Part shown: in pieces, positions 1 through 64,000 of the stretch
Position numbering within the stretch: position 1 is the stretch's first letter
Layout of the letters: every line of letters starts with the position of its first letter
Assembly: GCA_020621965.1 (NCBI GenBank)
Contig: JAHRYV010000016.1
Location: forward strand, 1-64,000
Length of the DNA stretch: 64,000 nt
Direction of reading: 5' to 3'
From: Curvibacter sp.
GTDB taxonomy: Bacteria; Pseudomonadota; Gammaproteobacteria; Burkholderiales; Burkholderiaceae_C
The notes under the pieces: model-generated
What the model was told of the DNA's origin: nothing
Seen by the model: only the letters and a program-made list of their open reading frames with translations
Databases searched by the model: none
Made by a program: the position numbers and the translations under genes

Positions 1-1
1 G

Positions 2-565
2 AAGACCTTCATCGAGGTCTATCTGGAGGACTACCACGTCGGCCCCTTCCACCCGGGCCTGGGTCATTTCGTGACCTGCGACGACCTGCGCTGGGAGTTC
101 AAGGAGCACTACTCGGTGCAGACCGTGGGCGTGTCCTCCGCCTTCCAGCGCCCGGGCTCGCCGGTCTACCAGCGCTGGCACGACGCCCTGCTGAAGTACC
201 GCAACGGCCAGCGGCCCGAGCGCGGCGCCATCTGGCTGACCTACTACCCGCATATCATGGTGGAGTGGTACCCGCACGTGCTCACGGTCTCCACCGTGCA
301 CCCGATCAGCGTGAACAAGACGCTGAACATGGTGGAGTTCTACTACCCGGAGGAGATCACCTCCTTCGAGCGCGAATTCGTCGAGGCCCAGCAGGCCGCC
401 TACATGGAGACCTGCATCGAGGACGACGAGATCGGCGAACGCATGGACGCCGGCCGCCGCGCCCTGTTCGAGCGCGGCGACAACGAGGTCGGCCCCTACC
501 AGAGCCCCATGGAAGAGGGTATGCAGCACTTCCATGAGTGGTACCGGAAGCAGATGTCTCTCTGA
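2..565 (+). CDS. Rieske-type aromatic ring-hydroxylating oxygenase, alpha subunit (C-terminal part)
   Basis: The gene enters from the left edge in frame from base 2, so only the last 187 residues are visible and the N-terminal [2Fe-2S] Rieske half is outside. The first visible residues hold EDYHVGPFH, the acidic residue plus H-x4-H that ligates the catalytic mononuclear iron in Rieske oxygenases, just after the family's N-W-K-x-F-x-E stretch (KTFIEVY is visible). The rest matches the helix-grip catalytic domain. The family hydroxylates or demethylates small aromatic or amine substrates with electrons from a separate reductase, in the cytoplasm. The substrate cannot be read from the fragment, and no reductase gene follows. 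Confidence 0.85.
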   Translation, partial: KTFIEVYLEDYHVGPFHPGLGHFVTCDDLRWEFKEHYSVQTVGVSSAFQRPGSPVYQRWHDALLKYRNGQRPERGAIWLTYYPHIMVEWYPHVLTVSTVHPISVNKTLNMVEFYYPEEITSFEREFVEAQQAAYMETCIEDDEIGERMDAGRRALFERGDNEVGPYQSPMEEGMQHFHEWYRKQMSL

Positions 566-1163
566 TTTTTCTTGTTGCCCCGTGATGTTTTTCCCTGACG
601 GGGCACCTTCTCTCCCCCCACTCTCCCCCCCGCCCCTCTCTACCCCCGCCGGGGTAGAGAGGGGAGCCTGGATGTGGTTTCGGGTCTCCGGCTACGCTTC
701 TACGGCGAGGGAGGTCGCGTTGCCTACCGGTGCGCCCCGACCACAAGGAAACGGTCGTAGAGAACTCCACACGCTCTGCACGCCACGGCTGGCGGCTGCG
801 CCGGCCAGCAACGAGACCGGCACGACGGGCCCGCTCTTTTGTCTCGCTCACGGCAGGCCGCATAGCGGCCGCCGTCGTTGGCACACAAAGACGCAGCTCT
901 TTACTACGACTGCAGGCCAGCAATCTAGGCTGACCTCAAGCAGTGGCGGCTCCTCGTTCCATAGAAGCCTCTCCAGAAAACCAGAAGCAAAATCCAGGCT
1001 CCCTTCTCTGCCCCCGGCGGGGGGCACTCAGCAACGGCGCCGCCGTTGCGTGCCCATACGGGGCAATACGGCCCGCACGCGCGACCGCGCGTGCTTAGGG
1101 CGGGGGGATGAGTGGGGGGTTGTTCAACGCCTCGCCAGAGAAAACATAAGAGGAAATCAGTAA
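566..1163. other. Long non-coding interval between oxygenase and EamA transporter
   Basis: About 600 bases hold no convincing gene. Open frames here have low-complexity Arg/Ser/Pro composition and no ribosome binding site. The stretch contains an 8-bp inverted repeat (576-583 with 598-605, 14-base loop), the perfect 14-bp hairpin listed separately, and C/G-rich tracts. An AAGAGGAAA ribosome binding site for the next gene lies at 1148-1156. It may be decayed coding sequence, but no family is recognisable. Confidence 0.5.
633..664. repeat. Perfect 14-bp inverted repeat (hairpin)
   Basis: CCCCTCTCTACCCC at 633-646 pairs perfectly with GGGGTAGAGAGGGG at 651-664 around a 4-base loop. No T-tract follows on either strand, so it is not a classical intrinsic terminator, though it lies about 70 bases past the oxygenase stop and could still stabilise the transcript end. 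Confidence 0.8.
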
Positions 1164-2051
1164 ATGCAAGCCCTCTGGATGGTCCTAGGCGCCTTCTTCT
1201 TCGCCACCATGGGCGTAGGCGTCAAGATCGCCTCGCAGAACTTCAACACCTTCGAGATCGTCTTCTACCGCGGCCTCATCAGCATCGTCTTCGTGGCCCT
1301 GGTGCTGCGCGGCCGCGGCACGCCGCTGAAGACGCCCGTGCCCTACATGCACGCCTGGCGCAGCGTGGTCGGCGGCGCGGCGCTCACGGCCTGGTTCTAC
1401 GCCATCGCCCACCTGCCCCTGGCCACGGCCATGACGCTGAACTACATGAGCGGCATCTGGGTGGCGGCCTTCATCGTCGGCGGCGCCATCCTCTACGGCA
1501 AGACCGAACGCCAGGGCCCGCTGCTGGCCACGGTGCTGCTGGGTTTTGCCGGCGTGGTGCTGACGCTGCGCCCGGCCATCGACCAGAACCAGATGTTTGC
1601 CGGCCTGATCGGCCTGCTCTCGGGCATGAGCGCGGCGCTGGCCTATCTGCAGGTCACGGCCCTGGGCCGCGTGGGCGAGCCGGTGGGCCGCACGGTGCTG
1701 TACTTCGCCATCGGCACCACGGTCATCGGCCTCGTCGGCATCCTGTTCGCCGGCCTCACACCCTGGGAGCAGATCCGCTGGCAGGCCGCCCTCTGGCTGG
1801 TGCCCATCGGCGTGCTGGCCTCGCTGGGCCAGTGGTGCATGACACGCGCCTATGCGCACGGCCACACCCTGGTGGTGGCCAGCCTGCAGTACTCGGGCAT
1901 CGTGTTTGCCTCGCTCTACAGCCTGCTGCTGTTCGGTGACCAGCTGCCGCTGTCGGCCTGGCTGGGCATCGCCCTCATCATCGCCAGCGGCGTGGTCGCC
2001 ACCTTCCTGCGCGAACGCGCCATCCCCGATACTCCCGCTGAAGAACACTAG
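1164..2051 (+). CDS. EamA/DMT-superfamily inner-membrane transporter
   Basis: A 295-residue, very hydrophobic protein with about ten predicted membrane helices arranged as two EamA repeats of five helices, the usual length and architecture of drug/metabolite exporters. It starts with MQALWMVLGAFFFATMGV, and the second repeat begins near residue 150. An AGGAAA ribosome binding site about 8 bases upstream supports the ATG at 1164. The family exports or imports small metabolites by proton coupling; the substrate cannot be inferred. A sulfurtransferase gene follows after 9 bases and is probably cotranscribed. Confidence 0.85.
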   Translation: MQALWMVLGAFFFATMGVGVKIASQNFNTFEIVFYRGLISIVFVALVLRGRGTPLKTPVPYMHAWRSVVGGAALTAWFYAIAHLPLATAMTLNYMSGIWVAAFIVGGAILYGKTERQGPLLATVLLGFAGVVLTLRPAIDQNQMFAGLIGLLSGMSAALAYLQVTALGRVGEPVGRTVLYFAIGTTVIGLVGILFAGLTPWEQIRWQAALWLVPIGVLASLGQWCMTRAYAHGHTLVVASLQYSGIVFASLYSLLLFGDQLPLSAWLGIALIIASGVVATFLRERAIPDTPAEEH

Positions 2052-2060
2052 GAGATCACC

Positions 2061-2915
2061 ATGTACACGACCCTGATCAGCGCCGAACAGCTCAAGCATC
2101 TGGTGCACGACCACAAGCCGCTGATGATCTTCGACTGCAGCTTCGAGCTGATGCAGCCGGCCGAGGGCAACCAGCAATACGAGCGCGTACACATCGCCGG
2201 CGCCGTGCGTGCCGACCTGGACCGCCACCTCAGTGCCAAAGGCGCCAACGCGGTCAACGGCGGGCGCCACCCCCTGCCCCGGCCCGAGGTTTTTGCCGCC
2301 TGGCTGGCCAGCGTGGGGTTCACGGCCGACATGCAGGCCGTGGTCTACGACCGCCAGGGCTCAAGCTTCTGCGGTCGCCTGTGGTGGATGCTGAAGTGGG
2401 TCGGCCATGAAGCCGTGGCCGTGCTCGACGGCGGGCTGCCGGCCTGGGAGGCCGCCAACGGCCCGGTGGCCGTGGGCCCGGACCAGCCGCGGGTGCGCAC
2501 CTCCTTCAAGGCCGGCGCGCCGCGTGCCGTGCTCGCCAGCAGTGACGAGGTGCTCAAGCACCTGGAGCTGCCCGATCAGACCCTGGTGGACGCGCGCGCA
2601 CCGGCGCGTTTTCGCGGCGAGGTGGAGCCGCTGGACCCGGTGGCCGGCCACATACCCGGCGCGCTGAACCGCCCCTTCAACCTCAACTTCGGGCCGGACG
2701 GCAAGTTCAAGGCCCCGGCGCAGCTGAAGGCCGAGTTCCTGGAGCTGCTGGCCGGCCGTCACCCGGGCAGCGTGGTGCATCAGTGCGGCAGCGGCGTGAG
2801 CGCCGTGCCCAATCTGCTGGCGATGGAAATCGCCGGCCTGGGCCGCGCCGCGCTTTATGCGGGCAGCTGGAGCGAGTGGTGCAGCAACCCGGCGCGGCCG
2901 GTGGCGCGGGGCTGA
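2061..2915 (+). CDS. Thiosulfate/3-mercaptopyruvate sulfurtransferase, two rhodanese domains
   Basis: A 284-residue tandem-rhodanese protein: an inactive N-terminal rhodanese domain (about 1-140) and a catalytic C-terminal domain (about 160-284). The active-site loop is CGSGVSA, close to the CGSGVTA loop of 3-mercaptopyruvate sulfurtransferases (SseA), so a mercaptopyruvate donor is more likely than thiosulfate. The cysteine would carry the persulfide. GGAG seven bases before the ATG supports the start. It follows the EamA gene by 9 bases, suggesting an operon. No secretion signal is visible, so it is probably cytoplasmic. Confidence 0.88.
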   Translation: MYTTLISAEQLKHLVHDHKPLMIFDCSFELMQPAEGNQQYERVHIAGAVRADLDRHLSAKGANAVNGGRHPLPRPEVFAAWLASVGFTADMQAVVYDRQGSSFCGRLWWMLKWVGHEAVAVLDGGLPAWEAANGPVAVGPDQPRVRTSFKAGAPRAVLASSDEVLKHLELPDQTLVDARAPARFRGEVEPLDPVAGHIPGALNRPFNLNFGPDGKFKAPAQLKAEFLELLAGRHPGSVVHQCGSGVSAVPNLLAMEIAGLGRAALYAGSWSEWCSNPARPVARG

Positions 2916-2927
2916 ACCCCTGGTGAA

Positions 2928-3731
2928 CTAGAACGTGTAGGACAGCGCCAGCACGGCGCTGGTGCTCAGGCTCTCGCGCGTCAGCACGCTGTCGCGGGCG
3001 GCACCCTGCAACGCGCTGCGGCTCAGCCCGCCGATGAGGAAGGTGCGCGCGTCGAGCCGGTGGCTCAGGCCGAGGCTGACGTTGAGGTTGCGCCAGCCGG
3101 CCCCGGGCGTGGACACGGCATAGCCGCTGGCAGCCGACTGCGCCGGCGTCACGCCAAAAAAATCCTGCATGTAGTCGGCATTGACCCAGTGCGCACCCAG
3201 GCCCAGGGAAAAACGCGTCTGCGCGTCCAGCGGCACGCCGTAACTCGTACCCAGATCGAACACCAGGCCCTGGCGCTGGCGGCCCGCGCCGGGGCGCAGG
3301 GACGAGGTGAGGGCCAGGCGCGGCCCCAGCAGGCGGTTGAAGAAAACCCCCAGCTCGGGCTGCGGATCGATGCTGCCCATGCCGCGCAGCACGGCGGAGC
3401 GGCCTTCGTCGCGTCCCATGTCCACGGTCAGGCGGGCACCGTACTGCAGGCCGGGCTGCTGCGCCGCGTTGTAGCCCACGCCATTGGCCACCCCGGCAAA
3501 CCAGCCGTTGCGCCACTGGTAGTCGATGCCCGGGAACACCAGGTTGCGCCGCTCATCCGAACCGCGGTATTGCGTGCCGGATATGGCAGCCAGCCCGATG
3601 CGCCCGCCCTCCTGCCCCGGCGCCAGGCGCACCGCATCGAAGGCCTGGGCCTGGGCGGACGGCAGCAGGGACTGGCTCAACAAGAGCGCAAACAGGAGAC
3701 GGGGAGACAGGGCGGCGGGAGTAGATCGCAT
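2928..3731 (-). CDS. MipA/OmpV-family outer-membrane protein
   Basis: 267 residues with an N-terminal signal peptide ending near AQA (about residue 29) and alternating beta-strand segments that finish in an aromatic C-terminal LALSYTF, the signature recognised by the BAM outer-membrane assembly machinery. Overall pattern and length fit MipA/OmpV, a barrel family named after MltA-interacting protein, which scaffolds murein enzymes in E. coli. It is convergent with the sulfurtransferase gene (12 bases between stops). A TAAACT hexamer lies about 8 bases before the ATG and no Shine-Dalgarno is seen. Confidence 0.8.
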   Translation of the reverse strand: MRSTPAALSPRLLFALLLSQSLLPSAQAQAFDAVRLAPGQEGGRIGLAAISGTQYRGSDERRNLVFPGIDYQWRNGWFAGVANGVGYNAAQQPGLQYGARLTVDMGRDEGRSAVLRGMGSIDPQPELGVFFNRLLGPRLALTSSLRPGAGRQRQGLVFDLGTSYGVPLDAQTRFSLGLGAHWVNADYMQDFFGVTPAQSAASGYAVSTPGAGWRNLNVSLGLSHRLDARTFLIGGLSRSALQGAARDSVLTRESLSTSAVLALSYTF

Positions 3732-3821
3732 GGGCCGGCAGTTTAACTGCGCCCCCGCCGCCGCCGCGGTGTCCGCGGTGCAGGCATTGCATCACCTGCG
3801 CACCGGGTTCATACTGCAGCC

Positions 3822-4241
3822 ATGCAAGCGCGCATCACCGTCATCACCCTGGGTGTCGAGGACCTGGAGCGCGCGCTGCGCTTCTACCGTGACGGCCTGG
3901 GTTTTGCGACCGAAGGCATCATCGGCACCGAATTCGAGCACGGCGCAGTGGTCTTCATCGACCTGCAACACGGGCTGAGGCTGGCGCTATGGCCGCGCAG
4001 CAGTCTGGCGCGCGACAGCGGCCTTGCCCTCACCCCGCCCTGCCCCACCGGGCTTTCGCTGGGCCACAACGTGGCCTCGCGCGCCGAAGTGGATGCCGTC
4101 ATGGCCCGGGCCGCGCACGCGGGCGCCACCATCGTCAAGCCGGCGCAGGTGACCTTCTGGGGCGGCTACGCCGGTTATTTCCAGGACCCGGACCAGCATC
4201 TGTGGGAAGTGGTCTGGAACCCGCAATGGGCGGCCGACTGA
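3822..4241 (+). CDS. VOC-family (glyoxalase/bleomycin-resistance fold) protein
   Basis: 139 residues with the paired beta-alpha-beta-beta-beta modules of vicinal-oxygen-chelate proteins. It starts ARITVITLGVEDLERALRFY and ends in the typical GGYAGYFQDPDQHLWEV stretch, whose late Glu is the usual metal ligand. The family includes glyoxalase I-like enzymes, dioxygenases and drug-binding proteins; nothing here fixes the reaction. There is no Shine-Dalgarno, but a CATACT -10-like hexamer ends 6 bases before the ATG (see the leaderless-start finding). Confidence 0.8.
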   Translation: MQARITVITLGVEDLERALRFYRDGLGFATEGIIGTEFEHGAVVFIDLQHGLRLALWPRSSLARDSGLALTPPCPTGLSLGHNVASRAEVDAVMARAAHAGATIVKPAQVTFWGGYAGYFQDPDQHLWEVVWNPQWAAD

Positions 4242-4251
4242 AGGCGGCGCC

Positions 4252-4584
4252 TCAGCGGCCCAGCCGGTCCTGCGGTCCCGGCGGCACCTGCCGCGCCTCG
4301 ACGTCGATCACGTCGGCATCGTCGGCGCGCGGCCCCGCCCCGGGGCGGTAGAAACGTTGCCACTGCGCGCGGCGCAGGATGGTGAAGGCCAGCGGCTGCA
4401 CCGGCCGGCCCGTGAGCCGGGCCCAGAGGGCGCGCAGGCCCCACAAGGCCAGCAGCGCCAGGGCCACCGTCAACAGGCTGAGCAGGAAGACCAGGCCCAG
4501 GAGCGCCAGCACGAGGCGCAGCAGCAGGCCGAAGACCGTCTTGATGAATGTTTCCACGCTTGAGTTCCAGTATTTCCCGCACAT
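4252..4584 (-). CDS. Small inner-membrane protein of unknown function
   Basis: About 110 residues with one or two hydrophobic helices in the first half (VFGLLLRLVLALLGLVFLLS) and a polar tail rich in Arg, Asp and Pro. The start is uncertain: the ATG at 4584, an upstream ATG at 4614, or a GTG about nine codons inside preceded by GGA. It lies directly downstream of the Mrr-like membrane protein on the same strand with 10 to 40 bases between, so the two are probably cotranscribed. No known family is recognised. Confidence 0.55.
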   Translation of the reverse strand: MCGKYWNSSVETFIKTVFGLLLRLVLALLGLVFLLSLLTVALALLALWGLRALWARLTGRPVQPLAFTILRRAQWQRFYRPGAGPRADDADVIDVEARQVPPGPQDRLGR

Positions 4585-4623
4585 GGGCGCCCCGGGCGCA
4601 CTTGCAAGAGCCAACGAACTTCT

Positions 4624-5187
4624 TTACTTCGTCAGCAACAGCGCCAGGGCCTGGCCGTGCACCAGTTGCAGGCCGCTCTCCCGGGCGTAGCGCTCGGCCG
4701 CTTCCGACACCGGCGCCAGACTGAGGTAGACGCCGCGCGCGCCTGCCTGCTCGCAGGCCGACTGCAGCGCCCGCAGCGCCTCCACGCCGTGGCTGGCGGC
4801 CTTCCAACGCCGGCAGCTCAGCAGGCTGGTCTGGCCCTGGCGCTCCAGCCGGAAATCGGCCGCCTCGCCCTCGATGCGCGTGACGCTGTAGCCCTGGCCG
4901 GCATAACACGCCTGCACCCAGGCGGCGAAGTCGCGCCAGTTCATGGCGGCGGCGCGCTGCAGTGCAGCGTCGAGCTGGGCCGCGCCGGGCGCACGCCACT
5001 GGCGCCAGGCCGCCACGGCGGCCACCACCACAAACGGGAAGGTGCCCAGCATCACCACCACGGCGTACTCCCGCGGCAGCAGGGCAAAGGCAAGCAGCGA
5101 CATCAGCACGGAGATCAGCAGGCTGATCCACCAGGGCGAGCGCAACAGCACCGCAAAAAGCGAGCGCTCGTTCATCTTGAATTTCAT
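4624..5187 (-). CDS. Membrane-anchored Mrr-like (restriction-endonuclease fold) protein with degenerate active site
   Basis: 187 residues: two N-terminal membrane helices (about 10-60) followed by a domain resembling the Mrr_cat nuclease fold, from NWRDFAAWVQACYAGQGYSV to the C-terminus. In active relatives the core reads D...QCKRWK; here the equivalent is ADFRLERQGQ followed by LLSCRRWK, so the Gln/Glu and first Lys of the catalytic triad are replaced by Ser and Arg. Nuclease activity is therefore doubtful. No methyltransferase is nearby, so this is not a classical restriction system. Confidence 0.6.
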   Translation of the reverse strand: MKFKMNERSLFAVLLRSPWWISLLISVLMSLLAFALLPREYAVVVMLGTFPFVVVAAVAAWRQWRAPGAAQLDAALQRAAAMNWRDFAAWVQACYAGQGYSVTRIEGEAADFRLERQGQTSLLSCRRWKAASHGVEALRALQSACEQAGARGVYLSLAPVSEAAERYARESGLQLVHGQALALLLTK

Positions 5188-5217
5188 GGGTAGGGCCTGT
5201 TCACACTGCTTTCACAC

Positions 5218-6027
5218 CTAGTGGGCGTGCGTCGCCGCGCTGGCCAGCGTGACCAGGGCGATGCCCGCCAGCAGCCAGGCGATCTGGGCCAGCGTCTCGG
5301 ACAGGCTCAGACGCTTCTGCAACTGGGGGATCAGGTCGGCCAGGGCCACGTAGACGAAGCTGCTGGACGCCACGACCAGGAAATACGTCAGGTAGTCGCG
5401 CAGCAGGTCCACCAGCCAGTAGCCCACCAGCCCCCCCAGGGCCGTGATGGCGCCGGCCAGCGTGACCTTGAGCAGGGCCGCCTTGCGTGTGCCGCTGGTC
5501 AGGCGCAGCACCATGAGGTCGCCCATGTGGTGCGGCACCTCGTGCGCCAGCACGGCCACGGCCGCAATGACACCCAGGCGCAGGTCGGCCATGAAGGCCG
5601 AGGCGATCAGGATGCCGTCGCCGAAACAGTGCACGCTATCGCCGGCCAGCACGGCCCAGCCGCCGGCGCTGCGGCCGGCCGCCCCGTGCGCATGGCCGTG
5701 CTGGTGGCCGTGTTCCTGCGCAGGGTCCGCATCGCCGGCCTCGTGCTGATGGTGCTCGTGCCCGTGGTGCCACAACTCGGCCTTGTCGAGCAGGAAGAAG
5801 AAAACCACGCCCACCAGCAGGGTGAGAAACAGGGTGTGCGGCTCGACGGCGCTCTCGAAAGCCTCGGGCAGCAGGTGCAGGAAGGCCGTGCCCAGCAGCG
5901 CGCCGGCGGCCAGGCTCAGCATGTGCTGGGTGTAACGCGCCAGCACGCCGAAGCTCAGCGCTGCGGCCAGCCAGACACTGCCGATGCCGGCCGCCAGCGT
6001 GCCGAGAAGAATGGCAATCAGGGTCAT
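5218..6027 (-). CDS. ZIP-family divalent metal transporter
   Basis: 269 residues with eight predicted membrane helices and a long histidine-rich cytoplasmic loop (residues about 90-120, repeated HGH/HEH units) typical of ZIP zinc/iron importers. The conserved metal-binding helices are clear: HCFGDGILIASAF in helix IV and HEVPHHMGD in helix V. The family moves Zn(II), Fe(II) or Mn(II) into the cytoplasm. It is monocistronic. The histidine loop suggests zinc sensing or buffering, though that is inference. Confidence 0.9.
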   Translation of the reverse strand: MTLIAILLGTLAAGIGSVWLAAALSFGVLARYTQHMLSLAAGALLGTAFLHLLPEAFESAVEPHTLFLTLLVGVVFFFLLDKAELWHHGHEHHQHEAGDADPAQEHGHQHGHAHGAAGRSAGGWAVLAGDSVHCFGDGILIASAFMADLRLGVIAAVAVLAHEVPHHMGDLMVLRLTSGTRKAALLKVTLAGAITALGGLVGYWLVDLLRDYLTYFLVVASSSFVYVALADLIPQLQKRLSLSETLAQIAWLLAGIALVTLASAATHAH

Positions 6028-6076
6028 GCCTGCAATTCTCTCAGACGTGTCAAGAGGGGGCCGGCCCGGCCCATGG

Positions 6077-6098
6077 AAAAGCCGCCCGCAGGCGGCCT
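6077..6098 (-). terminator. Intrinsic terminator after dienelactone hydrolase gene
   Basis: On the minus strand GCCGCC-tetraloop-GGCGGC is followed by TTTT, about 40 bases past the hydrolase stop codon at 6137. Confidence 0.65.
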
Positions 6099-6136
6099 AT
6101 CGCGGACACCGTACAGAGCGGATTGAAAGACGGGGC

Positions 6137-7036
6137 TTAAGCGACGCCGTGCTGCTTGAGCCACGCCAGGCAACGCTGCCAGCCGTCTTCGGCGGCTTCC
6201 TTGCGGTAGCTGGGCCGGTAGTCGGCATGGAAGGCGTGCGGCGCGTCCGGGTAGACCACGAACTGCGAGGCCTTGGAGTTGGCATTGCCGGCGGCCAGCG
6301 CGGCCTTCATCTTCTCGACGTCGGCCAGCGGGATGCCGGTGTCGGCGCCGCCGTACAGCCCCAGCACCGGGCCATGGATCTGGCCGGCGATGTCGATCGG
6401 GTTCTTCGGTGTCAGCTCGCTCTGCGCGCCGACGATGCGGCCGTACCAGGCCACGCCGGCCTTGATGTGCTGGCTGTGCGCGACGTAGAGCCAGGTCTGG
6501 CGGCCGCCCCAGCAGAAGCCGGTGATGCCCATGCGCTTGAGGTCACCGCCATGGGCGCCGGCCCAGGCCACGGCGGCGTCCAGGTCGCCGGCCACCTGCG
6601 CGTCCGGCACCTTGGAGATCACCTCGGCGATCAGCTTGGCCATCTCGCCATAACTCTGCGCATCACCCTGGCGCACGAACAGCTCAGGGGCGATGGCCAG
6701 GTAACCGGCGCGGGCGAAGCGGTGCGTCACGTCGGCGATGTACTCGTGCACACCGAAGATTTCGGACAACACCAGCACCACCGGCAGGTTCTTGCCACCC
6801 GCCGGCATGGCGCGGTAGGCCGGCATCTTGAACCCCCGGACGTCGATGGCGACCTCGCCCACCGTCAGGCCGTCGGTCGGTGTCTTGATCGCCGTCTGCG
6901 CCATGATGGGCAGCGTGGAGGCGGCGTAACCCACGCCCAGCGCGGCTTTGAGCGCGGTGCGGCGCGTGGCGCCGGCCTCGGTGCTCTGGCCCGGCAGCAG
7001 GGCCTTGAATTCGGTTTCCAGGTCGCGGTTCATCAT
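6137..7036 (-). CDS. Dienelactone hydrolase-family protein with twin-arginine-like leader
   Basis: 299 residues. The alpha/beta-hydrolase core has the nucleophile motif GFCWGG (Cys nucleophile, as in carboxymethylenebutenolidase), a late Asp, and His in PDAPHAFHADY. The first about 50 residues carry ATRRTALKAALGVGYAAS, a twin-arginine-like export signal, so the enzyme may be periplasmic, unlike classical cytoplasmic DLH. The family opens lactone rings in chlorocatechol degradation, but distant members have other esters as substrates. GAGGA 8 bases before the ATG at 7036 fixes the start. Confidence 0.85.
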   Translation of the reverse strand: MMNRDLETEFKALLPGQSTEAGATRRTALKAALGVGYAASTLPIMAQTAIKTPTDGLTVGEVAIDVRGFKMPAYRAMPAGGKNLPVVLVLSEIFGVHEYIADVTHRFARAGYLAIAPELFVRQGDAQSYGEMAKLIAEVISKVPDAQVAGDLDAAVAWAGAHGGDLKRMGITGFCWGGRQTWLYVAHSQHIKAGVAWYGRIVGAQSELTPKNPIDIAGQIHGPVLGLYGGADTGIPLADVEKMKAALAAGNANSKASQFVVYPDAPHAFHADYRPSYRKEAAEDGWQRCLAWLKQHGVA

Positions 7037-7125
7037 GGGTGGATTCCTCGTCACGGGGTTGGGAAAGGGCCGAGTCTAGTGCCACCTGCGGGCTCGTGCA
7101 TTGCCCCCATGGTGTGCAGGGCGTC

Positions 7126-7131
7126 GATAAT
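7126..7131 (+). promoter_or_regulatory. -10-like hexamer directly before dbpA start
   Basis: GATAAT ends 5 bases before the dbpA ATG and no Shine-Dalgarno intervenes, so transcription would begin at or next to the start codon. The -35 is not recognisable. Confidence 0.45.
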
Positions 7132-7136
7132 CGGCC

Positions 7137-8558
7137 ATGACCACCCCCTCCCCCACGACCGCCGCCGCCCCGTCAAAAGCGGGTTTCGGCAGCCTGCCCC
7201 TCAGCCCCGCCATGCTGGCCAATCTGCAGCAGCTGGGTTATACCGAGATGACGCCGATCCAGGCCGCCAGCCTGCCCCTGGCGCTGCTGGGCAAGGACCT
7301 GATCGCCCAGGCCCAGACCGGCAGCGGCAAGACCGCCGCCTTCGCCCTGCCCCTGCTGGCCAACCTGAACCCGCGGCGTTTTGCCGTGCAGGCCCTGGTG
7401 CTGTGCCCCACGCGCGAGCTGGCCGACCAGGTGACGGTGGAGCTGCGGCGGCTGGCGCGCGCGCAGGACAACGTCAAGATCGTCACCCTGTGCGGCGGCG
7501 TGCCGCTGCGCATGCAGGTCGCCAGCCTGGAGCATGGCGCCCACCTCGTGGTGGGCACGCCGGGGCGCATCCTGGACCACCTGCAGCGCGGCACGCTGGA
7601 CCTGCAGGCGCTCAACACCCTGGTGCTGGACGAAGCCGACCGCATGCTGGACATGGGTTTCTTCGATGACATGACCAGCGTGGCCAAGCAGTGCCCCAGG
7701 GAGCGGCAGACGCTGCTGTTCTCGGCCACCTACCCGGAAGGCATCGACAAGATCGCCAAGCAGTTCCTGCGCGAACCGCAACAGGTGAAGGTGGAGACCA
7801 AACAAAACGCGCCGAAGATCGAACAGCGCTTTTACGAAGTGACACGGGCCAGCCGGCTGCCGGCGGTGGCGCAGCTGCTGCTGCACTTCCGCCCCGTCAG
7901 CACCCTGGCCTTCTGCAACACCAAACAACGCTGCAAGGAACTGGTGACGCTGCTGCAAGGCCAGGGCATCAGCGCGCTGGCGCTGTACGGCGAGCTGGAG
8001 CAGCGCGAGCGCGACCAAGTGCTGGCGCAGTTCGCCAACCGCAGCTGCTCGGTGCTGGTGGCCACCGACGTGGCCTCGCGCGGGCTGGACATCACCCAGC
8101 TCGAAGCCGTGATCAACGTCGACATCTCGCCCGACCCGGAAGTGCACGTGCACCGCATCGGCCGCACCGGCCGCGCCGGCGAGGCCGGCCTGGCGCTGAG
8201 CCTGGCCAGCCTGGACGAGATGGGCGCGGTCGGCCGCATCGAGCAGTACCAGCAGCAGCCCTCGGTCTGGCATTCGCTGGACGAGCTCAAGCCGGCCAGC
8301 AGCGAGCCGCTGCTGCCGCCCATGGTGACGCTGCAGATCCTGGGCGGACGCAAGGAGAAGCTCCGCCCCGGCGATGTGCTGGGCGCGCTGACCGGCGAGG
8401 CTGGTTACACGCGCGAGCAGATCGGCAAGATCCACGTCACCGAGTTCTGCACCTTCGTGGCGGTGGAGCGGGCGATTGCGCGCGAGGCCATGCAGCGCCT
8501 GAACGCGGGAAAGATCAAGGGGCGCAGTGTCAAGGTGCGTACCCTGCAAGAGCTCTAA
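7137..8558 (+). CDS. dbpA: ATP-dependent RNA helicase DbpA
   Basis: 473 residues. The two RecA-like helicase domains are complete: Q motif (TPIQ), AQTGSGKT, PTRELADQ, DEAD as LDEADRML, SAT, and HRIGRTGRAG. The last about 75 residues form the DbpA RNA-binding domain, which targets hairpin 92 of 23S rRNA. The protein remodels the peptidyl-transferase centre during 50S assembly. It is monocistronic. The distinguishing C-terminal domain makes DbpA a better call than generic RhlE; a second, RhlE-like helicase is at 52151. Confidence 0.93.
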   Translation: MTTPSPTTAAAPSKAGFGSLPLSPAMLANLQQLGYTEMTPIQAASLPLALLGKDLIAQAQTGSGKTAAFALPLLANLNPRRFAVQALVLCPTRELADQVTVELRRLARAQDNVKIVTLCGGVPLRMQVASLEHGAHLVVGTPGRILDHLQRGTLDLQALNTLVLDEADRMLDMGFFDDMTSVAKQCPRERQTLLFSATYPEGIDKIAKQFLREPQQVKVETKQNAPKIEQRFYEVTRASRLPAVAQLLLHFRPVSTLAFCNTKQRCKELVTLLQGQGISALALYGELEQRERDQVLAQFANRSCSVLVATDVASRGLDITQLEAVINVDISPDPEVHVHRIGRTGRAGEAGLALSLASLDEMGAVGRIEQYQQQPSVWHSLDELKPASSEPLLPPMVTLQILGGRKEKLRPGDVLGALTGEAGYTREQIGKIHVTEFCTFVAVERAIAREAMQRLNAGKIKGRSVKVRTLQEL

Positions 8559-8639
8559 GCGTCGAGCGCAGAAGAAACGCAGAATCCGGGCGGCGCGCCT
8601 GCGTATTTCTTCGACGACTCCATCAATGCCCCGGCAGGC

Positions 8640-9488
8640 TTAGCGTTTGCCACCCTTGCCGTCCCGGTCGTTCCACTGGAACGGGTTGAGGTGGCCCGTG
8701 CGGGGCCGATCGCAATCCCTGCCGTGCTTGCCGCCATCACGATCGCATTTGTCGTGGTCCTTGTCGTGGTGATGCCGGTCCTTGCAGGACGTCTCGTCCG
8801 GCACCGACAGTGCATCACAGCCGACCACACTGGCGCCCGTCATGGTCAGGGCGACGTTGGCCAGGGCCCGCCCGGCCAGCGTGCCCCGGGTCAAGGTGAT
8901 GGAGCCGATGGTCGCGTCACCCGCGAGGATGTTGCCCTTGAGCGCCGAGTCCGTCATGGTCACGGCAGCGCTCGGGACCCAGTACACGTTGCAGGGCTGC
9001 CCCCCGCCGATCATGGCCACCGTGAAGTTGGTGCCCGTCAGAGCGCCATTGACGAGGAATATCCAGATCCCGGTCGACGGCCCGGTGAGCGTCAGCGTGC
9101 CGGCCTTGGCCACCGCGTCGAGACAGTAGACCCCGGGGGCGAGTGTCTGCCCCGCAAGATCCCCTGGCATGGCGGTACAAGTCTGGCCCTGGAGTGCCGC
9201 GTAGGCGTTGAGGAAGTCCGCGCGCGCCACGGCCGCTGCCGCGTTGGTGGCCGGGGGCGTGGCGCCGGCGATCGTGCAGCCGGTGTTGGTGTACGGAACC
9301 GCACTGCCGGGCGAAACCCCGACGTCACCAGTGACCACGCCGGCGGTGCACGTGACATTCGTACCCCCCAGGACGGAGAACCCTGACGCCGCACCCAGCG
9401 ATACCTGGGCCCACGCTGGGGTGGCGCCGGCCAGCAGCGCGGCCGTCGCCAGCCAGCCCGTCGACAAGAATTTCTGAAAAGTCTTCAT
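8640..9488 (-). CDS. Ice-binding-like (DUF3494) secreted protein with Asp/His-rich tail
   Basis: 282 residues: signal peptide ending ATPAWAQ (about residue 26), then the DUF3494 domain with its typical SGFSVLGGTNVTCTAG opening, GDVGVSPG and TLAPGVYCLD motifs. Members form a beta-solenoid, and several bind ice in cold-adapted microbes. The last about 50 residues, after the solenoid, form an unusual low-complexity tail rich in His, Asp, Lys and Arg (for example DRHHHDKDHDKCDRD) that could bind metal or polyanions. AAGGAA 8 bases before the ATG at 9488 fixes the start. It is monocistronic. Confidence 0.85.
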   Translation of the reverse strand: MKTFQKFLSTGWLATAALLAGATPAWAQVSLGAASGFSVLGGTNVTCTAGVVTGDVGVSPGSAVPYTNTGCTIAGATPPATNAAAAVARADFLNAYAALQGQTCTAMPGDLAGQTLAPGVYCLDAVAKAGTLTLTGPSTGIWIFLVNGALTGTNFTVAMIGGGQPCNVYWVPSAAVTMTDSALKGNILAGDATIGSITLTRGTLAGRALANVALTMTGASVVGCDALSVPDETSCKDRHHHDKDHDKCDRDGGKHGRDCDRPRTGHLNPFQWNDRDGKGGKR

Positions 9489-9870
9489 GGCGCATTTCCT
9501 TTGGTAGTTGCGGGGGGACAAGACTTTGTAGACCTTGCTCCTGCGCGCTACCGTCTGCTGGCCCACACAAATCCGCCGCTGTAACGGTTGTTACGGGACG
9601 GGCGCCGGCCAAAGCGGGGAGGAGCGGGCGCCGCTGTGGCGCGGATGCCTCACCGGCTGCGGGCACAGTTGTAAATGTTCTCGGCCCCGAGCTTGGCAGG
9701 CGGTACCCAAAGATATAGTTGCCGGCAACGTATCGACTCGTGGACCGCCTGCGGGAGACGGGCGACGCGGAAAAAACGGGGACCAGACCAGGCCGCAGGC
9801 CCGGCAGTCCACCGGAGTTCAGGCCCGCCGGGCCTGGTTCGCAAACCACGGGAACACAAGAGTAACGCCC
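9489..9870. other. Divergent intergenic region, ice-binding-like gene / lipoprotein
   Basis: About 380 bases must hold the promoters of both divergent genes. A GCCCG-CCGGGC inverted repeat lies near 9823-9836, and a short AT-richer patch (AAAGATATAGTTG) lies at 9710-9722. No gene or RNA is recognised. Confidence 0.4.
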
Positions 9871-10389
9871 ATGTCCATCAAGAAGATCGTCCTCCATGCC
9901 GCCCTCGTCGCGGCCGCCCTGGCCACCACCGGCTGCGCCACCATCGTCGGTGATGCCACCCACCTCATGCCGGTGAGCAGCACACCCAGCGATGCAGCCA
10001 TCTCCATCGTCGACGAAAAAGGCGCCGAGATCTTCAAGGGCGCGACCCCGACCACCGTCACCCTGAAAAAGAGCGACGGCAGCTACTGGGGCAAGAAGTC
10101 CTACTCGGTCAAGATTTCCAAACCCGGCTTTGAAACCCAGGTCATCCCCGTCACCGCCAGCGCCAACGGCTGGTACATCGGCGGCAACATCATCTTCGGC
10201 GGCCTGATCGGCTGGTTCATCGTCGATCCCCTCAACGGCCATATGTACAGCCTGACGCCGGAGAGCATCAGCGCAACGCTGCCGGCCAGCGCCACGCACA
10301 ACAACAGCGCCACCAACGGCGGCATCTCCATCATGCTGATCGAGGACGTGCCGGCCGAGCTGCGCGGCAAGATGGTGCGCCTGAACTGA
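9871..10389 (+). CDS. Lipoprotein of unknown function (PEGA-like)
   Basis: 172 residues with a clear lipobox ATTGC (Cys about residue 21), so it should be a lipid-anchored envelope protein. The following domain (PSDAAISIVDEKGAEIFKG, then ATPTTVTLKK and KPGFETQ) has the Pro-x-Asp-Ala and Gly-Phe spacing of PEGA-type surface repeats. A hydrophobic Gly-rich segment (GGNIIFGGLIGWFIVDP) follows, as in many short bacterial lipoproteins. An upstream in-frame extension is rejected because it has no signal peptide. It ends 27 bases before an intrinsic terminator. Confidence 0.75.
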   Translation: MSIKKIVLHAALVAAALATTGCATIVGDATHLMPVSSTPSDAAISIVDEKGAEIFKGATPTTVTLKKSDGSYWGKKSYSVKISKPGFETQVIPVTASANGWYIGGNIIFGGLIGWFIVDPLNGHMYSLTPESISATLPASATHNNSATNGGISIMLIEDVPAELRGKMVRLN

Positions 10390-10415
10390 GTTGCAGGCCT
10401 GCGCGCCACCCGCCC

Positions 10416-10440
10416 AAGGCCGCCGCGTGCGGCCTTTTTT
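10416..10440 (+). terminator. Intrinsic terminator, followed by a partial second copy
   Basis: AAGGCCGC-CGCGT-GCGGCCTT is followed by a run of T to 10440. The same core (CCGCCGCGTGCGGCCTTTTT) recurs at 10451-10470 with a shorter stem, giving tandem terminators after the lipoprotein gene. DUF3297 lies convergently beyond. Confidence 0.85.
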
Positions 10441-10492
10441 ACTTGGATCGCCGCCGCGTGCGGCCTTTTTCTTTGGGTGGCCGGGCCGCCGC

Positions 10493-10756
10493 TCAGCGGT
10501 AGAAGGCTTCGACCTTGCCCTTGAGCTTGAGCATCAGCGGGTTGCCCTTGCGGTCCACGGTCTTGCCGGCGGGCACCTTGACCCAGCCTTCGCTGATGCA
10601 GTATTCCTCCACGTCCTGGCGTTCCTTGCCGTTGAAGGTGATGCCCACCTCGTGCTCGAACACGGCCGCCACGTAGTGCGGGCTGCGCGGGTCGATGGAC
10701 AGGTGGTCGGGCAGCTCGGGGCGCTGCGAAGCCTGGGATGCGGTGCTGTCGTTCAT
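10493..10756 (-). CDS. DUF3297 family protein
   Basis: An 87-residue protein with the diagnostic DUF3297 sequence: ELPDHLSIDPRSPHY, FNGKERQDVEEYCISEGWV and DRKGNPL near the C-terminus. The function is unknown. The family is widespread in Proteobacteria and usually stands alone, as here. No Shine-Dalgarno is seen; GACAAT lies 8 bases before the ATG. Confidence 0.88.
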   Translation of the reverse strand: MNDSTASQASQRPELPDHLSIDPRSPHYVAAVFEHEVGITFNGKERQDVEEYCISEGWVKVPAGKTVDRKGNPLMLKLKGKVEAFYR

Positions 10757-10781
10757 GGGGCGTTATTGTCGTTCAAAGCCG

Positions 10782-11786
10782 TCAGGCCGCGCGCATGGCG
10801 GCGGCGGCAATGTCCAGTGAGCGCAGGCGCAGGGCCGGATCAAACACGTCGCTGACCAGGATGAATTCATCGGCCTGTGTGGCCTGGGCCAGCTGCTCGA
10901 AGCCAGCGCGCACCGTCTGCGGCCCGCCGATCACGGCCGCGGCCAGAAAGTCGGCGATGGCCGCGCGCTCCTGCGGCTGCAGCTGGGCCATGTAACCCTG
11001 CACCGGCGGCGCCAGCCGGCCGCGTTTGCCGGTGATGATGCCCAGCACACGCTGGAAGGTGCTGCTGGCCAGGAACTCGGCCTCTTCGTCGGTCGGTGCG
11101 GCGATCACCGGCACCCCGATGGCCACATAGGGCTGGGCCAGCGTGGCCGAGGGCCGGAACAGGCTGCGGTAGAGCTCCAGCGCCTGCAACAGGTAACGCG
11201 GCGCGAAGTGCGAGGCAAAGGCATAAGGCAGACCCAACTCCGCCGCCAGCCGGGCGGAGAACAGGCTGGAGCCCAGCAGCCAGATCGGCACCTCGGTGCC
11301 GGCGCCCGGCATGGCCACCAGGCGCTGGCCCGGCTGCGCCGGCCCCAGCAGACGCTGCAGCTCGGTCACGTCGCGCGGGAAGTCCTCTTCGGTCTCCACG
11401 CGGTCGCGGCGCAGCGCGCGCATGGTCAGCGGGTCGGTGCCGGGCGCGCGGCCCAGGCCCAGGTCGATGCGGCCCGGATAAAGCTCGGCCAGGGTGCCGA
11501 AGGCCTCGGCCACCACCAGCGGCGCATGGTTGGGCAGCATGACGCCGCCCGAGCCGACGCGGATGCGCTGCGTGCCGCCGGCAATGTGGCCCACCAGCAC
11601 CGCCGTGGCCGAGCTGGCGATGCCCGGCATGTTGTGGTGCTCGGCCAGCCAGTAGCGCGTAAAGCCCAGGGCTTCGGCATGCTGCGCCGTGCGCAGGGCG
11701 ATGGCCAGCGCATCGGCCACCGTGCCGCCTTCGCGTACGGCCACCAGGTCGAGCATGGACAGGGCGATTTGGTTCAGGGATTTCAT
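10782..11786 (-). CDS. LLM-class flavin-dependent oxidoreductase (luciferase-like)
   Basis: 334 residues with the TIM-barrel pattern of bacterial luciferase-like monooxygenases: [13 protein letters not shown] at the start, [34 protein letters not shown] and [15 protein letters not shown]. These are the flavin-binding elements of the YhbW-like MsnO8 subgroup. Such enzymes use reduced FMN or F420; FMN is more likely in this lineage. The substrate is unknown. The start has no Shine-Dalgarno but GACAAT at 11793-11798, 6 bases upstream. It marks the left chromosomal border of the accessory island. Confidence 0.88.
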
Positions 11787-12010
11787 GCCGGGATTGTCGG
11801 TGAGCCTGGCGGGTCTTGCTGGTTGGGGGGCATCTGCTGGTCAGCGGTGCCACTGAATATCGGTGACTCAAGGCGACCCATTACGGGCGGTCGTGGCTTG
11901 AGCAAGCACACGTTTAGTGATTAAGAAAATCTGGCCTCGACGCAAAGGTTAAGCCCACGCTAATCAAGGCTGCCTTTACGGCTCTCAACCGGGCGCCTCG
12001 CGATAACGAG
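11787..12010. other. Left junction of the accessory island
   Basis: GC content falls across this stretch. It contains an imperfect inverted repeat (CTCAAG-GCGACC at 11867-11878 against GGTCG-TGG-CTTGAG at 11889-11902). No integrase, tRNA or clear att duplication is visible here or at the right edge (17118-17206). Confidence 0.35.
11793..11798 (-). promoter_or_regulatory. -10-like hexamer directly before LLM oxidoreductase start
   Basis: GACAAT on the minus strand ends 6 bases before the ATG at 11786, with no Shine-Dalgarno between. Confidence 0.4.
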
Positions 12011-12931
12011 CTAGTTCGCCACGTCTGCCCAGTTCCAAACGTCTCGCGCAAGTGGTTCAGGGGAGGCGTGTGCAGAGACCACAAAGCCTTGTTTCTCCAG
12101 ATTCCAACTCTGCTCGCCCAAAATGTTCTCGAGGCGCTCAAGTTCTGCTACCGGTATGGCATCTGGTGCAGGCGTTAGAACGAACAGCGCAAGTTCCTGG
12201 TCATGAAGTCCTTTGACTTTCGCATAGGTGGCCAAGTCCCTGGATGCGCGGAGAAAGTTCAGTTCCACATTCGTTGGTGTTTTGTACACGGCAGAAATTA
12301 CGTTACCAGCTTTGCCAGGAGGCTCAAGATTGAACTCAAGCCAATGTACTTCGCCGGTGACTTGATCCCGAAATGCACGCTGTGGTTCGGCGTGAATACG
12401 CTCAAAAGCGATGCCCGCGATGCGTTTCAATTCATCATCGACCATGCGCCGTACGGCGGTGTTGTCGAGCGTGATGAAGTCCCGGGCTTTACGCTCCTCA
12501 CGTGGTATGAACGGAACAACGTCCAAAAATAGCCGACTGAGCACTGCATCAATAGATGTGCCGGCAGTCGGCCAAAGGTCACCTAAGTGGACCGCTGCAG
12601 ACTCAAACTGCACGTCGTGAAGCGAGGCCTGTTCCTTGCGAGCACGTAGCAGGCCGTACTCCGCTGCCTCCAGCAGGCTCCTCAACTCTGCAACATCCTC
12701 GCGTCCGTATAGACATTCGAATCTTGTCAGGTCGTCCAAGAGTCGAAAGCTGAATACGCCCTTCGCGTCTGTCACAGCTACGCCAACCGTATATCGCTGT
12801 CTTGCGAAGGGGTCTGGCTGTAACTCAATAGTCGCCCATGAGCCATCAAACGCGGCCTTGGGTACTGTGGACAAGTGCTCCCGCAGATGCGCATAGGGGT
12901 CATCGCCCTCGGACAAAAACATGCTGTTCAT
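12011..12931 (-). CDS. Partner protein of HipA-like kinase (DUF3037-like N-terminus)
   Basis: 306 residues, not confidently assigned. The N-terminal region (ATIELQPDPFARQRYTVGVA then VTDAKG) resembles DUF3037 proteins, which often sit beside HipA_2-type kinases. The rest is mixed alpha/beta without a recognised motif. The ATG at 12931 overlaps the stop of the kinase gene (ATGA), so translation is coupled. A longer frame from 12961 is less likely. Composition is AT-richer than the flanking chromosome. It may be the kinase substrate, an antitoxin or an effector; the sequence does not decide. Confidence 0.7.
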   Translation of the reverse strand: MNSMFLSEGDDPYAHLREHLSTVPKAAFDGSWATIELQPDPFARQRYTVGVAVTDAKGVFSFRLLDDLTRFECLYGREDVAELRSLLEAAEYGLLRARKEQASLHDVQFESAAVHLGDLWPTAGTSIDAVLSRLFLDVVPFIPREERKARDFITLDNTAVRRMVDDELKRIAGIAFERIHAEPQRAFRDQVTGEVHWLEFNLEPPGKAGNVISAVYKTPTNVELNFLRASRDLATYAKVKGLHDQELALFVLTPAPDAIPVAELERLENILGEQSWNLEKQGFVVSAHASPEPLARDVWNWADVAN

Positions 12932-13734
12932 GTGATAAGCCCCAGTTCGTTGGCAAGCCAATCTGGTTGAGCACGTTGCCCCAAAAATTGAAGGATAGCT
13001 GTTGTGGTTTGCGTCGCCCGAATCGGATCACGTACAAGAGTTTGAACCAACTGCTGCAACGCGGGGGAGACCTTAAGAAATGCCGGGTGATGATCTTTTG
13101 AAGCAAGCATCATCGACACTTCGAATTTGGCATAACCAGCAGGTTTTAGAAGTGCCTGCGCTTGTGCCTTCAAGCTTCGGTGTTCATATCCGAAGCCCAT
13201 TGAAACCCATAAAAGCGTGTAAAGAATCAATTCATTGTCAATTGGTACGTACGTTCCCGCTTTGTCTCGAATGAAGTTGGCGGCATGTCGGTCCTGGTTT
13301 TCTACCCACATGTCGAACGCTGCAATCTTGGCAATATCCTCTCGGGTAAAAGCCTTTGCTGCCCTGACCCGAGCGAGCCATTGCCATGCACTGGTAATGT
13401 GCTTGCCCTCGACGGTGGAGGAGCAGAACGCGAGTGCATGCTGGATACCTGACCAGTGCTGGTCCATGGGCATGCAAGCTCGCAGCTTGTGTATTGGCAG
13501 TATGAGTAGCGCAGCAAACTTCGGCCGGGGTAGACCCAAGGCATCCAACGCCAGCCAGGCCAAGCCTTCAGCCAGTGGCATTGGGTAATGCGCTGGACTT
13601 GCCTTCACAAAGCATTTGTGTTCCTGGCCTGACGCATCGATGATGAGCGCCTGGTGGATCGTTTGATTTTGCCCACGGACCTTGGGCGCGCTTCTGAATT
13701 CGCGCCAAGCTGTCTCCGGCAAGATTGGAATCAT
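12928..13734 (-). CDS. HipA-like (HipA_2) Ser/Thr kinase-fold protein
   Basis: 268 residues with the minimal kinase core of HipA-type proteins: Lys in KCFVKAS (ATP-binding), Glu in LAEGLAWLALDALGL (helix-C equivalent), the catalytic loop FDMWVENQDRHAANFI, and PIDNE as metal-binding Asp. All key residues are present, so it should be active. It lacks the N-terminal subdomain of E. coli HipA. HipA phosphorylates GltX in the HipBA toxin-antitoxin system, but the target here is unknown. No HipB-like gene is adjacent; instead a perfect palindrome lies 33 bases upstream. It is coupled by ATGA to the downstream partner. Confidence 0.82.
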   Translation of the reverse strand: MIPILPETAWREFRSAPKVRGQNQTIHQALIIDASGQEHKCFVKASPAHYPMPLAEGLAWLALDALGLPRPKFAALLILPIHKLRACMPMDQHWSGIQHALAFCSSTVEGKHITSAWQWLARVRAAKAFTREDIAKIAAFDMWVENQDRHAANFIRDKAGTYVPIDNELILYTLLWVSMGFGYEHRSLKAQAQALLKPAGYAKFEVSMMLASKDHHPAFLKVSPALQQLVQTLVRDPIRATQTTTAILQFLGQRAQPDWLANELGLIT

Positions 13735-13766
13735 CTAGCCCCCAGTTGTCTTTTTTCTGCATTCTA

Positions 13767-13790
13767 GGTGCCATAGGAGTTTATGGCACC
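13767..13790. promoter_or_regulatory. Perfect 9-bp palindrome before the HipA-like gene (candidate operator)
   Basis: GGTGCCATA at 13767-13775 and TATGGCACC at 13782-13790 are exact inverted repeats with a 6-base spacer, 33 bases upstream of the kinase start. No T-tract follows on the minus strand, so an operator is more likely than a terminator. It differs in sequence from the operators at 16101-16173. Confidence 0.6.
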
Positions 13791-13884
13791 CAAATTGACG
13801 CTCAAAAGAGGGCGTAGCTATTGGATTGTTGCGCGTCGGATACCGTTGCGCTTCCATGAGCAGACAGGCTCGGGGCTATTCGCC

Positions 13885-15378
13885 CTATTGCGCTGTGTCG
13901 GTCAGCTTTGCCGCCGAATGCCCTATCCAACTAGCCCAGAGATTGCGCAGGAGCGACAGCATTCGAGCCCGAATGGTTTGAGGCCTTCCGGTTTTCTCTC
14001 GACAGGGCAGGCGAACGGCGGCGCCACGAGCGAAACGGGATTCGGCATCGTCAGAACATTCACTGCAGTCCTTGTCTTGGCGGAGATTTGTCTTCGACCA
14101 CGACCCTTTGAACACGTCATACATGTAGTACCCGGCCGTTGGACGCTCGACGTCTGTACCGACGAAATCCATCAGGAAATCGTGAGTTGCGCGACTTGCG
14201 CCGATGCCATTGAGGGTGATGACACTTGGATTGGGTGTCTCGGTGCCGTAGTTCTGCGCACGCCACTCCTCGTCAGGCTTCTCCTCGATGGCCAAGCGGG
14301 AGCTGGAAATCAATCCGTTGCATAGCATGCAACCGCAACCAGGACGCATGTGGCGCACGGCACTGTAGAACAGTTCAAGCTTGCCCGTTTGCTCTGCGCG
14401 ATGAATCTTGCTGCCAATCTGCACTGCGGGGATCAGGTGCTGGTTGACTATGGCGTTCACGGCCAACCTGGCGCGCATTGTGTCGGCGCACAAGAAGATG
14501 AAATCACAGTCAACGAGTCTGTCGGCCACACCCTCGTAGGAAACGTCGTCGTTGATAACCTCGCAACGAACGCTAGGGTTCACCTGCCGAGCATACCGAG
14601 CTGCCAACTTAGATTTCGGAGGCTTACGCGCTACGTCGCGAAAGAATGCTGTCACTACGCGGGACAGGTTCGTATCTTCGAGCTTGTCGGAGTCAATCAA
14701 AAGCAGCTCCCCGACACCGAGGCGCGCCATATCCTGGACGATCATGGAGCCCACACCACCCAGTCCGACGATGGCTACCCTAGCGCCGGCGAGTTGGGCC
14801 TGTCCGGCTTCACCAAGGAAGCGGACTTGTCGGTCGACGCTGGGGCGGTACGCTGTCTTTGGCGCTTGCATCGGTGAGGAGTAGAGTCGCTGAATTCGGG
14901 ACGAAACGACCGTGCAGTGTTTCAATTCGGAGCGTTCTGTTTTCGACCACCATAGGTCAATTTGCATCGACCGCCGACCGAACACCAGCGCGCCGACTGG
15001 CATACCCTTGGTGATGTCTAAAAGCGCTGGGTAGCCGCGTTCGTGCGAGGCGAAGTCCACATCGGAGAACTCAACGGACTGGTCAGAAGCATGGTTATGG
15101 ACGTGCAAGTACACCAGTCTCTCGTTACGGGCTCGCACGACGGCGCGATTGATGAATGTCGCTGCTAGACGACCGTGACCTTGTGGGGAAACTCCGTAGT
15201 CCGCACCGTCTTGAGCAACGTGAACTTCCCGTACGAGAAGTCGAGGTGATTGCCCTGGACGTTCCACGAGGGTCGCCAAAACCACAGCTGCATGCTCACA
15301 ACCGTCGCCCGGATACAGATGCCTGTAAAGCTGATCCCACTGGGCTTGTGCAAAGCGCAATTCGACGTCGCGATTCAT
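13885..15378 (-). CDS. JAB (JAMM peptidase) - E1/ThiF adenylyltransferase fusion
   Basis: 497 residues. Residues about 25-150 form a JAB/MPN domain with an intact JAMM signature: Glu in CEHAAVV, then HNH...FSDVD (H-x-H-x8-S-x2-D), consistent with an active zinc isopeptidase. Residues about 175-430 form an E1/ThiF domain: GLGGVGS nucleotide loop, LIDSD, NLSR, then GCGCMLC and a later CSEC pair for zinc or catalysis. E1 enzymes adenylate the C-terminus of ubiquitin-like proteins; JAB proteases remove them. Fusion of both in one chain is known from prokaryotic ubiquitin-like operons. Its start overlaps the stop of the E2-like gene (ATGA). The C-terminal about 60 residues are basic and unassigned. 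Confidence 0.88.
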   Translation of the reverse strand: MNRDVELRFAQAQWDQLYRHLYPGDGCEHAAVVLATLVERPGQSPRLLVREVHVAQDGADYGVSPQGHGRLAATFINRAVVRARNERLVYLHVHNHASDQSVEFSDVDFASHERGYPALLDITKGMPVGALVFGRRSMQIDLWWSKTERSELKHCTVVSSRIQRLYSSPMQAPKTAYRPSVDRQVRFLGEAGQAQLAGARVAIVGLGGVGSMIVQDMARLGVGELLLIDSDKLEDTNLSRVVTAFFRDVARKPPKSKLAARYARQVNPSVRCEVINDDVSYEGVADRLVDCDFIFLCADTMRARLAVNAIVNQHLIPAVQIGSKIHRAEQTGKLELFYSAVRHMRPGCGCMLCNGLISSSRLAIEEKPDEEWRAQNYGTETPNPSVITLNGIGASRATHDFLMDFVGTDVERPTAGYYMYDVFKGSWSKTNLRQDKDCSECSDDAESRFARGAAVRLPCREKTGRPQTIRARMLSLLRNLWASWIGHSAAKLTDTAQ

Positions 15379-15758
15379 GCCTGACTCCTCACGAATTCGA
15401 CCACCTTCACAAATTTGGCGGGGGCCGATTGTCCGCCGGCCATCCTGTTATTGCGCCGTGAAATCTGAATCGATGGACGCCCCTGCCAAGGCGCGCTGGA
15501 AAACGGTCCGGCCAAAGCTGCACCGTCGGCTTTCGCCACCTCGGCTCCCATGAACAGGGGGTAGATGTCCGCGTACGGGAGGCTGGCAGGGAGGTGGGCG
15601 CCAAGCCACGTCTTGGAAGTGCTGAACTTGGGGCCCAGCTCGATGCCATCCACAAGAACATAGGCTCCACCATTACCGTCCTCAGCCAGGACGGCGACGG
15701 TGGCGTTCGGAAACGCCTTTTTGAGGCCCTCAATAGCCGCTGCGACGCTCGGAGTCAT
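15375..15758 (-). CDS. E2/UBC-like protein lacking cysteine
   Basis: 127 residues between the ubiquitin-like and JAB-E1 genes, the position of an E2. The LGAHLPASLPYADIYPLFM stretch and the WQGRPSIQISRRNNR segment resemble Prok-E2_E-type E2-fold proteins (LP-x-YP-x-x-x-P-x-F, then WQ-x-W-S-R-H). The protein contains no cysteine at all, so it cannot form the usual thioester; it may be a non-catalytic scaffold or use another residue. GGAG 7 bases before the ATG at 15758 fixes the start; upstream in-frame codons overlap the previous gene and are rejected. The family call is inference from weak motifs plus gene position. Confidence 0.65.
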   Translation of the reverse strand: MTPSVAAAIEGLKKAFPNATVAVLAEDGNGGAYVLVDGIELGPKFSTSKTWLGAHLPASLPYADIYPLFMGAEVAKADGAALAGPFSSAPWQGRPSIQISRRNNRMAGGQSAPAKFVKVVEFVRSQA

Positions 15759-15771
15759 GACAGGCTCCGGG

Positions 15772-16071
15772 CTAAGAGTTGTCGTCCGGAGCGATGCAAG
15801 TGAAGTCCATGCCCTTATGGACGCGCACCTCATCGCGGTCGCCAATAACGTCGTACTCACCGTTAGGCCGTTGAAGCTGCAGGACGAAATCCGGCTGGAT
15901 TTGCACCCCTTGCGCGATGGCCGCCTGCTTGATTTCCAAGCCGGTCATCACCTTCTCATCGAGCACCACCGGGTAACCGTTGATTTCCACGGTGACCTTT
16001 ACGGGCTCGTCGTTTCCGCCGCCGTGGTCATTGCCGCCGTGGCCTTGTGATTTCTCATCAATGTTAGCCAT
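15772..16071 (-). CDS. Ubiquitin-like beta-grasp protein (multiubiquitin-domain family, single unit)
   Basis: 99 residues: a Gly/His/Asn-rich flexible N-terminus (SQGHGGNDHGGGNDEP) followed by one beta-grasp domain (VKVTVEINGYPVVLDEKVMT, GLEIKQAAIAQGV, then FTCIAPDDNS). The pattern fits the multiubiquitin (Multi_ubiq) family, whose genes associate with E1, E2 and JAB genes. The C-terminus ends DDNS with no Gly or Gly-Gly, unlike conjugated ubiquitin-like proteins. GGAGG 6 bases before the ATG at 16071 supports this start. It is the first gene of the operon, 13 bases before the E2-like start, under a divergent promoter with two operators. Confidence 0.82.
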   Translation of the reverse strand: MANIDEKSQGHGGNDHGGGNDEPVKVTVEINGYPVVLDEKVMTGLEIKQAAIAQGVQIQPDFVLQLQRPNGEYDVIGDRDEVRVHKGMDFTCIAPDDNS

Positions 16072-16100
16072 TACTAACCTCCGTTGCAAAATTGGCCTGC

Positions 16101-16118
16101 AATTGCTAAACTGCAACT
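16101..16118. promoter_or_regulatory. Operator site 1 (AATTGC-N6-GCAACT)
   Basis: An imperfect copy of the palindrome AATTGC-N6-GCAAYT, 30 bases upstream of the ubiquitin-like gene start, placed to block its promoter. It is 55 bp centre-to-centre from site 2, about five helical turns. Confidence 0.65.
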
Positions 16119-16155
16119 GCTGGACCGGAGTCTAGCGATACCTTTTCAGCAAGTC

Positions 16156-16173
16156 AATTGCTAAGTTGCAATT
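16156..16173. promoter_or_regulatory. Operator site 2 (AATTGC-N6-GCAATT, perfect)
   Basis: A perfect 6-bp half-site palindrome, 18 bases upstream of the XRE regulator ATG. With site 1 it suggests cooperative binding by the adjacent regulator and autoregulation. Confidence 0.7.
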
Positions 16174-16191
16174 ATTTAACAAGGAGAGACC

Positions 16192-16542
16192 ATGGCGGAT
16201 TCAAAGGGCTTCGACGGCCAAGCCTTCTTTAGTGCCTTGGCCAGCAGGGTTGATGCGAAAAGCCTCACCTGGAAGCAAGTGAGTCAGTCCACAGGAGTAA
16301 GCGCATCAACATTGACGCGAATGGCGCAGGGGAAACACCCTGACGCAGCAAGCTTGGCCGCTCTGTCAGCTTGGTCAGGGTTGAACCCTGCGGAGTTTGT
16401 GGAGGGAGCCGAGCCAATCAACTCAGACTTTGTGACCGAGTTCTCAGCTCTTTTGAGAGCCCAGCAAGACCTGAGCGGCGACGCAAAGAAGGCAATAGAA
16501 GGGCTGGTGAAAACAGCCTATGAGCAATTCAAAACCAAATGA
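16192..16542 (+). CDS. XRE-type helix-turn-helix regulator
   Basis: 116 residues with a Cro/C1-type HTH at about 24-65 (SLTWKQVSQSTGVSASTLTR then MAQGKHPDAASLAALSAW) and a short helical C-terminus that could dimerise. AAGGAG 6 bases before the ATG supports the start. It is divergent from the ubiquitin-like operon across the paired palindromes and is followed after 8 bases by an ImmA/IrrE protease. In phage and ICE systems such pairs form a repressor and the protease that cleaves it, so this is the likely repressor of the operon. Confidence 0.82.
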   Translation: MADSKGFDGQAFFSALASRVDAKSLTWKQVSQSTGVSASTLTRMAQGKHPDAASLAALSAWSGLNPAEFVEGAEPINSDFVTEFSALLRAQQDLSGDAKKAIEGLVKTAYEQFKTK

Positions 16543-16550
16543 GGTAGGAC

Positions 16551-17117
16551 ATGCAGCGGGGATTCAAAGCGTTTGCGGAAAAACTTGCCGTTCAAGTACG
16601 CATGGAGATGGGTATCCCCGCTCATGGCAAGCTTTGTGCATTTCGACTGACTGAGCACCTTGGCATCCCGACGGTCGGCTTTAGCAGGCTCGCTGCAGGT
16701 GCCAAGAGTGCCGGCGTCACTGATGAGCAACTAGCGGCCCTGGAGAACGAGGTGCATGGCATGTGTATCCCGCTGGGTACTGGCCATGCCATCTTGTACA
16801 ACGACAAGAATCAACCGACGCGGCAACAAAGCGACATCGCTCACGAGGCCTCGCATATTCTGCTGCGCCATCCTCTGGCAGACATTGTGTCAGGAGCGGT
16901 GAGCCATCGCAGCAAAGAACTTGAAGAGGAAGCTGCCCACCTAGGCGGAGTGCTGTTGCTTCCCATGCCGGCGGCACTTCACATCCTTCAACAGCGGATA
17001 TCTATCGACGCCGCCGCCGCTCAGTACGGGATTAGCCCCGAGATGGTGACCTACCGATGCAATATCAGTGGTGCTCGCCAAATTCATACACGTGGGGCGC
17101 GAGCCCAGCGTCATTGA
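16551..17117 (+). CDS. ImmA/IrrE-family metallo-endopeptidase
   Basis: 188 residues with the zinc motif HEASHILL (HExxH) at about 100 and a downstream acidic helix KELEEEAAHLGGVLLLP supplying the third ligand, the hallmark of ImmA/IrrE proteases. ImmA of ICEBs1 cleaves the repressor ImmR, and Deinococcus IrrE cleaves DdrO after DNA damage. Lying 8 bases after the XRE gene, it probably cleaves that regulator on a stress or phage cue. It is convergent with polA. Confidence 0.87.
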   Translation: MQRGFKAFAEKLAVQVRMEMGIPAHGKLCAFRLTEHLGIPTVGFSRLAAGAKSAGVTDEQLAALENEVHGMCIPLGTGHAILYNDKNQPTRQQSDIAHEASHILLRHPLADIVSGAVSHRSKELEEEAAHLGGVLLLPMPAALHILQQRISIDAAAAQYGISPEMVTYRCNISGARQIHTRGARAQRH

Positions 17118-17206
17118 GCGGACCATAACGGATCAAGGTCTGCTATCTGGCGGGCACCTCGGAGTCCGTTCCTGGCCGCAATCCGCCGCTCAAGCTTGAC
17201 GCGCAA

Positions 17207-19981
17207 TCAATGCGCCTTGTCCCAGTTCGGCCCCACCCCCACCTCGGCCAGCAGCGGCACCTTGAGCTGGGCCACGCCGGCCATGATCTTCGGGATCTCG
17301 TGGCGCAGCCAGGCGACCTCGTCGTCGGGCACTTCGAACACCAGTTCGTCGTGCACCTGCATGATCATCTTGGTCTTGCGCTTTTCCGCGTCCAGCACTT
17401 CCTGCACCTTGTTCATGCTGAGCTTGATGAGATCGGCCGCCGTGCCCTGCATGGGGGCGTTGATGGCGGCGCGCTCGGCGCCGCTGCGGCGCGGGCCGTT
17501 GGGGGAGTTGATCTCGGGCAGGTAGAGGCGGCGGCCGAACACCGTCTCGACGTAGCCGCGGGCCTTGGCCTGCTGGCGCGTGTCGTCCATGTACTGTTTC
17601 ACGCCGGAGAAGCGCTGGAAATAACGCTCGATGTAGTTCTTGGCCGCGGTGTTGTCGATGCTCAGGCTCTTGGCCAGGCCGTAGGCGCTCATGCCGTAGA
17701 TCAGGCCGAAGTTGATGACCTTGGCGTAACGGCGCTGCTCGCTGCTCACCGCGCTGGTGGGCACGCCGAAGACCTCGGCCGCGGTGGCGCGGTGCACGTC
17801 CATGCCGTCGTGAAAGGCCAGCAGGAGCGCGGCGTCGCCGCTGATGTGGGCCATGATGCGCAGCTCGATCTGCGAGTAGTCGGCGCTGGCAATCTGGCAG
17901 CCGGGCGGGGCCACGAAAGCTTCGCGCACGCGCCGGCCCTCCGGTGTGCGGATGGGGATGTTCTGCAGGTTCGGGTCGTTGCTGGACAGGCGGCCCGTCA
18001 CCGCCACCGCCTGCGCGTAGTGGGTGTGCACGCGGCCGGTGCGCGGGTGCGCCAGCTGGGCCAGCTTGTCGGTGTAGGTGCCCTTGAGCTTGGACAGGCC
18101 GCGGTGCTCCAGAATCTTGGCCGGCAGGGGGAAGTCCTCGGCCAGTTTCTCCAGCACTTCCTCGTCCGTGCTCGGCGCGCCGGTGGCGGTCTTCTTGACC
18201 ACCGGCAGGCCCAGCTTGGTGAAGAAGATCTCGCCGATCTGCTTGGGGCTGCCGAGGTTGAACGGTTGCCCGGCCAGCGCATACGCCTCCTCCTCCAGCT
18301 GCAGGATGCGCTGGCCCAGCGCGTGGCTTTGCGCGGCCAGCGTGGGCGCGTCGATCAGCACGCCGTTGCGCTCGATGCGATACAGGGTCTCCGAACTGGC
18401 CATTTCCAGCTCGTAGATGAAACGCAGCTTCTCGTCGGCCTGCAGCAGCGGCCAGAGGACGCGGTGCACGTCCAGGGTCTGGTCCGAGTCCTCGCAGGAG
18501 TATTCGGCCGCGCGCGCGATGTCGACCTGGCTGAAGGGGATCTGCTTGGCGCCCTTGCCGCACAGGTCTTCGTAGTTGATGCCGCTGCGGCCCAGGTGGC
18601 GCTCGGCCAGGCTGGCCAGGCCGTGCGGCTTGTGCACTTCCAGCACGTAACTCTGCAGCATGGTGTCGTGGGCGTAGCCCTGCACCTCGATGCCGTGGTT
18701 GGCGAAGACGTGGCGGTCGTATTTGATGTGCTGGCCCAGCTTCTTGGCCGCGGGGTTCTCCAGCCAGGGTTTCATCTTCGCCAGCACCTCGTCGCGCGGC
18801 AGCTGCGCGGGGGCGCCGGGGTAGTCGTGGGTGAGCGGGATGTAGGCCGCCTCGCCCGGGACCACGCTGAAGGAAATGCCCACGATCTCGGCCACCATCT
18901 CGTCGAGCGAGGTGGTCTCGGTGTCCACGGCCACCAGCTCGGCGGCCTGCACCTTCTGCAACCAACGGTCGAAGCTGTCCCAGTCGAGGATGGTGTCGTA
19001 CTTGAGCTGGCTCACGCGGGGCGCCACCGGCGCGGCCGGTTCGTCGAACAGGCCGGGCTCGGTGTTCGAGGATTTGGCGGCGGGCGCGGCAGGGGCATCA
19101 CCGCCGAGCGCACGCGCCAGGCCCTTGAAACCGTACTTCTCGTAAAAGTCCTTCAGTGCCACCGTGTCGGGTTGACCCACGGCCACGGCGTCCAGCGCCG
19201 GCAGGCCGGGCACCCAGCCGTTGAGGTCGCAGTCGGTCTTGATGGTCAGCAGCTGGCGGCCGGTGGGCAGCCAGTCCAGCGCCTTCTTCAGGTTCTCGCC
19301 GACCGCGCCCTTGATGGCGTCGGCGTTGGCGACGATGTTGTCCAGCGAGCCGTATTCCTGCAGCCACTTGGCGGCCGTCTTGGGGCCGACCTTGGCCACA
19401 CCGGGCACGTTGTCGACGGCGTCGCCGACCAGGGTCTGGAAATCGACCATGAGCCGCGGCGGCACGCCGAACTCGGCCTCCACGCCGGCCACGTCGCGGC
19501 GCTTGCCGTTCATGGTGTCGACGATGGTGATGTGCGGCGTGACCAGCTGGGCCAGGTCCTTGTCGCCGCTGCTGATGACGACTTCCACCTCGTGGCTGGC
19601 GCCGGCCACGGCCAGGGTGCCGATCACGTCGTCGGCCTCCACACCGGGCACGTCCAGCACCTTCCAGCCCATCAGGCGCACCACCTCGTGGATGGCCTCG
19701 ATCTGGGCGCGCAGGTCGTCCGGCATGGGCGCGCGCTGCGCCTTGTACTCGGGGTAGAGCGCGTCGCGGAAGGTCGGGCCCTTGGCGTCGAACACGCAGG
19801 CGGCGTACTCGGGATGCACCTCCTTGAGCAGGCTCTGCAGCATGTTGATCATGCCGCGGATGGCGCCGGTGGGCGCGCTGGTCGGGTCCCCCGGCACGGC
19901 GCGCAGGTCCGGCATGGCGTGATAAGCGCGGTACAGGTAGCTGGAACCGTCGACCAGCAGCAGGATTTTCTTGTCGCTCAT
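17207..19981 (-). CDS. polA: DNA polymerase I
   Basis: 924 residues with all three PolA domains: 5'-3' exonuclease (about 1-290, DGSSYLYRAYHA and GVEADDVIGTLA), 3'-5' exonuclease (about 325-520, VAVDTETTSLDE with the DxE metal ligands intact) and polymerase (about 560-924, DYSQIELRIMAHISGD and VHDELVFEVP). Full activity is expected in Okazaki-fragment processing and repair. The ATG at 19981 (MSDKKILLLVDGSS) is the homologous start. It forms the right border of the accessory island. Confidence 0.97.
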   Translation of the reverse strand: MSDKKILLLVDGSSYLYRAYHAMPDLRAVPGDPTSAPTGAIRGMINMLQSLLKEVHPEYAACVFDAKGPTFRDALYPEYKAQRAPMPDDLRAQIEAIHEVVRLMGWKVLDVPGVEADDVIGTLAVAGASHEVEVVISSGDKDLAQLVTPHITIVDTMNGKRRDVAGVEAEFGVPPRLMVDFQTLVGDAVDNVPGVAKVGPKTAAKWLQEYGSLDNIVANADAIKGAVGENLKKALDWLPTGRQLLTIKTDCDLNGWVPGLPALDAVAVGQPDTVALKDFYEKYGFKGLARALGGDAPAAPAAKSSNTEPGLFDEPAAPVAPRVSQLKYDTILDWDSFDRWLQKVQAAELVAVDTETTSLDEMVAEIVGISFSVVPGEAAYIPLTHDYPGAPAQLPRDEVLAKMKPWLENPAAKKLGQHIKYDRHVFANHGIEVQGYAHDTMLQSYVLEVHKPHGLASLAERHLGRSGINYEDLCGKGAKQIPFSQVDIARAAEYSCEDSDQTLDVHRVLWPLLQADEKLRFIYELEMASSETLYRIERNGVLIDAPTLAAQSHALGQRILQLEEEAYALAGQPFNLGSPKQIGEIFFTKLGLPVVKKTATGAPSTDEEVLEKLAEDFPLPAKILEHRGLSKLKGTYTDKLAQLAHPRTGRVHTHYAQAVAVTGRLSSNDPNLQNIPIRTPEGRRVREAFVAPPGCQIASADYSQIELRIMAHISGDAALLLAFHDGMDVHRATAAEVFGVPTSAVSSEQRRYAKVINFGLIYGMSAYGLAKSLSIDNTAAKNYIERYFQRFSGVKQYMDDTRQQAKARGYVETVFGRRLYLPEINSPNGPRRSGAERAAINAPMQGTAADLIKLSMNKVQEVLDAEKRKTKMIMQVHDELVFEVPDDEVAWLRHEIPKIMAGVAQLKVPLLAEVGVGPNWDKAH

Positions 19982-20042
19982 GGGCAGTATCAATGGTGCA
20001 GACGCCGATTGTGCCTGTGTCGTTGTGTCCGGGCGCAGGTTC

Positions 20043-20048
20043 TACAAT
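20043..20048 (+). promoter_or_regulatory. -10-like hexamer directly before DUF2782 start
   Basis: TACAAT ends 6 bases before the ATG at 20055 and CCCGGG fills the gap, leaving no room for a leader with a Shine-Dalgarno. Confidence 0.45.
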
Positions 20049-20054
20049 CCCGGG

Positions 20055-20390
20055 ATGCCTGCCGCCGCCCCTTTCCTTTCCCGCCTGCTGCCCGCCCTGT
20101 GCGGCCTGGCGGCGGCCACGGCGCTGGCCCAGGCGCCGGCGCCGCAGCCGCGTGGCGCCGCCTCGGCGCCCAAAGGCGGCCCCGAGCAGAAGATCGAGCG
20201 CATCCGCCACGAAGACGCGGGCTCGCGCATCGACGAGCTGCGCGTGGGCGGCGAGACGAAGCACATCACCGTGAGCCCCAAGGGCAGTGCCCCGGCCTAC
20301 GAGGTGCCCCCCGAAAGCAACAACCGCAATCCGGCCGGCACCGAACGCGAACGCAGCGGCTCGGGCGGCTGGAAGATCCTTGGATTTTGA
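20055..20390 (+). CDS. DUF2782 exported small protein
   Basis: 111 residues: a signal peptide (SRLLPALCGLAAATALAQA) then a soluble domain with IERIRHEDAGSRIDELRVGG and a conserved C-terminal GGWKILGF, diagnostic of DUF2782. Function unknown. In Burkholderiales it lies between polA and thrB, as here, starting from a promoter between the divergent polA and itself; thrB follows after 3 bases. Confidence 0.85.
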   Translation: MPAAAPFLSRLLPALCGLAAATALAQAPAPQPRGAASAPKGGPEQKIERIRHEDAGSRIDELRVGGETKHITVSPKGSAPAYEVPPESNNRNPAGTERERSGSGGWKILGF

Positions 20391-20393
20391 TCG

Positions 20394-21383
20394 ATGGCAG
20401 TTTTTACCGAAGTCTCATTCGATGAGGCCAGCGCCTTCCTGCAGACGCTGGGCCTGGGCCAGCTGCAGCAGCTCGAAGGCTGCAAGGGCGGCATCGAGAA
20501 CACCAACTATTTCGCCACCACCGACCAGGGCGCTTATGTGCTGACCCTGTTCGAGCGCCTGAGCTTCGAGCAGCTGCCCTTCTACCTGCACCTGATGAAG
20601 CACCTGGCGCTCAAGAGCATCCCGGTGCCGGACCCGGCGACCAACCGCGACGGCGACATCCTGCACAAGCTCAAGGACAAGCCGGCCGCCGTGGTGAACC
20701 GCCTGCGCGGCAAACACGAACTCGATCCCACGCCAGCCCACTGCGCGGCCGTGGGCGCCATGCTGGCAAAGATGCACCTGGCCGGCCAGGACTACACCCG
20801 CCGCCAGCCCAATCTACGCGGCCTGGCCTGGTGGAACGACACCGTGCCGCTGGTGTTGCCGCACCTCAGCGCCGAGCAGGCCACGCTGATCCGCGGTGAG
20901 CTGGCCTACCAGAACCATGTGGCGGCCTCGTCCGCCTACGCCGCCCTGCCGCGCGGCCCCATCCACGCCGACCTGTTCCGCGACAACGTCATGTTCGACG
21001 GTCCGCGCGAACAGCCGGAGCTGACCGGCTTCTTCGACTTCTATTTCGCCGGCGTCGACAGCTGGCTGTTCGACCTGGCCGTGTGCCTGAACGACTGGTG
21101 CATCGATCTGGCCACGGGCGAGACCGACTTGGCACGCAGCGCCGCCTTCGTGCAGGCCTACGCGGCGGTGCGCCCGCTCACCGCGGCCGAGCGCCAACTG
21201 CTGCCCGCCATGCTGCGCGCCGGCGCCCTGCGTTTCTGGACCTCGCGCCTGTGGGACTTCCACCTGCCGCGCGAAGCCAGCATGCTGCAGCCGCACGACC
21301 CCACCCACTTCGAGCGCGTGCTGCGGCAGCGTGTGCTGCACCCCCTGCATGCGGCCGAGCTGCTGGAAACGAGCCCGGCATGA
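20394..21383 (+). CDS. thrB: Homoserine kinase
   Basis: 329 residues of the aminoglycoside-phosphotransferase-fold homoserine kinase type found in Burkholderiales and Pseudomonas. It has GIENTNYF near the N-terminus, the catalytic loop [14 protein letters not shown] and the metal Asp in GFFDFYFAG. It phosphorylates L-homoserine in threonine biosynthesis. It is cotranscribed with DUF2782 upstream and overlaps the next membrane-protein gene (ATGA). Confidence 0.95.
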
Positions 21384-22180
21384 AACTCAACATCGTCCCC
21401 GCCCGCACCGGCTTTGTGTGGTTCCGCGCCGGCCTGCGCACCTTCTGGCAGCAGCCGCTGGCGCTGGCCGGCCTGTTTTTCATGTTCATCTCGCTGATGT
21501 CCGTGGCCAGCCTCATCCCCTATCTGGGCAGCGTGCTGGCGCTGGCTTTGCTGCCGGCGGCCACGCTGGGCCTGATGGCCGCCACGCGCGAAGCGGCTCA
21601 GGGCAAGTTCCCCATGCCGTCCATCCTGATCAGCGCCTTTCGCGCCGGCCGCCAGCAGGCGCGCGCCATGGCCGTGCTGGGCGCCGTCTATGCCGCCGGC
21701 TTCCTGCTGGTGCTGGGCGCCTCGGCCCTGGTCGACGGCGGCGCCTTCGCCAAGATCTACCTGGTGGGCGGCACGCTCACACCCGAGCTGGTGCAGTCGG
21801 CCGCCTTCCAGAACGCCATGTGGGTGGCCATGGCCCTGTACCTGCCCTTCTCCATGATGTTCTGGCACGCGCCGGCGCTGGTGCACTGGCATGGCGTGTC
21901 ACCCGTCAAGAGCCTGTTCTTCAGCGTCGTGGCCTGCGTGCGCAACATCGGCGCCTTGGCGCTGTACATGCTGGCCTGGGCCGGCCTGTTCATGGGCGTG
22001 GCGACCGTCCTCATGCTCCTGAGCGTCATCCTGGGTGCGCCCGGGTTGATGAACACGCTGATGTTCCCCGCCGCCATGATGCTGGCGGCGATGTTCTTCA
22101 GCTCGATCTGGTTCACCTTCCGCGACAGCTTCGTCGCCGACGACGAGCCCCCGCCCGCGGACACCACGGCCACCGTCTGA
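21380..22180 (+). CDS. BPSS1780-like integral membrane protein
   Basis: 266 residues with about six predicted membrane helices, starting [20 protein letters not shown], the family opening. The function is unknown; the family is found next to thrB in many betaproteobacteria. The ATG overlaps the thrB stop as ATGA, which decides the start and implies translational coupling. A longer in-frame version running back through thrB is rejected. Confidence 0.82.
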
Positions 22181-22227
22181 TCCCAACCGGCGCCCACGGG
22201 CGCACGACCAACACAAGGAGCCTGCAC

Positions 22228-22941
22228 ATGGGCGCGCAATGGAAAGCAAAAGGCAAGGCGCAGGTCGCCGATGCCAAGGGCAAGCTGTTCGGCAAGCTGG
22301 CCAAGGAAATCATGGTGGCCGCGCGCGGCGGGGCCGACCCTGCCCTCAATTCCCGCCTGCGCCTGGCGGTGGAGCAGGCCCGCAAGGCCTCCATGCCCAA
22401 GGACACGCTGGAGCGCGCCATCAAGAAAGGCGCCGGCCTCACGGGCGAGGCGGTGCATTTCGAGCACGTGATGTATGAAGGCTTTGCCCCGCACCGCGTG
22501 CCGGTGATGGTCGAATGCCTGACCGACAACGTGAACCGCACCGCGCCGGAAATGCGTGTGCTGTTCCGCAAGGGCCAGCTCGGCACCTCGGGCTCGGTGG
22601 CCTGGGATTTCGACCACGTGGGCCTGATCGAGGCCGAAGCCGCCGCCGCGGGCGCCGACCCGGAGCTGGCCGCCATCGAGGCCGGCGCGCAGGACTTCGA
22701 GGCCCCGGGTGAAGACGGTGTGTCGCTCTTCATCACCGATCCCGCCGACCTGGATCTGGTGAGCCGCGCCCTGCCGGCCCAGGGTTTCACCGTGCTGAGC
22801 GCCAAGCTGGGCTACAAACCCAAGAACCCCGTGGACCCGGCCAGCCTGAGCGCCGAGCAGCTGGAAGAAGTGGAAGCCTTCCTGGCCGCCATCGACGCGC
22901 ACGACGACGTGCAGAACATGTACGTCGGGCTGAAGGGCTGA
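22228..22941 (+). CDS. YebC/PmpR-family regulator (TACO1-like)
   Basis: 237 residues with the highly conserved N-terminal segment [20 protein letters not shown] and the three-domain architecture of YebC/PmpR proteins. Relatives act as DNA-binding regulators or, as shown for TACO1-like members, help ribosomes translate difficult proline stretches. AAGGAG 7 bases before the ATG fixes the start. It ends 8 bases from the convergent fabF-like gene. Confidence 0.93.
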
Positions 22942-22948
22942 GACCTGC

Positions 22949-24280
22949 TCACAGGCGAGGACCGGTCCCCGCTCCCGCCTCCGAAGCCGCGTAGCGGCGC
23001 AGGATGAGGCTGGCATTGACGCCGCCGAAACCGAAGCCGTTGAGCATCGCATGCTCGATGGGCAGCGTCCTGGGCGCACCCCGGATCAGGTCCAGCCCGT
23101 CCGCGGCTTCATCCAGTGCTTCCAGATTGAGCGTCATGGGAGCGACCTGGTGCTGCAAGGCCAGGGTGCAGAAGACCGCCGCGGTGGCCCCGGCAGCCCC
23201 CAGCATATGCCCCGTCGCCCCCTTGCTGGAGCTGATCGCCACCTTGGCGCCTGCACCGAATACCGCCTTCACCGCTTGCAGTTCAGCTGCGTCCCCGACG
23301 GGTGTCGAAGTGGCATGCGCCGACAGGTATTGAATATCGCCCGCGGACAAGCCGGCCTGTCGCAGCGCCACTTCCATGGCCTCGCGCGCGCCACGACCAT
23401 CTTCCGGCGCCGCCGTGATATGGAAGGCATCCGCCGTCGAGCCATAACCCACCACTTCGGCCAGCGGCTTGGCACCTCGGGCCAAGGCATGCTCCAGCGC
23501 TTCGATCACCAGGATGGCGGCGCCTTCCCCGATCACAAATCCGTCGCGCGCCCGGTCAAAAGGCCGGGAGGCTCTGTGCGGCTCTTCATTGAACTGCGTC
23601 GAAAGCGCGCGCGCCGCGGCGAAACTGCCCAGCGTCACCGGATCGATCACGGCCTCGGCACCGCCACACACCGCCATGTCGGCTTCGCCGACCCGGATCA
23701 AGCGCGCCGCGTCTCCGATCGCTTGCACACTGGCCGCACATGCCGTTGCCGGTGCACCGAGAGGGCCTCTCAAACCGTGACGGATGGACACATGCCCGGC
23801 CGCCAGATTGACGAGAAAAGACGGCACGGTAAACGGCGACAGGCGTCGAATGCCTCGCTCTTGAGCCAGGCGGACGGCATCGGCGATGGCCGGGAAACCA
23901 CCGACGCCGGAGGCGATGATGGTCGCCACACGGCTGCGTTCGGACTCGGATGCAGGGGTCCATGCGGCCTGAGCCATCGCCTCCTCGGCCGCAACGAGCG
24001 CAAGTTCGATGAAACGATCCATCTTCCTGCGTTCTTTGGCGGCAATACGATCGCCCGTGTCGAGCCCTCCATCGGTGTCATGCTCGGCACTCGGCACCAT
24101 CCCCGCAACTTTGCAGGGCTGGTCCAGCGCCAGGGCCTGCGGCAAGGCCCGGACGCCGCAAGCGCCGGCCAGCAGGCGCTGCCATGAGAGATTCGCCCCA
24201 CAAGCCAATGGAGAGACCAGACCGAGGCCGGTGATCACAACGCGACGAGAGACCCCACCCCGCAAACTTTCAGATTGCAT
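22949..24280 (-). CDS. fabF: Beta-ketoacyl-ACP synthase II (FabF-type)
   Basis: 443 residues with the complete condensing-enzyme triad: Cys in ATACAASVQAIGD, His in LSAHATSTPVGD and His in KGATGHMLGAAGA. It elongates acyl-ACP with malonyl-ACP. It is not in a fab operon: it is divergent from a TetR regulator, suggesting an accessory, inducible KAS II rather than the housekeeping enzyme. AAGGAG 5 bases before the ATG at 24280 sets the start; a GTG two codons earlier is ignored. Confidence 0.85.
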   Translation of the reverse strand: MQSESLRGGVSRRVVITGLGLVSPLACGANLSWQRLLAGACGVRALPQALALDQPCKVAGMVPSAEHDTDGGLDTGDRIAAKERRKMDRFIELALVAAEEAMAQAAWTPASESERSRVATIIASGVGGFPAIADAVRLAQERGIRRLSPFTVPSFLVNLAAGHVSIRHGLRGPLGAPATACAASVQAIGDAARLIRVGEADMAVCGGAEAVIDPVTLGSFAAARALSTQFNEEPHRASRPFDRARDGFVIGEGAAILVIEALEHALARGAKPLAEVVGYGSTADAFHITAAPEDGRGAREAMEVALRQAGLSAGDIQYLSAHATSTPVGDAAELQAVKAVFGAGAKVAISSSKGATGHMLGAAGATAAVFCTLALQHQVAPMTLNLEALDEAADGLDLIRGAPRTLPIEHAMLNGFGFGGVNASLILRRYAASEAGAGTGPRL

Positions 24281-24300
24281 GCGCACTCCTTTTGATTAGT

Positions 24301-24336
24301 ATCGTCATCATAACATTTAGAGTACGATCGTCATCA
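24301..24336. promoter_or_regulatory. Direct repeats ATCGTCATCA in the fabF/tetR divergent promoter
   Basis: ATCGTCATCA occurs at 24301-24310 and 24327-24336, 26 bp apart, in an AT-rich patch between the divergent fabF-like and tetR genes. It is a candidate binding site for the adjacent TetR protein, though TetR operators are usually palindromic. Confidence 0.45.
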
Positions 24337-24362
24337 AACTCAAAACAGACACGGGAACTTCG

Positions 24363-25004
24363 GTGAAGGTAAGCAAGGAACAGACGACATTGAATCGCGA
24401 GGGCATCCTGGATGCCGCCGCAAGGTTGTACCGGCAACAAGGCTTCAAGGGCATCGGCGTGGCCGACATCACACGGGCCGCCGGATTGACGCACGGCGGC
24501 CTGTACCGGCACTTCAAATCCAAGGAAGACCTGGCGGCCCAAGCGTGTGCGCGGAGCTTCGACTGGACGCTGGCACAGCTTGCCTCCAGCGGACCACAAC
24601 TGGATTTCACACCGGCTTCGGTGGCCGCGAACTACCTCACGGCAGCCCATCGCGACGCCCCTGGCCGGGGCTGCCCGGTCGCCGCCTTGGCTACCGACGT
24701 GGGCCGTGAAGGCGGAGAAGTGGCCGACGCCTTCGTGGCAGGCGTCAGACGCTACCTCGCCGAATTCACGCGGCACCGCCCCGATGGCTCCATTGCCCAC
24801 CCGCCCACTCCGGCAGATCGCGCGCGTGCGATCGAGTTGGTCACGCAACTGGTCGGCGCGCTGGTGCTGGCCAGGGCCACGGCGTCATCCGACACGGCCC
24901 TGTCCGACGAAATCCTAGACACGGTGGCGCAAGGGATCGCCCAGCGGGACTGGGATGCCCAAACCCCGCCCCATCGTCCGGTCACCAAGCGGTCACGCCG
25001 CTGA
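24363..25004 (+). CDS. TetR/AcrR-family transcriptional regulator
   Basis: 213 residues with an N-terminal TetR HTH (ILDAAARLYRQQGFKGIGVA then GGLYRHFKSKEDL) and the common ligand-domain GCPVAALATDV motif. The start is GTG. It is divergent from the fabF-like gene and probably represses it, sensing a fatty-acyl or xenobiotic ligand (inference). A 36-bp piece of its coding sequence (24851-24886) recurs inverted just downstream. Confidence 0.88.
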   Translation: MKVSKEQTTLNREGILDAAARLYRQQGFKGIGVADITRAAGLTHGGLYRHFKSKEDLAAQACARSFDWTLAQLASSGPQLDFTPASVAANYLTAAHRDAPGRGCPVAALATDVGREGGEVADAFVAGVRRYLAEFTRHRPDGSIAHPPTPADRARAIELVTQLVGALVLARATASSDTALSDEILDTVAQGIAQRDWDAQTPPHRPVTKRSRR

Positions 25005-25006
25005 GA

Positions 25007-25088
25007 CTCAGGTCACCGACGTCAGCTTGGCCACCGACAGGGCCAGCCACTTGACGCCGTGGCCCTGGCCAGCACCAGCGCGCCGACC
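25007..25088. repeat. Chimeric fragment: uvrD 3'-end copy joined to inverted tetR copy
   Basis: 25007-25063 matches 26469-26525 (end of the uvrD-like gene) at 55 of 57 positions in the same orientation. 25053-25088 is a perfect 36-bp reverse complement of 24851-24886 inside tetR. The two segments join through the shared GCCGTGGC at 25056-25063. This is what microhomology-mediated template switching leaves. Confidence 0.85.
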
Positions 25089-25118
25089 GACAAAGTCCGG
25101 TGCTGCACCGGCCCAGAT

Positions 25119-25190
25119 TGTCGCCATGACGTCAGTTGTCGACCTGCGGGACCCGTGAGGAGCCTGCGGGCTGTCGCCATGGCGTCAGTT
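25119..25190 (+). repeat. Short direct repeats in the SBP leader region
   Basis: TGTCGCCATGRCGTCAGTT occurs at 25119-25137 and 25172-25190, 53 bp apart; CCTGCGGG also occurs twice between them. It belongs to the rearranged stretch before the substrate-binding-protein gene. Confidence 0.6.
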
Positions 25191-25316
25191 TTCGGGTATT
25201 CCACGACGTTTGCGCAAACCTCTGCTCACAGAATGCCGTTGCCCGTCGCCGCATGGATGCTGATCCGTCCGGGCGGTCACGGGCCACGCAATTACTACAT
25301 TCGAGGAGACTCCAGC

Positions 25317-26462
25317 ATGCTGAGCAAATGGATCCGGGCCCTGTCGTTGGGACTCGCCGCTACCTTCCTCTGCGCGGCCCAGGCGGCCAACACACAAGAC
25401 GAGATCGTGCTCGGACAGGTGGCGCCGCTGACCGGCACCATCGCGGGAACCGGCACCGAATACGTCGCTGGCGGCGCTGCCTATTTCGCGTATGTCAACG
25501 ACAGCGGCGGCGTGCACGGGCGCAAGATACGGGTCGTCCTCAAGGACGACAGCTACAAACCCGACCAGACCCTGGCGCACACGCGCCAGCTGCTCGCCGA
25601 CGAAAAGCCGCTGGCGCTGTTCGGTTTCATCGGCACCGGCAACGTGCTGGCGCTGAACAAGAACAAGATTCTCGAAGACGCGGGCATTGCGCTGGTGGCA
25701 CCCTACACGGGAGCGCAGGACCTGCGCGATCCCATGAACCCGCACATCTTCCACATCCGTGCCAGCTACACCGACGAGACCGCCGGCATGGTGGACCACC
25801 TGTACACCATCGGCGTGCGCCGCATCGCCGTGATGTACCAGGACGACCCCTTCGGCAAGAGCGGGCTGGCCGGCGCGGAGAGCGCGCTGAAGAAGCTGGG
25901 GCTGGAGCTGGTGGCCAAGGGCGGTTATGACCGCACCAAGCCCGAGGCGGTGGACGCCGCCGTGGCCGCCATCGCGCCGGCCAAGCCGGACGCGGTCATC
26001 ATGGTCGCGGTCAACAAGGCTTCGGCGGCCTTCATCAAGAAGCTGCGCGCCCAGGGCAGCCAGGCCCAGCTGTTCAGCATCTCGGTGGTGAACTTCAAGG
26101 AGCTGCTGGTCAACGCCGGCGAGGACCACGCCCGCGGCATCGGCATCTCGCAGGTCATGCCCTACCCCTACTCGGCGCGCATACCGGTGGTGCGCGAGTT
26201 CCAGACCCTGATGGCCAAGTACCAGCCCGACAAGGTCATCTCCTACGCCAGCATGGAATCCTTCATCGCCGCCAAGATCCTGGTGGAGGCGATCCGCCGC
26301 TGCGGCCCCGAGCCCACGCGCCAGAAGGTCATCACCCAGCTGGAGAAGATGAACAACTACGACGTCGGCGGTTTCCGCATCACCTTCTCACCGGACAACC
26401 ACGTCGGCTCCCACTTCGTCGAAGTCACGGTGATCGGCCGTGATGGCCGGCTGTTGCGCTAA
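25317..26462 (+). CDS. ABC transporter periplasmic substrate-binding protein (LivK/type-1 PBP fold)
   Basis: 381 residues with a signal peptide (ALSLGLAATFLCAAQA) and the Leu/Ile/Val-binding fold: EIVLGQVAPLTG, YFAYVNDSGGVHGRKI, then RRIAVMYQDDPFGKSG. It should bind an amino acid or small amide in the periplasm. No permease or ATPase gene is adjacent, so it is an orphan receptor or serves the liv system at 39-44 kb. GAGGAG 8 bases before the ATG fixes the start. The gene is flanked by 57-bp direct repeats. Confidence 0.88.
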   Translation: MLSKWIRALSLGLAATFLCAAQAANTQDEIVLGQVAPLTGTIAGTGTEYVAGGAAYFAYVNDSGGVHGRKIRVVLKDDSYKPDQTLAHTRQLLADEKPLALFGFIGTGNVLALNKNKILEDAGIALVAPYTGAQDLRDPMNPHIFHIRASYTDETAGMVDHLYTIGVRRIAVMYQDDPFGKSGLAGAESALKKLGLELVAKGGYDRTKPEAVDAAVAAIAPAKPDAVIMVAVNKASAAFIKKLRAQGSQAQLFSISVVNFKELLVNAGEDHARGIGISQVMPYPYSARIPVVREFQTLMAKYQPDKVISYASMESFIAAKILVEAIRRCGPEPTRQKVITQLEKMNNYDVGGFRITFSPDNHVGSHFVEVTVIGRDGRLLR

Positions 26463-26468
26463 CCCCCG

Positions 26469-26525
26469 CTCAGGTCACCGGCGTCAGCTTGGCCACCGAC
26501 AGGGCCAGCCACTTGATGCCGTGGC
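26469..26525. repeat. Second copy of the 57-bp direct repeat (3' end of uvrD-like gene)
   Basis: Matches 25007-25063 at 55 of 57 positions. The pair brackets the substrate-binding-protein gene, and recombination between them would delete it. Confidence 0.85.
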
Positions 26526-28873
26526 GGGGAAAGTTGATCTGCGCCCGCGCGTCGTCGCCCGAGCCTTCGAGCGTGAGCACCGTGCCCTCGCCGAACTTGT
26601 TGTGGAAGACCCGCATGCCCAGCTTCAGCCCGGTGGCGGCCTCCTGCGCCTTGGACACCGGCGCCGGGCTGCTGGCGGCATCACGGCCGTAACCGCCTGA
26701 GTAGCCGCTCTTCCAACCCTCACTCCAGCCTTCACGCTGGCGGTTGTAGCCGGCCGAGGGCGGCGCAAAACCGGTGCCGAAACCCTGGTTCTTCGGGGTG
26801 ATCCACTTCAGCGTTTCCTCCGGCAGCTCGTCGAAGAAACGGCTGCGGATGTGATACCGCGTCTGGCCATGCAGCATGCGCGTCTGCGAGTGGCTCAGGT
26901 ACAGGCGCTTTCGTGCCCGGGTGATGGCCACGTACATCAGGCGGCGCTCTTCCTCCAGGCCGTCGAAGTCGCTCATGGAGTTCTCGTGCGGGAACAGGCC
27001 CTCTTCCAGGCCGGTGATGAACACGCAGTCGAACTCCAGGCCCTTGCTGGCGTGCACCGTCATCAGCTGAATGGCGTCCTGGCCCTCTTGCGCCTGGTTA
27101 TCCCCGGCTTCGAGAGCGGCGTGGGTTAAGAACGCTGCCAAGGGTGACATCACTTCGCCGCTCTCGTCCGGCGCGCCCTGTTCGGCCGACACCACCGCGG
27201 TGGTCTGCTCGGTCGCCTTCATCGCCTCCGCGTCCCGGCCGAAGCCTTCGATGCTGACGAAACTCTCCGCCGCGTTGACCAGTTCTTCCAGGTTCTCGAT
27301 GCGGTCGGCGCCTTCGCGCTCGGCCTGGTAGTGCTCCACCAGGCCGCTGTGCTGCAGCACCAGCTCGATGATCTCGCGCAGGGTCAGGCCCTGGGTCTGC
27401 TCGCGCAGCACGTCGATCTTGGCGACGAAGGCGCCCAGGTTGGCACCGGCCTTGCCGCCCAGGGTGCTCACGGCGTCGTGCAGTGAGCAGCCCTTGCCCG
27501 CGTTCGCGGCACGTGCGGCGTCCTGCAGCTGCTCCAGGCTGCGCGCGCCGATGCCGCGCGGCGGGAAGTTCACCACCCGCAGGAAGCTGGTGTCGTCGTT
27601 GGGGTTCTCCAGCAGGCGCAGATAGGCCAGTGCGTGCTTGATTTCGGCGCGCTCGAAAAAGCGCAGGCCGCCATACACGCGATACGGCAGGCCGGCGTTG
27701 AACAGCGTGGTCTCGATCACCCGGCTCTGCGCATTGGAGCGGTAGAGCACGGCAATCTCTTTCTGGCTCATGCCTTCGCGCACGAGCTGCTTCATCTCGT
27801 CGATCATCCACTGCGCCTCGGCGAAGTCGCTCGTCGCCTCATAGACGCGCACCGGCTCGCCGGCGCCCTGGTCGGTGCGCAGGTTCTTGCCCAGGCGGTG
27901 TTTGTTGTGGCTGATCAGCGCGTTGGCCGTGTCCAGGATGTTGCTGTAGCTGCGGTAGTTCTGCTCCAGCTTGATCTGGTGCTGCACGTGGAACTCGCGC
28001 ACGAAGTCGCCATATTGCCCACCGCGCGCCGCGAAAGGCGTAGATGCTCTGGTCGTCGTCGCCCACCGCAAACACGGCACCGGCGCCGCCGTCGCTGCGC
28101 AGCGTGCCGGCCGGGTCGAAACCGGCCAGCAGCTTGATCCAGGCGTACTGCAGCTTGTTGGTGTCCTGGAACTCGTCGATCAGGATGTGGCGGAAACGCC
28201 GTTGGTAGTGCTCGCGCACGGGGTCGTGGTCGCGCAGCAGTTCGTAGCTGCGCAGCAGCAGTTCGCCGAAGTCCACCACACCCTCGCGCTGGCACTGCTC
28301 CTCGTAGAGCTGGTAGATCTCCACCTTCTTGCGCGTGTCGGGGTCATGCGCCTCCACCATGTGCGGCCGCTGGCCTTCCTCCTTGCAGCCGCCGATGAAC
28401 CAGGCCAGCTGCTTGGGCGGAAAACGCTCCTCGTCCACATTGAACTGCTTGCACAGGCGCTTGATAGCCGACAGCTGGTCCTGCGTGTCCAGGATCTGGA
28501 AGGTCTGCGGCAGGTTGACCGCGCGGTAATGCGCGCGCAGCAGCCGGTTGCACAGGCCATGGAAGGTGCCGATCCACATGCCACGCACGTTGACGGGCAG
28601 CATGGCCTGCAGGCGCGTCATCATCTCGCGCGCCGCCTTGTTGGTGAAGGTCACCGCCAGCACGCCGCCGGGCGAGACCTGGCCGGTCTGCAGCAGCCAG
28701 GCGATGCGGGTGGTCAGCACCCGCGTCTTGCCGGAGCCGGCCCCGGCCAGGATCAACGCCGGCTCGGGCGGCAACGCCACGGCGGCGCGCTGCTCGGCGT
28801 TCAGGCTGGCCAGCAGCGGCGAGTCGGCGGGGGCGGGAAACAGGGAACCGGAAGGCGGCAGGAGGGAAGACAT
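26470..28873 (-). pseudogene. UvrD/Rep/PcrA-family DNA helicase, frame-disrupted (probably sequencing indels)
   Basis: Two overlapping frames together encode a UvrD-like superfamily 1A helicase of about 800 residues. The 5' frame holds [26 protein letters not shown] and [14 protein letters not shown]; the 3' frame resumes [20 protein letters not shown] and continues through TVHASKGLEFD, VAITRARKRLYL and a C-terminal Tudor-like domain. The break lies at about 28008-28023, where two single bases appear missing 15 bases apart; between them the third frame still reads VGNMA. All motifs are otherwise intact, arguing for an error, not decay. TACAAT 6 bases before the ATG suggests a leaderless start. 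Confidence 0.85.
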
Positions 28874-28879
28874 CCCGCC

Positions 28880-28885
28880 ATTGTA
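28880..28885 (-). promoter_or_regulatory. -10-like hexamer directly before the uvrD-like start
   Basis: TACAAT on the minus strand ends 6 bases before the ATG at 28873. Confidence 0.45.
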
Positions 28886-28895
28886 TGAAGGGCGC

Positions 28896-29120
28896 TCAGA
28901 CGAGCGGCGCGCGCGACGAGATCCTGAAGCCGCTGGACGCCCGGTCGTGCAGCTCGGCCAGCTTGTCGAACAGTTCCGACTGGCGTTCCATGAGGCTCAT
29001 GAAGGCATGATTGGACGGATCGGCGCAGCGGAACTTGGCCAGTTCATGAACGCGATTGCCCAGCCGCTCCAGCTCGATGTGGATGGCACGACTTGCGATC
29101 AGGTATTCCTCGGGTTTCAT
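28896..29120 (-). CDS. Small hypothetical protein, mostly helical
   Basis: 74 residues (begins [20 protein letters not shown]), predicted alpha-helical, with regularly spaced Leu and Glu that could form a short coiled coil. No family is recognised. No good Shine-Dalgarno precedes the ATG. It lies 22 bases upstream of the uvrD-like gene on the same strand, though that gene has its own -10-like site in the gap. Confidence 0.5.
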
Positions 29121-29154
29121 TTGTCTTGTGTTCTTGAGGTGTGGCTACCCAGAG

Positions 29155-29185
29155 AAAGAGGCCCAAAGCCTCTTTTTTATTTTTT
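29155..29185 (+). terminator. Bidirectional intrinsic-terminator-like hairpin
   Basis: AAAGAGGC-CCAAA-GCCTCTTT followed by TTTATTTTTT on the plus strand gives a strong signal there. On the minus strand, after the alpha/beta-hydrolase gene, the same stem is followed by a weaker TTTCTCT. The plus strand has no gene immediately before it, so the minus-strand or bidirectional role is the useful one. Confidence 0.65.
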
Positions 29186-29324
29186 CCCAACACGCTGAAG
29201 TCTAGCGGCGTCAAGCCCGCCTGCACACGGGGAATTCCTCAGGGACTTCCCCTAGTGCGGGGCCAAAATACCTGCTGGCGTAGCCCGAACCTGAACACTG
29301 GCTGACTACCTACCCCGCCGCACC

Positions 29325-30182
29325 TCAGGCCTTGCCAAAAACCAGGCGGATGGCCAGCTGGTGCAGATGCTCCCAGGGCGCGGTCAGGTCCTCCAGCACG
29401 CTGAAATGGTTCTTGCCGGGAATGGTTTCGCACACCGGCACCACGGTCTTGCCCCAGGCCTGCTGGATCAGCTTGTTGTGGCGGATGAATTCCGCGCTTT
29501 CGTCAGCGCCGGCGACGGTGTAGAGGACACCCTGCCGTGGTGCCGGCAGCAGGGCCGGGCTGACCTTCGTGACCTGCTCGGGGGTGAGGCGCAGGGATTC
29601 CTTGAGAAAGGGCGTGTGCATGACGGGCTCCAGGTCGTAGAGACCGGAAATCGACAGCGCCCCCTTGACCAGGTCGGCCGGCAGATCCTTGCCGACCACG
29701 GGCCAGTCGCAGTCCAGCAACATGGTTGCCAGATGGCCGCCGGCCGAGTGGCCCACCAGGTAGATGCGGCGGGGGTCGCCGCCGAACTTCTTCGCATTGC
29801 GGTAGACCCAGGCCAGGGCCTTGACCAGCTGCAGCGTGATGTCGGGGATGGTGACCGCCGGACACAGCGCGTAGTTGGGAATGAAGACACAGCCGCCCAG
29901 GTTCTTGAAGGCCGGGGCAATGAAGGAGTGGTCGGACTTGTCGAGCGAGCGCCAGTAGCCGCCATGGATGAACACCACCACGGGGGCACCGGGCTGGTTG
30001 CTGGGGAAGACGTCGAGCTTTTCCATCGGGCCGTCGCCGTAGGCGATATCGGTCTGGCAGGGATGGGCCGCGCGGGCGTCTTCCGAGGCGTCGGCCCAAC
30101 GGGCAAAGTGCATGGCGTGCTCGGGGACCAGGGCACGGTTGTTGTACATGCGGTCCAGCCAGGCGGGGTCGAAATTCTTCAT
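29325..30182 (-). CDS. Alpha/beta hydrolase, kynurenine-formamidase-like
   Basis: 285 residues with the HGGYW oxyanion motif (VVFIHGGYWRSLDKSDHSFI) and the nucleophile elbow GHSAGGHLA, both typical of arylformamidase/BD-FAE-type esterases. A late Asp and His (PGKNHFSVLEDL) complete the triad. Kynurenine formamidase hydrolyses N-formylkynurenine, but no other tryptophan-catabolism gene is near, so the substrate is open. GGAG about 9 bases before the ATG supports the start. It is divergent from a dehydrogenase. Confidence 0.83.
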   Translation of the reverse strand: MKNFDPAWLDRMYNNRALVPEHAMHFARWADASEDARAAHPCQTDIAYGDGPMEKLDVFPSNQPGAPVVVFIHGGYWRSLDKSDHSFIAPAFKNLGGCVFIPNYALCPAVTIPDITLQLVKALAWVYRNAKKFGGDPRRIYLVGHSAGGHLATMLLDCDWPVVGKDLPADLVKGALSISGLYDLEPVMHTPFLKESLRLTPEQVTKVSPALLPAPRQGVLYTVAGADESAEFIRHNKLIQQAWGKTVVPVCETIPGKNHFSVLEDLTAPWEHLHQLAIRLVFGKA

Positions 30183-30270
30183 GTCAGGGGCTCCGGATGA
30201 AAGACAATGATGCGGTTTCGCAGGGGTACGGCTATCTTGTCATATCTGTCTATGCGAAGGAGGTAACAAG

Positions 30271-31139
30271 ATGAACATAGCCGTGTTGGGTACCGGCATG
30301 ATGGGTTTTCCGATGGCGCGCCGGCTGTGCGAAGCCGGCCACAGCGTGCGGGTCTGGAACCGCTCGCGCGCCAAGGCCGAAGGGCTGGCCGCCTTTGGCG
30401 CCACCGTGCATGACACGGCCACGGCCGCCGTGCAGGGCGCGGAGTTCGTCATCACCATGCTGGAACACGGCCCTGTGGTGGAGCAGGTGTTGTTCGACAT
30501 CGGCGTGGCCGGCGCCATGAAACCGGGCACGGTGCTGATCGACATGTCGTCCATCAAACCCGCCGAGGCCCGCGCGCATGCCGAACGCCTGGGCGCCATG
30601 GGCATCACCCACCTGGACGCCCCCGTCTCCGGCGGCACCCTGGGCGCCGAGGCCGGCACCCTGGCCATCATGGCCGGCGGCCAGGCCGGCGCCTTCGAGC
30701 GCGCCAAACCGGTGTTCGCGCCCCTGGGCCGCGCCACCCTGGTCGGCCCCAGCGGCGCGGGCCAGCTGGCCAAGCTGGCCAACCAGATGATCGTGGGCAT
30801 CACCATCGGCGCCGTGGCCGAGGCCCTGCTGCTGTGCCAGAAGGGCGGTGCCGACCCGCCAAGGTCAAGGAAGCTATCAGCGGCGGCTTTGCCGACAGCC
30901 GCATCCTGCAGGTGCACGGCCAGCGCATGGTGGAGCGCGACTTCGCCCCGCGCGGGCGCATGACGGTGCAGCTCAAGGACATGCGCAATGCGCTGGACAC
31001 CGCCAGCGGCCTGGGTTTCACCGCGCCGATCACGGGGCTGCTGGAGCAGTTGTATGCCGAAGGCGTGGCGCACGGGCTGAGTGACCTGGATCAAGCCGGG
31101 CTGTTTGTGGAACTGGCGCAGCGCAACGGCATGAAATGA
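30271..31139 (+). pseudogene. 3-hydroxyisobutyrate dehydrogenase-family NAD(P) oxidoreductase, frame-disrupted (probably a sequencing indel)
   Basis: The 5' frame starts with the Rossmann motif VLGTGMMGFPMARRLCEAGH and carries DAPVSGGTLGAEAGTLAIMA and KLANQMIVG (catalytic Lys region). It loses frame near 30858, where CCGCCAAGG should read CCGGCCAAGG. The next frame continues AKVKEAISGGFADSRILQVH to the stop at 31139. Restoring one G gives a normal-length (about 289-residue) beta-hydroxyacid dehydrogenase. AGGAGG before the ATG is strong. Substrates of the family include 3-hydroxyisobutyrate, tartronate semialdehyde and glyoxylate. Confidence 0.83.
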
Positions 31140-31370
31140 GCGGCTGTGGCTGGATGACCCTTTAGGGGGATGGCGGGGCGCGGGCGGGCCCGACAGAATC
31201 CTGGTCAGGATGCACTGACGGCATTTGTAACTTTGCCGGGTTTTATGCTATCTTTTGGATAGCAATCAATTTAGAACTGATCTGATCTCATGCCACATTT
31301 CTTCAGGGAATTTGCCGTTTTGTACCGCAGGGTGCTGCGGTCGATATCACGTTAGCCGTAAGGGGACACT
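31140..31370. other. Intergenic region upstream of HEPN pair
   Basis: AT-richer than its surroundings. It contains two inverted repeats: GCTATC-N5-GATAGC near 31247-31263, and ACCGCA-N6-TGCGGT at 31324-31341. A plausible promoter is TTGTAA-N18-TATCTT. A core-site-like GTTAGCC at 31351-31357 lies 13 bases before the next ATG. Confidence 0.45.
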
Positions 31371-32021
31371 ATGCGCGAGCACGTCTTGAAGCGGATCGAG
31401 GAGCTCATCGCCCGCGGAAATGTCATCGTTCGTTCGCAGTCGAGCAACGAATACTGGATGCGCGATGTCGTTGCAGCACAGAGTTGGATGGCTTCAGCTG
31501 CCAATTCAATTCAACAAGTTTCCCCAGTCGGTAGCTTCTTCCGCCAAGAGCTCGACCGACTCATGACTAACGAGCAGTTAAAGGGAGGAATCCCCGAGAC
31601 TGTTGTCGCAAAGGTTCTAGGCGTCCTGCAATCGGTGCACGTCGAGGCTCAGGCTGGCTTGTTAGAGAGATTGGAGGATCAAGTTGTGGCAAGCGCATTC
31701 GACGATTTTCTTGATCATGCCCACGGCTATCACAAGTCGGGAAAACTCAAAGAGGCTGCCGTATTGGGTTCAGCGGTGCTGGAAGACACAATCAAGCGCA
31801 TCGCAGCCAAAAACCAGCTTGATCCAGCGGGACTCTCGCTCGATCCTCTAATTGACGAACTGACCAAACGAGATGTGTTCAGTCAGGTCAAGGCTAAGCG
31901 TCTGAAGTCCTTTACTGGCGTTCGTAACCACGCGCTCCATGCCGAATGGGAGAAGCTTGACCTCAAGGAGGTTGGGGCTCAGATCGCAGGTGTACGCGAA
32001 TTGCTTGATGAGCATCTCTAA
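31371..32021 (+). CDS. HEPN-motif protein of unknown function
   Basis: 216 residues, mostly helical. The C-terminal domain (about 115-216) carries GVRNHALHAEW, an RNxxxH motif that is the catalytic signature of HEPN ribonucleases, after the helical AAVLGSAVLEDTIKRIAAKN. HEPN RNases act as toxins in toxin-antitoxin and phage-defence systems, so this may be a toxin or a nucleotidyltransferase-modified partner. AAGGGG 7 bases before the ATG supports the start. The next gene also has a HEPN-type motif. Base composition is lower in GC than the neighbours. Confidence 0.65.
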   Translation: MREHVLKRIEELIARGNVIVRSQSSNEYWMRDVVAAQSWMASAANSIQQVSPVGSFFRQELDRLMTNEQLKGGIPETVVAKVLGVLQSVHVEAQAGLLERLEDQVVASAFDDFLDHAHGYHKSGKLKEAAVLGSAVLEDTIKRIAAKNQLDPAGLSLDPLIDELTKRDVFSQVKAKRLKSFTGVRNHALHAEWEKLDLKEVGAQIAGVRELLDEHL

Positions 32022-32047
32022 CCTTACGGCCAACTCAAGCGTTAGAC
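32016..32047 (+). repeat. Integron attC-like junction between the HEPN genes (truncated or decayed)
   Basis: CTCTAAC at 32016-32022 contains the stop codon of the first gene, and CAACTCAAGCGTTAGAC ends at 32047. The latter closely matches the 3' end of common attC sites (AACTCAAGCGTTAGA, GTTRRRY core). With only 32 bases between core ends it is too short for a working attC, so a remnant is likely. Confidence 0.4.
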
Positions 32048-32053
32048 CGCACT

Positions 32054-32653
32054 ATGTCTCTTCCCGACATTCACACGATCTCGGGCGACTATGTGCAGGG
32101 ATCGTTCACTCTGCTTCCGCTTAGCGGCGAGCGTGCGGGCTCGGCACTCTTCTTCGCGCGTCTGATGGACTCCCACGCTCGCGAGGGAGAGACGAAGCTT
32201 GCCCAGCGGTTTTTTCGTGCTGCTGTCTCTGAGTTTCGGTCTATCTTCGATCTGCTACCCGCCGACTGGAAGGCGGCAGGACTGTCGCATGAATGGGTCC
32301 GGAGCGGCTTTAAAACCGAATTGGAGGCGCACCCCCTCATAGCGGTCCTGATCAAGGTGCGCAATTTCGCCGTCCATTCGGCGCGCGTGCAGGGCTTCGA
32401 ACGCGACTTCAGCGTCACAGTTTTTGGTGACGGTGCGGAGAGGCGAGAAGAATATATTCCCAGCATCTTCATCGACTCCCTCGATCGACAGGAGCTTGGC
32501 CGGGAACTGAAGGACATTCCGGAAGAGTCGCTGGAGTGGTTCAATCGGCAGATCCAGCACTGGCCAGCACAGCTGATCGTGCAGGAGGCTGTGTTTCAGG
32601 CGAGCATTCCGATCCGGAATTTTCTTTCGACTACGAGGCTTCGTGCGGTCTAA
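32054..32653 (+). CDS. Second HEPN-motif protein of unknown function
   Basis: 199 residues. The central segment LIKVRNFAVHSARVQGFERD contains RNFAVH, again an RNxxxH HEPN-type motif. The rest is mixed helix and strand with no family recognised. No Shine-Dalgarno is seen; the ATG is 6 bases after the GTTAGAC of the preceding attC-like site, as in integron cassettes. The stop codon sits inside GTCTAAC (32648-32654), the exact reverse complement of that core. Composition is AT-richer than the chromosome. Confidence 0.6.
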   Translation: MSLPDIHTISGDYVQGSFTLLPLSGERAGSALFFARLMDSHAREGETKLAQRFFRAAVSEFRSIFDLLPADWKAAGLSHEWVRSGFKTELEAHPLIAVLIKVRNFAVHSARVQGFERDFSVTVFGDGAERREEYIPSIFIDSLDRQELGRELKDIPEESLEWFNRQIQHWPAQLIVQEAVFQASIPIRNFLSTTRLRAV

Positions 32654-32716
32654 CTCCAACGTTGAATCGCAACCGAAGCAGCGAAGCCCTCCTCGTTCAC
32701 TCCCTCCCCTCACCCA

Positions 32717-33061
32717 TCACTCCGCCAGCATGTCCGACCCATTGCGGATGCGGTGCATGGTGGCAATCGGCACCGTCCAGACGATGCCGTCGCCAATCTG
32801 GCCCGTGCTGCAGATCAGGATGATGGTGTTGCGGATCTCCGCCACCATGGCGTCGTCGGCCAGCACGGTCACCATGACCTTGGGGGTGTAGTCGGTCAGC
32901 TCCTCCTTCACCGTGCGCTTGCCCACCGCGGCCGGGGCGGTGAAACCTTCGGCCTTGGTGAGCGTGAGGCCCGGGAAGTTGGGGATGGCGCGCAGCGCCT
33001 CGCGCAGCAGCGGCAGGCGGTTGGGGCGCACGATGGCGCGGATTTCCATCATCTGTTTCAT
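32717..33061 (-). CDS. PII-like (GlnB-fold) protein of the metal-efflux operon
   Basis: 114 residues with the GlnB ferredoxin-like fold, including MMEIRAIVRPNRLPLLREAL and the B-loop STGQIGDGIVWTVPIA. The T-loop is divergent from nitrogen-regulatory GlnB and lacks its uridylylation context. PII-like proteins commonly sit in CzcA/CusA operons, where they may sense metal or nucleotides and gate the pump (inference). GAGGAA 7 bases before the ATG at 33061 fixes the start. It follows the RND pump gene by 10 bases. Confidence 0.82.
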   Translation of the reverse strand: MKQMMEIRAIVRPNRLPLLREALRAIPNFPGLTLTKAEGFTAPAAVGKRTVKEELTDYTPKVMVTVLADDAMVAEIRNTIILICSTGQIGDGIVWTVPIATMHRIRNGSDMLAE

Positions 33062-33071
33062 GGGGTGTTCC

Positions 33072-36000
33072 TCAGGCTTGCAGGGGATTGTCGTCAAACC
33101 AGCGGTACAGCGCGGGCAGCACCACCAGCGTCAGCAGGGTGGAGGAGATCAGGCCGCCGATGACCACGATGGCCAGAGGTTTCTGCACCTCGGAACCCGG
33201 CCCGCTGGCGAACAGGAAGGGCACCAGGCCCAGCAAGGCCACGGTGGCTGTCATCATGACCGGGCGGAAACGCGCCACGCAGCCCTCGCGCACGGCCTGC
33301 ATCACGGCCAGGCCGTCCTCGCGCAGGCGGCGGATGTAGCTCACCAGCACCACGCCGTTGAGCACCGCAATGCCCCACAGCGCGATGAAACCCACCGAGG
33401 CGGGCACACTGAGGTATTCCCCCGTGACGGCCAGGCCGATCACACCGCCGATGGACGCAAACGGCAGCACCAGGATGATGAGCGTGGCCAGCTTGAGCGA
33501 CTTGAACAGCAAAAAGAGCAGGAAGAAGATGGCCAGGATGGTGATGGGCACGATGATGGTCAGCGTGCCCATGGCGCGCTCCATGTTCTCGAACTGGCCG
33601 CCGAAGACGAAGTAAAAACCTTCGGGAAGTTTCACTTCCTTGGCGATGCGCTGCTCCACCTCCTGCACGAAACCACCCAGGTCACGCCCCTCGACGTTGG
33701 CGCCCACCACCACACGGCGTTTGGCGCTTTCACGGCTGATCTGGGCCGGGCCGTCGCGCAGCTCGATCAGCGCCACCGAGTGCAGCGGCACCAGGGCGCC
33801 GTCGGGGGCGCGCAGCAGCAGGTTGCGGATGGCCTCCTCCGTATTGCGCGCTTCGGCGGGGAAACGCACGGCGATGCCGAAGCGGCGCTCGCCCTCGTAG
33901 AGCTGGCTCACTTCCTTGCCGCCGATGGCGGTCTCGATCAGGTTCTGCACCTCGGCCACGTTGATGCCGTGGCGCGCGATGGCCTTGCGGTCGATGTCGA
34001 TGGTCAGGGCCTGCTGGCCCGAGAGGCGCTCGATGCGGATGTCGCGCGCGCCGGCCACGCTGCGCAGCAGGCGCGCCACCTGCTCGGACACACGGCGCAG
34101 CTCGCCCAGGTCGTCGCCGAAGATCTTCACCGCCAGCTGCGAACGCACGCCGGTCACCATCTCGTCCACCCGCTCGGAGATGGGCTGCGAGAGCACGATC
34201 TGCACACCCGGGATGGACGCGAGGCGCTGGCGGATGTCCTCGTCGATCTCGTCCTGCGTGCGCCCGGACTTCGGGTCCAGCAGCACGATGGGGTCGGACT
34301 CGTTGGGGCCAGCCGGATCGGCGGGCGACTCGCCGCGACCCAGCTTGGAGACCACCAGGCGCACACCCGGCACTTCGGCGATGGCCTTCATGGCTCCCAT
34401 CTCCAGGCGGATCGACTCGTCCAGCGAGATGCTGGGCACGCGGTTGATCTGCGGCGTGAGTGCGCCCTCCTTCATGGTCGGCATGAAGGACTTGCCCAGG
34501 AAGGGGAACAGCGCGATGGACGCCAGCAGCAGGCCCACGGCCACCATCAGCGTGCGGCGCTGGTGGCCCAGCGCCAGATCGAGCAGGCTCACATAACGCG
34601 ATTTCAGCCAGGCGATGACCCGGGTGTCGTGGTCGGCGCCGCCCTTGAGGATGTAGGAGCACAGCACCGGCGAGAGGATCAGCGAGACCAGCAGCGACAC
34701 GCCCAGCGCGATCACGATGGTCAGGGCCAGCGGCGCGAACATCTTGCCCTCGATGCCCTGCAGCGTCATCAGCGGCAGGAACACCAGCATGATGATGACG
34801 ATGCCGAACACCGTGGGGGTGGCCACTTCCTGCGTGGCGTCCAGGATCAGGCGCACGCGCGAGGTGGCCGCCTTGGCCTGGCCGAGGCGGTGGAAGACGT
34901 TCTCCACCACCACCACGGTGGCGTCCACCATGAGGCCGATGGCAATGGCCAGGCCGCCCAGCGACATCAGGTTGGCCGAGATGCCGTAGCGGTTCATCAG
35001 GATGAAGGTGGTCAGCGGCGCGATGACCAGCGTGGCCACCACGATCAGGCTGGAGCGCACGTCACCCAGGAAGATGAAGAGGACGACCACCACCAGGAAG
35101 ATGCCTTCGATCAGCACCTTGCCCACGGTCCACAGGGCCGAATCGACCAGCTCGGTGCGGTCGTAATAGGGCACGATCTGCAGGCCGCCAGGCAGCATGC
35201 CCTTGCTATTGATCTCCTCCACCTTCTCCTTGACGCGCGAGACGATCTGCTTGGCATTGCCGCCGCGCATCATGAGCACGATGCCCGAGACCGACTCGGT
35301 GTAACCGCCCTTGATGATGGCGCCCTGGCGCACCTCGTGGCCCAGGGTCACCTCGGCCAGGTCACGCACGTACAGCGGCACACCGTTTTTCTCGCGCACC
35401 ACGATGTTGCCGATGTCCTCCAGGGTGCGGATCAGGCCGACGCCGCGGATCAGGTACTGCTCGGAGCGCTGCGGCAGGATGCCGCCGCTGGCGTTGGCGT
35501 TGTTCTTGGCGATGGCCTCGAAGACCTGGTCGATGCCCACGTCATGGTGCAGCAGGCGCTCGGGTTTGGCCAGCACCTGGTACTGGCGCACGTAGCCGCC
35601 CTGCGAGTTGATCTCGGCCACGCCGGGGATGGAGCGCAGCATGGGGCGCACCACCCAGTCCTGCACGATGCGGCGCTGGGCCAGCTCGGTGGGCGTGAGC
35701 GCGCGCTGGCCGTCGTCCGGGTGGTCCAGGGTGTACTGATAGACCTCGCCCAGGCCGGTGGAGACCGGGCCCAGCACGGGGGTGATGCCCGCGGGCATGC
35801 GCGGCGCGATCTCGATCAGGCGCTCCATCACCAGCTGGCGCGCGAAGTAGACGTCGGTCGCGTCGGTGAAAACCAGGGTGATGATGGACAGGCCGCTTTT
35901 GTTGAGCGAGCGCATCTCCACGATGCCGGGCAGGCCGGTCATGGCGATTTCCAGCGGCACGGTGACAAAACGCTCGATCTCCTCGGGCGAGCGGCCCGTG

Positions 36001-36158
36001 GCCTCGGTGGCGATCTGCACCTGCACGTTGGTGACGTCGGGGAAGGCGTCGACCGACAGGCGCGTGGCTTCGCGCAGGCCGAAGGCGCACAGCACCACGG
36101 CCAGCACCACCACCACCAGCCGCTGGCCGAGAGCGGCACGGATCATGGAGGTCAACAT
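33072..36158 (-). CDS. Heavy-metal efflux RND transporter (CusA/CzcA family)
   Basis: 1028 residues, standard for HME-RND pumps, with 12 membrane helices and two large periplasmic loops. Helix 4 reads GGLAIAIGLMVDATVVVVEN: the central Asp and Glu are kept, but the first Asp of the CzcA DFG is absent, a pattern closer to CusA (Cu/Ag) than CzcA (Co/Zn/Cd). It exports metal through the tripartite complex with the adaptor and TolC proteins encoded upstream. GGAG 6 bases before the ATG lies in the stop region of the adaptor gene, so the two are coupled. Confidence 0.93.
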   Translation of the reverse strand: MLTSMIRAALGQRLVVVVLAVVLCAFGLREATRLSVDAFPDVTNVQVQIATEATGRSPEEIERFVTVPLEIAMTGLPGIVEMRSLNKSGLSIITLVFTDATDVYFARQLVMERLIEIAPRMPAGITPVLGPVSTGLGEVYQYTLDHPDDGQRALTPTELAQRRIVQDWVVRPMLRSIPGVAEINSQGGYVRQYQVLAKPERLLHHDVGIDQVFEAIAKNNANASGGILPQRSEQYLIRGVGLIRTLEDIGNIVVREKNGVPLYVRDLAEVTLGHEVRQGAIIKGGYTESVSGIVLMMRGGNAKQIVSRVKEKVEEINSKGMLPGGLQIVPYYDRTELVDSALWTVGKVLIEGIFLVVVVLFIFLGDVRSSLIVVATLVIAPLTTFILMNRYGISANLMSLGGLAIAIGLMVDATVVVVENVFHRLGQAKAATSRVRLILDATQEVATPTVFGIVIIMLVFLPLMTLQGIEGKMFAPLALTIVIALGVSLLVSLILSPVLCSYILKGGADHDTRVIAWLKSRYVSLLDLALGHQRRTLMVAVGLLLASIALFPFLGKSFMPTMKEGALTPQINRVPSISLDESIRLEMGAMKAIAEVPGVRLVVSKLGRGESPADPAGPNESDPIVLLDPKSGRTQDEIDEDIRQRLASIPGVQIVLSQPISERVDEMVTGVRSQLAVKIFGDDLGELRRVSEQVARLLRSVAGARDIRIERLSGQQALTIDIDRKAIARHGINVAEVQNLIETAIGGKEVSQLYEGERRFGIAVRFPAEARNTEEAIRNLLLRAPDGALVPLHSVALIELRDGPAQISRESAKRRVVVGANVEGRDLGGFVQEVEQRIAKEVKLPEGFYFVFGGQFENMERAMGTLTIIVPITILAIFFLLFLLFKSLKLATLIILVLPFASIGGVIGLAVTGEYLSVPASVGFIALWGIAVLNGVVLVSYIRRLREDGLAVMQAVREGCVARFRPVMMTATVALLGLVPFLFASGPGSEVQKPLAIVVIGGLISSTLLTLVVLPALYRWFDDNPLQA

Positions 36159-36161
36159 GGC

Positions 36162-37322
36162 TTACTCCAGTTCCGCGCGCTTGCGCTCGTTGTTCAGATG
36201 GAAGGCGCCGTCGACCACCACCGGCGTGCCGGCGGCCGGGCCCTTGAGCAGCGGACGCAGGCCGCGCGAGGCGGCGCCGAGCTCCACCGGCGTGAGGCGG
36301 AACTGGCCGGCGCCGGCCTGCACGAAGACGTGGTCACGGTCGTTGTCGCGCACCACGGCGGCCTCGGGCACGGCCAGCTGCTGGCGTGCCTGGCCGATGA
36401 TGCGCAGCGTGGCCAGCATCTGGGGCTTGAGCGCGCGGTCGGTGTTGTCGACCTGGGTGCGCACGGTCAGGCTGCGGGTGTCGGGCGCGATGGTGTCACT
36501 GACGAACACCACCTTGCCGCTGAAGCGGCGCTGGCCCAGCGCCGGCACGCTGATCTCGACCTGCTGGCCAAGCTTGACGGAGGCGGCGTCCTGCTCGGGC
36601 AGCGCCCCCACGACCCAGACCTTGGAGAGGTCGGCCACGGTGAACAGCGGGTCGCCCGGCTGCGCCACCTGGCCCTGGCTGATCTTGCGCTCCACCACCA
36701 CACCCGAACGCGTGGCGATGATGCCGGCAAAGGAGCTGAGCTGGCCTTTCTCGCGCAGGCGTTCGAGCTGCGCCTGCGGCACGCCCAGCAGCTGCAGCTG
36801 GTCGGCGGCGGCGCGCAGCTCGGCGCGCGCGATGGACAGCTCGGCCTCGCGGCGCTGCAGTTCGGCCGAGCCGATCACGTCGGCCTGGATCAGCAGCCGG
36901 GCGCGCTCCACCGCCCGCTCGGCCTGGGCCGTGGCGGAGTGCGCGCGCAGATAGGCCAGCTGGGCGTTGGTCAGCTCGGGGCTGGTGACACGCGCCAGCA
37001 CCTGGCCGGCCTGCACGCGCGCGCCCACCTCGGCAAACACCTCGGTGACGCGGCCGGTGACCGAGGCGCCGATGCGCGTGACCAGCTGCTCGTTGGCTTC
37101 GATGCGGCCCGGCACGTCGCGCTGGGTGTCCAGGGTCTGCAGCGCCAGCGGCGCAACCTGGAAGTTGCGCGCCATCTCGGCGTTGATCACCACCAGGTTG
37201 GGGTCGGTGGCCGGCGCCGCGCCCTGGGGCAGATCCTGCCCCTTGCCACAGGCGGCCAGCAGCGCGGTGGCCAGCAGGGTGAGCAGCAGGGCCCGCGGCC
37301 GGGATGTTGTGTACTTGTTCAT
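36162..37322 (-). CDS. RND efflux periplasmic adaptor (CusB/CzcB-like lipoprotein)
   Basis: 386 residues with a lipobox (LLAACGKG), a lipoyl/barrel-sandwich domain (GRVTEVFAEVGARVQAGQVL), a helical hairpin (about 120-190), and beta-barrel domains including VSDTIAPDTRSLTVRTQVD. It bridges the inner-membrane pump to TolC. The ATG at 37322 is preferred over a GTG three codons upstream. The gene lies 19 bases after the TolC-like gene and 3 bases before the pump gene. Confidence 0.9.
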   Translation of the reverse strand: MNKYTTSRPRALLLTLLATALLAACGKGQDLPQGAAPATDPNLVVINAEMARNFQVAPLALQTLDTQRDVPGRIEANEQLVTRIGASVTGRVTEVFAEVGARVQAGQVLARVTSPELTNAQLAYLRAHSATAQAERAVERARLLIQADVIGSAELQRREAELSIARAELRAAADQLQLLGVPQAQLERLREKGQLSSFAGIIATRSGVVVERKISQGQVAQPGDPLFTVADLSKVWVVGALPEQDAASVKLGQQVEISVPALGQRRFSGKVVFVSDTIAPDTRSLTVRTQVDNTDRALKPQMLATLRIIGQARQQLAVPEAAVVRDNDRDHVFVQAGAGQFRLTPVELGAASRGLRPLLKGPAAGTPVVVDGAFHLNNERKRAELE

Positions 37323-37341
37323 GGTGTGCACTCGTGCGGAA

Positions 37342-38634
37342 TCAGGGTTGGGCCGCGTCGCGGCCGGTCAGCAGATCAATCTCGATGGCGGCGGCCTGCT
37401 GCTGGAAGCGCGCCTGCAGCAGGTCGGCACGCACGGTGCGCAGCACACGCTGGGCGTCCAGCACGTCCAGGATGCCGCGCTCGCCATAGCGGTAGGCAGC
37501 CTGCGCCACACGCAGCGCGGCTTCGGCGTCGCGCACGGCGCCGCTGCCCAGGGCTTCGACGCGCAGGCGCGCCATCTCCAGCGTCATCACGGCGGCGTCG
37601 AGCTGCAGCTGCAGCTCGATCTGGCGGCCTTCGAGCCGGGTGCGCGCGCGCAACTGCTCGGCCTGCGCCTCGGCGCGCGGACCGCGTTTCTGGTCCAGCA
37701 GCGGGATCTGGATGCTGGCGCCCACCACGCTTTGCCGGTTGTCGGGTTCGTGCGTGTCGCTGTAGCGCAGTTCGACGCCGGGCCAGCGGCTGGCACCGGC
37801 CTCGCGCACGCGGGCCTGCTGGCGTTCGTGCTCGGCGCGCAGGCTTTGCAGCTCGGGGTTGTGCGCCAGCAGCCGCTCGCGCAACTCGGCGGCCGGCAGC
37901 GCCGGCAGCGGGTCGTCCAGGCTGGCGGCCAGGGTCCAGCCGGCGGGCAGCTGGCCGGCGGCGAGCTGGTTGAGGCGGATGCGCGACTGCTCCAGCGCCA
38001 GCTGGGCGCTTTGCTGGCGCTGGCGCGCGCTGATGAACTCGGCCTCGGCCTTGATGATCTCGTAGCGCGCCGCCTCACCACTGTCCACGCGCACCCGCAC
38101 GCGTTCGCGTGTCTGCTCCAGCAGTGTGAGTTCGTCGCCGGCAGCGCGGGCCTCCTCGATGCGCAGCAGCACCTCGTAGGCGCGCACGCGCACCTGGGCC
38201 ACCACTTCGCTGCGTGTCAGGCCCAGCTGGGCCTCGCTGCTGCGCAGCCCCTGCTCGGCTGCGTCGACGCGCGCGCCGCGCAGCCAGGGGTTCTCGATCA
38301 GTTGCGACACACCCCAGCCGCCAACGTAACCGCTGTTGCCGCCGTTGCTCGGGCGCAGGCGACCGTCGCTGAGCTCCAGGCGCGGATTGGGCAGGGCGCC
38401 GGCCGTGTGGATGCCGGCCTCGGCCTGCTCGCGGGTGCGCTGCGCCATCTGCAGCGCGGGGTTGTGCGTCAGCACGATGCGCACCAGTTCGGCCAGGGTG
38501 TAGGCCGGGCCCACCGGCACGGCCGCGGGCATAGCGGGCGCGACAGGCGCAGGCGGCAGGGTTTGCGCCATCAGGCCGGCGGCCGGCCATAAGAGCAGGC
38601 CCGCCACCCGGTGACGCCAGGTTGTCGATTTCAT
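37342..38634 (-). CDS. TolC-family outer-membrane efflux protein (CusC/CzcC-like)
   Basis: 430 residues: signal peptide (RVAGLLLWPAAGLMAQ), then two OEP repeats rich in long helices, with the repeat cores LVRIVLTHNPALQMAQ and AEAALRVAQAAYRYGERGIL. It forms the trimeric outer-membrane exit duct of the metal pump. GAGGA 9 bases before the ATG at 38634 supports the start over an upstream in-frame extension. It is cotranscribed with the adaptor. Confidence 0.9.
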   Translation of the reverse strand: MKSTTWRHRVAGLLLWPAAGLMAQTLPPAPVAPAMPAAVPVGPAYTLAELVRIVLTHNPALQMAQRTREQAEAGIHTAGALPNPRLELSDGRLRPSNGGNSGYVGGWGVSQLIENPWLRGARVDAAEQGLRSSEAQLGLTRSEVVAQVRVRAYEVLLRIEEARAAGDELTLLEQTRERVRVRVDSGEAARYEIIKAEAEFISARQRQQSAQLALEQSRIRLNQLAAGQLPAGWTLAASLDDPLPALPAAELRERLLAHNPELQSLRAEHERQQARVREAGASRWPGVELRYSDTHEPDNRQSVVGASIQIPLLDQKRGPRAEAQAEQLRARTRLEGRQIELQLQLDAAVMTLEMARLRVEALGSGAVRDAEAALRVAQAAYRYGERGILDVLDAQRVLRTVRADLLQARFQQQAAAIEIDLLTGRDAAQP

Positions 38635-38727
38635 CAAACAAGTCCTCGGAACAGGAGGAGAGAGAAAGGAAGGACAGCGTCGCCGGCCACGGCCGGTCAC
38701 GCCCCCTCGGAAGCTGCGAGCGGAAGG

Positions 38728-39150
38728 TCAGCCCAGGCGGATGGGCGGGCGCAGCAGGGGCTGGCGTTCGGCCTGCTGCGGGGCCGGCTGGGCGGCCGAC
38801 TGCCGCACAACCTGCGGCGGCAGCCCCCAGGCCAGCTGGTAGGGCAGCGCGTCCTGATCCGAGACCTCGTTGCAGACCTGGTCCGCGCCGCTGGCGGGGC
38901 TGGGCAGCGGCTTGACGCAGGTGGCCGGGACGTCCGGCGGGGTCATGGCTGCGGCCATGGCGTCGGCCTCGACGACGGCGATGGCGTGGGCCAGCTCGTC
39001 GCTCGCGATCGGCAGCGTCACAGGCTGGGTGTGGGCCTGGGCCTGCCCCCAGGACCACAAAAGACCGGCCAGCCACAGAAAGGCCAGCGCACGGAGCAGC
39101 CCCAGCCGGCGCGGGGCCGGGCTCAAGATGGAGGATGGGTTGCGATGCAT
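38728..39150 (-). CDS. Exported small protein leading the metal-efflux operon (CzcI-like position)
   Basis: 140 residues with a long N-terminal signal (LGLLRALAFLWLAGLLWSWG then QAQAH) and a Pro/Gln/Arg-rich C-terminus (PQQAERQPLLRPPIRLG). No family is firmly recognised. Its place as first gene of an HME-RND operon, exported and with a Pro-rich tail, matches CzcI-type periplasmic regulators. GGAAGA 6 bases before the ATG supports the start. About 93 bases separate it from the TolC-like gene. Confidence 0.6.
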   Translation of the reverse strand: MHRNPSSILSPAPRRLGLLRALAFLWLAGLLWSWGQAQAHTQPVTLPIASDELAHAIAVVEADAMAAAMTPPDVPATCVKPLPSPASGADQVCNEVSDQDALPYQLAWGLPPQVVRQSAAQPAPQQAERQPLLRPPIRLG

Positions 39151-39247
39151 GGGGTCTTCCTGTAAATCAAGACATGGCCTTGATCTGCAAGAATTAGGCC
39201 AGATTCGGGTTTTCCCGAAGACCCGCAGGGAAATGGGCTGGCCCGGC

Positions 39248-39954
<707 letters not shown>

Positions 39955-39958
<4 letters not shown>

Positions 39959-40725
39959 CGGTTGGCCTCCGCCAGCTCGAAGTCGTCGCCGAGGTAGGCG
40001 CGGCGCACCTCGGCATGGCCGCGGATGGCGGCCGGCGCGCCGCTGGCGATGATGCGCCCGGCCACCAGCACCGAAATGGTGTCGGCCAGGCGGAACACGG
40101 CGTCCATGTCGTGCTCCACCAGCAGCAGTGTCAACTCGCCGCGCAGGCTGTGCAGCAGGACCACCATGCGTTCCGACTCCTCCGGCCCCATGCCGGCCAT
40201 GGGCTCGTCCAGCAGCAGCAGCCGGGCCCCCGTGGCCAGCGCGATGCCCACCTCCAGCTGGCGCTGTTCGCCGTGCGAGAGGGCGCCGGCGAGCGCGTGC
40301 GCACGCCCCTGCAGCCCCACGCGCGCCAGCACCGCGGCCGCCTGCACATAACGCGCCCGCTCGGCGCGCGCTGCGTGCCAGAAACGCAGGCTGGAGCCGC
40401 TGCGCGCCTGCAGCGCCAGCGCCACGTTGTCGAGCACCGACAGGCGCGCGAAGATGCTGGTGATCTGGTAGGAGCGCGCCAGGCCGCGGTGCACACGCTC
40501 GTGCATGGACAGCGCGGTGATGTCGTGGCCGTCGAAGCGCATGGACCCGGCATCGGGTGCCAGCGCGCCCGAGAGCTGCTGGATCAGCGTGGTCTTGCCC
40601 GCGCCGTTGGGGCCGATCAGGGCATGGATCTCGCCGACGCGCACGCTCAGGTCGAGATGGTCCGTGGCGACCAGGCCGCCATAACGTTTGACCAGGCCCT
40701 CGACCTGCAACAACACCGCGCTCAT
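39955..40725 (-). CDS. livG: Branched-chain amino-acid ABC transporter ATPase LivG
   Basis: 256 residues with Walker A GPNGAGKTT, a variant signature LSHGEQRQLE, Walker B LLLLDEPMAGMGPEE and switch His in LVEHDMDAVF. The Ala-Gly-Met-Gly after the Walker B is characteristic of LivG. The start at 40725 overlaps the livM stop (ATGA), so a longer in-frame extension into livM is rejected. Confidence 0.92.
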
Positions 40726-41705
40726 ACCCGCCCCTTGCGCCGCAGCAGGCTCATCAGCCCGTTCGGTGCGGCCAGCACCACGGCCAGCAGCGCGGCGCCC
40801 AGCACGAACTGCCAGTAGATGGTGTAGTGGCTCAGCACTTCTTCGAGCAGCAGGAAGACCACGGCGCCGATGACACCGCCCCACAGATGCCCCACCCCGC
40901 CCAGGATGACCATGACCATGAGCAGGCCCGACTGGCCCCACTGCATCATGGAAGGGCTGACGAAACTGTTCAGGCTGGCCAGCAGCGCGCCGGCCAGGCC
41001 CGCCAGCGCGCCGGCGATGACAAAGGCGGTGAGCTTGTGGCCGTAGACGGCAAACCCCACGGCCTCCATGCGCGTCTCGTTCTCGCGCATGGCCTGCAGG
41101 GCGTGGCCGAAACGCGCATTGAGCAGGCGCCAGACCAGCACGAAGGCCAGCGTGGCCAGCACCAGCGTGGTCCAGTAGAAGGTGCGGTCGCCGGCGAGAT
41201 CCAGCCCCAGGCCCAGGGTGGCCCGCCCCGGCAGCGAGAGGCCGTCGTCACCGCCGTAGGCCTTGGTCGAGATGGTCAGGTAATAGAGCATCTGCGCAAA
41301 GGCCAGCGTGATCATGATGAAGTAGACGCCGCGTGTGCGCAGGCTGATGGCGCCGATCACGGCCGCGAACAGCGCCGCCACCGCCATGGCGGCCGGCCAG
41401 GCGATCCAGGCCGAGCTCACACCGGCCTGCAACAGGATGGCGGCCGTGTAGGCACCCACGCCGACGAAGGCCGCGTGCCCGAAGCTGACCATGCCGCCGA
41501 AGCCCAGGATGAGGTTCAGGCTGGTGGCGGCCAGCGCGTAGATCAGGATGCGCGCGGCCAGGCCGAGGTAGAAGTCGCCGCCGAAGAAAGGCGTGAGCAG
41601 CGGCAAGGCCAGCAGCAGCACAAACAGCGGCAGCGCCCAGCGCCAGCCCAGCGCATGGTCGAGCAGACTGGGCGGCGCCACGCGCTCGAGCACCGGATCA
41701 GCCAT
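40722..41705 (-). CDS. livM: Branched-chain amino-acid ABC transporter permease LivM
   Basis: 327 residues with about nine hydrophobic segments and the LivM motifs NLILGFGGMVSFGHAAFVGVG and GGVGHLWGGVIGA. It forms the membrane channel with LivH. Its start overlaps the livH stop by 8 bases (ATGGCTGA). Confidence 0.9.
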   Translation of the reverse strand: MADPVLERVAPPSLLDHALGWRWALPLFVLLLALPLLTPFFGGDFYLGLAARILIYALAATSLNLILGFGGMVSFGHAAFVGVGAYTAAILLQAGVSSAWIAWPAAMAVAALFAAVIGAISLRTRGVYFIMITLAFAQMLYYLTISTKAYGGDDGLSLPGRATLGLGLDLAGDRTFYWTTLVLATLAFVLVWRLLNARFGHALQAMRENETRMEAVGFAVYGHKLTAFVIAGALAGLAGALLASLNSFVSPSMMQWGQSGLLMVMVILGGVGHLWGGVIGAVVFLLLEEVLSHYTIYWQFVLGAALLAVVLAAPNGLMSLLRRKGRV

Positions 41706-42618
41706 GGGAGGGGAACAGGCCGCGCGGCTTGAAGAAGAGCACGGCGGCCATCAGCACATAGATGAGGATGGAGGCCACCGCCGGGCCGGCGTTGTCGGCC
41801 GCCGCGGGCCCCAGCAGCCGCTCGAAGACCATGGGGATCAACGTGCGGCCGGCCGTGTCGACCACCCCCACCAGCAAGGCGCCCAGCAGCGCGCCGCGCA
41901 CCGAACCGATGCCGCCGATGACGATGACCACGAAGGCCAGGATCAGGATGCTCTCGCCCATGCCCACCTGCACCGCCAGCAGCGGCCCCAGCATGCCGCC
42001 GGCCACCGCGCACAGCGCGGCGCCCAGGCCGAACAGCGCGGTGAACAGCGCACGCACCGGCACACCCATGGCCTGCGCCATCTCGCGGTTCGAGGCCCCG
42101 GCACGCAGTTGCATGCCGATGCGCGTGCGCGTGATCAGCAGCCACAGCCCCAGCGCCACGACCAGGCCCACGCCGATGATGAGCAGGCGGAAAGCCGGGT
42201 AATAAAAACCGTCCAGCAGTTCCACCGGGCCGGAGAGTGAGTCAGGCGGGCTCAGCAGCACCGGCTGCGAGCCCCAGATGAAACGCACCGCCTCGTTGCA
42301 CATGAGCAGGATGGCAAACGTCCCCAGCACCTGCGCCAAGTGATCGCGCTGGTACAGGCGGCGCAGCACGGTGAGCTCCAGCAGCACGCCGAAGATCGCC
42401 GCGCCCAGCACGCCGGCGCCCAGGCCGAGCCAGAAGGAGCCGCTGGCCGTGGTGGCCGCGGCCACCAGGTACGCGCCCACCATGTAAAGCGAGCCGTGCG
42501 CCAGGTTGATCATGTCCATGATGCCGAACACCAGCGTCAGGCCCGCGGCCAGCAAAAACAGCATGAGCCCGAACTGCAGGCCGTTCAAGGCCTGCTCCAG
42601 GAAAAGGATGCCGGTCAT
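41698..42618 (-). CDS. livH: Branched-chain amino-acid ABC transporter permease LivH
   Basis: 306 residues, eight hydrophobic helices, opening QALNGLQFGLMLFLLAAGLT and LVFGIMDMINLAHGSLYM, typical of LivH; a later GGIGSVRGALLGALLVG is the conserved coupling-loop region. It follows the binding-protein gene by 22 bases and pairs with LivM. Confidence 0.9.
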   Translation of the reverse strand: MTGILFLEQALNGLQFGLMLFLLAAGLTLVFGIMDMINLAHGSLYMVGAYLVAAATTASGSFWLGLGAGVLGAAIFGVLLELTVLRRLYQRDHLAQVLGTFAILLMCNEAVRFIWGSQPVLLSPPDSLSGPVELLDGFYYPAFRLLIIGVGLVVALGLWLLITRTRIGMQLRAGASNREMAQAMGVPVRALFTALFGLGAALCAVAGGMLGPLLAVQVGMGESILILAFVVIVIGGIGSVRGALLGALLVGVVDTAGRTLIPMVFERLLGPAAADNAGPAVASILIYVLMAAVLFFKPRGLFPSHG

Positions 42619-42640
42619 CGACTACCGAAAAAACGCCGGC

Positions 42641-43843
42641 TCACAGGCCCGGCATCTTGCACTTGGAGGCGTAGGCGTCGGCGTGGTTCTTGAAGACCGT
42701 GCCGATGGTGCGGTTGGTGATGCGGCCCTTGCTGTCGCTGGTGATGACACGCAGGTAGTAGTCCTGGATCGGGAACTGGTTGGTATTGAACTTGAAGCCG
42801 CCGCGCACCGAGTCGAACTTCGCGGCCTTGAGCGCCTTGTGCACGGCGGCCTTGTCGTCGAGTTTGCCCTTGCTGTCGCGTACGGCAGCGCCGATGAGCT
42901 GCGCCGCATCAAAGCCCTGGGCCGCGTACAGCGTGGGCAGACGGCCGTATTCCTGCTCGAAGGCAGTCACGAACTTCTTGTTGGCGGCGTTGTCCAGGTC
43001 GTGCGCCCACTGCGAGGTGTTGAACATGCCCAGCATGGGGTTGCCCACGGCGCGGATCACGTCCTCGTCACCCGAGAAACCGGGGCCGAAGAGTGTCATG
43101 TCCTTGGACAGGCCGGCGCCGACGAACTGCTTGATGAAGTTGATGCCCAGGCCGCCGGGCAGGAAGATGTAGACGGCGTCGGGTTTGGCCGCGCGCAGCT
43201 TGGACAGCTCGGCACCGTAGTCCAGCAGGTTCAGCGGGGTGTAACTCTCGGAGACGATCTCGCCGCCCTTGTAGAAACGCTTGAAGCCTGCCAGCGCGTC
43301 CTTGCCCGCGGGGTAGTTGGGCGCGATCAGCGCCACACGCTTGAAACCCTTGTCGGCCACGGTCTTGCCCACGGCCTCGTGCTGGTTGTCGTTCTGGTAG
43401 GAGGCGCTGAAGAAATAGGGGTTGCACTGCTCACCGGCCAGCTGCGAGGGGCCGGCGTTGGCGCTGATGTAGAAGGTCTTGGCCGCGAAGGTGGGTGCGC
43501 CCACGGCCAGCATGACGTTGGAGAAGACGATGCCAGTCATGAAATCGACCTTGTCGCGCTTGACCAGGCGGTCCGCCGTCTGGCGGCCCACATCAGGGCT
43601 GGCCTGGTCGTCGGCCACCACCACCTCGGCCGGCAGGCCGCCGAGCTTGCCGCCGTTCAACTTGACGGCCAGCTGGAAGCCGTCGCGGATGTCGATGCCC
43701 AGTCCGGCGCCGGGACCGGAGAGCGTGGACAGCAGGCCGATCTTGACGTTGTCGGCCGCCAGGGCCGGCACGGCCAGCATGGCACAGACGGCGGCGGCGC
43801 AGAGGGTACGGCCCAGCAGGGCAATGGGCGCGGTGGTGGTCAT
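42641..43843 (-). CDS. ABC transporter substrate-binding protein (LivJ/LivK-like)
   Basis: 400 residues with a signal peptide (AAAVCAMLAVPALAA) and the type-1 periplasmic-binding fold: VKIGLLSTLSGPGAGLGIDI, then RVALIAPNYPAGKDALAGFK. It is the first gene of the liv operon and delivers the ligand to LivHM; ligands in this subgroup range from branched-chain amino acids to aromatic acids. AGGAA 6 bases before the ATG fixes the start. It is divergent from an exported hypothetical gene. Confidence 0.9.
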   Translation of the reverse strand: MTTTAPIALLGRTLCAAAVCAMLAVPALAADNVKIGLLSTLSGPGAGLGIDIRDGFQLAVKLNGGKLGGLPAEVVVADDQASPDVGRQTADRLVKRDKVDFMTGIVFSNVMLAVGAPTFAAKTFYISANAGPSQLAGEQCNPYFFSASYQNDNQHEAVGKTVADKGFKRVALIAPNYPAGKDALAGFKRFYKGGEIVSESYTPLNLLDYGAELSKLRAAKPDAVYIFLPGGLGINFIKQFVGAGLSKDMTLFGPGFSGDEDVIRAVGNPMLGMFNTSQWAHDLDNAANKKFVTAFEQEYGRLPTLYAAQGFDAAQLIGAAVRDSKGKLDDKAAVHKALKAAKFDSVRGGFKFNTNQFPIQDYYLRVITSDSKGRITNRTIGTVFKNHADAYASKCKMPGL

Positions 43844-43919
43844 GGTCTTTCCTGTTCTGGTTGGTCAGGCGGGAGTTCGCTGCCAGAATGATAGCGTTCC
43901 ACTGCTCCGTACTTACCCC

Positions 43920-44627
43920 ATGCAGACTGTCCGCCGCAAGCTCCTCCTGTCGCTGCTGGCCCTGCCCGCGAGCTGCGCCTTCCAGCCCCTGCCCGCGCTG
44001 CGCACGCAAGCGGCCGCGGCGCCGGCCACGGTGCCGGCCATCCGGCCGCCGGCCCTGGGCCAGCGCTGGACCTACCGCCGCTACAACGGCTACAACAGCG
44101 CCCTGCTGGCCACCGAGACCGAGGAGATCGTCGCGCTCGAACCGCAGGTGCTGATCCGCCGCCGCAGCGACGCGCCGGGCGCCCCCGTGCTCGACGAGCT
44201 GCAGCAGCCCTGGGGCCGGGTCCAACGCGAGCTGGCCTGGGACCACGTGCAGACCTACGAAGAGGCCCTGCCGTTGTGGCCGGCCGAACTGCGCCCGGGC
44301 GCGCGCAGCGTGCACCGCACACACTACCGCGTCGACGGCTTTTCCTACCGCTACTGGATCAGCGTCCATACACAGGTGGGCGGCTGGGAACACCTCACGC
44401 TCGGCGCGCACGACTGGCTGGCCCTGCGGGTGGAGCGCTTCATCCGGCTGCAGCACCACGATGTCAGCCGCCTGGAGACGACCCGGCGCGACACCCTGTG
44501 GCTGGTGCCGGAAATTGGCCGCTGGGCCGCGCGCGAGGTGAGCGGCGAATACCTGGCGCCCGACGACCCGGGCCTCTTCCGCGGGTTGGAAGAGCACCAG
44601 CGCTGGGAGCTGCAGGCCTGGTCTTGA
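43920..44627 (+). CDS. Exported hypothetical protein
   Basis: 235 residues with a hydrophobic leader (RKLLLSLLALPASCAFQP) that is either a signal peptide or a non-standard lipobox. The mature part is rich in Trp, Arg and His and predicted beta-rich (QRWTYRRYNGYNSALLATET near its start; GGWEHLTLGAHDWLALRVER later). No family is recognised. The upstream in-frame extension lies antisense to the binding-protein gene and is rejected. It ends 48 bases before tRNA-Ala. Confidence 0.7.
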   Translation: MQTVRRKLLLSLLALPASCAFQPLPALRTQAAAAPATVPAIRPPALGQRWTYRRYNGYNSALLATETEEIVALEPQVLIRRRSDAPGAPVLDELQQPWGRVQRELAWDHVQTYEEALPLWPAELRPGARSVHRTHYRVDGFSYRYWISVHTQVGGWEHLTLGAHDWLALRVERFIRLQHHDVSRLETTRRDTLWLVPEIGRWAAREVSGEYLAPDDPGLFRGLEEHQRWELQAWS

Positions 44628-44675
44628 GCCCCCCTGCCCGGATCCGGCGCAACTTGCTAGAATTTCCGTTGTAGT

Positions 44676-44751
<76 letters not shown>

Positions 44752-45122
44752 CTTCGACATCCGGCAGCCCAGGCCACGGGCTGTCGCCCGCTTCCTCCCT
44801 TCCCGGGCGCCACCCTGCTGACCCTGCGTGACGCAGCCCGACACAGATCGCGGGCCACCCTCTGAAACAGTCAACTTTCCCGCGCACAGGGTCTGTTGCG
44901 TATTGACGTCAGGCCCCTGGTTCAGCCCGGGACTTTTTCCTGCGTCTTGTCGACTTTTTCACGGCATATGCAGCACGCGCGCTCGCTCCCATGAACATGT
45001 GAGACCTATGTCATTGTCAGACGTAACAGGCAGCTACAGAATGGTGTTTCGCGCTCCCTTGCACCCTCATGGTGCGGGGCGCGGAAGTTAGATCAACGCC
45101 CCTAGTAATCAAAGGAAAATTC
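44752..45122. other. Intergenic region tRNA-Ala / outer-membrane protein
   Basis: About 370 bases. CGGGC-TGTC-GCCCG followed by CTTCCTCCCTT (about 44776-44800) may end the tRNA transcript weakly. The downstream half must carry the promoter of the barrel gene; the AT-richer stretch at 44930-44970 (ACTTTTTCC ... GACTTTTTCACGG) is the best candidate. No gene is recognised. Confidence 0.4.
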
Positions 45123-45629
45123 ATGAAAAAGACGCAATTCCTCGCCATCGCAATCGCTGCTGCCGCTCTGGCGGGCAACGTCCTGGCCCAGGAAAAGCAG
45201 AACGAGGTCAGCCTGTACGCCGACATGAGCTCGACCAGCACCGGCGGCACCTCGTCCAACACGTCGCTGATCCAGGTCTCCTACGGCAAGTACGTGGCCC
45301 CCAACATCGTGGGCAAGGTCAGCTACATGGTCATGGACAGCGACGGCAGCAAGATGTCGGACCTCGGCCTGGGTGCGCGCTACTACTTCAAGCCCGCCGG
45401 CCGCCAGGGCGACGCCGTGCCGTTCGCCGGCGCCGGCATCGAGCTGGTGACCTACAACATGGGCGGCGGCTCCTCCAGCGGCACCGGTTTCGGCCTTGAG
45501 GGCGGCGTGGCCCTGTTCGTGTCGGAGTCGGCCTCGATCGACGTGCGCGTCTATACCCAGACCGTGTCGATCGACGGCACCAACGCCACCCGCACGGGCG
45601 TGAACGTCGGCACGACCTATCGTTTCTGA
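45123..45629 (+). CDS. Small outer-membrane beta-barrel protein
   Basis: 168 residues: signal peptide ending NVLAQ (about 23), then about eight amphipathic beta strands, Gly- and Ser-rich, ending in the aromatic GTTYRF typical of BAM-assembled barrels; size fits an OmpA/OmpW-type eight-stranded barrel. Substrate or role unknown. AAAGGAAAA 5 bases before the ATG supports the start. An intrinsic terminator follows 22 bases after the stop, right before the caspase operon. Confidence 0.8.
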   Translation: MKKTQFLAIAIAAAALAGNVLAQEKQNEVSLYADMSSTSTGGTSSNTSLIQVSYGKYVAPNIVGKVSYMVMDSDGSKMSDLGLGARYYFKPAGRQGDAVPFAGAGIELVTYNMGGGSSSGTGFGLEGGVALFVSESASIDVRVYTQTVSIDGTNATRTGVNVGTTYRF

Positions 45630-45650
45630 TCGGCCTGCCACAGCGTCATA

Positions 45651-45674
45651 AAGCCGCCTTCTGGCGGCTTTTTT
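45651..45674 (+). terminator. Intrinsic terminator/attenuator between barrel gene and caspase operon
   Basis: AAGCCGCC-TTCT-GGCGGCTT followed by TTTT. Only 22 bases separate it from the next start codon, too few for a full promoter, so the operon behind it depends on read-through or on a promoter inside the barrel gene. Confidence 0.8.
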
Positions 45675-45696
45675 CCACCTTCCAAGGACGACTCCC

Positions 45697-46215
45697 ATGA
45701 AACGACTGACCTCCCTGCTGGTGCTGTGCGCACTGGCGACTTCTGCCCGGGCCGCGGATGTGCCCGAGTGGGTGCTCAATCCGGAGTTCCCGGGCGGCAT
45801 TGCGGCAGCCGAATGCGTGACTTCGACGGGCGCCCTGTCCATCGATCGCCAGCAGGCCGTGGCGGCCGCGCGGGTGACGCTGGCCCAGCAGCTGGGGGTG
45901 CGTGTGAAGGCGGTCGACCGGCTTTATGTCGAGCGCACCGCCGGCTCGGGCGCACAGGCCAAGACCCAGACCACGTTCGAAAGCGCCTCGCAACAGCTCA
46001 CCGACCAGACCCTCGCCAATTCGCGTGTCGTCAAGGTCGAGGTCATCAAGCGGGTCTTCGGCGAAAACCAGCTGTGCGTGATGGTCGCCATCACGCCCGA
46101 ATCGACGCAGGCCTACTTCAAGGACCTGCTCAAGGTGGCCAATGCCAACATCCCGGCTGAGCTGGAAAACGAGCTCTTCGAGTCGTTCCGGGTCAAGGAA
46201 CGGGCCAAGCAGTGA
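45697..46215 (+). CDS. LPP20-like exported protein, first gene of caspase operon
   Basis: 172 residues with a signal peptide (TSLLVLCALATSARAA). The rest follows the LPP20 pattern: PEWVLNPEFPGGIAAAECV, an Ala-rich helix (RQQAVAAARVTLAQQLGVRV), then beta strands VVKVEVIKRVFGENQLCVMV. LPP20-type domains form envelope and flagellum-associated proteins. It has Ala-Asp rather than a lipobox Cys after the signal, so it is periplasmic rather than lipidated. AAGGACGA before the ATG fits. Another LPP20-like gene follows after 16 bases. Confidence 0.7.
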   Translation: MKRLTSLLVLCALATSARAADVPEWVLNPEFPGGIAAAECVTSTGALSIDRQQAVAAARVTLAQQLGVRVKAVDRLYVERTAGSGAQAKTQTTFESASQQLTDQTLANSRVVKVEVIKRVFGENQLCVMVAITPESTQAYFKDLLKVANANIPAELENELFESFRVKERAKQ

Positions 46216-46231
46216 TGCCCAAGGACGCTGA

Positions 46232-47722
46232 ATGACAGACCTACGCAAGGCGGGCCGCGGGCTCGCCGCCGGCCTGCTGTTGCTGCTGCTGGCGCCGGCG
46301 ATGGCCGCCTCCTGCCCCGGCGGCGGGGCCCGGCCCGAATGGATCAGCAGCCCGGACACGATCACCGAACAACACTATCTCTCGGCCGGTGTCTCGCACC
46401 AGGCCGACGCGCCGCTGTCCGAGCGCCTGGCCTCGGCACGCCAGGATGCCCTGAAGAATCTCTCGGCCATGATCCAGGTCGAAGTGCGCAACGCGCTCAC
46501 GCTGGAGCAGACACGCCGCCAGGGCGGCGGCACGGTACTCAGCGAATCCAACCTGCGCAGCCTGACCGAGACCTCGACCCGCGCCTCGCTGGAGAACGTC
46601 GAGGCCGTCGAGAGCTGGGAAGATCCGGCCAACTGCCAGGTCTGGGTGCGCGTACGCGTCGCCCGCGCCGTGCTGGAGCAGAAGAAACAGGAAGGGCTGG
46701 CGCGCCAGCTGTTCACGCTGCTGACTGCACAGCTGGCAAGCGCGCAGGACACAACACGGCCCGTCGAAGCCCGCCAGGCGGCGCTGGAGGCGGCGCAGGA
46801 CGTGCTGCCGCGCATCACGCTGAGCCTGGTGCCCGAGGCCAGCTCCGCCGCTTATTACAGCCAGCAGCTGCGCCGCCTGGCCGATGCGCTGGGTACGCTG
46901 CGCACCGAAGCGCAGGGCGCCCGTAAGCTGCTGGACGAGGCCGATGCGCAGCTCAACCAGGCGGCCGACCAGTCCAGCGAACCGGCCCGGGTGCGCCTGC
47001 AGCGCGCGGCCATCGCCAACTACCGCACCCTGCTGCAGAAACATCCGAACGGCCTGGCCGGCCTGTTCGGCCCCGGCGATCTCTACATGAAGCTCGGTGA
47101 GGTCGAGGAATTGCGCGGCAACTCCTGCGCGGCCAAGAACCACTACCTTCAGGTCATCGCGGCCCGGCAGCTGGTTGATCGCCGCGCGGTCGCGCAACAG
47201 CGGGCCGATGGCCTGAAGTGCGCCCCCGCCGACATGGACAAGGCGCTGTGGAAGCAGTACTTCGAGGGCCGCAAGATCGACCTCTACTGCGTGCAGCAGG
47301 GCACGCGCCCCACACCGCAGCCCTGGAACAAGGCCTGCGACGAGGTGGGCAACCAGTTCCGCGCCCTGGGCGCCGAGATCGACGCGCGCGGCGTGCAGTT
47401 GCCCGCCGCGCAGGCCCAGGCCCTGCTGCAGGGCGAGCTCCCGCCCGAGCTGGGCACGAAGGACCGCACCCTGCTGGCGGTGCTGGCCGCCGGCAAACTC
47501 AACACCCGGCAGGAAGGCAGCGGCCGCGAGTTCCAGTTCGACGGCATGTTGTGGACCCTGCTGCTGAGCGAAGGGCAGTCCGTCTATTCGGACCGCTTCC
47601 AGGGCGCCACCGGCTGGAACCCGATCTCGCCGGAGATGGTGATGGATGTGCTGGCGCTCAATGTGGTGCGCCGCTGGCAGAGCCGCTTCACCACCTTCCT
47701 GCGCAAGGACCTGGCTCAGTGA
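46232..47722 (+). CDS. LPP20-like exported protein with helical C-terminal extension
   Basis: 496 residues: signal peptide (GLLLLLLAPAMAA), then an LPP20-like N-terminal domain (PEWISSPDTITEQHYLSAGV, DALKNLSAMIQVEV), a long helical stretch (about 150-330, including LLDEADAQLNQAADQS) with tetratricopeptide-like character, and a C-terminal region of unknown fold ending in SRFTTFLRKDLAQ. No enzyme motif is seen. Related in its N-terminus to the preceding gene, suggesting the two domains pair. It is followed after 31 bases by the CsgG-like gene. Confidence 0.65.
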   Translation: MTDLRKAGRGLAAGLLLLLLAPAMAASCPGGGARPEWISSPDTITEQHYLSAGVSHQADAPLSERLASARQDALKNLSAMIQVEVRNALTLEQTRRQGGGTVLSESNLRSLTETSTRASLENVEAVESWEDPANCQVWVRVRVARAVLEQKKQEGLARQLFTLLTAQLASAQDTTRPVEARQAALEAAQDVLPRITLSLVPEASSAAYYSQQLRRLADALGTLRTEAQGARKLLDEADAQLNQAADQSSEPARVRLQRAAIANYRTLLQKHPNGLAGLFGPGDLYMKLGEVEELRGNSCAAKNHYLQVIAARQLVDRRAVAQQRADGLKCAPADMDKALWKQYFEGRKIDLYCVQQGTRPTPQPWNKACDEVGNQFRALGAEIDARGVQLPAAQAQALLQGELPPELGTKDRTLLAVLAAGKLNTRQEGSGREFQFDGMLWTLLLSEGQSVYSDRFQGATGWNPISPEMVMDVLALNVVRRWQSRFTTFLRKDLAQ

Positions 47723-47753
47723 TCGGCCCGAGATTGATAGTGAGGAACCACCC

Positions 47754-48866
47754 ATGAATCGTCTGTATCTTCTTGCCCTGCTGTTGCTGGCGCTGCTGCC
47801 CGGCGCCTACGCCCAGACATCGAACAAGAGCGTGGCCGTATTGGTCTATGCGCAGTCGCCGCAGGCCACGCAGTACGCGCGCATCGCGCAAACCCGGCTG
47901 GAGCAGATCCTGGGGGACAACGGCGTCAACGTGCTGGACCGCGACAAGGCCGAGGAGCTGAAGAAAGGCTGGAACAAGCTGCAGGACCCGGGCGCGCTGA
48001 TCACGGCCGAGGAGTTCGTGGCCAATGCCGGCAAGTACGCGCTCGGCGGGGTCTACCGCGTCTACCTGGACGCCGCCCTGGCCCGCGGCCTGGCCGGCAT
48101 CCACAGCGCCACCGCGCTGAGCGACATCCGCTACGTCAGCGAAGAGGCCCAGGTGCGTGCCGCGACCTCGCCCGCCATGGGGGTCAAGGGTCTGCCGCCG
48201 TCCGACGGCCTGACCGAGAGCGCCGCCATCGCCAATGCCATCCAGCGCGCCGTGGACGCCACCGCCCAGCAGTTGGGCTTCAAGGTGCTGGACCTGACCA
48301 ACCCGCGCCTGTTCAGCGTCAAGCTGCAGGCCGTGCCGCAGGCCAGCTACACGGCCGACGCCCGACCCGCTGCGGTGGCGCCGACCGACCCCGCGCTCAA
48401 ACTCGCCAAGCTGGCCAGCGACGACTGGCTGAACGAAGAGATCACCTGCGCCCAGCCCTCGCCCGACGGCAAGATGCTGGCCGTCGGCGGCCATGTCCGC
48501 AAGACCAGCCTGCTGGGCGGGCGGCCCCAGCGCAGCTACGGCTCGATCGTGCACGTGCTGGACCTGAGCGCCGGCAAGGAAGTGCTGGCCCTGGTCTCGG
48601 CGCCGGTGGGCGAACGCACCCGCCACGAGCGCGGCGGCAGCAAGGTGCTGGACTGCATGTTCGTTGCGAGCTGGCGCTACCTGGCCGCGGTCACCAACAG
48701 CAAGCTGCTGCTCTGGGACACCGAGCGCGGCACCGTCATGAACGAGATCGTGTTCGACCAGGGTTATGACCAGGCCCGGCTGGAGTTCGGCCGCGCAGGC
48801 GACAAGGACTTCCTGACCGTCACGGCCGGCACCCAGCGCATCAGCTACCAGATCGTTCGCGAATAA
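47754..48866 (+). CDS. Exported CsgG/TolB-N-like protein with beta-propeller-like C-terminus
   Basis: 370 residues. After a signal peptide (LYLLALLLLALLPGAYAQ), residues about 20-200 (SVAVLVYAQSPQATQYARIA then QTRLEQILGDNGVNVLDRDK) resemble the alpha/beta nucleotide-binding-like CsgG/TolB-N fold of envelope proteins. The C-terminal part (ITCAQPSPDGKMLAVGGHVR, then LAAVTNSKLLLWDTERGT) has WD40-type blade motifs like the next gene. GAGGAA 6 bases before the ATG supports the start. Its role is unknown; order and composition imply a complex with the neighbouring exported proteins. Confidence 0.65.
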   Translation: MNRLYLLALLLLALLPGAYAQTSNKSVAVLVYAQSPQATQYARIAQTRLEQILGDNGVNVLDRDKAEELKKGWNKLQDPGALITAEEFVANAGKYALGGVYRVYLDAALARGLAGIHSATALSDIRYVSEEAQVRAATSPAMGVKGLPPSDGLTESAAIANAIQRAVDATAQQLGFKVLDLTNPRLFSVKLQAVPQASYTADARPAAVAPTDPALKLAKLASDDWLNEEITCAQPSPDGKMLAVGGHVRKTSLLGGRPQRSYGSIVHVLDLSAGKEVLALVSAPVGERTRHERGGSKVLDCMFVASWRYLAAVTNSKLLLWDTERGTVMNEIVFDQGYDQARLEFGRAGDKDFLTVTAGTQRISYQIVRE

Positions 48867-48874
48867 GAGGATCT

Positions 48875-51799
48875 ATGCCGCTTTTTCCTGCCATCACGAA
48901 GCGCCCCGCGCGTCTGTGGGCGCTGGCCCTGGGCCTGGTGCTCGGTGCCACGTCGGCAACGGCCGCCCCGCCCTCGCCCACACCGCCCCAGTTGCGCATC
49001 AGCACGCTGGCGCACCTGGGCAAGATCCGCGGCGCGGCTGTCGATGCGGCGGGCCGCTACCTGGTGACGGTGTCGGACGACAAGACGGCCAAGGTCTGGG
49101 ACCTGGCCCAGTCGCAGCCCGGGCTCACCTGGATGCCCTACGCGCTGCCGGGCGACGAAGGCCGACTCAACGCCGTCGCCATCTCGCCCGACGGCAGCCA
49201 GTACGTCGTGGGCGGCTGGACCGCCGGCGGCGGCAAGGACTATGCGCTGTATGTCGTGCAACGCGACAGCGGCCGCCTGCTCAAGCGCATTGGCGGCCTG
49301 CCCGACGTGGTGCTCTCGCTGGCCTGGTCGCGCGACGGCCGCTGGCTGGCCGTGGGTCTGGCCGGCCAGGGCATCCGGCTCTATGACGCGGGCAACTACG
49401 CGCTGCGCGGGCAGGACAGCGATTACGCCGGCGGTGTCTACGGCCTGGACTTCTCCGCAACCGGCCAGCTGGCCAGCAGCGCCGAGGACGGCCAGGTGCG
49501 GCTGTACGCGGTGGGCGCGCCGGCGCTCAACCGCCTGCAGCAGCGCAAGCTGCCCCAGGGCCAGCCCATCGGCCTGCGCTTCTCGCCCGACGGCAGCCAG
49601 ATTGCCGTCGGCCTCGACGGGGTCTCGGGTGTGCAGGTGCTCAGCAGCGCGACGCTGGAGACGGTGTTCAGCGGCAAGGCGGCCGACAGCTCGCGCCTGA
49701 CCCAGGTCGCCTGGTCACGCGACGGCACGGCGCTGTACGCGGCCGGCCGCCACCTGGTGAACCAGCGCTCGGCCGCGCACGCCTGGAACCTGAAGCGCAG
49801 CGGCGAGGTCTGGGACATACCGCTCGAATCGGAAAATCTGGTGCTGGCCCTGCTGGCACTGCCCAATGGCGAACTGCTGTACACGACGGCCGATCCGCTG
49901 TGGGGTGTGGCCGACTCGCGCGGCACCCTGCGCCAGCTGGTGCGCTCCGACGCGCTGGATCTGCGTCGCCTGCGGCCCGACGACTTCCTGGTTTCGGCCA
50001 CGGGTGATGAACTCTCCGTTGTCATCAGCCGCCAGGACAAGCGCCAGGCACTGCGCTTCGGCATCCGCCAGGGGCTGGAAGCGGGTGTGCTGCAAGGCGG
50101 CACCCTGGCCCGGCCGGTGGTCGCGGTCGGCGACACCCGCATCAACAACTGGCGCGGCCAGACCAACCCCGACCTCAGCGGCACGGCGCTGCCGCTGGAG
50201 CGCTACGAGATCGCCCGCAGCGCCACGCTGAGCGCCGATGCCTCGGCCGCTTTCCTCGGCACCGACTGGCATCTGCGCCGCTACGACCGCCAGGGCCGCA
50301 GCGTCTGGAAGACCGACGTGACCGAACCGGTCTGGGCCCTGACCCTCAGCGGGGACGGCCGCCTGCTGCTGGCCGCACACAGCGACGGCACCATCCGCTG
50401 GTACCGCGCCCGCGACGGCGCGGAGCAACTGGCCCTGTTCGTGCATCGGGACGGCCGCCGCTGGGTCATGTGGACGCCGCAGGGCTACTACGACGCCTCG
50501 CCCGGCGGCGAGGACCTGGCCGGCTGGCAGATCAATGCCGACGCCGCCAGCGCGCCCTACTACTTTCCGGCCTCGCGCCTGCGCAGCCATCTCTACAAGC
50601 CGCAGCTGATCGCCGATCTCTTCGGGCCGGCCCCCGTGGCGCCGCCGGCGCCGGTGGACCTGGCCCAGGTGCTGCCGCCCACGATCCAGATCCTCTCGCC
50701 GCTGGAGGGCCAGCGACTGACGGGCAACCGGCCCGTCATCCAGTACCTCGCCCAGACGCCCGGCGCGCCGGACGGCGCAATCGAGCTGCAGCTGCGCGTC
50801 AACGGCCAGCCGGTGAGCCTGTCGGAGCGGCGCAATCTGGTCATCAAGAAGGCGCCCGCGCCCAGGCTGCCCGAGGCCCGCGAGCTCGTGCTGCCCGAGC
50901 CGCTGCCGCCCGGTGACCACGAGATCCAGCTGTTCGCCAAGAACCAGCACGGCACCTCGGTGCCGGCCCGGGTCAAGGTGGTGGTGGACACGCCGGCGGC
51001 CCTGCCGGCGGCCGGCACCACGGCCAAGGCCTCCGCCGACTACCTCAAGCCCAAGCTCTACGTGCTGGCGATCGGCGTGAGCGAATACCAGCTCCAGCAC
51101 CTGCGTCTGGGTTTTGCCGCCAAGGATGCGGTGGACTTCACGAACGCGCTGAAAGCGCAGAAGGGCCAGCTCTACCGCGACGTGGAGGTGCGCCTGCTGA
51201 CCGACACCCAGGCCGATCGTGACAGCGTGCTCGACGGGCTCGACTGGATCCGCAAGCAGGTGACCAGCCGCGACGTGGGCGCCGTCTTCCTGGCCGGCCA
51301 CGGTGTGAACGACCCCGACGGCACCTACTACTACCTGCCCTACAACGCCGATCCGGATCGCCTCAAGCGCACGGGCGTGGTGTTCACCGAGATCAAGAAC
51401 ACCCTGTCGACCCTGCCGGGCAAGGCCATCTTCTTCATCGACACCTGCCACTCCGGCAACGCGCTGGGCACGGGCCGCCGCGCGGTCTCGGTGGACACGA
51501 CCGGCGCCGTCAACGAACTGGCCTCGGCCGAAAACGGCGTGCTGGTGTTTTCCTCGAGCACGGGCCGCCAGTATTCGCTGGAGAACCCGGCCTGGGGCAA
51601 CGGGGCCTTCACCAAGGCCCTGATCGAGGGTCTGGGCGGCCAGGCCGACATGAACCGCAGCGGCCGCATCACCCACAAGATGCTGGACCTCTACATCTCC
51701 GAGCGGGTCAAGGAGCTGACCGGCGGCATGCAGTCACCCGTCACCATCGTGCCCAGCGGTGTGCCCGATTTCCCCATCGCGATCGCGACGAAAAAATAG
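48875..51799 (+). CDS. Exported WD40-caspase (C14 peptidase) protein
   Basis: 974 residues: signal peptide (LWALALGLVLGATSATAA); a WD40-type beta-propeller (about 40-560, blades with DDKTAKVWDL and similar); an Ig-like linker domain (about 600-710, PTIQILSPLEGQRL); and a C-terminal caspase/metacaspase domain (about 725-965). The catalytic dyad is intact: His809 in FLAGHGVNDPDG and Cys858 in FFIDTCHSGNALG. Cytosolic caspase-like proteases act in bacterial defence; here the signal peptide indicates the periplasm. It is 8 bases behind the CsgG-like gene and the last gene of the operon. Confidence 0.88.
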   Translation: MPLFPAITKRPARLWALALGLVLGATSATAAPPSPTPPQLRISTLAHLGKIRGAAVDAAGRYLVTVSDDKTAKVWDLAQSQPGLTWMPYALPGDEGRLNAVAISPDGSQYVVGGWTAGGGKDYALYVVQRDSGRLLKRIGGLPDVVLSLAWSRDGRWLAVGLAGQGIRLYDAGNYALRGQDSDYAGGVYGLDFSATGQLASSAEDGQVRLYAVGAPALNRLQQRKLPQGQPIGLRFSPDGSQIAVGLDGVSGVQVLSSATLETVFSGKAADSSRLTQVAWSRDGTALYAAGRHLVNQRSAAHAWNLKRSGEVWDIPLESENLVLALLALPNGELLYTTADPLWGVADSRGTLRQLVRSDALDLRRLRPDDFLVSATGDELSVVISRQDKRQALRFGIRQGLEAGVLQGGTLARPVVAVGDTRINNWRGQTNPDLSGTALPLERYEIARSATLSADASAAFLGTDWHLRRYDRQGRSVWKTDVTEPVWALTLSGDGRLLLAAHSDGTIRWYRARDGAEQLALFVHRDGRRWVMWTPQGYYDASPGGEDLAGWQINADAASAPYYFPASRLRSHLYKPQLIADLFGPAPVAPPAPVDLAQVLPPTIQILSPLEGQRLTGNRPVIQYLAQTPGAPDGAIELQLRVNGQPVSLSERRNLVIKKAPAPRLPEARELVLPEPLPPGDHEIQLFAKNQHGTSVPARVKVVVDTPAALPAAGTTAKASADYLKPKLYVLAIGVSEYQLQHLRLGFAAKDAVDFTNALKAQKGQLYRDVEVRLLTDTQADRDSVLDGLDWIRKQVTSRDVGAVFLAGHGVNDPDGTYYYLPYNADPDRLKRTGVVFTEIKNTLSTLPGKAIFFIDTCHSGNALGTGRRAVSVDTTGAVNELASAENGVLVFSSSTGRQYSLENPAWGNGAFTKALIEGLGGQADMNRSGRITHKMLDLYISERVKELTGGMQSPVTIVPSGVPDFPIAIATKK

Positions 51800-51840
51800 A
51801 CCTGCCGTACCACGGGCCTTGCCGCCCGCTGCACCGGAAC

Positions 51841-51999
51841 TCAGACGAAATAGGCGATGGCGACCAGCGCCAGCAGCACGCCCAAAAAGATCAGCTTGAA
51901 GACCGGAAGGCCGGGCCCGGCACCGGATGACGCGTCGGATGGCGCGCCCAGGGTGTCGGGCTGCGTCAGCATGGCGGGCAAGGTGGGGTCGTTTTCCAT
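51841..51999 (-). CDS. 52-residue C-terminal single-pass membrane protein
   Basis: A short gene missed by long-frame searches: ATG at 51999 preceded by GGAGA 7 bases upstream, stop TGA at 51841. The first about 30 residues are polar and Gly/Ala/Ser/Pro-rich; the last about 20 (FKLIFLGVLLALVAIAYFV) form one membrane helix ending at the C-terminus, so it is probably tail-anchored. No family is recognised. It is convergent with the WD40-caspase gene. Confidence 0.6.
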   Translation of the reverse strand: MENDPTLPAMLTQPDTLGAPSDASSGAGPGLPVFKLIFLGVLLALVAIAYFV

Positions 52000-52036
52000 A
52001 TGACGTCTCTCCGATTCGAATAGTCCCGGGTCTCGC

Positions 52037-52092
52037 GCCCGGTGGCCGCCATTCTATGACGGGCCGCTGACCGGAAATGGCGGCCACCGGGC
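52037..52092. repeat. Perfect 17-bp inverted repeat
   Basis: GCCCGGTGGCCGCCATT at 52037-52053 pairs exactly with 52076-52092 around a 22-base spacer. It lies between the small membrane-protein gene and the rhlE-like terminator, in the upstream region of the former. Confidence 0.8.
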
Positions 52093-52095
52093 ATG

Positions 52096-52128
52096 AAAAA
52101 GCCCACCGGCCTGGCGGCCGGTGGGCTT
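52096..52128 (-). terminator. Intrinsic terminator of the rhlE-like helicase gene
   Basis: On the minus strand AAGCCCACCGGCC-loop-GGCCGGTGGGCTT is followed by TTTTC, 23 bases past the stop codon at 52151. Confidence 0.9.
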
Positions 52129-52150
52129 GGATCAGCGAGAGCCTGGACGC

Positions 52151-54028
52151 TTAGCGTGCCGGGCGCGGTGCGCGCTTGGCAGCGTCACGCGGCACGAAGA
52201 CCTTGCCGGTGCCGGGCTTGGAAAACGCGGGCTTGCCAAAGGACGGCTTGCGCGGCGCGAAGTCACCGCGCGGGGCGGCGCCTTCACGGCGGCCATCACC
52301 GGCAAAGCGGTCGTTGAAGCCACCTTTGCGCTCGTAGCTGCGGCCCTCGGGGGCGCCGTCATGGCCGCGGTTCTGGTAACCGCCGTCACGTGACTGGTAG
52401 GGACCGCGGGCATCGCGGTCGCCGAAACCGGCACGCGGGGCGCCAAAATCACCACGCGGCGCACCGAAGTCGCCACCGCGGGGCGCACCACCAAAATCAC
52501 CACCACGGCTGTTGCCGCCGCCAAAGCCACCACGGGGACCACCGCCACCGCCGAACTTGCGGTCGCGCGAGAAGTTGTCATTGCCGCCGCGGCTGTTGCG
52601 GCCGCCGAAGTTGGAGCCCGGACGCGATTCGGGCATGCGCTGCTTGGGCTCCATGCCGGGAATGACTTCGGCCTTGATGGGCTGCTTGCTGTAGGCCTCG
52701 ATGTCGAAGATCTTGCGGCGATCGCGGAACTCGGCAAAGGTCACGGCCAAGCCGTCGCGGCCGGCACGGCCGGTGCGGCCGATGCGGTGCGTGTAGTCCT
52801 CGGCCTTCATCGGCAGGCCGAAGTTGAAGACGTGGGTGATGGTGGGCACGTCGATGCCGCGCGCGGCCACGTCGGTGGCCACCAGGATCTGCACCTGGCC
52901 CTGGCGCAGCGCCATCAGGCGGCGGTTGCGCAGGCCCTGGCTCAGGGCGCCGTGCAGCGCCACGGCGGAGAAGCCGTCCTGCTGCAGATCGTTGGCCAGA
53001 CCGTCGCACTCCACCTGGGTGCTGGCGAAGACGATGGCCTGGTCGATGGCGGCATCACGCAGCCAGTGGTCGAGCAACTGGCGCTTGTGCTGGGCGTTGT
53101 CGGCCCAGAACAGCGTCTGCTTGATGTTGGCGTGCTTTTCCTGCGGCGAATCGACCTGCACCTTCTTCACGCCCGAACCGTTGTCGTGCATGACGCGCAT
53201 GGCCAGCTGCTGGATGCGCGGCGCAAAGGTGGCGCTGAACATCATGGTCTGGCGGCGCTGGGCGGTGAGCTGGTTGACCTCGGCCAGATCGTCGGAGAAA
53301 CCGAGATCGAGCATGCGGTCGGCCTCGTCCACCACCAGGAACTGCACCTGGTCGAGCTTGATCTGCATGGAGCGCTGCAGGTCCAGCAGGCGGCCCGGGG
53401 TGGCCACCACCAGGTCGGCGTTCTGCAGCTTGGCGATCTGGATCTGGTAAGGCATGCCACCCACCACATTGGCGATACGCAGGCCGCGGCAATGCTTGAC
53501 CAGTTCGATGGCGTCGTGCGCCACCTGCTGGGCGAGTTCGCGCGTCGGGCACAGCACCAGGGCGCCGGGCGTGGCGGCCTTGAAATGGCGCGGGTTGGTC
53601 GGGTCCTGGCGCTTGGGGCGCTTGGGCGCCGGTTCGCCTTTGGCAGCGGCCTCGGCCACCGCGCGCTCGTAAGCGGCGCGCTCTTTCTCGACGGCCTGGG
53701 CCTGCTGCTGGATCAGGGTGTGCAGCACGGGCAGCAGGAAGGCGGCGGTCTTGCCGCTGCCGGTCTGGCTGGAGACCATGAGGTCGATGAAGCGGCCTTC
53801 CTTGCCGGCCTCGGGCAGGGCCAGCGGAATCACGCGTTCCTGCACGGTGGTGGGCTGGGTGTAGCCGAGGTCGGCCACGGCCTGCACCAGCTCGGGCGCC
53901 AGGCCCAGCTGCACAAAGCCATTGGGCAGGGCTTCGGCCGCTTCGGCCTCGACCGCCACGGCGGCTTCGGTGGAAAGAATGGTTTCGACGGACGAAAGTT
54001 CGCCCGTCACTTGAATAGTGTCGGTCAT
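52151..54028 (-). CDS. DEAD-box RNA helicase (RhlE-like) with RGG-rich tail
   Basis: 625 residues. Helicase motifs are complete: SSQTGSGKT, PTRELAQQ, VVDEADRML, SAT and HRIGRTGRAG. The N-terminal domain carries a charged insertion after motif I (about 110-140). Residues about 470-600 form a long Gly/Arg/Asn/Asp-rich tail with repeated RGGDFG and RGDFGAPR units, an RNA-binding low-complexity region that favours RNP condensates. Such helicases act in ribosome assembly and RNA turnover, especially in the cold. The ATG at 54028 is preferred over a GTG at 54040. A long structured leader precedes it. Confidence 0.9.
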   Translation of the reverse strand: MTDTIQVTGELSSVETILSTEAAVAVEAEAAEALPNGFVQLGLAPELVQAVADLGYTQPTTVQERVIPLALPEAGKEGRFIDLMVSSQTGSGKTAAFLLPVLHTLIQQQAQAVEKERAAYERAVAEAAAKGEPAPKRPKRQDPTNPRHFKAATPGALVLCPTRELAQQVAHDAIELVKHCRGLRIANVVGGMPYQIQIAKLQNADLVVATPGRLLDLQRSMQIKLDQVQFLVVDEADRMLDLGFSDDLAEVNQLTAQRRQTMMFSATFAPRIQQLAMRVMHDNGSGVKKVQVDSPQEKHANIKQTLFWADNAQHKRQLLDHWLRDAAIDQAIVFASTQVECDGLANDLQQDGFSAVALHGALSQGLRNRRLMALRQGQVQILVATDVAARGIDVPTITHVFNFGLPMKAEDYTHRIGRTGRAGRDGLAVTFAEFRDRRKIFDIEAYSKQPIKAEVIPGMEPKQRMPESRPGSNFGGRNSRGGNDNFSRDRKFGGGGGPRGGFGGGNSRGGDFGGAPRGGDFGAPRGDFGAPRAGFGDRDARGPYQSRDGGYQNRGHDGAPEGRSYERKGGFNDRFAGDGRREGAAPRGDFAPRKPSFGKPAFSKPGTGKVFVPRDAAKRAPRPAR

Positions 54029-54199
54029 TGAATTACTCACACGCGAACGCCGCAGGGACTGCGGGTGCTTCGCTGATGGTTAAAAGACATCAACCATCAA
54101 ACAAAGCCTGCGCCGGTTCGGACCGGTACCGGGGACTCATTTCAGGTCAACGATCGGGAAGATCGCAACCGGAGTCCGGTGTGTGAAGGGAGATGCACG
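54029..54199 (-). promoter_or_regulatory. Long structured 5' leader of the rhlE-like gene
   Basis: About 170 bases between the orn terminator and the helicase start. It contains an 8-bp hairpin (TGATGGTT 54074-54081 with AACCATCA 54092-54099) and self-complementary CCGGT/ACCGG runs near 54113-54131. Long leaders of cold-inducible DEAD-box genes often control their own expression. Confidence 0.45.
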
Positions 54200-54222
54200 A
54201 AAAGCGCCGCGTTTTGCGGCGC
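54200..54222 (-). terminator. Intrinsic terminator of orn
   Basis: On the minus strand GCGCCGC-AAAAC-GCGGCGC is followed by TTTT, about 58 bases past the orn stop. Confidence 0.65.
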
Positions 54223-54280
54223 AAGGCGAATTATGACACAGATCAGGGTTTTCACCTAACGGCCTGCCCGCCGCCGCGCT

Positions 54281-54850
54281 TCAGGCCAGCTTGAGGAAGT
54301 GCTCGCGGTAGTGCAGCAGCTCGTCGATGGACTCGTGCACGTCGGCCAGGGCCGTGTGTTTCTGGGCCTTCTTGAAGCCGCTGTAGACCTCGGGCCGCCA
54401 GCGCCGCGCCAGTTCCTTGAAGGTGCTGACGTCGATGTTGCGGTAGTGGAAGTAGGCCTCCAGCTTGGGCATGTACTTGGCCAGGAAACGGCGGTCCTGG
54501 CCGATGCTGTTGCCGCACATGGGCACCACGCCCTTGGGCACGTACTTGGAGATGAAGGCGATCAGCTGCGCCTCGGCCTCGGCCTCGACCAGGGTGGAGG
54601 CCTTGACCTTGTCGGTCAGGCCGGTCTTGCCGTGCGTACCCTTGTTCCAGGCGTCCATCTTGTTCAGCACGGCATCGTCCTGGTGGATCACCAGCACCGG
54701 GCCCTCGATGCGCGGCTCCAGGTTGGGGCCGGTGACGATGACGGCAATCTCGATGATGCGTTCCTTTTCGGGGTCCAGGCCGGTCATCTCGCAGTCCAGC
54801 CAGACCAGGTTGAGATCGGATTTCGTGAGTGGGGTAACGTTGTCGCTCAT
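54281..54850 (-). CDS. orn: Oligoribonuclease
   Basis: 189 residues, standard Orn length, with the DEDDh exonuclease motifs: DCEMTGLD (DxE), a middle Asp in [11 protein letters not shown], and [11 protein letters not shown] (His and last Asp). It degrades 2-5 nt RNAs and pGpG, completing mRNA and c-di-GMP breakdown. The ATG at 54850 has a GACAAT hexamer 7 bases upstream and no Shine-Dalgarno; a longer in-frame extension is rejected. Divergent from the M48 peptidase gene with only 37 bases between starts. Confidence 0.95.
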
Positions 54851-54857
54851 GGGGCCG

Positions 54858-54863
54858 ATTGTC
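54858..54863 (-). promoter_or_regulatory. -10-like hexamer directly before orn start
   Basis: GACAAT on the minus strand ends 7 bases before the orn ATG. Confidence 0.4.
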
Positions 54864-54887
54864 GCCGATGACCTAAACTCCCCGTCC

Positions 54888-56204
54888 ATGAACGCTCCCC
54901 TTGCTCCCGCCTTCAACCCCAGCCTGGCCCTGACCCTGGTTTTCGCCGCCGCCCTGCTGCTGGGCCTGGGCCTGAAATTCTGGCTCGCCACGCGCCAGGT
55001 GCGCCACGTGGCGCGCCACCGCGAGACCGTGCCGCCGGCCTTCGCGACCACCATCTCGCTGGACGCGCACCAGAAGGCCGCCGACTACACCGCGGCCAAG
55101 GTGCGCTTCGGCCTGGTGGAGACGGCCGTGGGCACCGCCATCCTGCTGGGCTGGACCCTGCTGGGCGGCCTGGACGCGCTGAACCAGGCGTTGCTGGGCT
55201 GGTTGGGCGGCGGCCTGCGGCAGGAGCTGGCGCTGATCGCCGGCTTCGTGCTGATCGGCGGCCTGATCGAGCTGCCGCTCTCGTGGTACCAGACCTTTGT
55301 CATCGAGCAGCTGTTCGGTTTCAACAAGATGACACTCCGGCTCTGGCTGGTGGACCTGCTGAAGTCCACCCTGCTGGGCGCGCTGATCGGTCTGCCGATC
55401 GTCGCCCTGATCCTCTGGCTCATGAACGCCGCCGGCCCCGGCTGGTGGCTGTGGGCCTGGGGCGTGTGGATGGGCTTCAACCTGCTGCTGCTGCTGATCT
55501 ACCCGACCTTCATCGCCCCGCTGTTCAACAAGTTCCAGCCGCTGGAGGACGAGTCCCTGAAGGCGCGCGTCACCGCGCTGATGCAGCGCTGCGGCTTTGC
55601 GGCCAAGGGCCTGTTCGTGATGGACGGCAGCCGGCGCAGCGCCCACGCCAACGCCTACTTCACCGGCTTTGGCGCCGCCAAGCGCGTGGTGTTCTTCGAC
55701 ACCCTGCTGGCCAAGCTCAGCCCGGGCGAGGTCGATGCCGTGCTGGCGCACGAACTCGGTCATTTCAAGCACAAGCACATCCTCAAGCGCATCCTTAGCC
55801 TGTTCGCCTTGAGCCTGCTCGGCTTTGCCCTGCTGGGCTGGCTGGCCACGCGGGGCTGGTTCTATACCGGCCTGGGCGTCACGCCCAGCCTGCAATTGCT
55901 GGTGCCCGCGCTGGGCGCGGTCGACCCCAACCCCAACGACGCCCTGGCCCTGTTGCTGTTCGTGCTGGTCTCGCCGGTGTTCAGCTTCTTCATCGCGCCG
56001 GTCATGGCGCTGTTCTCGCGCAAGCATGAGTTCGAGGCCGACGCCTATGCCGCGGCGCAGACCAACGGCCAGGAACTGGGCAGCGCCCTGCTCAAGCTCT
56101 ACGAGGACAACGCCTCGACCTTGACACCGGATCCGCTCTACGTGGCCTTCTATTACTCGCACCCGCCGGCCAGCCAACGTCTGGCGCGCCTGGACGCAGC
56201 ATGA
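54888..56204 (+). CDS. M48-family membrane metalloprotease (Ste24/CAAX-protease-like)
   Basis: 438 residues with several membrane helices and the M48 zinc site: HELGH in [13 protein letters not shown] and the third ligand Glu in [11 protein letters not shown]. The long N-terminal membrane domain matches Ste24-type (M48A) CAAX proteases rather than HtpX. Bacterial members degrade membrane or misfolded proteins; no prenylated substrate is expected. Its stop overlaps the ATG of the phhB-like gene (ATGA), and rsgA follows likewise, making a three-gene coupled operon. Confidence 0.9.
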
Positions 56205-56530
56205 GCAGCGCCCCGCATGCCCCGGCCCGCCGCGCGCTCGGCCCGACCGAGCTGGTCACCCAGCTGAGCCAGTTGCCGGGCTGGACGCTGCAGGGCGACG
56301 GCCCGGAGCTCGCCATCGCCAGGCGTTATGCGTTTGCGAATTTCCACGAGGTCATGGCCTTCGCCAATGCCGTGGCGTGGATCGCCCATCAGCGCGACCA
56401 CCATCCGGACCTGCAGCTGTCGTATCGGCACTGCACCGTCAGCTGGCGCACGCACGACACCGGTGGCATCACGCGCAGCGACTTCGAGTGCGCGGCGCAA
56501 GTCGATGCCCTGCGGGGGGCCGCCGCTTGA
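56201..56530 (+). CDS. phhB: Pterin-4a-carbinolamine dehydratase
   Basis: 109 residues, normal for the family, with the signature HQRDHHPDLQLSYRHCTVSW and a later Asp in GGITRSDF. It dehydrates 4a-hydroxytetrahydrobiopterin to recycle the pterin cofactor of phenylalanine hydroxylase; no phhA is nearby, so a moonlighting or general pterin role is possible. Its start overlaps the M48 gene stop and its stop overlaps the rsgA start. Confidence 0.9.
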   Translation: MSSAPHAPARRALGPTELVTQLSQLPGWTLQGDGPELAIARRYAFANFHEVMAFANAVAWIAHQRDHHPDLQLSYRHCTVSWRTHDTGGITRSDFECAAQVDALRGAAA

Positions 56531-57450
56531 ACCAGAAGGTCGAACTCGACCGTGGCCTGGTGGTGGCCAGCCATGGCCGCCACGTGGTGGTGGAGACCCC
56601 CGAGGGCCGGCGCCTGATCTGCCATCCGCGCGGCAAGAAGAGCCAGGCCGTGGTCGGCGACCGCGTGCTCTGGCTGGCCAGCAACGACGAAGGCACGATC
56701 GAGAAAGTCGAGCCGCGGCGCAACCTGTTCTACCGCCAGGACGAGATCCGCACCAAGAGCTTCGCCGCCAACCTCGACCAGGTGCTGATCCTGGTCGCGG
56801 CCGAACCCGAGTTCTCCGAAAGCCAGCTGGCGCGCGCGCTGATCGCCGCCGAGGCCGAGCGCATCCGCCCGCTGATCGTGCTCAACAAGAGCGATCTGCC
56901 CGAACTGTTTGCCCGGGCCTGGGCCCGGCTGGCACCCTACCGGCGCATGGGCTACACGGTGCTGCCGCTGAGCCTGAAAACCGGCAGCGAAGCGGAGCTG
57001 GCCGCCCTGCAAGCCAGCTTGCAGGGGCAGGCCACGCTGGTGCTGGGCCCCTCGGGCGCCGGCAAGAGCACGCTGATCAACCGTCTGGTCCCCGGCGCCC
57101 AGGCGCAGACCGGCGAGATCTCCACCGCGCTGAACTCCGGCAAGCACACCACCACCAGCACCAGCTGGTACTGGGTGGACAAGACAGCCAACACGGCCCT
57201 GATCGACTCGCCGGGTTTCCAGGAATTCGGCCTGCAGCACATCGAGGCGGCGCAACTGGCCGGCCTGATGCCGGACCTGCGTGAGCAGGCCGGCCAATGC
57301 CGCTTCTACAACTGCAGCCACCTGCACGAGCCGGGCTGCGGCGTGCTGGCGGCCGTGGATCAGGACACCGAGGGCAGCGGCATCAACCCCTCACGCTACC
57401 GGATCTATCGCGAACTGCATGCGGAACTGTCGCAGCCGCCGCGCTATTGA
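56527..57450 (+). CDS. rsgA: Ribosome small-subunit GTPase RsgA
   Basis: 307 residues, with an N-terminal OB domain, then a circularly permuted GTPase in which G4 (NKSD) precedes G1 (GPSGAGKS) and G3 (DSPG), and a C-terminal zinc site CRFYNCSHLHEPGC. It aids late 30S maturation. The likely start is the rare TTG at 56527, giving a TTGA overlap with the phhB stop; a longer frame inside phhB is less likely. Confidence 0.93.
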   Translation: MNQKVELDRGLVVASHGRHVVVETPEGRRLICHPRGKKSQAVVGDRVLWLASNDEGTIEKVEPRRNLFYRQDEIRTKSFAANLDQVLILVAAEPEFSESQLARALIAAEAERIRPLIVLNKSDLPELFARAWARLAPYRRMGYTVLPLSLKTGSEAELAALQASLQGQATLVLGPSGAGKSTLINRLVPGAQAQTGEISTALNSGKHTTTSTSWYWVDKTANTALIDSPGFQEFGLQHIEAAQLAGLMPDLREQAGQCRFYNCSHLHEPGCGVLAAVDQDTEGSGINPSRYRIYRELHAELSQPPRY

Positions 57451-57463
57451 GAACGACAAAAGC

Positions 57464-57613
57464 CTCAGAACTTGTGAAGAAATCGTCGCGAGTGGGCCGA
57501 GTGCAAGGCGGACGGAGCGCAGGAACCGGAACGTACTTTAAGTACGTGAGGATTCCGAGCACGGCCCAACGCAGCAATCGGGCCGCGCAGTAGATTTATT
57601 CGCAGGTTCTCAG
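57464..57613. repeat. Dispersed repeat, long form (150 bp, inverted ends)
   Basis: The ends are imperfect inverted repeats (consensus CTSAGAACYTGYGAA then an A-rich GAAATC/TAAATC). The centre has a palindrome ACGTACTT-T-AAGTACGT at 57531-57547. The right end contains the stop codon of the convergent CobD-family gene. A 92-bp relative at 62242 lacks the central 58 bp. MITE- or REP-like; it may serve as a bidirectional terminator between convergent genes. Confidence 0.8.
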
Positions 57614-58575
57614 CCGATCAGGCGCGCCAGCGTCAACAGCGCCATCAGCAGCATCCACATCACGACCGAGCGCCAGACCAGGCCGACCACACTGCGCAGG
57701 TGGGCCAGTTGCGGCTCGTTGCGGGCCGAGGCGGCCGGCATCTCGGCCTGGGACTCGCCCTGGGCCATGGCCGTGGTGCCCAGCCGCACGTTGATGGCGC
57801 CGGCCGTGGCCGCCACGATCAGGCCGTCGTTGCCGCCGGGGCCTGCGCTCTCGGGCAGGGTCTCGTAACGGCGCCAGTTGTCCACCGCATCTTCGAAGCT
57901 GCCGACCACGGCAAAACCGAGCGCGGTGACGCGGGCCGGTGCCCAGTCGATCCACTGCCAGGCGCGCGCTGCCGCCTGGCAGGCCGCCTCGCTCACCGCC
58001 GGGGTCTGGCGGCGCGCCACGTGCGGCCAGTAGCGGGTGACGAACTCGGCCAGCCGGTAGAGCACGGCACCGGAGGGCCCCAGGCCGAGCACGGCCAGCA
58101 CGGTAAACCAGCCCAGCACGCCCAGCACGTGGCGATGCGCGGCCAGCACCGAGTGCTCGATCACATGACGCAGGATCTCGCGCTGCGGCAACTCGCTGGC
58201 GTCGATCTGGCGCCATTCGGCCAGCAGCTGGCGGGCCCGTTCCTCCTGGCCGGCTTCGAGCGCCTTGCGGATGTCGGTGAAGTGGTGGCTGAACTGGCGA
58301 AAGCCCAGCGTGGCATAAAGCACGAGCACATTCCAGAGCATGGCCAGCGGCCAGCCGACGAGGGCCAGCAGCAGCCAGTAGACCCCCAGCGCGATCACGC
58401 TGGGCACGCCCACCGCCATACCCCAGGCCAGCCAGCCGTGCGAGGTCTCGCCGGCGTCGAGCTTGCGCACCACCCAGCGCAGCCAGCTGCGCATGCCGGC
58501 GTGCACCGGATTGCCACGGGCCAGCGGGCGCGCCTGCTCGATCAGCAGGGCCAGCAGTATGGAGAAGAAACTCAT
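57610..58575 (-). CDS. CobD/CbiB-family membrane protein
   Basis: 321 residues with about five membrane helices, starting SFFSILLALLIEQARPLARG, the form annotated as CobD/CbiB family in Burkholderiales. CbiB attaches aminopropanol to adenosylcobyric acid, but no other cobalamin gene is here, so function is uncertain; related AmpE-like proteins act in beta-lactamase signalling. TATGAT lies 6 bases before the ATG at 58575. Its stop codon lies in the dispersed repeat. Confidence 0.78.
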   Translation of the reverse strand: MSFFSILLALLIEQARPLARGNPVHAGMRSWLRWVVRKLDAGETSHGWLAWGMAVGVPSVIALGVYWLLLALVGWPLAMLWNVLVLYATLGFRQFSHHFTDIRKALEAGQEERARQLLAEWRQIDASELPQREILRHVIEHSVLAAHRHVLGVLGWFTVLAVLGLGPSGAVLYRLAEFVTRYWPHVARRQTPAVSEAACQAAARAWQWIDWAPARVTALGFAVVGSFEDAVDNWRRYETLPESAGPGGNDGLIVAATAGAINVRLGTTAMAQGESQAEMPAASARNEPQLAHLRSVVGLVWRSVVMWMLLMALLTLARLIG

Positions 58576-58581
58576 GGCGCG

Positions 58582-58587
58582 ATCATA
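58582..58587 (-). promoter_or_regulatory. -10-like hexamer directly before CobD-family gene start
   Basis: TATGAT on the minus strand ends 6 bases before the ATG at 58575. Confidence 0.4.
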
Positions 58588-58615
58588 GCGGCACGCCGGC
58601 CGCGGGCGGTACGCC

Positions 58616-59317
58616 TCAGGCGGCCAGGAAGCGGTAGAAATTGCGCAGCATGCCGGCCGTGGCGCCCCAGATGAAGCGCTCCACGCCGGCGTCCTGGTAG
58701 GGCATGGAAAACCATTCGCGCCGCACGCCCTCGGCCTCCATGGCATGGCGCCGGTGGTTGGCCGGATCGAGGATGAAGGACAGCGGCACCTCGAAGACAT
58801 CGGCCACCTCGCCCTCGTTGAGCGTGAGCGTGAAGCCCGGCTGCACCAGGGCCACCACCGGCGTGATGACAAAGGCGCTGCCTGTGGTGTAGATCGGCAG
58901 CGTGCCCAGCACCTGCACGAAGTCGCGCGCCAGGCCCACCTCCTCCTCGGCTTCGCGCAGGGCGGCGTCGACCGCATCGGCATCGGTCGGGTCGACCTTG
59001 CCGCCCGGAAAGGCGATCTGGCCGGAGTGGTTGGCCAGGTGGCTGGTGCGCTGGGTCAGCAGCAGGGTCGGCTCAGGCCGGACCACCAGCGGCACCAGCA
59101 CGGCCGCCTGGGCCGGCGCGCGCCGGGTAAAACGCGGCTCGACCCGCACCTCGGGCTGCCAGTCGGGCGGTGCCGCGAAACGCTGGCGCAGGGCCTGGGC
59201 CCGCAGCCGCTCGGCAGGCACCGGCGGCAGGTGGGCGTCGACCCCGGCGACGGGCACGGTGCGCGGGTCGAAGTTGGGCAGCTTGGACAGCGGGGTGATG
59301 TGATCGGAGGAAGACAT
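58616..59317 (-). CDS. CoA pyrophosphatase (Nudix, NudL-like)
   Basis: 233 residues with the NudL-type Nudix box FPGGKVDPTDADAV then ALREAEEEVGL, and the upstream TLLLTQRTSHLANHSGQIAF that marks CoA-hydrolysing Nudix enzymes. It cleaves CoA to 3',5'-ADP and phosphopantetheine. It lies only about 20 bases behind the rplS terminator, so it has little room for its own promoter and may depend on read-through. Confidence 0.88.
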   Translation of the reverse strand: MSSSDHITPLSKLPNFDPRTVPVAGVDAHLPPVPAERLRAQALRQRFAAPPDWQPEVRVEPRFTRRAPAQAAVLVPLVVRPEPTLLLTQRTSHLANHSGQIAFPGGKVDPTDADAVDAALREAEEEVGLARDFVQVLGTLPIYTTGSAFVITPVVALVQPGFTLTLNEGEVADVFEVPLSFILDPANHRRHAMEAEGVRREWFSMPYQDAGVERFIWGATAGMLRNFYRFLAA

Positions 59318-59336
59318 CGCGGGACGGCGGAAAGTT

Positions 59337-59370
59337 AAAAAAGCCGCCCGGGCAAACGCGAGGGCGGCTT
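59337..59370 (-). terminator. Intrinsic terminator of rplS
   Basis: On the minus strand AAGCCGCCC-loop-GGGCGGCTT is followed by TTTT, 22 bases past the rplS stop. Confidence 0.85.
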
Positions 59371-59391
59371 GTTCGGGCAGCGGGCCGAAGC

Positions 59392-59764
<373 letters not shown>

Positions 59765-59876
59765 GGTTACCTCAAATGATCTTGTCCGCGCCTAGGGGTC
59801 ATGCGCATCGGATTGACACGCAATGCCGACTCCACCATGGAGCCAGCGGCCGGCCAGAGGATCTGGAAAGCCTGCA

Positions 59877-59885
59877 ATTATAGCA
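59877..59885 (-). promoter_or_regulatory. Extended -10 promoter of rplS
   Basis: TGCTATAAT on the minus strand, a perfect extended -10, lies about 110 bases before rplS in the gap after trmD, giving rplS its own transcript. The downstream TGCAGGC matches that after the rpsP -10. Confidence 0.7.
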
Positions 59886-59909
59886 GTGGACGGCCGGCTT
59901 GGGGCCGGC

Positions 59910-60656
59910 TCACACCCGTGCGGCGAGGAAGGCCTCGTCCTGGCGGCTCAGGCGGCCGGCGGCGCGCGCCTGGGCGATCAGCTCCGGGCGCAGGCGGGCG
60001 GTCAGCGCCAGCCGCTGCTCGCGGCGCCAGCGCTCGATCTGCACATGGTGGCCGGAAAGCAGCACCTCGGGCACGCCCTGCCCCTCCCAGGACTCCGGGC
60101 GGGTGTAGTGCGGGCAGTCCAGCAGGCCGTCCAGGGCCGGGTTGAAGCTGTCCTGGGCGTGGCTGTCGGCATCACCCAGCACGCCGGGCTGCAGACGGGC
60201 CACGGCGTCGAGCAAGGCCATGGCGGCGATCTCGCCGCCCGAGAGCACGAAGTCGCCCAGGCTGATCTGTTCGTCCACGTGGGCGTCGATGAAACGTTGG
60301 TCGATGCCCTCGTAGCGGCCGCAGACCAGCACCGCGCCTTCGCTGGCGGACCAGCGCTCGACCACGGCGTGATTCAGGGGCTGGCCCAGGGGCGAAAACA
60401 GCACGACCGGGGCCCGGGCGCCGCGCTGCGCCTGGGCCTGGGCCAGACAACGCGTCAGCGGCTCGGCCATCATGACCATGCCGGGGCCGCCGCCAAAAGG
60501 CCGGTCGTCGACACGGCGGTAGTTCCCCTCGGCCTGGTCGCGCGGGTTGTGCAGGCGCACCTCGACCTGGCCGGACTCGTAGGCACGGCGGGTGATGCCA
60601 CTGGTCAGCAGCGGCGCAAACAATTCGGGGAACAGCGTGAGGACGTCGAAGCGCAC
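59910..60656 (-). CDS. trmD: tRNA (guanine(37)-N1)-methyltransferase
   Basis: 248 residues of the SPOUT methyltransferase family with the deep-trefoil knot motifs ([20 protein letters not shown] then [20 protein letters not shown] and [14 protein letters not shown]). TrmD makes m1G37 and prevents frameshifting. It is in its conserved place between rimM and rplS, 17 bases after rimM. Confidence 0.96.
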
Positions 60657-60673
60657 GGTGCAGACGTCCGGCT

Positions 60674-61237
60674 TCAGTAATCAGGCTGCCAATCGACGCG
60701 GATGCGACGCGCCGGCAGATCCACCCCGTCGACATAGGCGGACACAAAGGGAATCATGCGCTCGGCCGGCTTGCCATCCTGCTCGTAGGCGATGACCAGC
60801 ACGGTCTGCGGTCCGGTGGAGAGCAGCTCCTGCACCGTGCCCAGATGAATGTCTTCACGGTTGAGCACGTCCAGACCGATCAGGTCGACCCAGTAGTACT
60901 CGTCCTTGTCGGGCGTGGGAAAACTGGAGCGGGCGACGAAGATACGCGCGCCGCGCAGGGCCTCGGCGGTATCGCGGTCGGGCACCTCTTGCGCATGGGC
61001 GACCACCGAATCCGAATGCTCCTTGGCTTCCTTGATCGCCAGCGTGACCGGCCCGGTGAAGGTTTTGGCACCTTTTTCGGACGGCAGCAGGAACCAGCGC
61101 TTGGAAGCAAACAGCGCCTCCGGGGAGGCGCTGTAGGGCAGGACCTTGAACCAGCCCTTGATGCCCCAGGCATCAAGGATGCGCCCGACTTCGATGGCGT
61201 CCGCTGGCAGTTCAGCGGCTTCGAGTGCGAGCGTCAT
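60674..61237 (-). CDS. rimM: Ribosome maturation factor RimM
   Basis: 187 residues: the N-terminal RimM barrel ([20 protein letters not shown]) and the PRC-barrel C-terminal half ([15 protein letters not shown], then [13 protein letters not shown]). It assists 30S head assembly by binding S19. The ATG at 61237 ([17 protein letters not shown]) is preferred; a longer frame adds a non-conserved leader. Confidence 0.95.
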
Positions 61238-61298
61238 GGAACAGGGTCGGTCATCGCCGGGCCGCTGCGCACATGCGGCGGCCGGCATGGGAGTCGAT

Positions 61299-61550
61299 TC
61301 AGGCAGCCTTCTTGGCCGACTGCTTGATCAGGCGCTCCACGGTGGGGGAAGCCTGGGCACCGACGCCGAGCCAGTAGGTCAGGCGGTCCTGGGCAACGCG
61401 GATGCCCTCTTCCTTTTCGGTCGCGATCGGGTTGTAGAAACCGATGCGCTCGATGAAGCCACCGTCACGACGGTTGCGCTTGTCGGTCACGACAATGTTG
61501 AAGAACGGACGGGCCTTGGCGCCGCCACGGGAGAGTCGAATCACGACCAT
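61299..61550 (-). CDS. rpsP: 30S ribosomal protein S16
   Basis: 83 residues beginning [20 protein letters not shown], the classic S16 sequence, with AAAGGA before the ATG at 61550. It is the first gene of the operon rpsP-rimM-trmD-rplS, expressed from a TATAAT promoter about 110 bases upstream. Confidence 0.97.
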
Positions 61551-61662
61551 GATTTGTCCTTTGGGTGGGTGAGGCATGCCACATGAGTTGCATACCGCGA
61601 ATCTTCCGATGTTTGAGACACGCGACTGGCCACCCGGCCAGCGACACACCGAAGAGCCTGCG

Positions 61663-61668
61663 ATTATA
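61663..61668 (-). promoter_or_regulatory. -10 element of the rpsP operon
   Basis: TATAAT on the minus strand, followed by a GCAGGCTC stretch almost identical to that after the rplS -10 (GCAGGCTTTC). Confidence 0.65.
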
Positions 61669-61730
61669 GCCGGTCTTGCCCTGCCGGACTGCCGCCGTCG
61701 GCAAACGCCGGAAAAACGCCTCGTTGCCGG

Positions 61731-61736
61731 CACAAT
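61731..61736 (+). promoter_or_regulatory. -10-like hexamer directly before TM2 gene start
   Basis: CACAAT ends 6 bases before the ATG at 61743; AAGG in the gap could also serve as a weak ribosome binding site. Confidence 0.35.
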
Positions 61737-61742
61737 AAGGCC

Positions 61743-62192
61743 ATGCTCAAAAACAAGACCGTGGCCGCCTGGCTCACCTTCGTCGCCGGCCCGCTGGGCC
61801 TGCACCGCTTCTACCTGCACGGACTGTCCGACCTGATCGGCTGGCTGTTGCCCGTTCCCACCGCACTGGGGGTGTACGGCATTGAACGCGTGCGCCAGTT
61901 CGGCGTGGACGACCAGTTGAGCTGGGTGCTGATCCCGTTGCTGGGTTTCACCTTCGCCGCCTGCGCGCTCAATGCCATCGTCTACGGCCTGATGAGCCCC
62001 GAGAAATGGAATGCCCGCTACAACCCCCAGGCACCCGCGGAGGCGCCGGCCGGCGCGACCGGTTGGCTCACCATAGGCGCCATCGCCACGGCCCTTCTGC
62101 TGGGCACGGCCGTGCTGATGTCGAGCATCGCCTTCAGCTTCCAGCGTTATTTCGAATACCAGATCGAGGAAGCGCGCAAGATAAGCCAATGA
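61743..62192 (+). CDS. TM2-domain membrane protein
   Basis: 149 residues. The N-terminus [20 protein letters not shown] followed by RFYLHG is the TM2-type motif (aromatic-Gly-x-His-RFYLG) and is followed by two to three more helices. Function unknown. It is divergent from rpsP and followed by an intrinsic terminator. Confidence 0.78.
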
Positions 62193-62198
62193 AGAAGA

Positions 62199-62224
62199 AA
62201 AGGGCCCGCGGGCCCTTTCTTTTT
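62199..62224 (+). terminator. Intrinsic terminator after TM2 gene
   Basis: AAAGGGCCCGCGGGCCCTTT followed by CTTTTT, 7 bases after the TM2 gene stop. Confidence 0.85.
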
Positions 62225-62241
62225 GCCGAATCACGGCGGGA

Positions 62242-62333
62242 CTCAGAACTTGTGAAGAAATCGTAGCGAGCGGCCTGAGCACCGCCCAACGCGGCGATCA
62301 GGCCGCGCAGTAGATTTATTCGCAAGTTCTCAG
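62242..62333. repeat. Dispersed repeat, short form (92 bp)
   Basis: The same ends as the 57464 copy, lacking its central 58 bp; the loss falls between GAG direct repeats. The right end again contains the stop codon of a convergent gene (here the phosphate transporter). Confidence 0.8.
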
Positions 62334-63343
62334 AACAGGCCGAGACTGATCCAGTAGGCCACGATGGCGACAAAGGCGCTGGCCGGGATGGTGAAGACCC
62401 AGGCCCAGACGATGTTGCCGGCCACGCCCCAGCGCACGGCGCTGGCGCGTCGCGCCGAACCGACACCGACGATGGCGCCGGTGATGGTGTGGGTGGTCGA
62501 CACCGGGATGCCCAGCGCCGTGGCCAGGAACAGGGTCATGGCACCGCCCGTTTCGGCACAGAAGCCGCCGACCGGCTTGAGCTTGGTGATGCGCTGGCCC
62601 ATGGTCTTGACGATGCGCCAGCCGCCGAACATGGTGCCCATGCCGATGGCCAGGTAGCAGCTCACCACCACCCAGGACGGCGGCGACTTGTCGGTGGACG
62701 TCACGTAACCGGTGGCGATCAGCAGCATCCAGATGATGCCGATGGTCTTCTGCGCATCATTGCCGCCATGGCCCAGGCTGTAAGCGCCGGCCGAGACCAG
62801 TTGCAGGCGGCGAAACCAGCCGTCCACGCGCGACGGCGAACTGCGGCGGAAGGTCCAGGCCACGGCCAGCATCATCAGCGAGCCCAGCAGGAAACCCAGA
62901 AACGGCGAGACGAAGATGAACACCACGGTCTTGAGGATGCCGCCGGAGAGCAGCGCATCGGTGCCGGCCTTGCCGATCACGGCGCCCACGATGCCACCGA
63001 TCAGGGCGTGCGACGAACTGCTGGGAATGCCGTAATACCAGGTGATGAAGTTCCAGGTGATGGCACCGATCAGGGCGCCGAACACGACGTGGGTATCCAC
63101 CACGCCCGGCTGCACGATGCCCTTGCCCACCGTGGCCGCCACGCTGAGGTGAAAGATGAAGATCGCGATGACGTTGAAGAAGGCGGCGAACAACACGGCC
63201 TGGCCGGGCCGCAGCACGCCGGTGGACACCACGGTCGCAATCGAGTTGGCCGCGTCATGAAACCCGTTCATGAAATCGAAGGCCAGGGCCAGGAACACCA
63301 GCAGGATGATCACCCAAAGGGCGACTTGCGGAATATTTTCCAT
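62330..63343 (-). CDS. Inorganic phosphate transporter (PiT family)
   Basis: 337 residues with the PiT signature repeats AFDFMNGFHDAANSIATVVS near the N-terminus and GFCAETGGAMTLFLATALGI with PVSTTHTITGAIVG in the second half; about ten membrane helices. It imports Pi (often as a metal-phosphate) by ion coupling. The ATG at 63343 follows the DUF47 gene by 16 bases, forming the standard DUF47-PiT operon. Its stop codon lies inside the dispersed repeat. Confidence 0.93.
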   Translation of the reverse strand: MENIPQVALWVIILLVFLALAFDFMNGFHDAANSIATVVSTGVLRPGQAVLFAAFFNVIAIFIFHLSVAATVGKGIVQPGVVDTHVVFGALIGAITWNFITWYYGIPSSSSHALIGGIVGAVIGKAGTDALLSGGILKTVVFIFVSPFLGFLLGSLMMLAVAWTFRRSSPSRVDGWFRRLQLVSAGAYSLGHGGNDAQKTIGIIWMLLIATGYVTSTDKSPPSWVVVSCYLAIGMGTMFGGWRIVKTMGQRITKLKPVGGFCAETGGAMTLFLATALGIPVSTTHTITGAIVGVGSARRASAVRWGVAGNIVWAWVFTIPASAFVAIVAYWISLGLF

Positions 63344-63359
63344 AACGCGCGTCGACCTG

Positions 63360-64000
63360 TCAGGCGTTTTCGAGGACAACGCCCTCGATCAGGTTGGCCA
63401 CGTCCTCGCATTTGTCGGTCACGGTCTCGAGCAGCTCATAGATGGCCTTGAGCTTGATGACCTCGCGCACGTCGGGCTCCTCGCGGAACAGCTTGCTCAT
63501 GGCGTTGCGCATCACGCGGTCGGCATCGGATTCGAGGCGGTCGATCTCCTCGCAGGTCTTGAGGGCGGCCTCGGCAGTGCTGGCCTCGCCGATGTTGTGC
63601 AGCAGGTAGACCGCGTCCTTGAGGCGTTCGCAGCACTTCACGCTGAGCTCGGTCAGGCGCACGATCTCCTCGGTCATGTGGCGCACGTCATAGAGGGCCA
63701 TGGTCTCGGCTGCATCCTGCAGCAGATCGGCCACGTCGTCCATGGTGTTGATCAGCGAGTGGATCTGCTCGCGGTCGATCGGCGTGATGAAGGTCTTGTG
63801 CAGGGCCTTGTTCACGTCATGCGTGATGCGGTCGGCGGCGCGCTCGGCGTTGTCCACCTCACGGTTGTACTGCTCGCGCAGATTGGTGTCGCTGTAGTGG
63901 GCTACCAGCTGGGAGAATGCGCGCGCCGCTTCCACGATGCGGTCGGCATGCTGGTTGAACATCTCGAAGAAATTGCCGTCGCGCGGCATCAATTTTCCAA
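63360..64000 (-). CDS. DUF47 (PhoU-like) phosphate-transport accessory protein, 5' end cut by window
   Basis: About 213 residues are visible: GKLMPRDGNFFEMFNQHADR and helical PhoU-like repeats such as TMDDVADLLQDAAETMALYD. Homologues begin MFGKLMPR, so only about two codons lie beyond the right edge; the internal TTG and ATG near 63990 are not the likely start. DUF47 proteins pair with PiT transporters and modulate them. Confidence 0.9.
   Translation of the reverse strand, partial: GKLMPRDGNFFEMFNQHADRIVEAARAFSQLVAHYSDTNLREQYNREVDNAERAADRITHDVNKALHKTFITPIDREQIHSLINTMDDVADLLQDAAETMALYDVRHMTEEIVRLTELSVKCCERLKDAVYLLHNIGEASTAEAALKTCEEIDRLESDADRVMRNAMSKLFREEPDVREVIKLKAIYELLETVTDKCEDVANLIEGVVLENA

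Follow-up and report, generated by a model that had tools for sequence, protein, structure and literature searches.

The window, a stretch of 64,000 nt from Curvibacter sp. (GCA_020621965.1, contig JAHRYV010000016.1, positions 1 to 64,000), carries three closely spaced genes on the minus strand that encode a ubiquitin-like protein (Ubl), an E2-like protein and a single chain uniting a JAB (JAMM) peptidase with an E1 adenylyltransferase (JAB-E1), together with two divergent regulatory genes and a HipA-like pair. The features of the locus are:

12011..12931, minus strand: partner of the HipA-like kinase, no assigned family; 4-base overlap with the kinase gene
12012..17086: island block common to Polaromonas sp. 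C04 (L011), in two pieces of 73.5 and 75.6% nucleotide identity
12928..13734, minus strand: HipA-like kinase (PF20613, 28.8 bits, cut-off 27)
13885..15378, minus strand: JAB (JAMM) peptidase-E1 adenylyltransferase fusion, BubCD-like, 497 aa
15375..15758, minus strand: E2/RWD-fold protein, BubB-like, 127 aa, without Cys, S100 in the motif QISRR
15772..16071, minus strand: Ubl, BubA-like, 99 aa, a single Multi_ubiq beta-grasp domain (residues 26-95), C-terminus ...FTCIAPDDNS
16101..16118: putative operator-like site AATTGC-N6-GCAACT, an 18-bp near-palindrome
16129..16157, minus strand: candidate sigma-70-like promoter TTGACT-17-TAGACT, pointing at the Ubl operon, 9/12 matches
16156..16173: putative operator-like site AATTGC-N6-GCAATT, an 18-bp near-palindrome
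16192..16542, plus strand: HTH regulator, candidate CapH-like repressor, Pfam HTH scores below curated cut-offs
16551..17117, plus strand: M78 (ImmA/IrrE) metallopeptidase, CapP-like, with a HEASH motif (HExxH)

The coupling of the three genes proposed in the sequence-only reading was reproduced with exact coordinates and spacing: 13 bases separate the Ubl stop from the E2-like start, and the E2-like and JAB-E1 genes overlap by ATGA at 15375-15378. The assignment of the first product to the multiubiquitin family of beta-grasp proteins also held, the Ubl scoring 44.2 bits with Multi_ubiq of Pfam (cut-off 24.5; E 2.3e-11) and yielding a predicted model (pLDDT 80.0, pTM 0.59) with the strand order beta-beta-beta-alpha-beta. 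Against the PDB this model matched five bacterial multi-ubiquitin entries at probability 1.00 (9D5A, 9D59, 8U38, 9D5B and 9CD2); the top row by E-value was a superantigen-like protein, and no match reached E <=0.001. Searches of Pfam, NCBIfam and PADLOC placed the middle protein in no family at a significant level. Its AlphaFold model (pLDDT 92.9) found Citrobacter BubB (9EAE chain C) as best PDB match, with TM 0.72/0.72, probability 1.00 and E 4.8e-3 (none <=0.001), in agreement with the E2-like fold claimed for it, and its profile matched BubB at E 1.3e-5 and ten E2s from other branches at E 3.7e-12 (hhalign probability 97.6). Structure prediction, put forward earlier as a check, hence recovered the E2 and the beta-grasp folds at probability 1.00, with all PDB E-values above 0.001. 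The third product does combine a JAMM and an E1 part on one chain: Pfam detected ThiF (6.6e-33) and no JAB domain, and residues 11-402 matched Citrobacter BubCD (E 1.1e-27 with the single sequence, 1.9e-42 with the profile).

A profile from seven aligned JAB-E1 proteins was used to scan genome contigs, and 128 relatives were confirmed, of which the best 80 were kept; adding the window locus and eight from plasmids (L002-L009) gives a set of 89 loci, the 48 weaker relatives lying outside it. Far from the three genes being found together in this genome only, as the sequence-only reading had allowed, 84 of the 89 clade loci contained all three, so the association is not due to chance; contig ends truncate four of the remaining five (L029, L052, L054 and L061), and L050 shows neither Ubl nor E2. 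In an E1 tree of 97 rows (86 clade members and 11 others, the incomplete L009, L022 and L063 having been dropped) the clade is separated from the others by a branch of support 100, a result to be read with caution because of long branches among the outsiders. The tree bears 13 phylum labels, including Pseudomonadota, Actinomycetota, Cyanobacteriota, Chloroflexota, Gemmatimonadota, Nitrospirota, Verrucomicrobiota, Acidobacteriota and Spirochaetota, to which L009 adds Deinococcota. When 60 genomes were searched, its own included, a clade member was found only in the genome of the window; G025, G002, G018 and G059 carry other types as judged from the tree, one genome gave no match and the others gave ThiF-domain matches only. 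A scan of viral contigs returned 85 pattern stretches, none of them a relative, and none of 13 phage records covered 80% of the query, only the ThiF part being matched among the 10 rows listed.

Residues expected at both active sites of JAB-E1 are conserved throughout. JAMM residues E28, H94, H96, S105 and D108 were present in 89/89 rows, as were the E1 glycine loop (G205, G207, G208, G210) and N237, R240 and K255; D299 was found in 88/88, and R240 and K255 also in 11/11 other-branch E1s. MoeB Arg73/Lys86/Asp130 are listed in PMC12355090; by our own residue matching, R240/K255/D299 would correspond to them. The cysteines kept in E1 are two CxxC pairs (350/353 and 438/441, in the 86 complete clade rows) and C291 beside the ATP site, which was rejected as the catalytic Cys because it lies ahead of the ATP-site strand and 11/88 have another residue there. 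The position of S385 holds Ser in 83 of 86 clade members (Ala in 2, Asn in 1) and, among 11 other-branch E1s, Ala in seven, Asn in two and Ser in two; as S385 is not kept in other branches, it was rejected as a proven E1 nucleophile. No Ser, Thr or Cys beyond the adenylation site was common to all Bub-like E1s aligned.

The E2-like protein of the window is without Cys, and the canonical thioester step is therefore not possible at this protein; no column with 15% or more Cys was found in the clade alignment of 86 E2s. S100 and K115 are present in 86/86 and R101 in 85/86, with a clade consensus around S100 of QxSRRSN. In three MAFFT modes and in hhalign, S100 fell on the Ser of an S-[RW]-H motif in 10/10 other-branch E2s; in the pairwise HMMER alignment to BubB it stood opposite Trp, one residue off. 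The motif occurs in 13 of the 14 other-branch E2s inspected, L150 being the exception, and its His is Arg in the window protein. The lack of Cys in the E2-like protein and the DDNS Ubl end that the clade has in place of Gly are two features absent from the earlier note.

The end of the Ubl is unusual and highly uniform. Of 84 clade members, 76 end in DDNS, 3 in HEDS, 2 in EDNS and one each in DDHS and DHCS, L077 having DDTS followed by two further residues; in none of them is any of the final four residues Gly. These residues are among the most conserved positions of the Ubl in the clade alignment, and Phe or Tyr occupies the tenth place from the end in 82/84. In the other branches, nine of ten unfused Ubls read have Gly at the position of the clade's final Ser, at the same distance from a like Phe (L150 is the exception); those of L143 and L145 end in ...FG, those of L100 and L102 in ...EG, and those of L010, L092, L144, L146 and L148 extend 2-4 residues beyond the Gly. 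In L099, L101, L104, L147 and L149 the end is not directly readable because the Ubl is fused to E2, and the solved Citrobacter BubA constructs end in ...NNG. Our inference is that the reactive Gly has given way to Ser at the Ubl end in this clade. The DDNS tail may already be in print: a literature search on DDNS, ubiquitin-like and bacteria, whose reach stopped short of Gong et al. 2025, Ye et al. 2026 and Chambers et al. 2024, found no paper.

The sequence-only reading held that gene order and the JAB-E1 fusion set the locus apart from known systems, but both are in print. Type 6e, in the section that Iyer et al. 2006 devote to it (PMC1779556), has a Ubl with one to three domains, a Cys-less E2/RWD protein between Ubl and JAB+E1, and the JAB domain at the E1 N-terminus, and thus the same order of Ubl, inactive E2/RWD and JAB+E1 as the window operon; the metal-binding protein Y (C-x3-C-x35-38-H-x2-C), a further and not obligatory gene there, is absent at the window locus, and that section is silent on the Ubl tail. 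The Citrobacter Bub proteins used for comparison (BubA, BubB and BubCD; PDB 9EA4, 9EA5, 9EA8, 9EAE, 9EAV and 9D59) resemble those of the window in the Multi_ubiq-type Ubl, the Cys-less E2 fold with a conserved Ser and the JAB-E1 single chain, whereas the BubA constructs end in Gly and the window Ubl ends in DDNS. The related operon L099, from a C. freundii plasmid, has a multi-domain Ubl fused to its E2, an E1 without the CxxC pairs and, upstream, genes for a hypothetical protein and a winged HTH; in the window the Ubl stands solo with a separate E2, the E1 has both pairs and the upstream genes are HTH and M78. A small gene next downstream in L099 was used to seed a DUF6527 profile. DUF6527 was annotated or matched in 12 of 15 other-branch loci looked at or scanned, whereas neither the window nor any other of the 89 clade loci has it, within at least 1 kb of downstream sequence in the window and 80 of the 88 others and under 1 kb in the remaining eight. 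On the best reading, the locus is a real and intact operon of the Bub (bacterial ubiquitination-like) family, Iyer type 6e, on a mobile-looking island. By architecture it is an ordinary member of an already described family, and its interest is the conserved, glycine-free Ubl end.

The regulator, likewise claimed to distinguish the operon, has published precedent, CapW or CapH + CapP being given for 219 of 544 Bub operons in the passages of PMC13373217 on Bub. The divergent HTH + M78 pair of the window resembles these CapH + CapP regulators, which in the published outline also stand divergent from an immune-type operon. The HTH product scored below cut-off with HTH_31 (20.7 bits, cut-off 27) and HTH_3 (20.2 bits, cut-off 23); the M78 protein scored 47.8 bits in Pfam (cut-off 22) and matched capP in PADLOC at 4.2e-7, more weakly than RmrA (1.2e-7). 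In the 73 loci with at least about 2.9 kb upstream, HTH and M78 were both found within 4.5 kb in 25, HTH only in 23, M78 only in 19 and neither in 6; 16 loci were too short for this count, and seven of the 73 (the window, L002-L006 and L009) were seeds of one or both regulator profiles. The operator-like site at 16156..16173 touches the -35 box by two bases, and its frame AATT...TGCAATT is kept in L011 and L022. Promoter-like sites in the region numbered 3 against 1.9 expected, a match at chance level.

We consider it probable that the locus encodes a Bub-family, Cys-free module for Ubl conjugation and deconjugation under damage-responsive repression, with the HipA-like pair as an independent passenger. 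The E1 domain, its residues intact, would adenylate the C-terminus of the small Ubl; the Cys-less E2-like protein, docking on E1 as BubB does on BubCD in 9EAE, would accept the Ubl on Ser100 as an oxyester and not a thioester, and would hand it to a target amine. Bub enzymes, in the work of Ye and colleagues, reportedly act through oxyester intermediates. The JAMM domain of the same chain, to judge from its residues, would take the Ubl off again; the Ubl is presumably made with its final C-terminus DDNS, and the peptidase would therefore not be needed for maturation. By analogy with the CapH + CapP model, the HTH repressor may sit on the paired operator-like sites until DNA damage or phage replication generates single-stranded DNA, whereupon the M78 peptidase would cut the repressor and the operon would be released. 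The output may be a stress or antiphage response.

The frame of the sequence-only reading was a canonical thioester cascade like those of type II CBASS or Bil, and it accounts for the joint presence of Ubl, E2 fold, E1 and JAMM parts; the window shares its conjugation logic with Bil and type II CBASS (Cap2/Cap3). In Bil the E2 bears Cys, and E1 and JAMM are separate genes, whereas the window differs by its Cys-less E2 and by JAB and E1 on one chain. A Cys is likewise borne by the E2 of the nucleotidyltransferase operon type in the account of Iyer et al. 2006 (PMC1779556). Features of type II CBASS were sought among the seven island proteins with Pfam, NCBIfam and PADLOC, and neither a CD-NTase nor a Cys-bearing E1-E2 fusion was found; the PADLOC matches of JAB-E1, among the best 25 of 32, fall on its ThiF part. 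With the E2 step contradicted by the missing Cys, and with no E1 cysteines kept other than the CxxC pairs and the variable C291, a thioester cascade is highly improbable and was rejected. The proteins might instead form a module that conjugates nothing, E1 only adenylating the Ubl as ThiF/MoeB/MccB-type enzymes do, the E2/RWD protein serving as a dead adaptor and the Ubl-adenylate or a derivative being the product or signal. MccB, an E1 relative, acts on a peptide ending in Asn, a point that we count in favor of this option, as we do the Cys-less E2-like protein and the want of a Ser, Thr or Cys shared by the aligned E1s beyond the adenylation site. Iyer et al. 2006, where they treat this operon type, also regard the E2/RWD protein as likely inactive (PMC1779556). 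We nevertheless judge it unlikely, given the invariance of S100, the JAMM residues kept in every row, which imply a bond to cut, and the title of Ye et al. 2026 in the reference list of PMC13373217, which claims protein conjugation by a diverged bacterial pathway.

How the tail takes part is a separate question. DDNS could be a propeptide removed by the JAMM domain, with the conjugated residue further upstream, a possibility consistent with trimming of the 2-4 residues past the Gly in the five other-branch Ubls and with the clade-typical S111-H112-R114 that adjoin the JAMM Asp; we find it somewhat doubtful, since upstream Gly is not conserved (at -5 in 16/84, at -9 in 3/84) and since the last four residues, like the Phe/Tyr at -10, are so well kept. 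Tentatively, and with a little less than even confidence, we propose that a large, phylum-crossing Bub clade gave up the terminal Gly: the Ubl would be made ready to use with a DDNS end, its final Ser at the Gly position of other branches, activation and transfer would proceed through the C-terminal seryl carboxylate and Ser-based, Cys-free carriers, and the acidic tail would be read by clade-typical basic residues (E2 R101-R102, E1 R342 and, on the JAMM side, H112/R114). If the DDNS end is activated, neither a C-terminal Gly nor a Cys carrier would be indispensable to a ubiquitin-like modifier. DDNS also offers a short signature by which genomes can be screened for the clade. With one Ubl domain and three genes the window locus is a minimal form, and its chemistry could be reconstituted from just three purified proteins. 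Compatible with any of these mechanisms, but fairly unlikely in our view, is an addiction or stress module that has no anti-phage role and is kept on mobile islands, the HipA-like pair being toxin-antitoxin-like. In the passages on Bub in PMC13373217, phage protection is not demonstrated and a general stress role is left open, and a similar HipA pair is carried by a 3.5-kb Salmonella plasmid that has no Bub operon, for which reason we take the pair as a separate passenger in our preferred conjugation-deconjugation reading. Against the addiction module, the Ubl operon lacks the HipA-like pair in 87 of the 89 loci, within the sequence covered. The kinase accompanies the operon in just two loci, those of the window and of Polaromonas sp. 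C04, and the kinase and its partner were accordingly rejected as part of the conserved module.

The accessory-island setting claimed for the operon was borne out by the comparison with Polaromonas sp. C04: the common block measures 5.1 kb, and the rest of window positions 5001-26000 had no match to the 17.5-kb L011 locus. Homologue neighbourhoods, suggested as a test for a defence island, pointed to no clear one. When 109 of 124 flank ORFs selected for the purpose were scanned with Pfam, with no control set, they gave mixed families (AbiEii 2, BrxL 1 and transposase core 3, besides many more), and a fixed defence-island setting is thus not supported; of the ORFs in the gaps between polA and the flanking monooxygenase gene in genus relatives, judged by eye, none was named as a defence gene. 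Four of 12 genus-relative stretches end before polA. In the eight that span it, the gap ranges from 846 to 8035 bp, being 846 and 856 bp in two relatives and 1976-8035 bp in the other six.

The JAB-E1 protein of the window operon (P0003, 497 aa) carries a SHERGYP motif at residues 111-117, adjoining the JAMM aspartate, and this motif is a candidate reader of the DDNS tail in which most Ubls of the clade end. In P0003 numbering, S111, H112 and R114 were each found in 86/86 clade rows but in only 3, 0 and 1, respectively, of the 11 aligned rows from other branches. Tyr377 was invariant in both sets (86/86 clade and 11/11 other Bub-like E1 rows). Residues 459-497 form a C-terminal extension, and among 80 loci the survey match reached residue 497 only in the clade members L011 (Polaromonas sp. 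C04) and L075. No Ubl or E2 gene was detectable beside the JAB-E1 gene of another clade member, L050, with 7.9 kb covered upstream.

The distance from polA to the monooxygenase gene ranged from 846 to 8035 bp among eight genus relatives (L131, L132, L135, L137 and L139-L142), and because of this difference in length the gap looks like a variable insertion spot. A HipA-like kinase and its partner, whose genes overlap by 4 bases, possibly constitute an independent toxin-antitoxin-like or defence pair; a similar two-gene unit was found on a 3.5-kb Salmonella plasmid (L130). In four other-branch Bub operons, E1 and DUF6527 are separated by an annotated phosphotransferase gene, which loosely parallels the kinase gene adjoining the window operon.

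Window 11800-17206, counterpart of the polA/monooxygenase gap
Window 12011-13734, HipA-like kinase and partner
L130 369-2056, similar two-gene unit
L010 6244-7848, site in a phosphotransferase-bearing Bub operon
L143 4325-5809, the same
L144 4278-5726, the same
L145 4163-5629, the same
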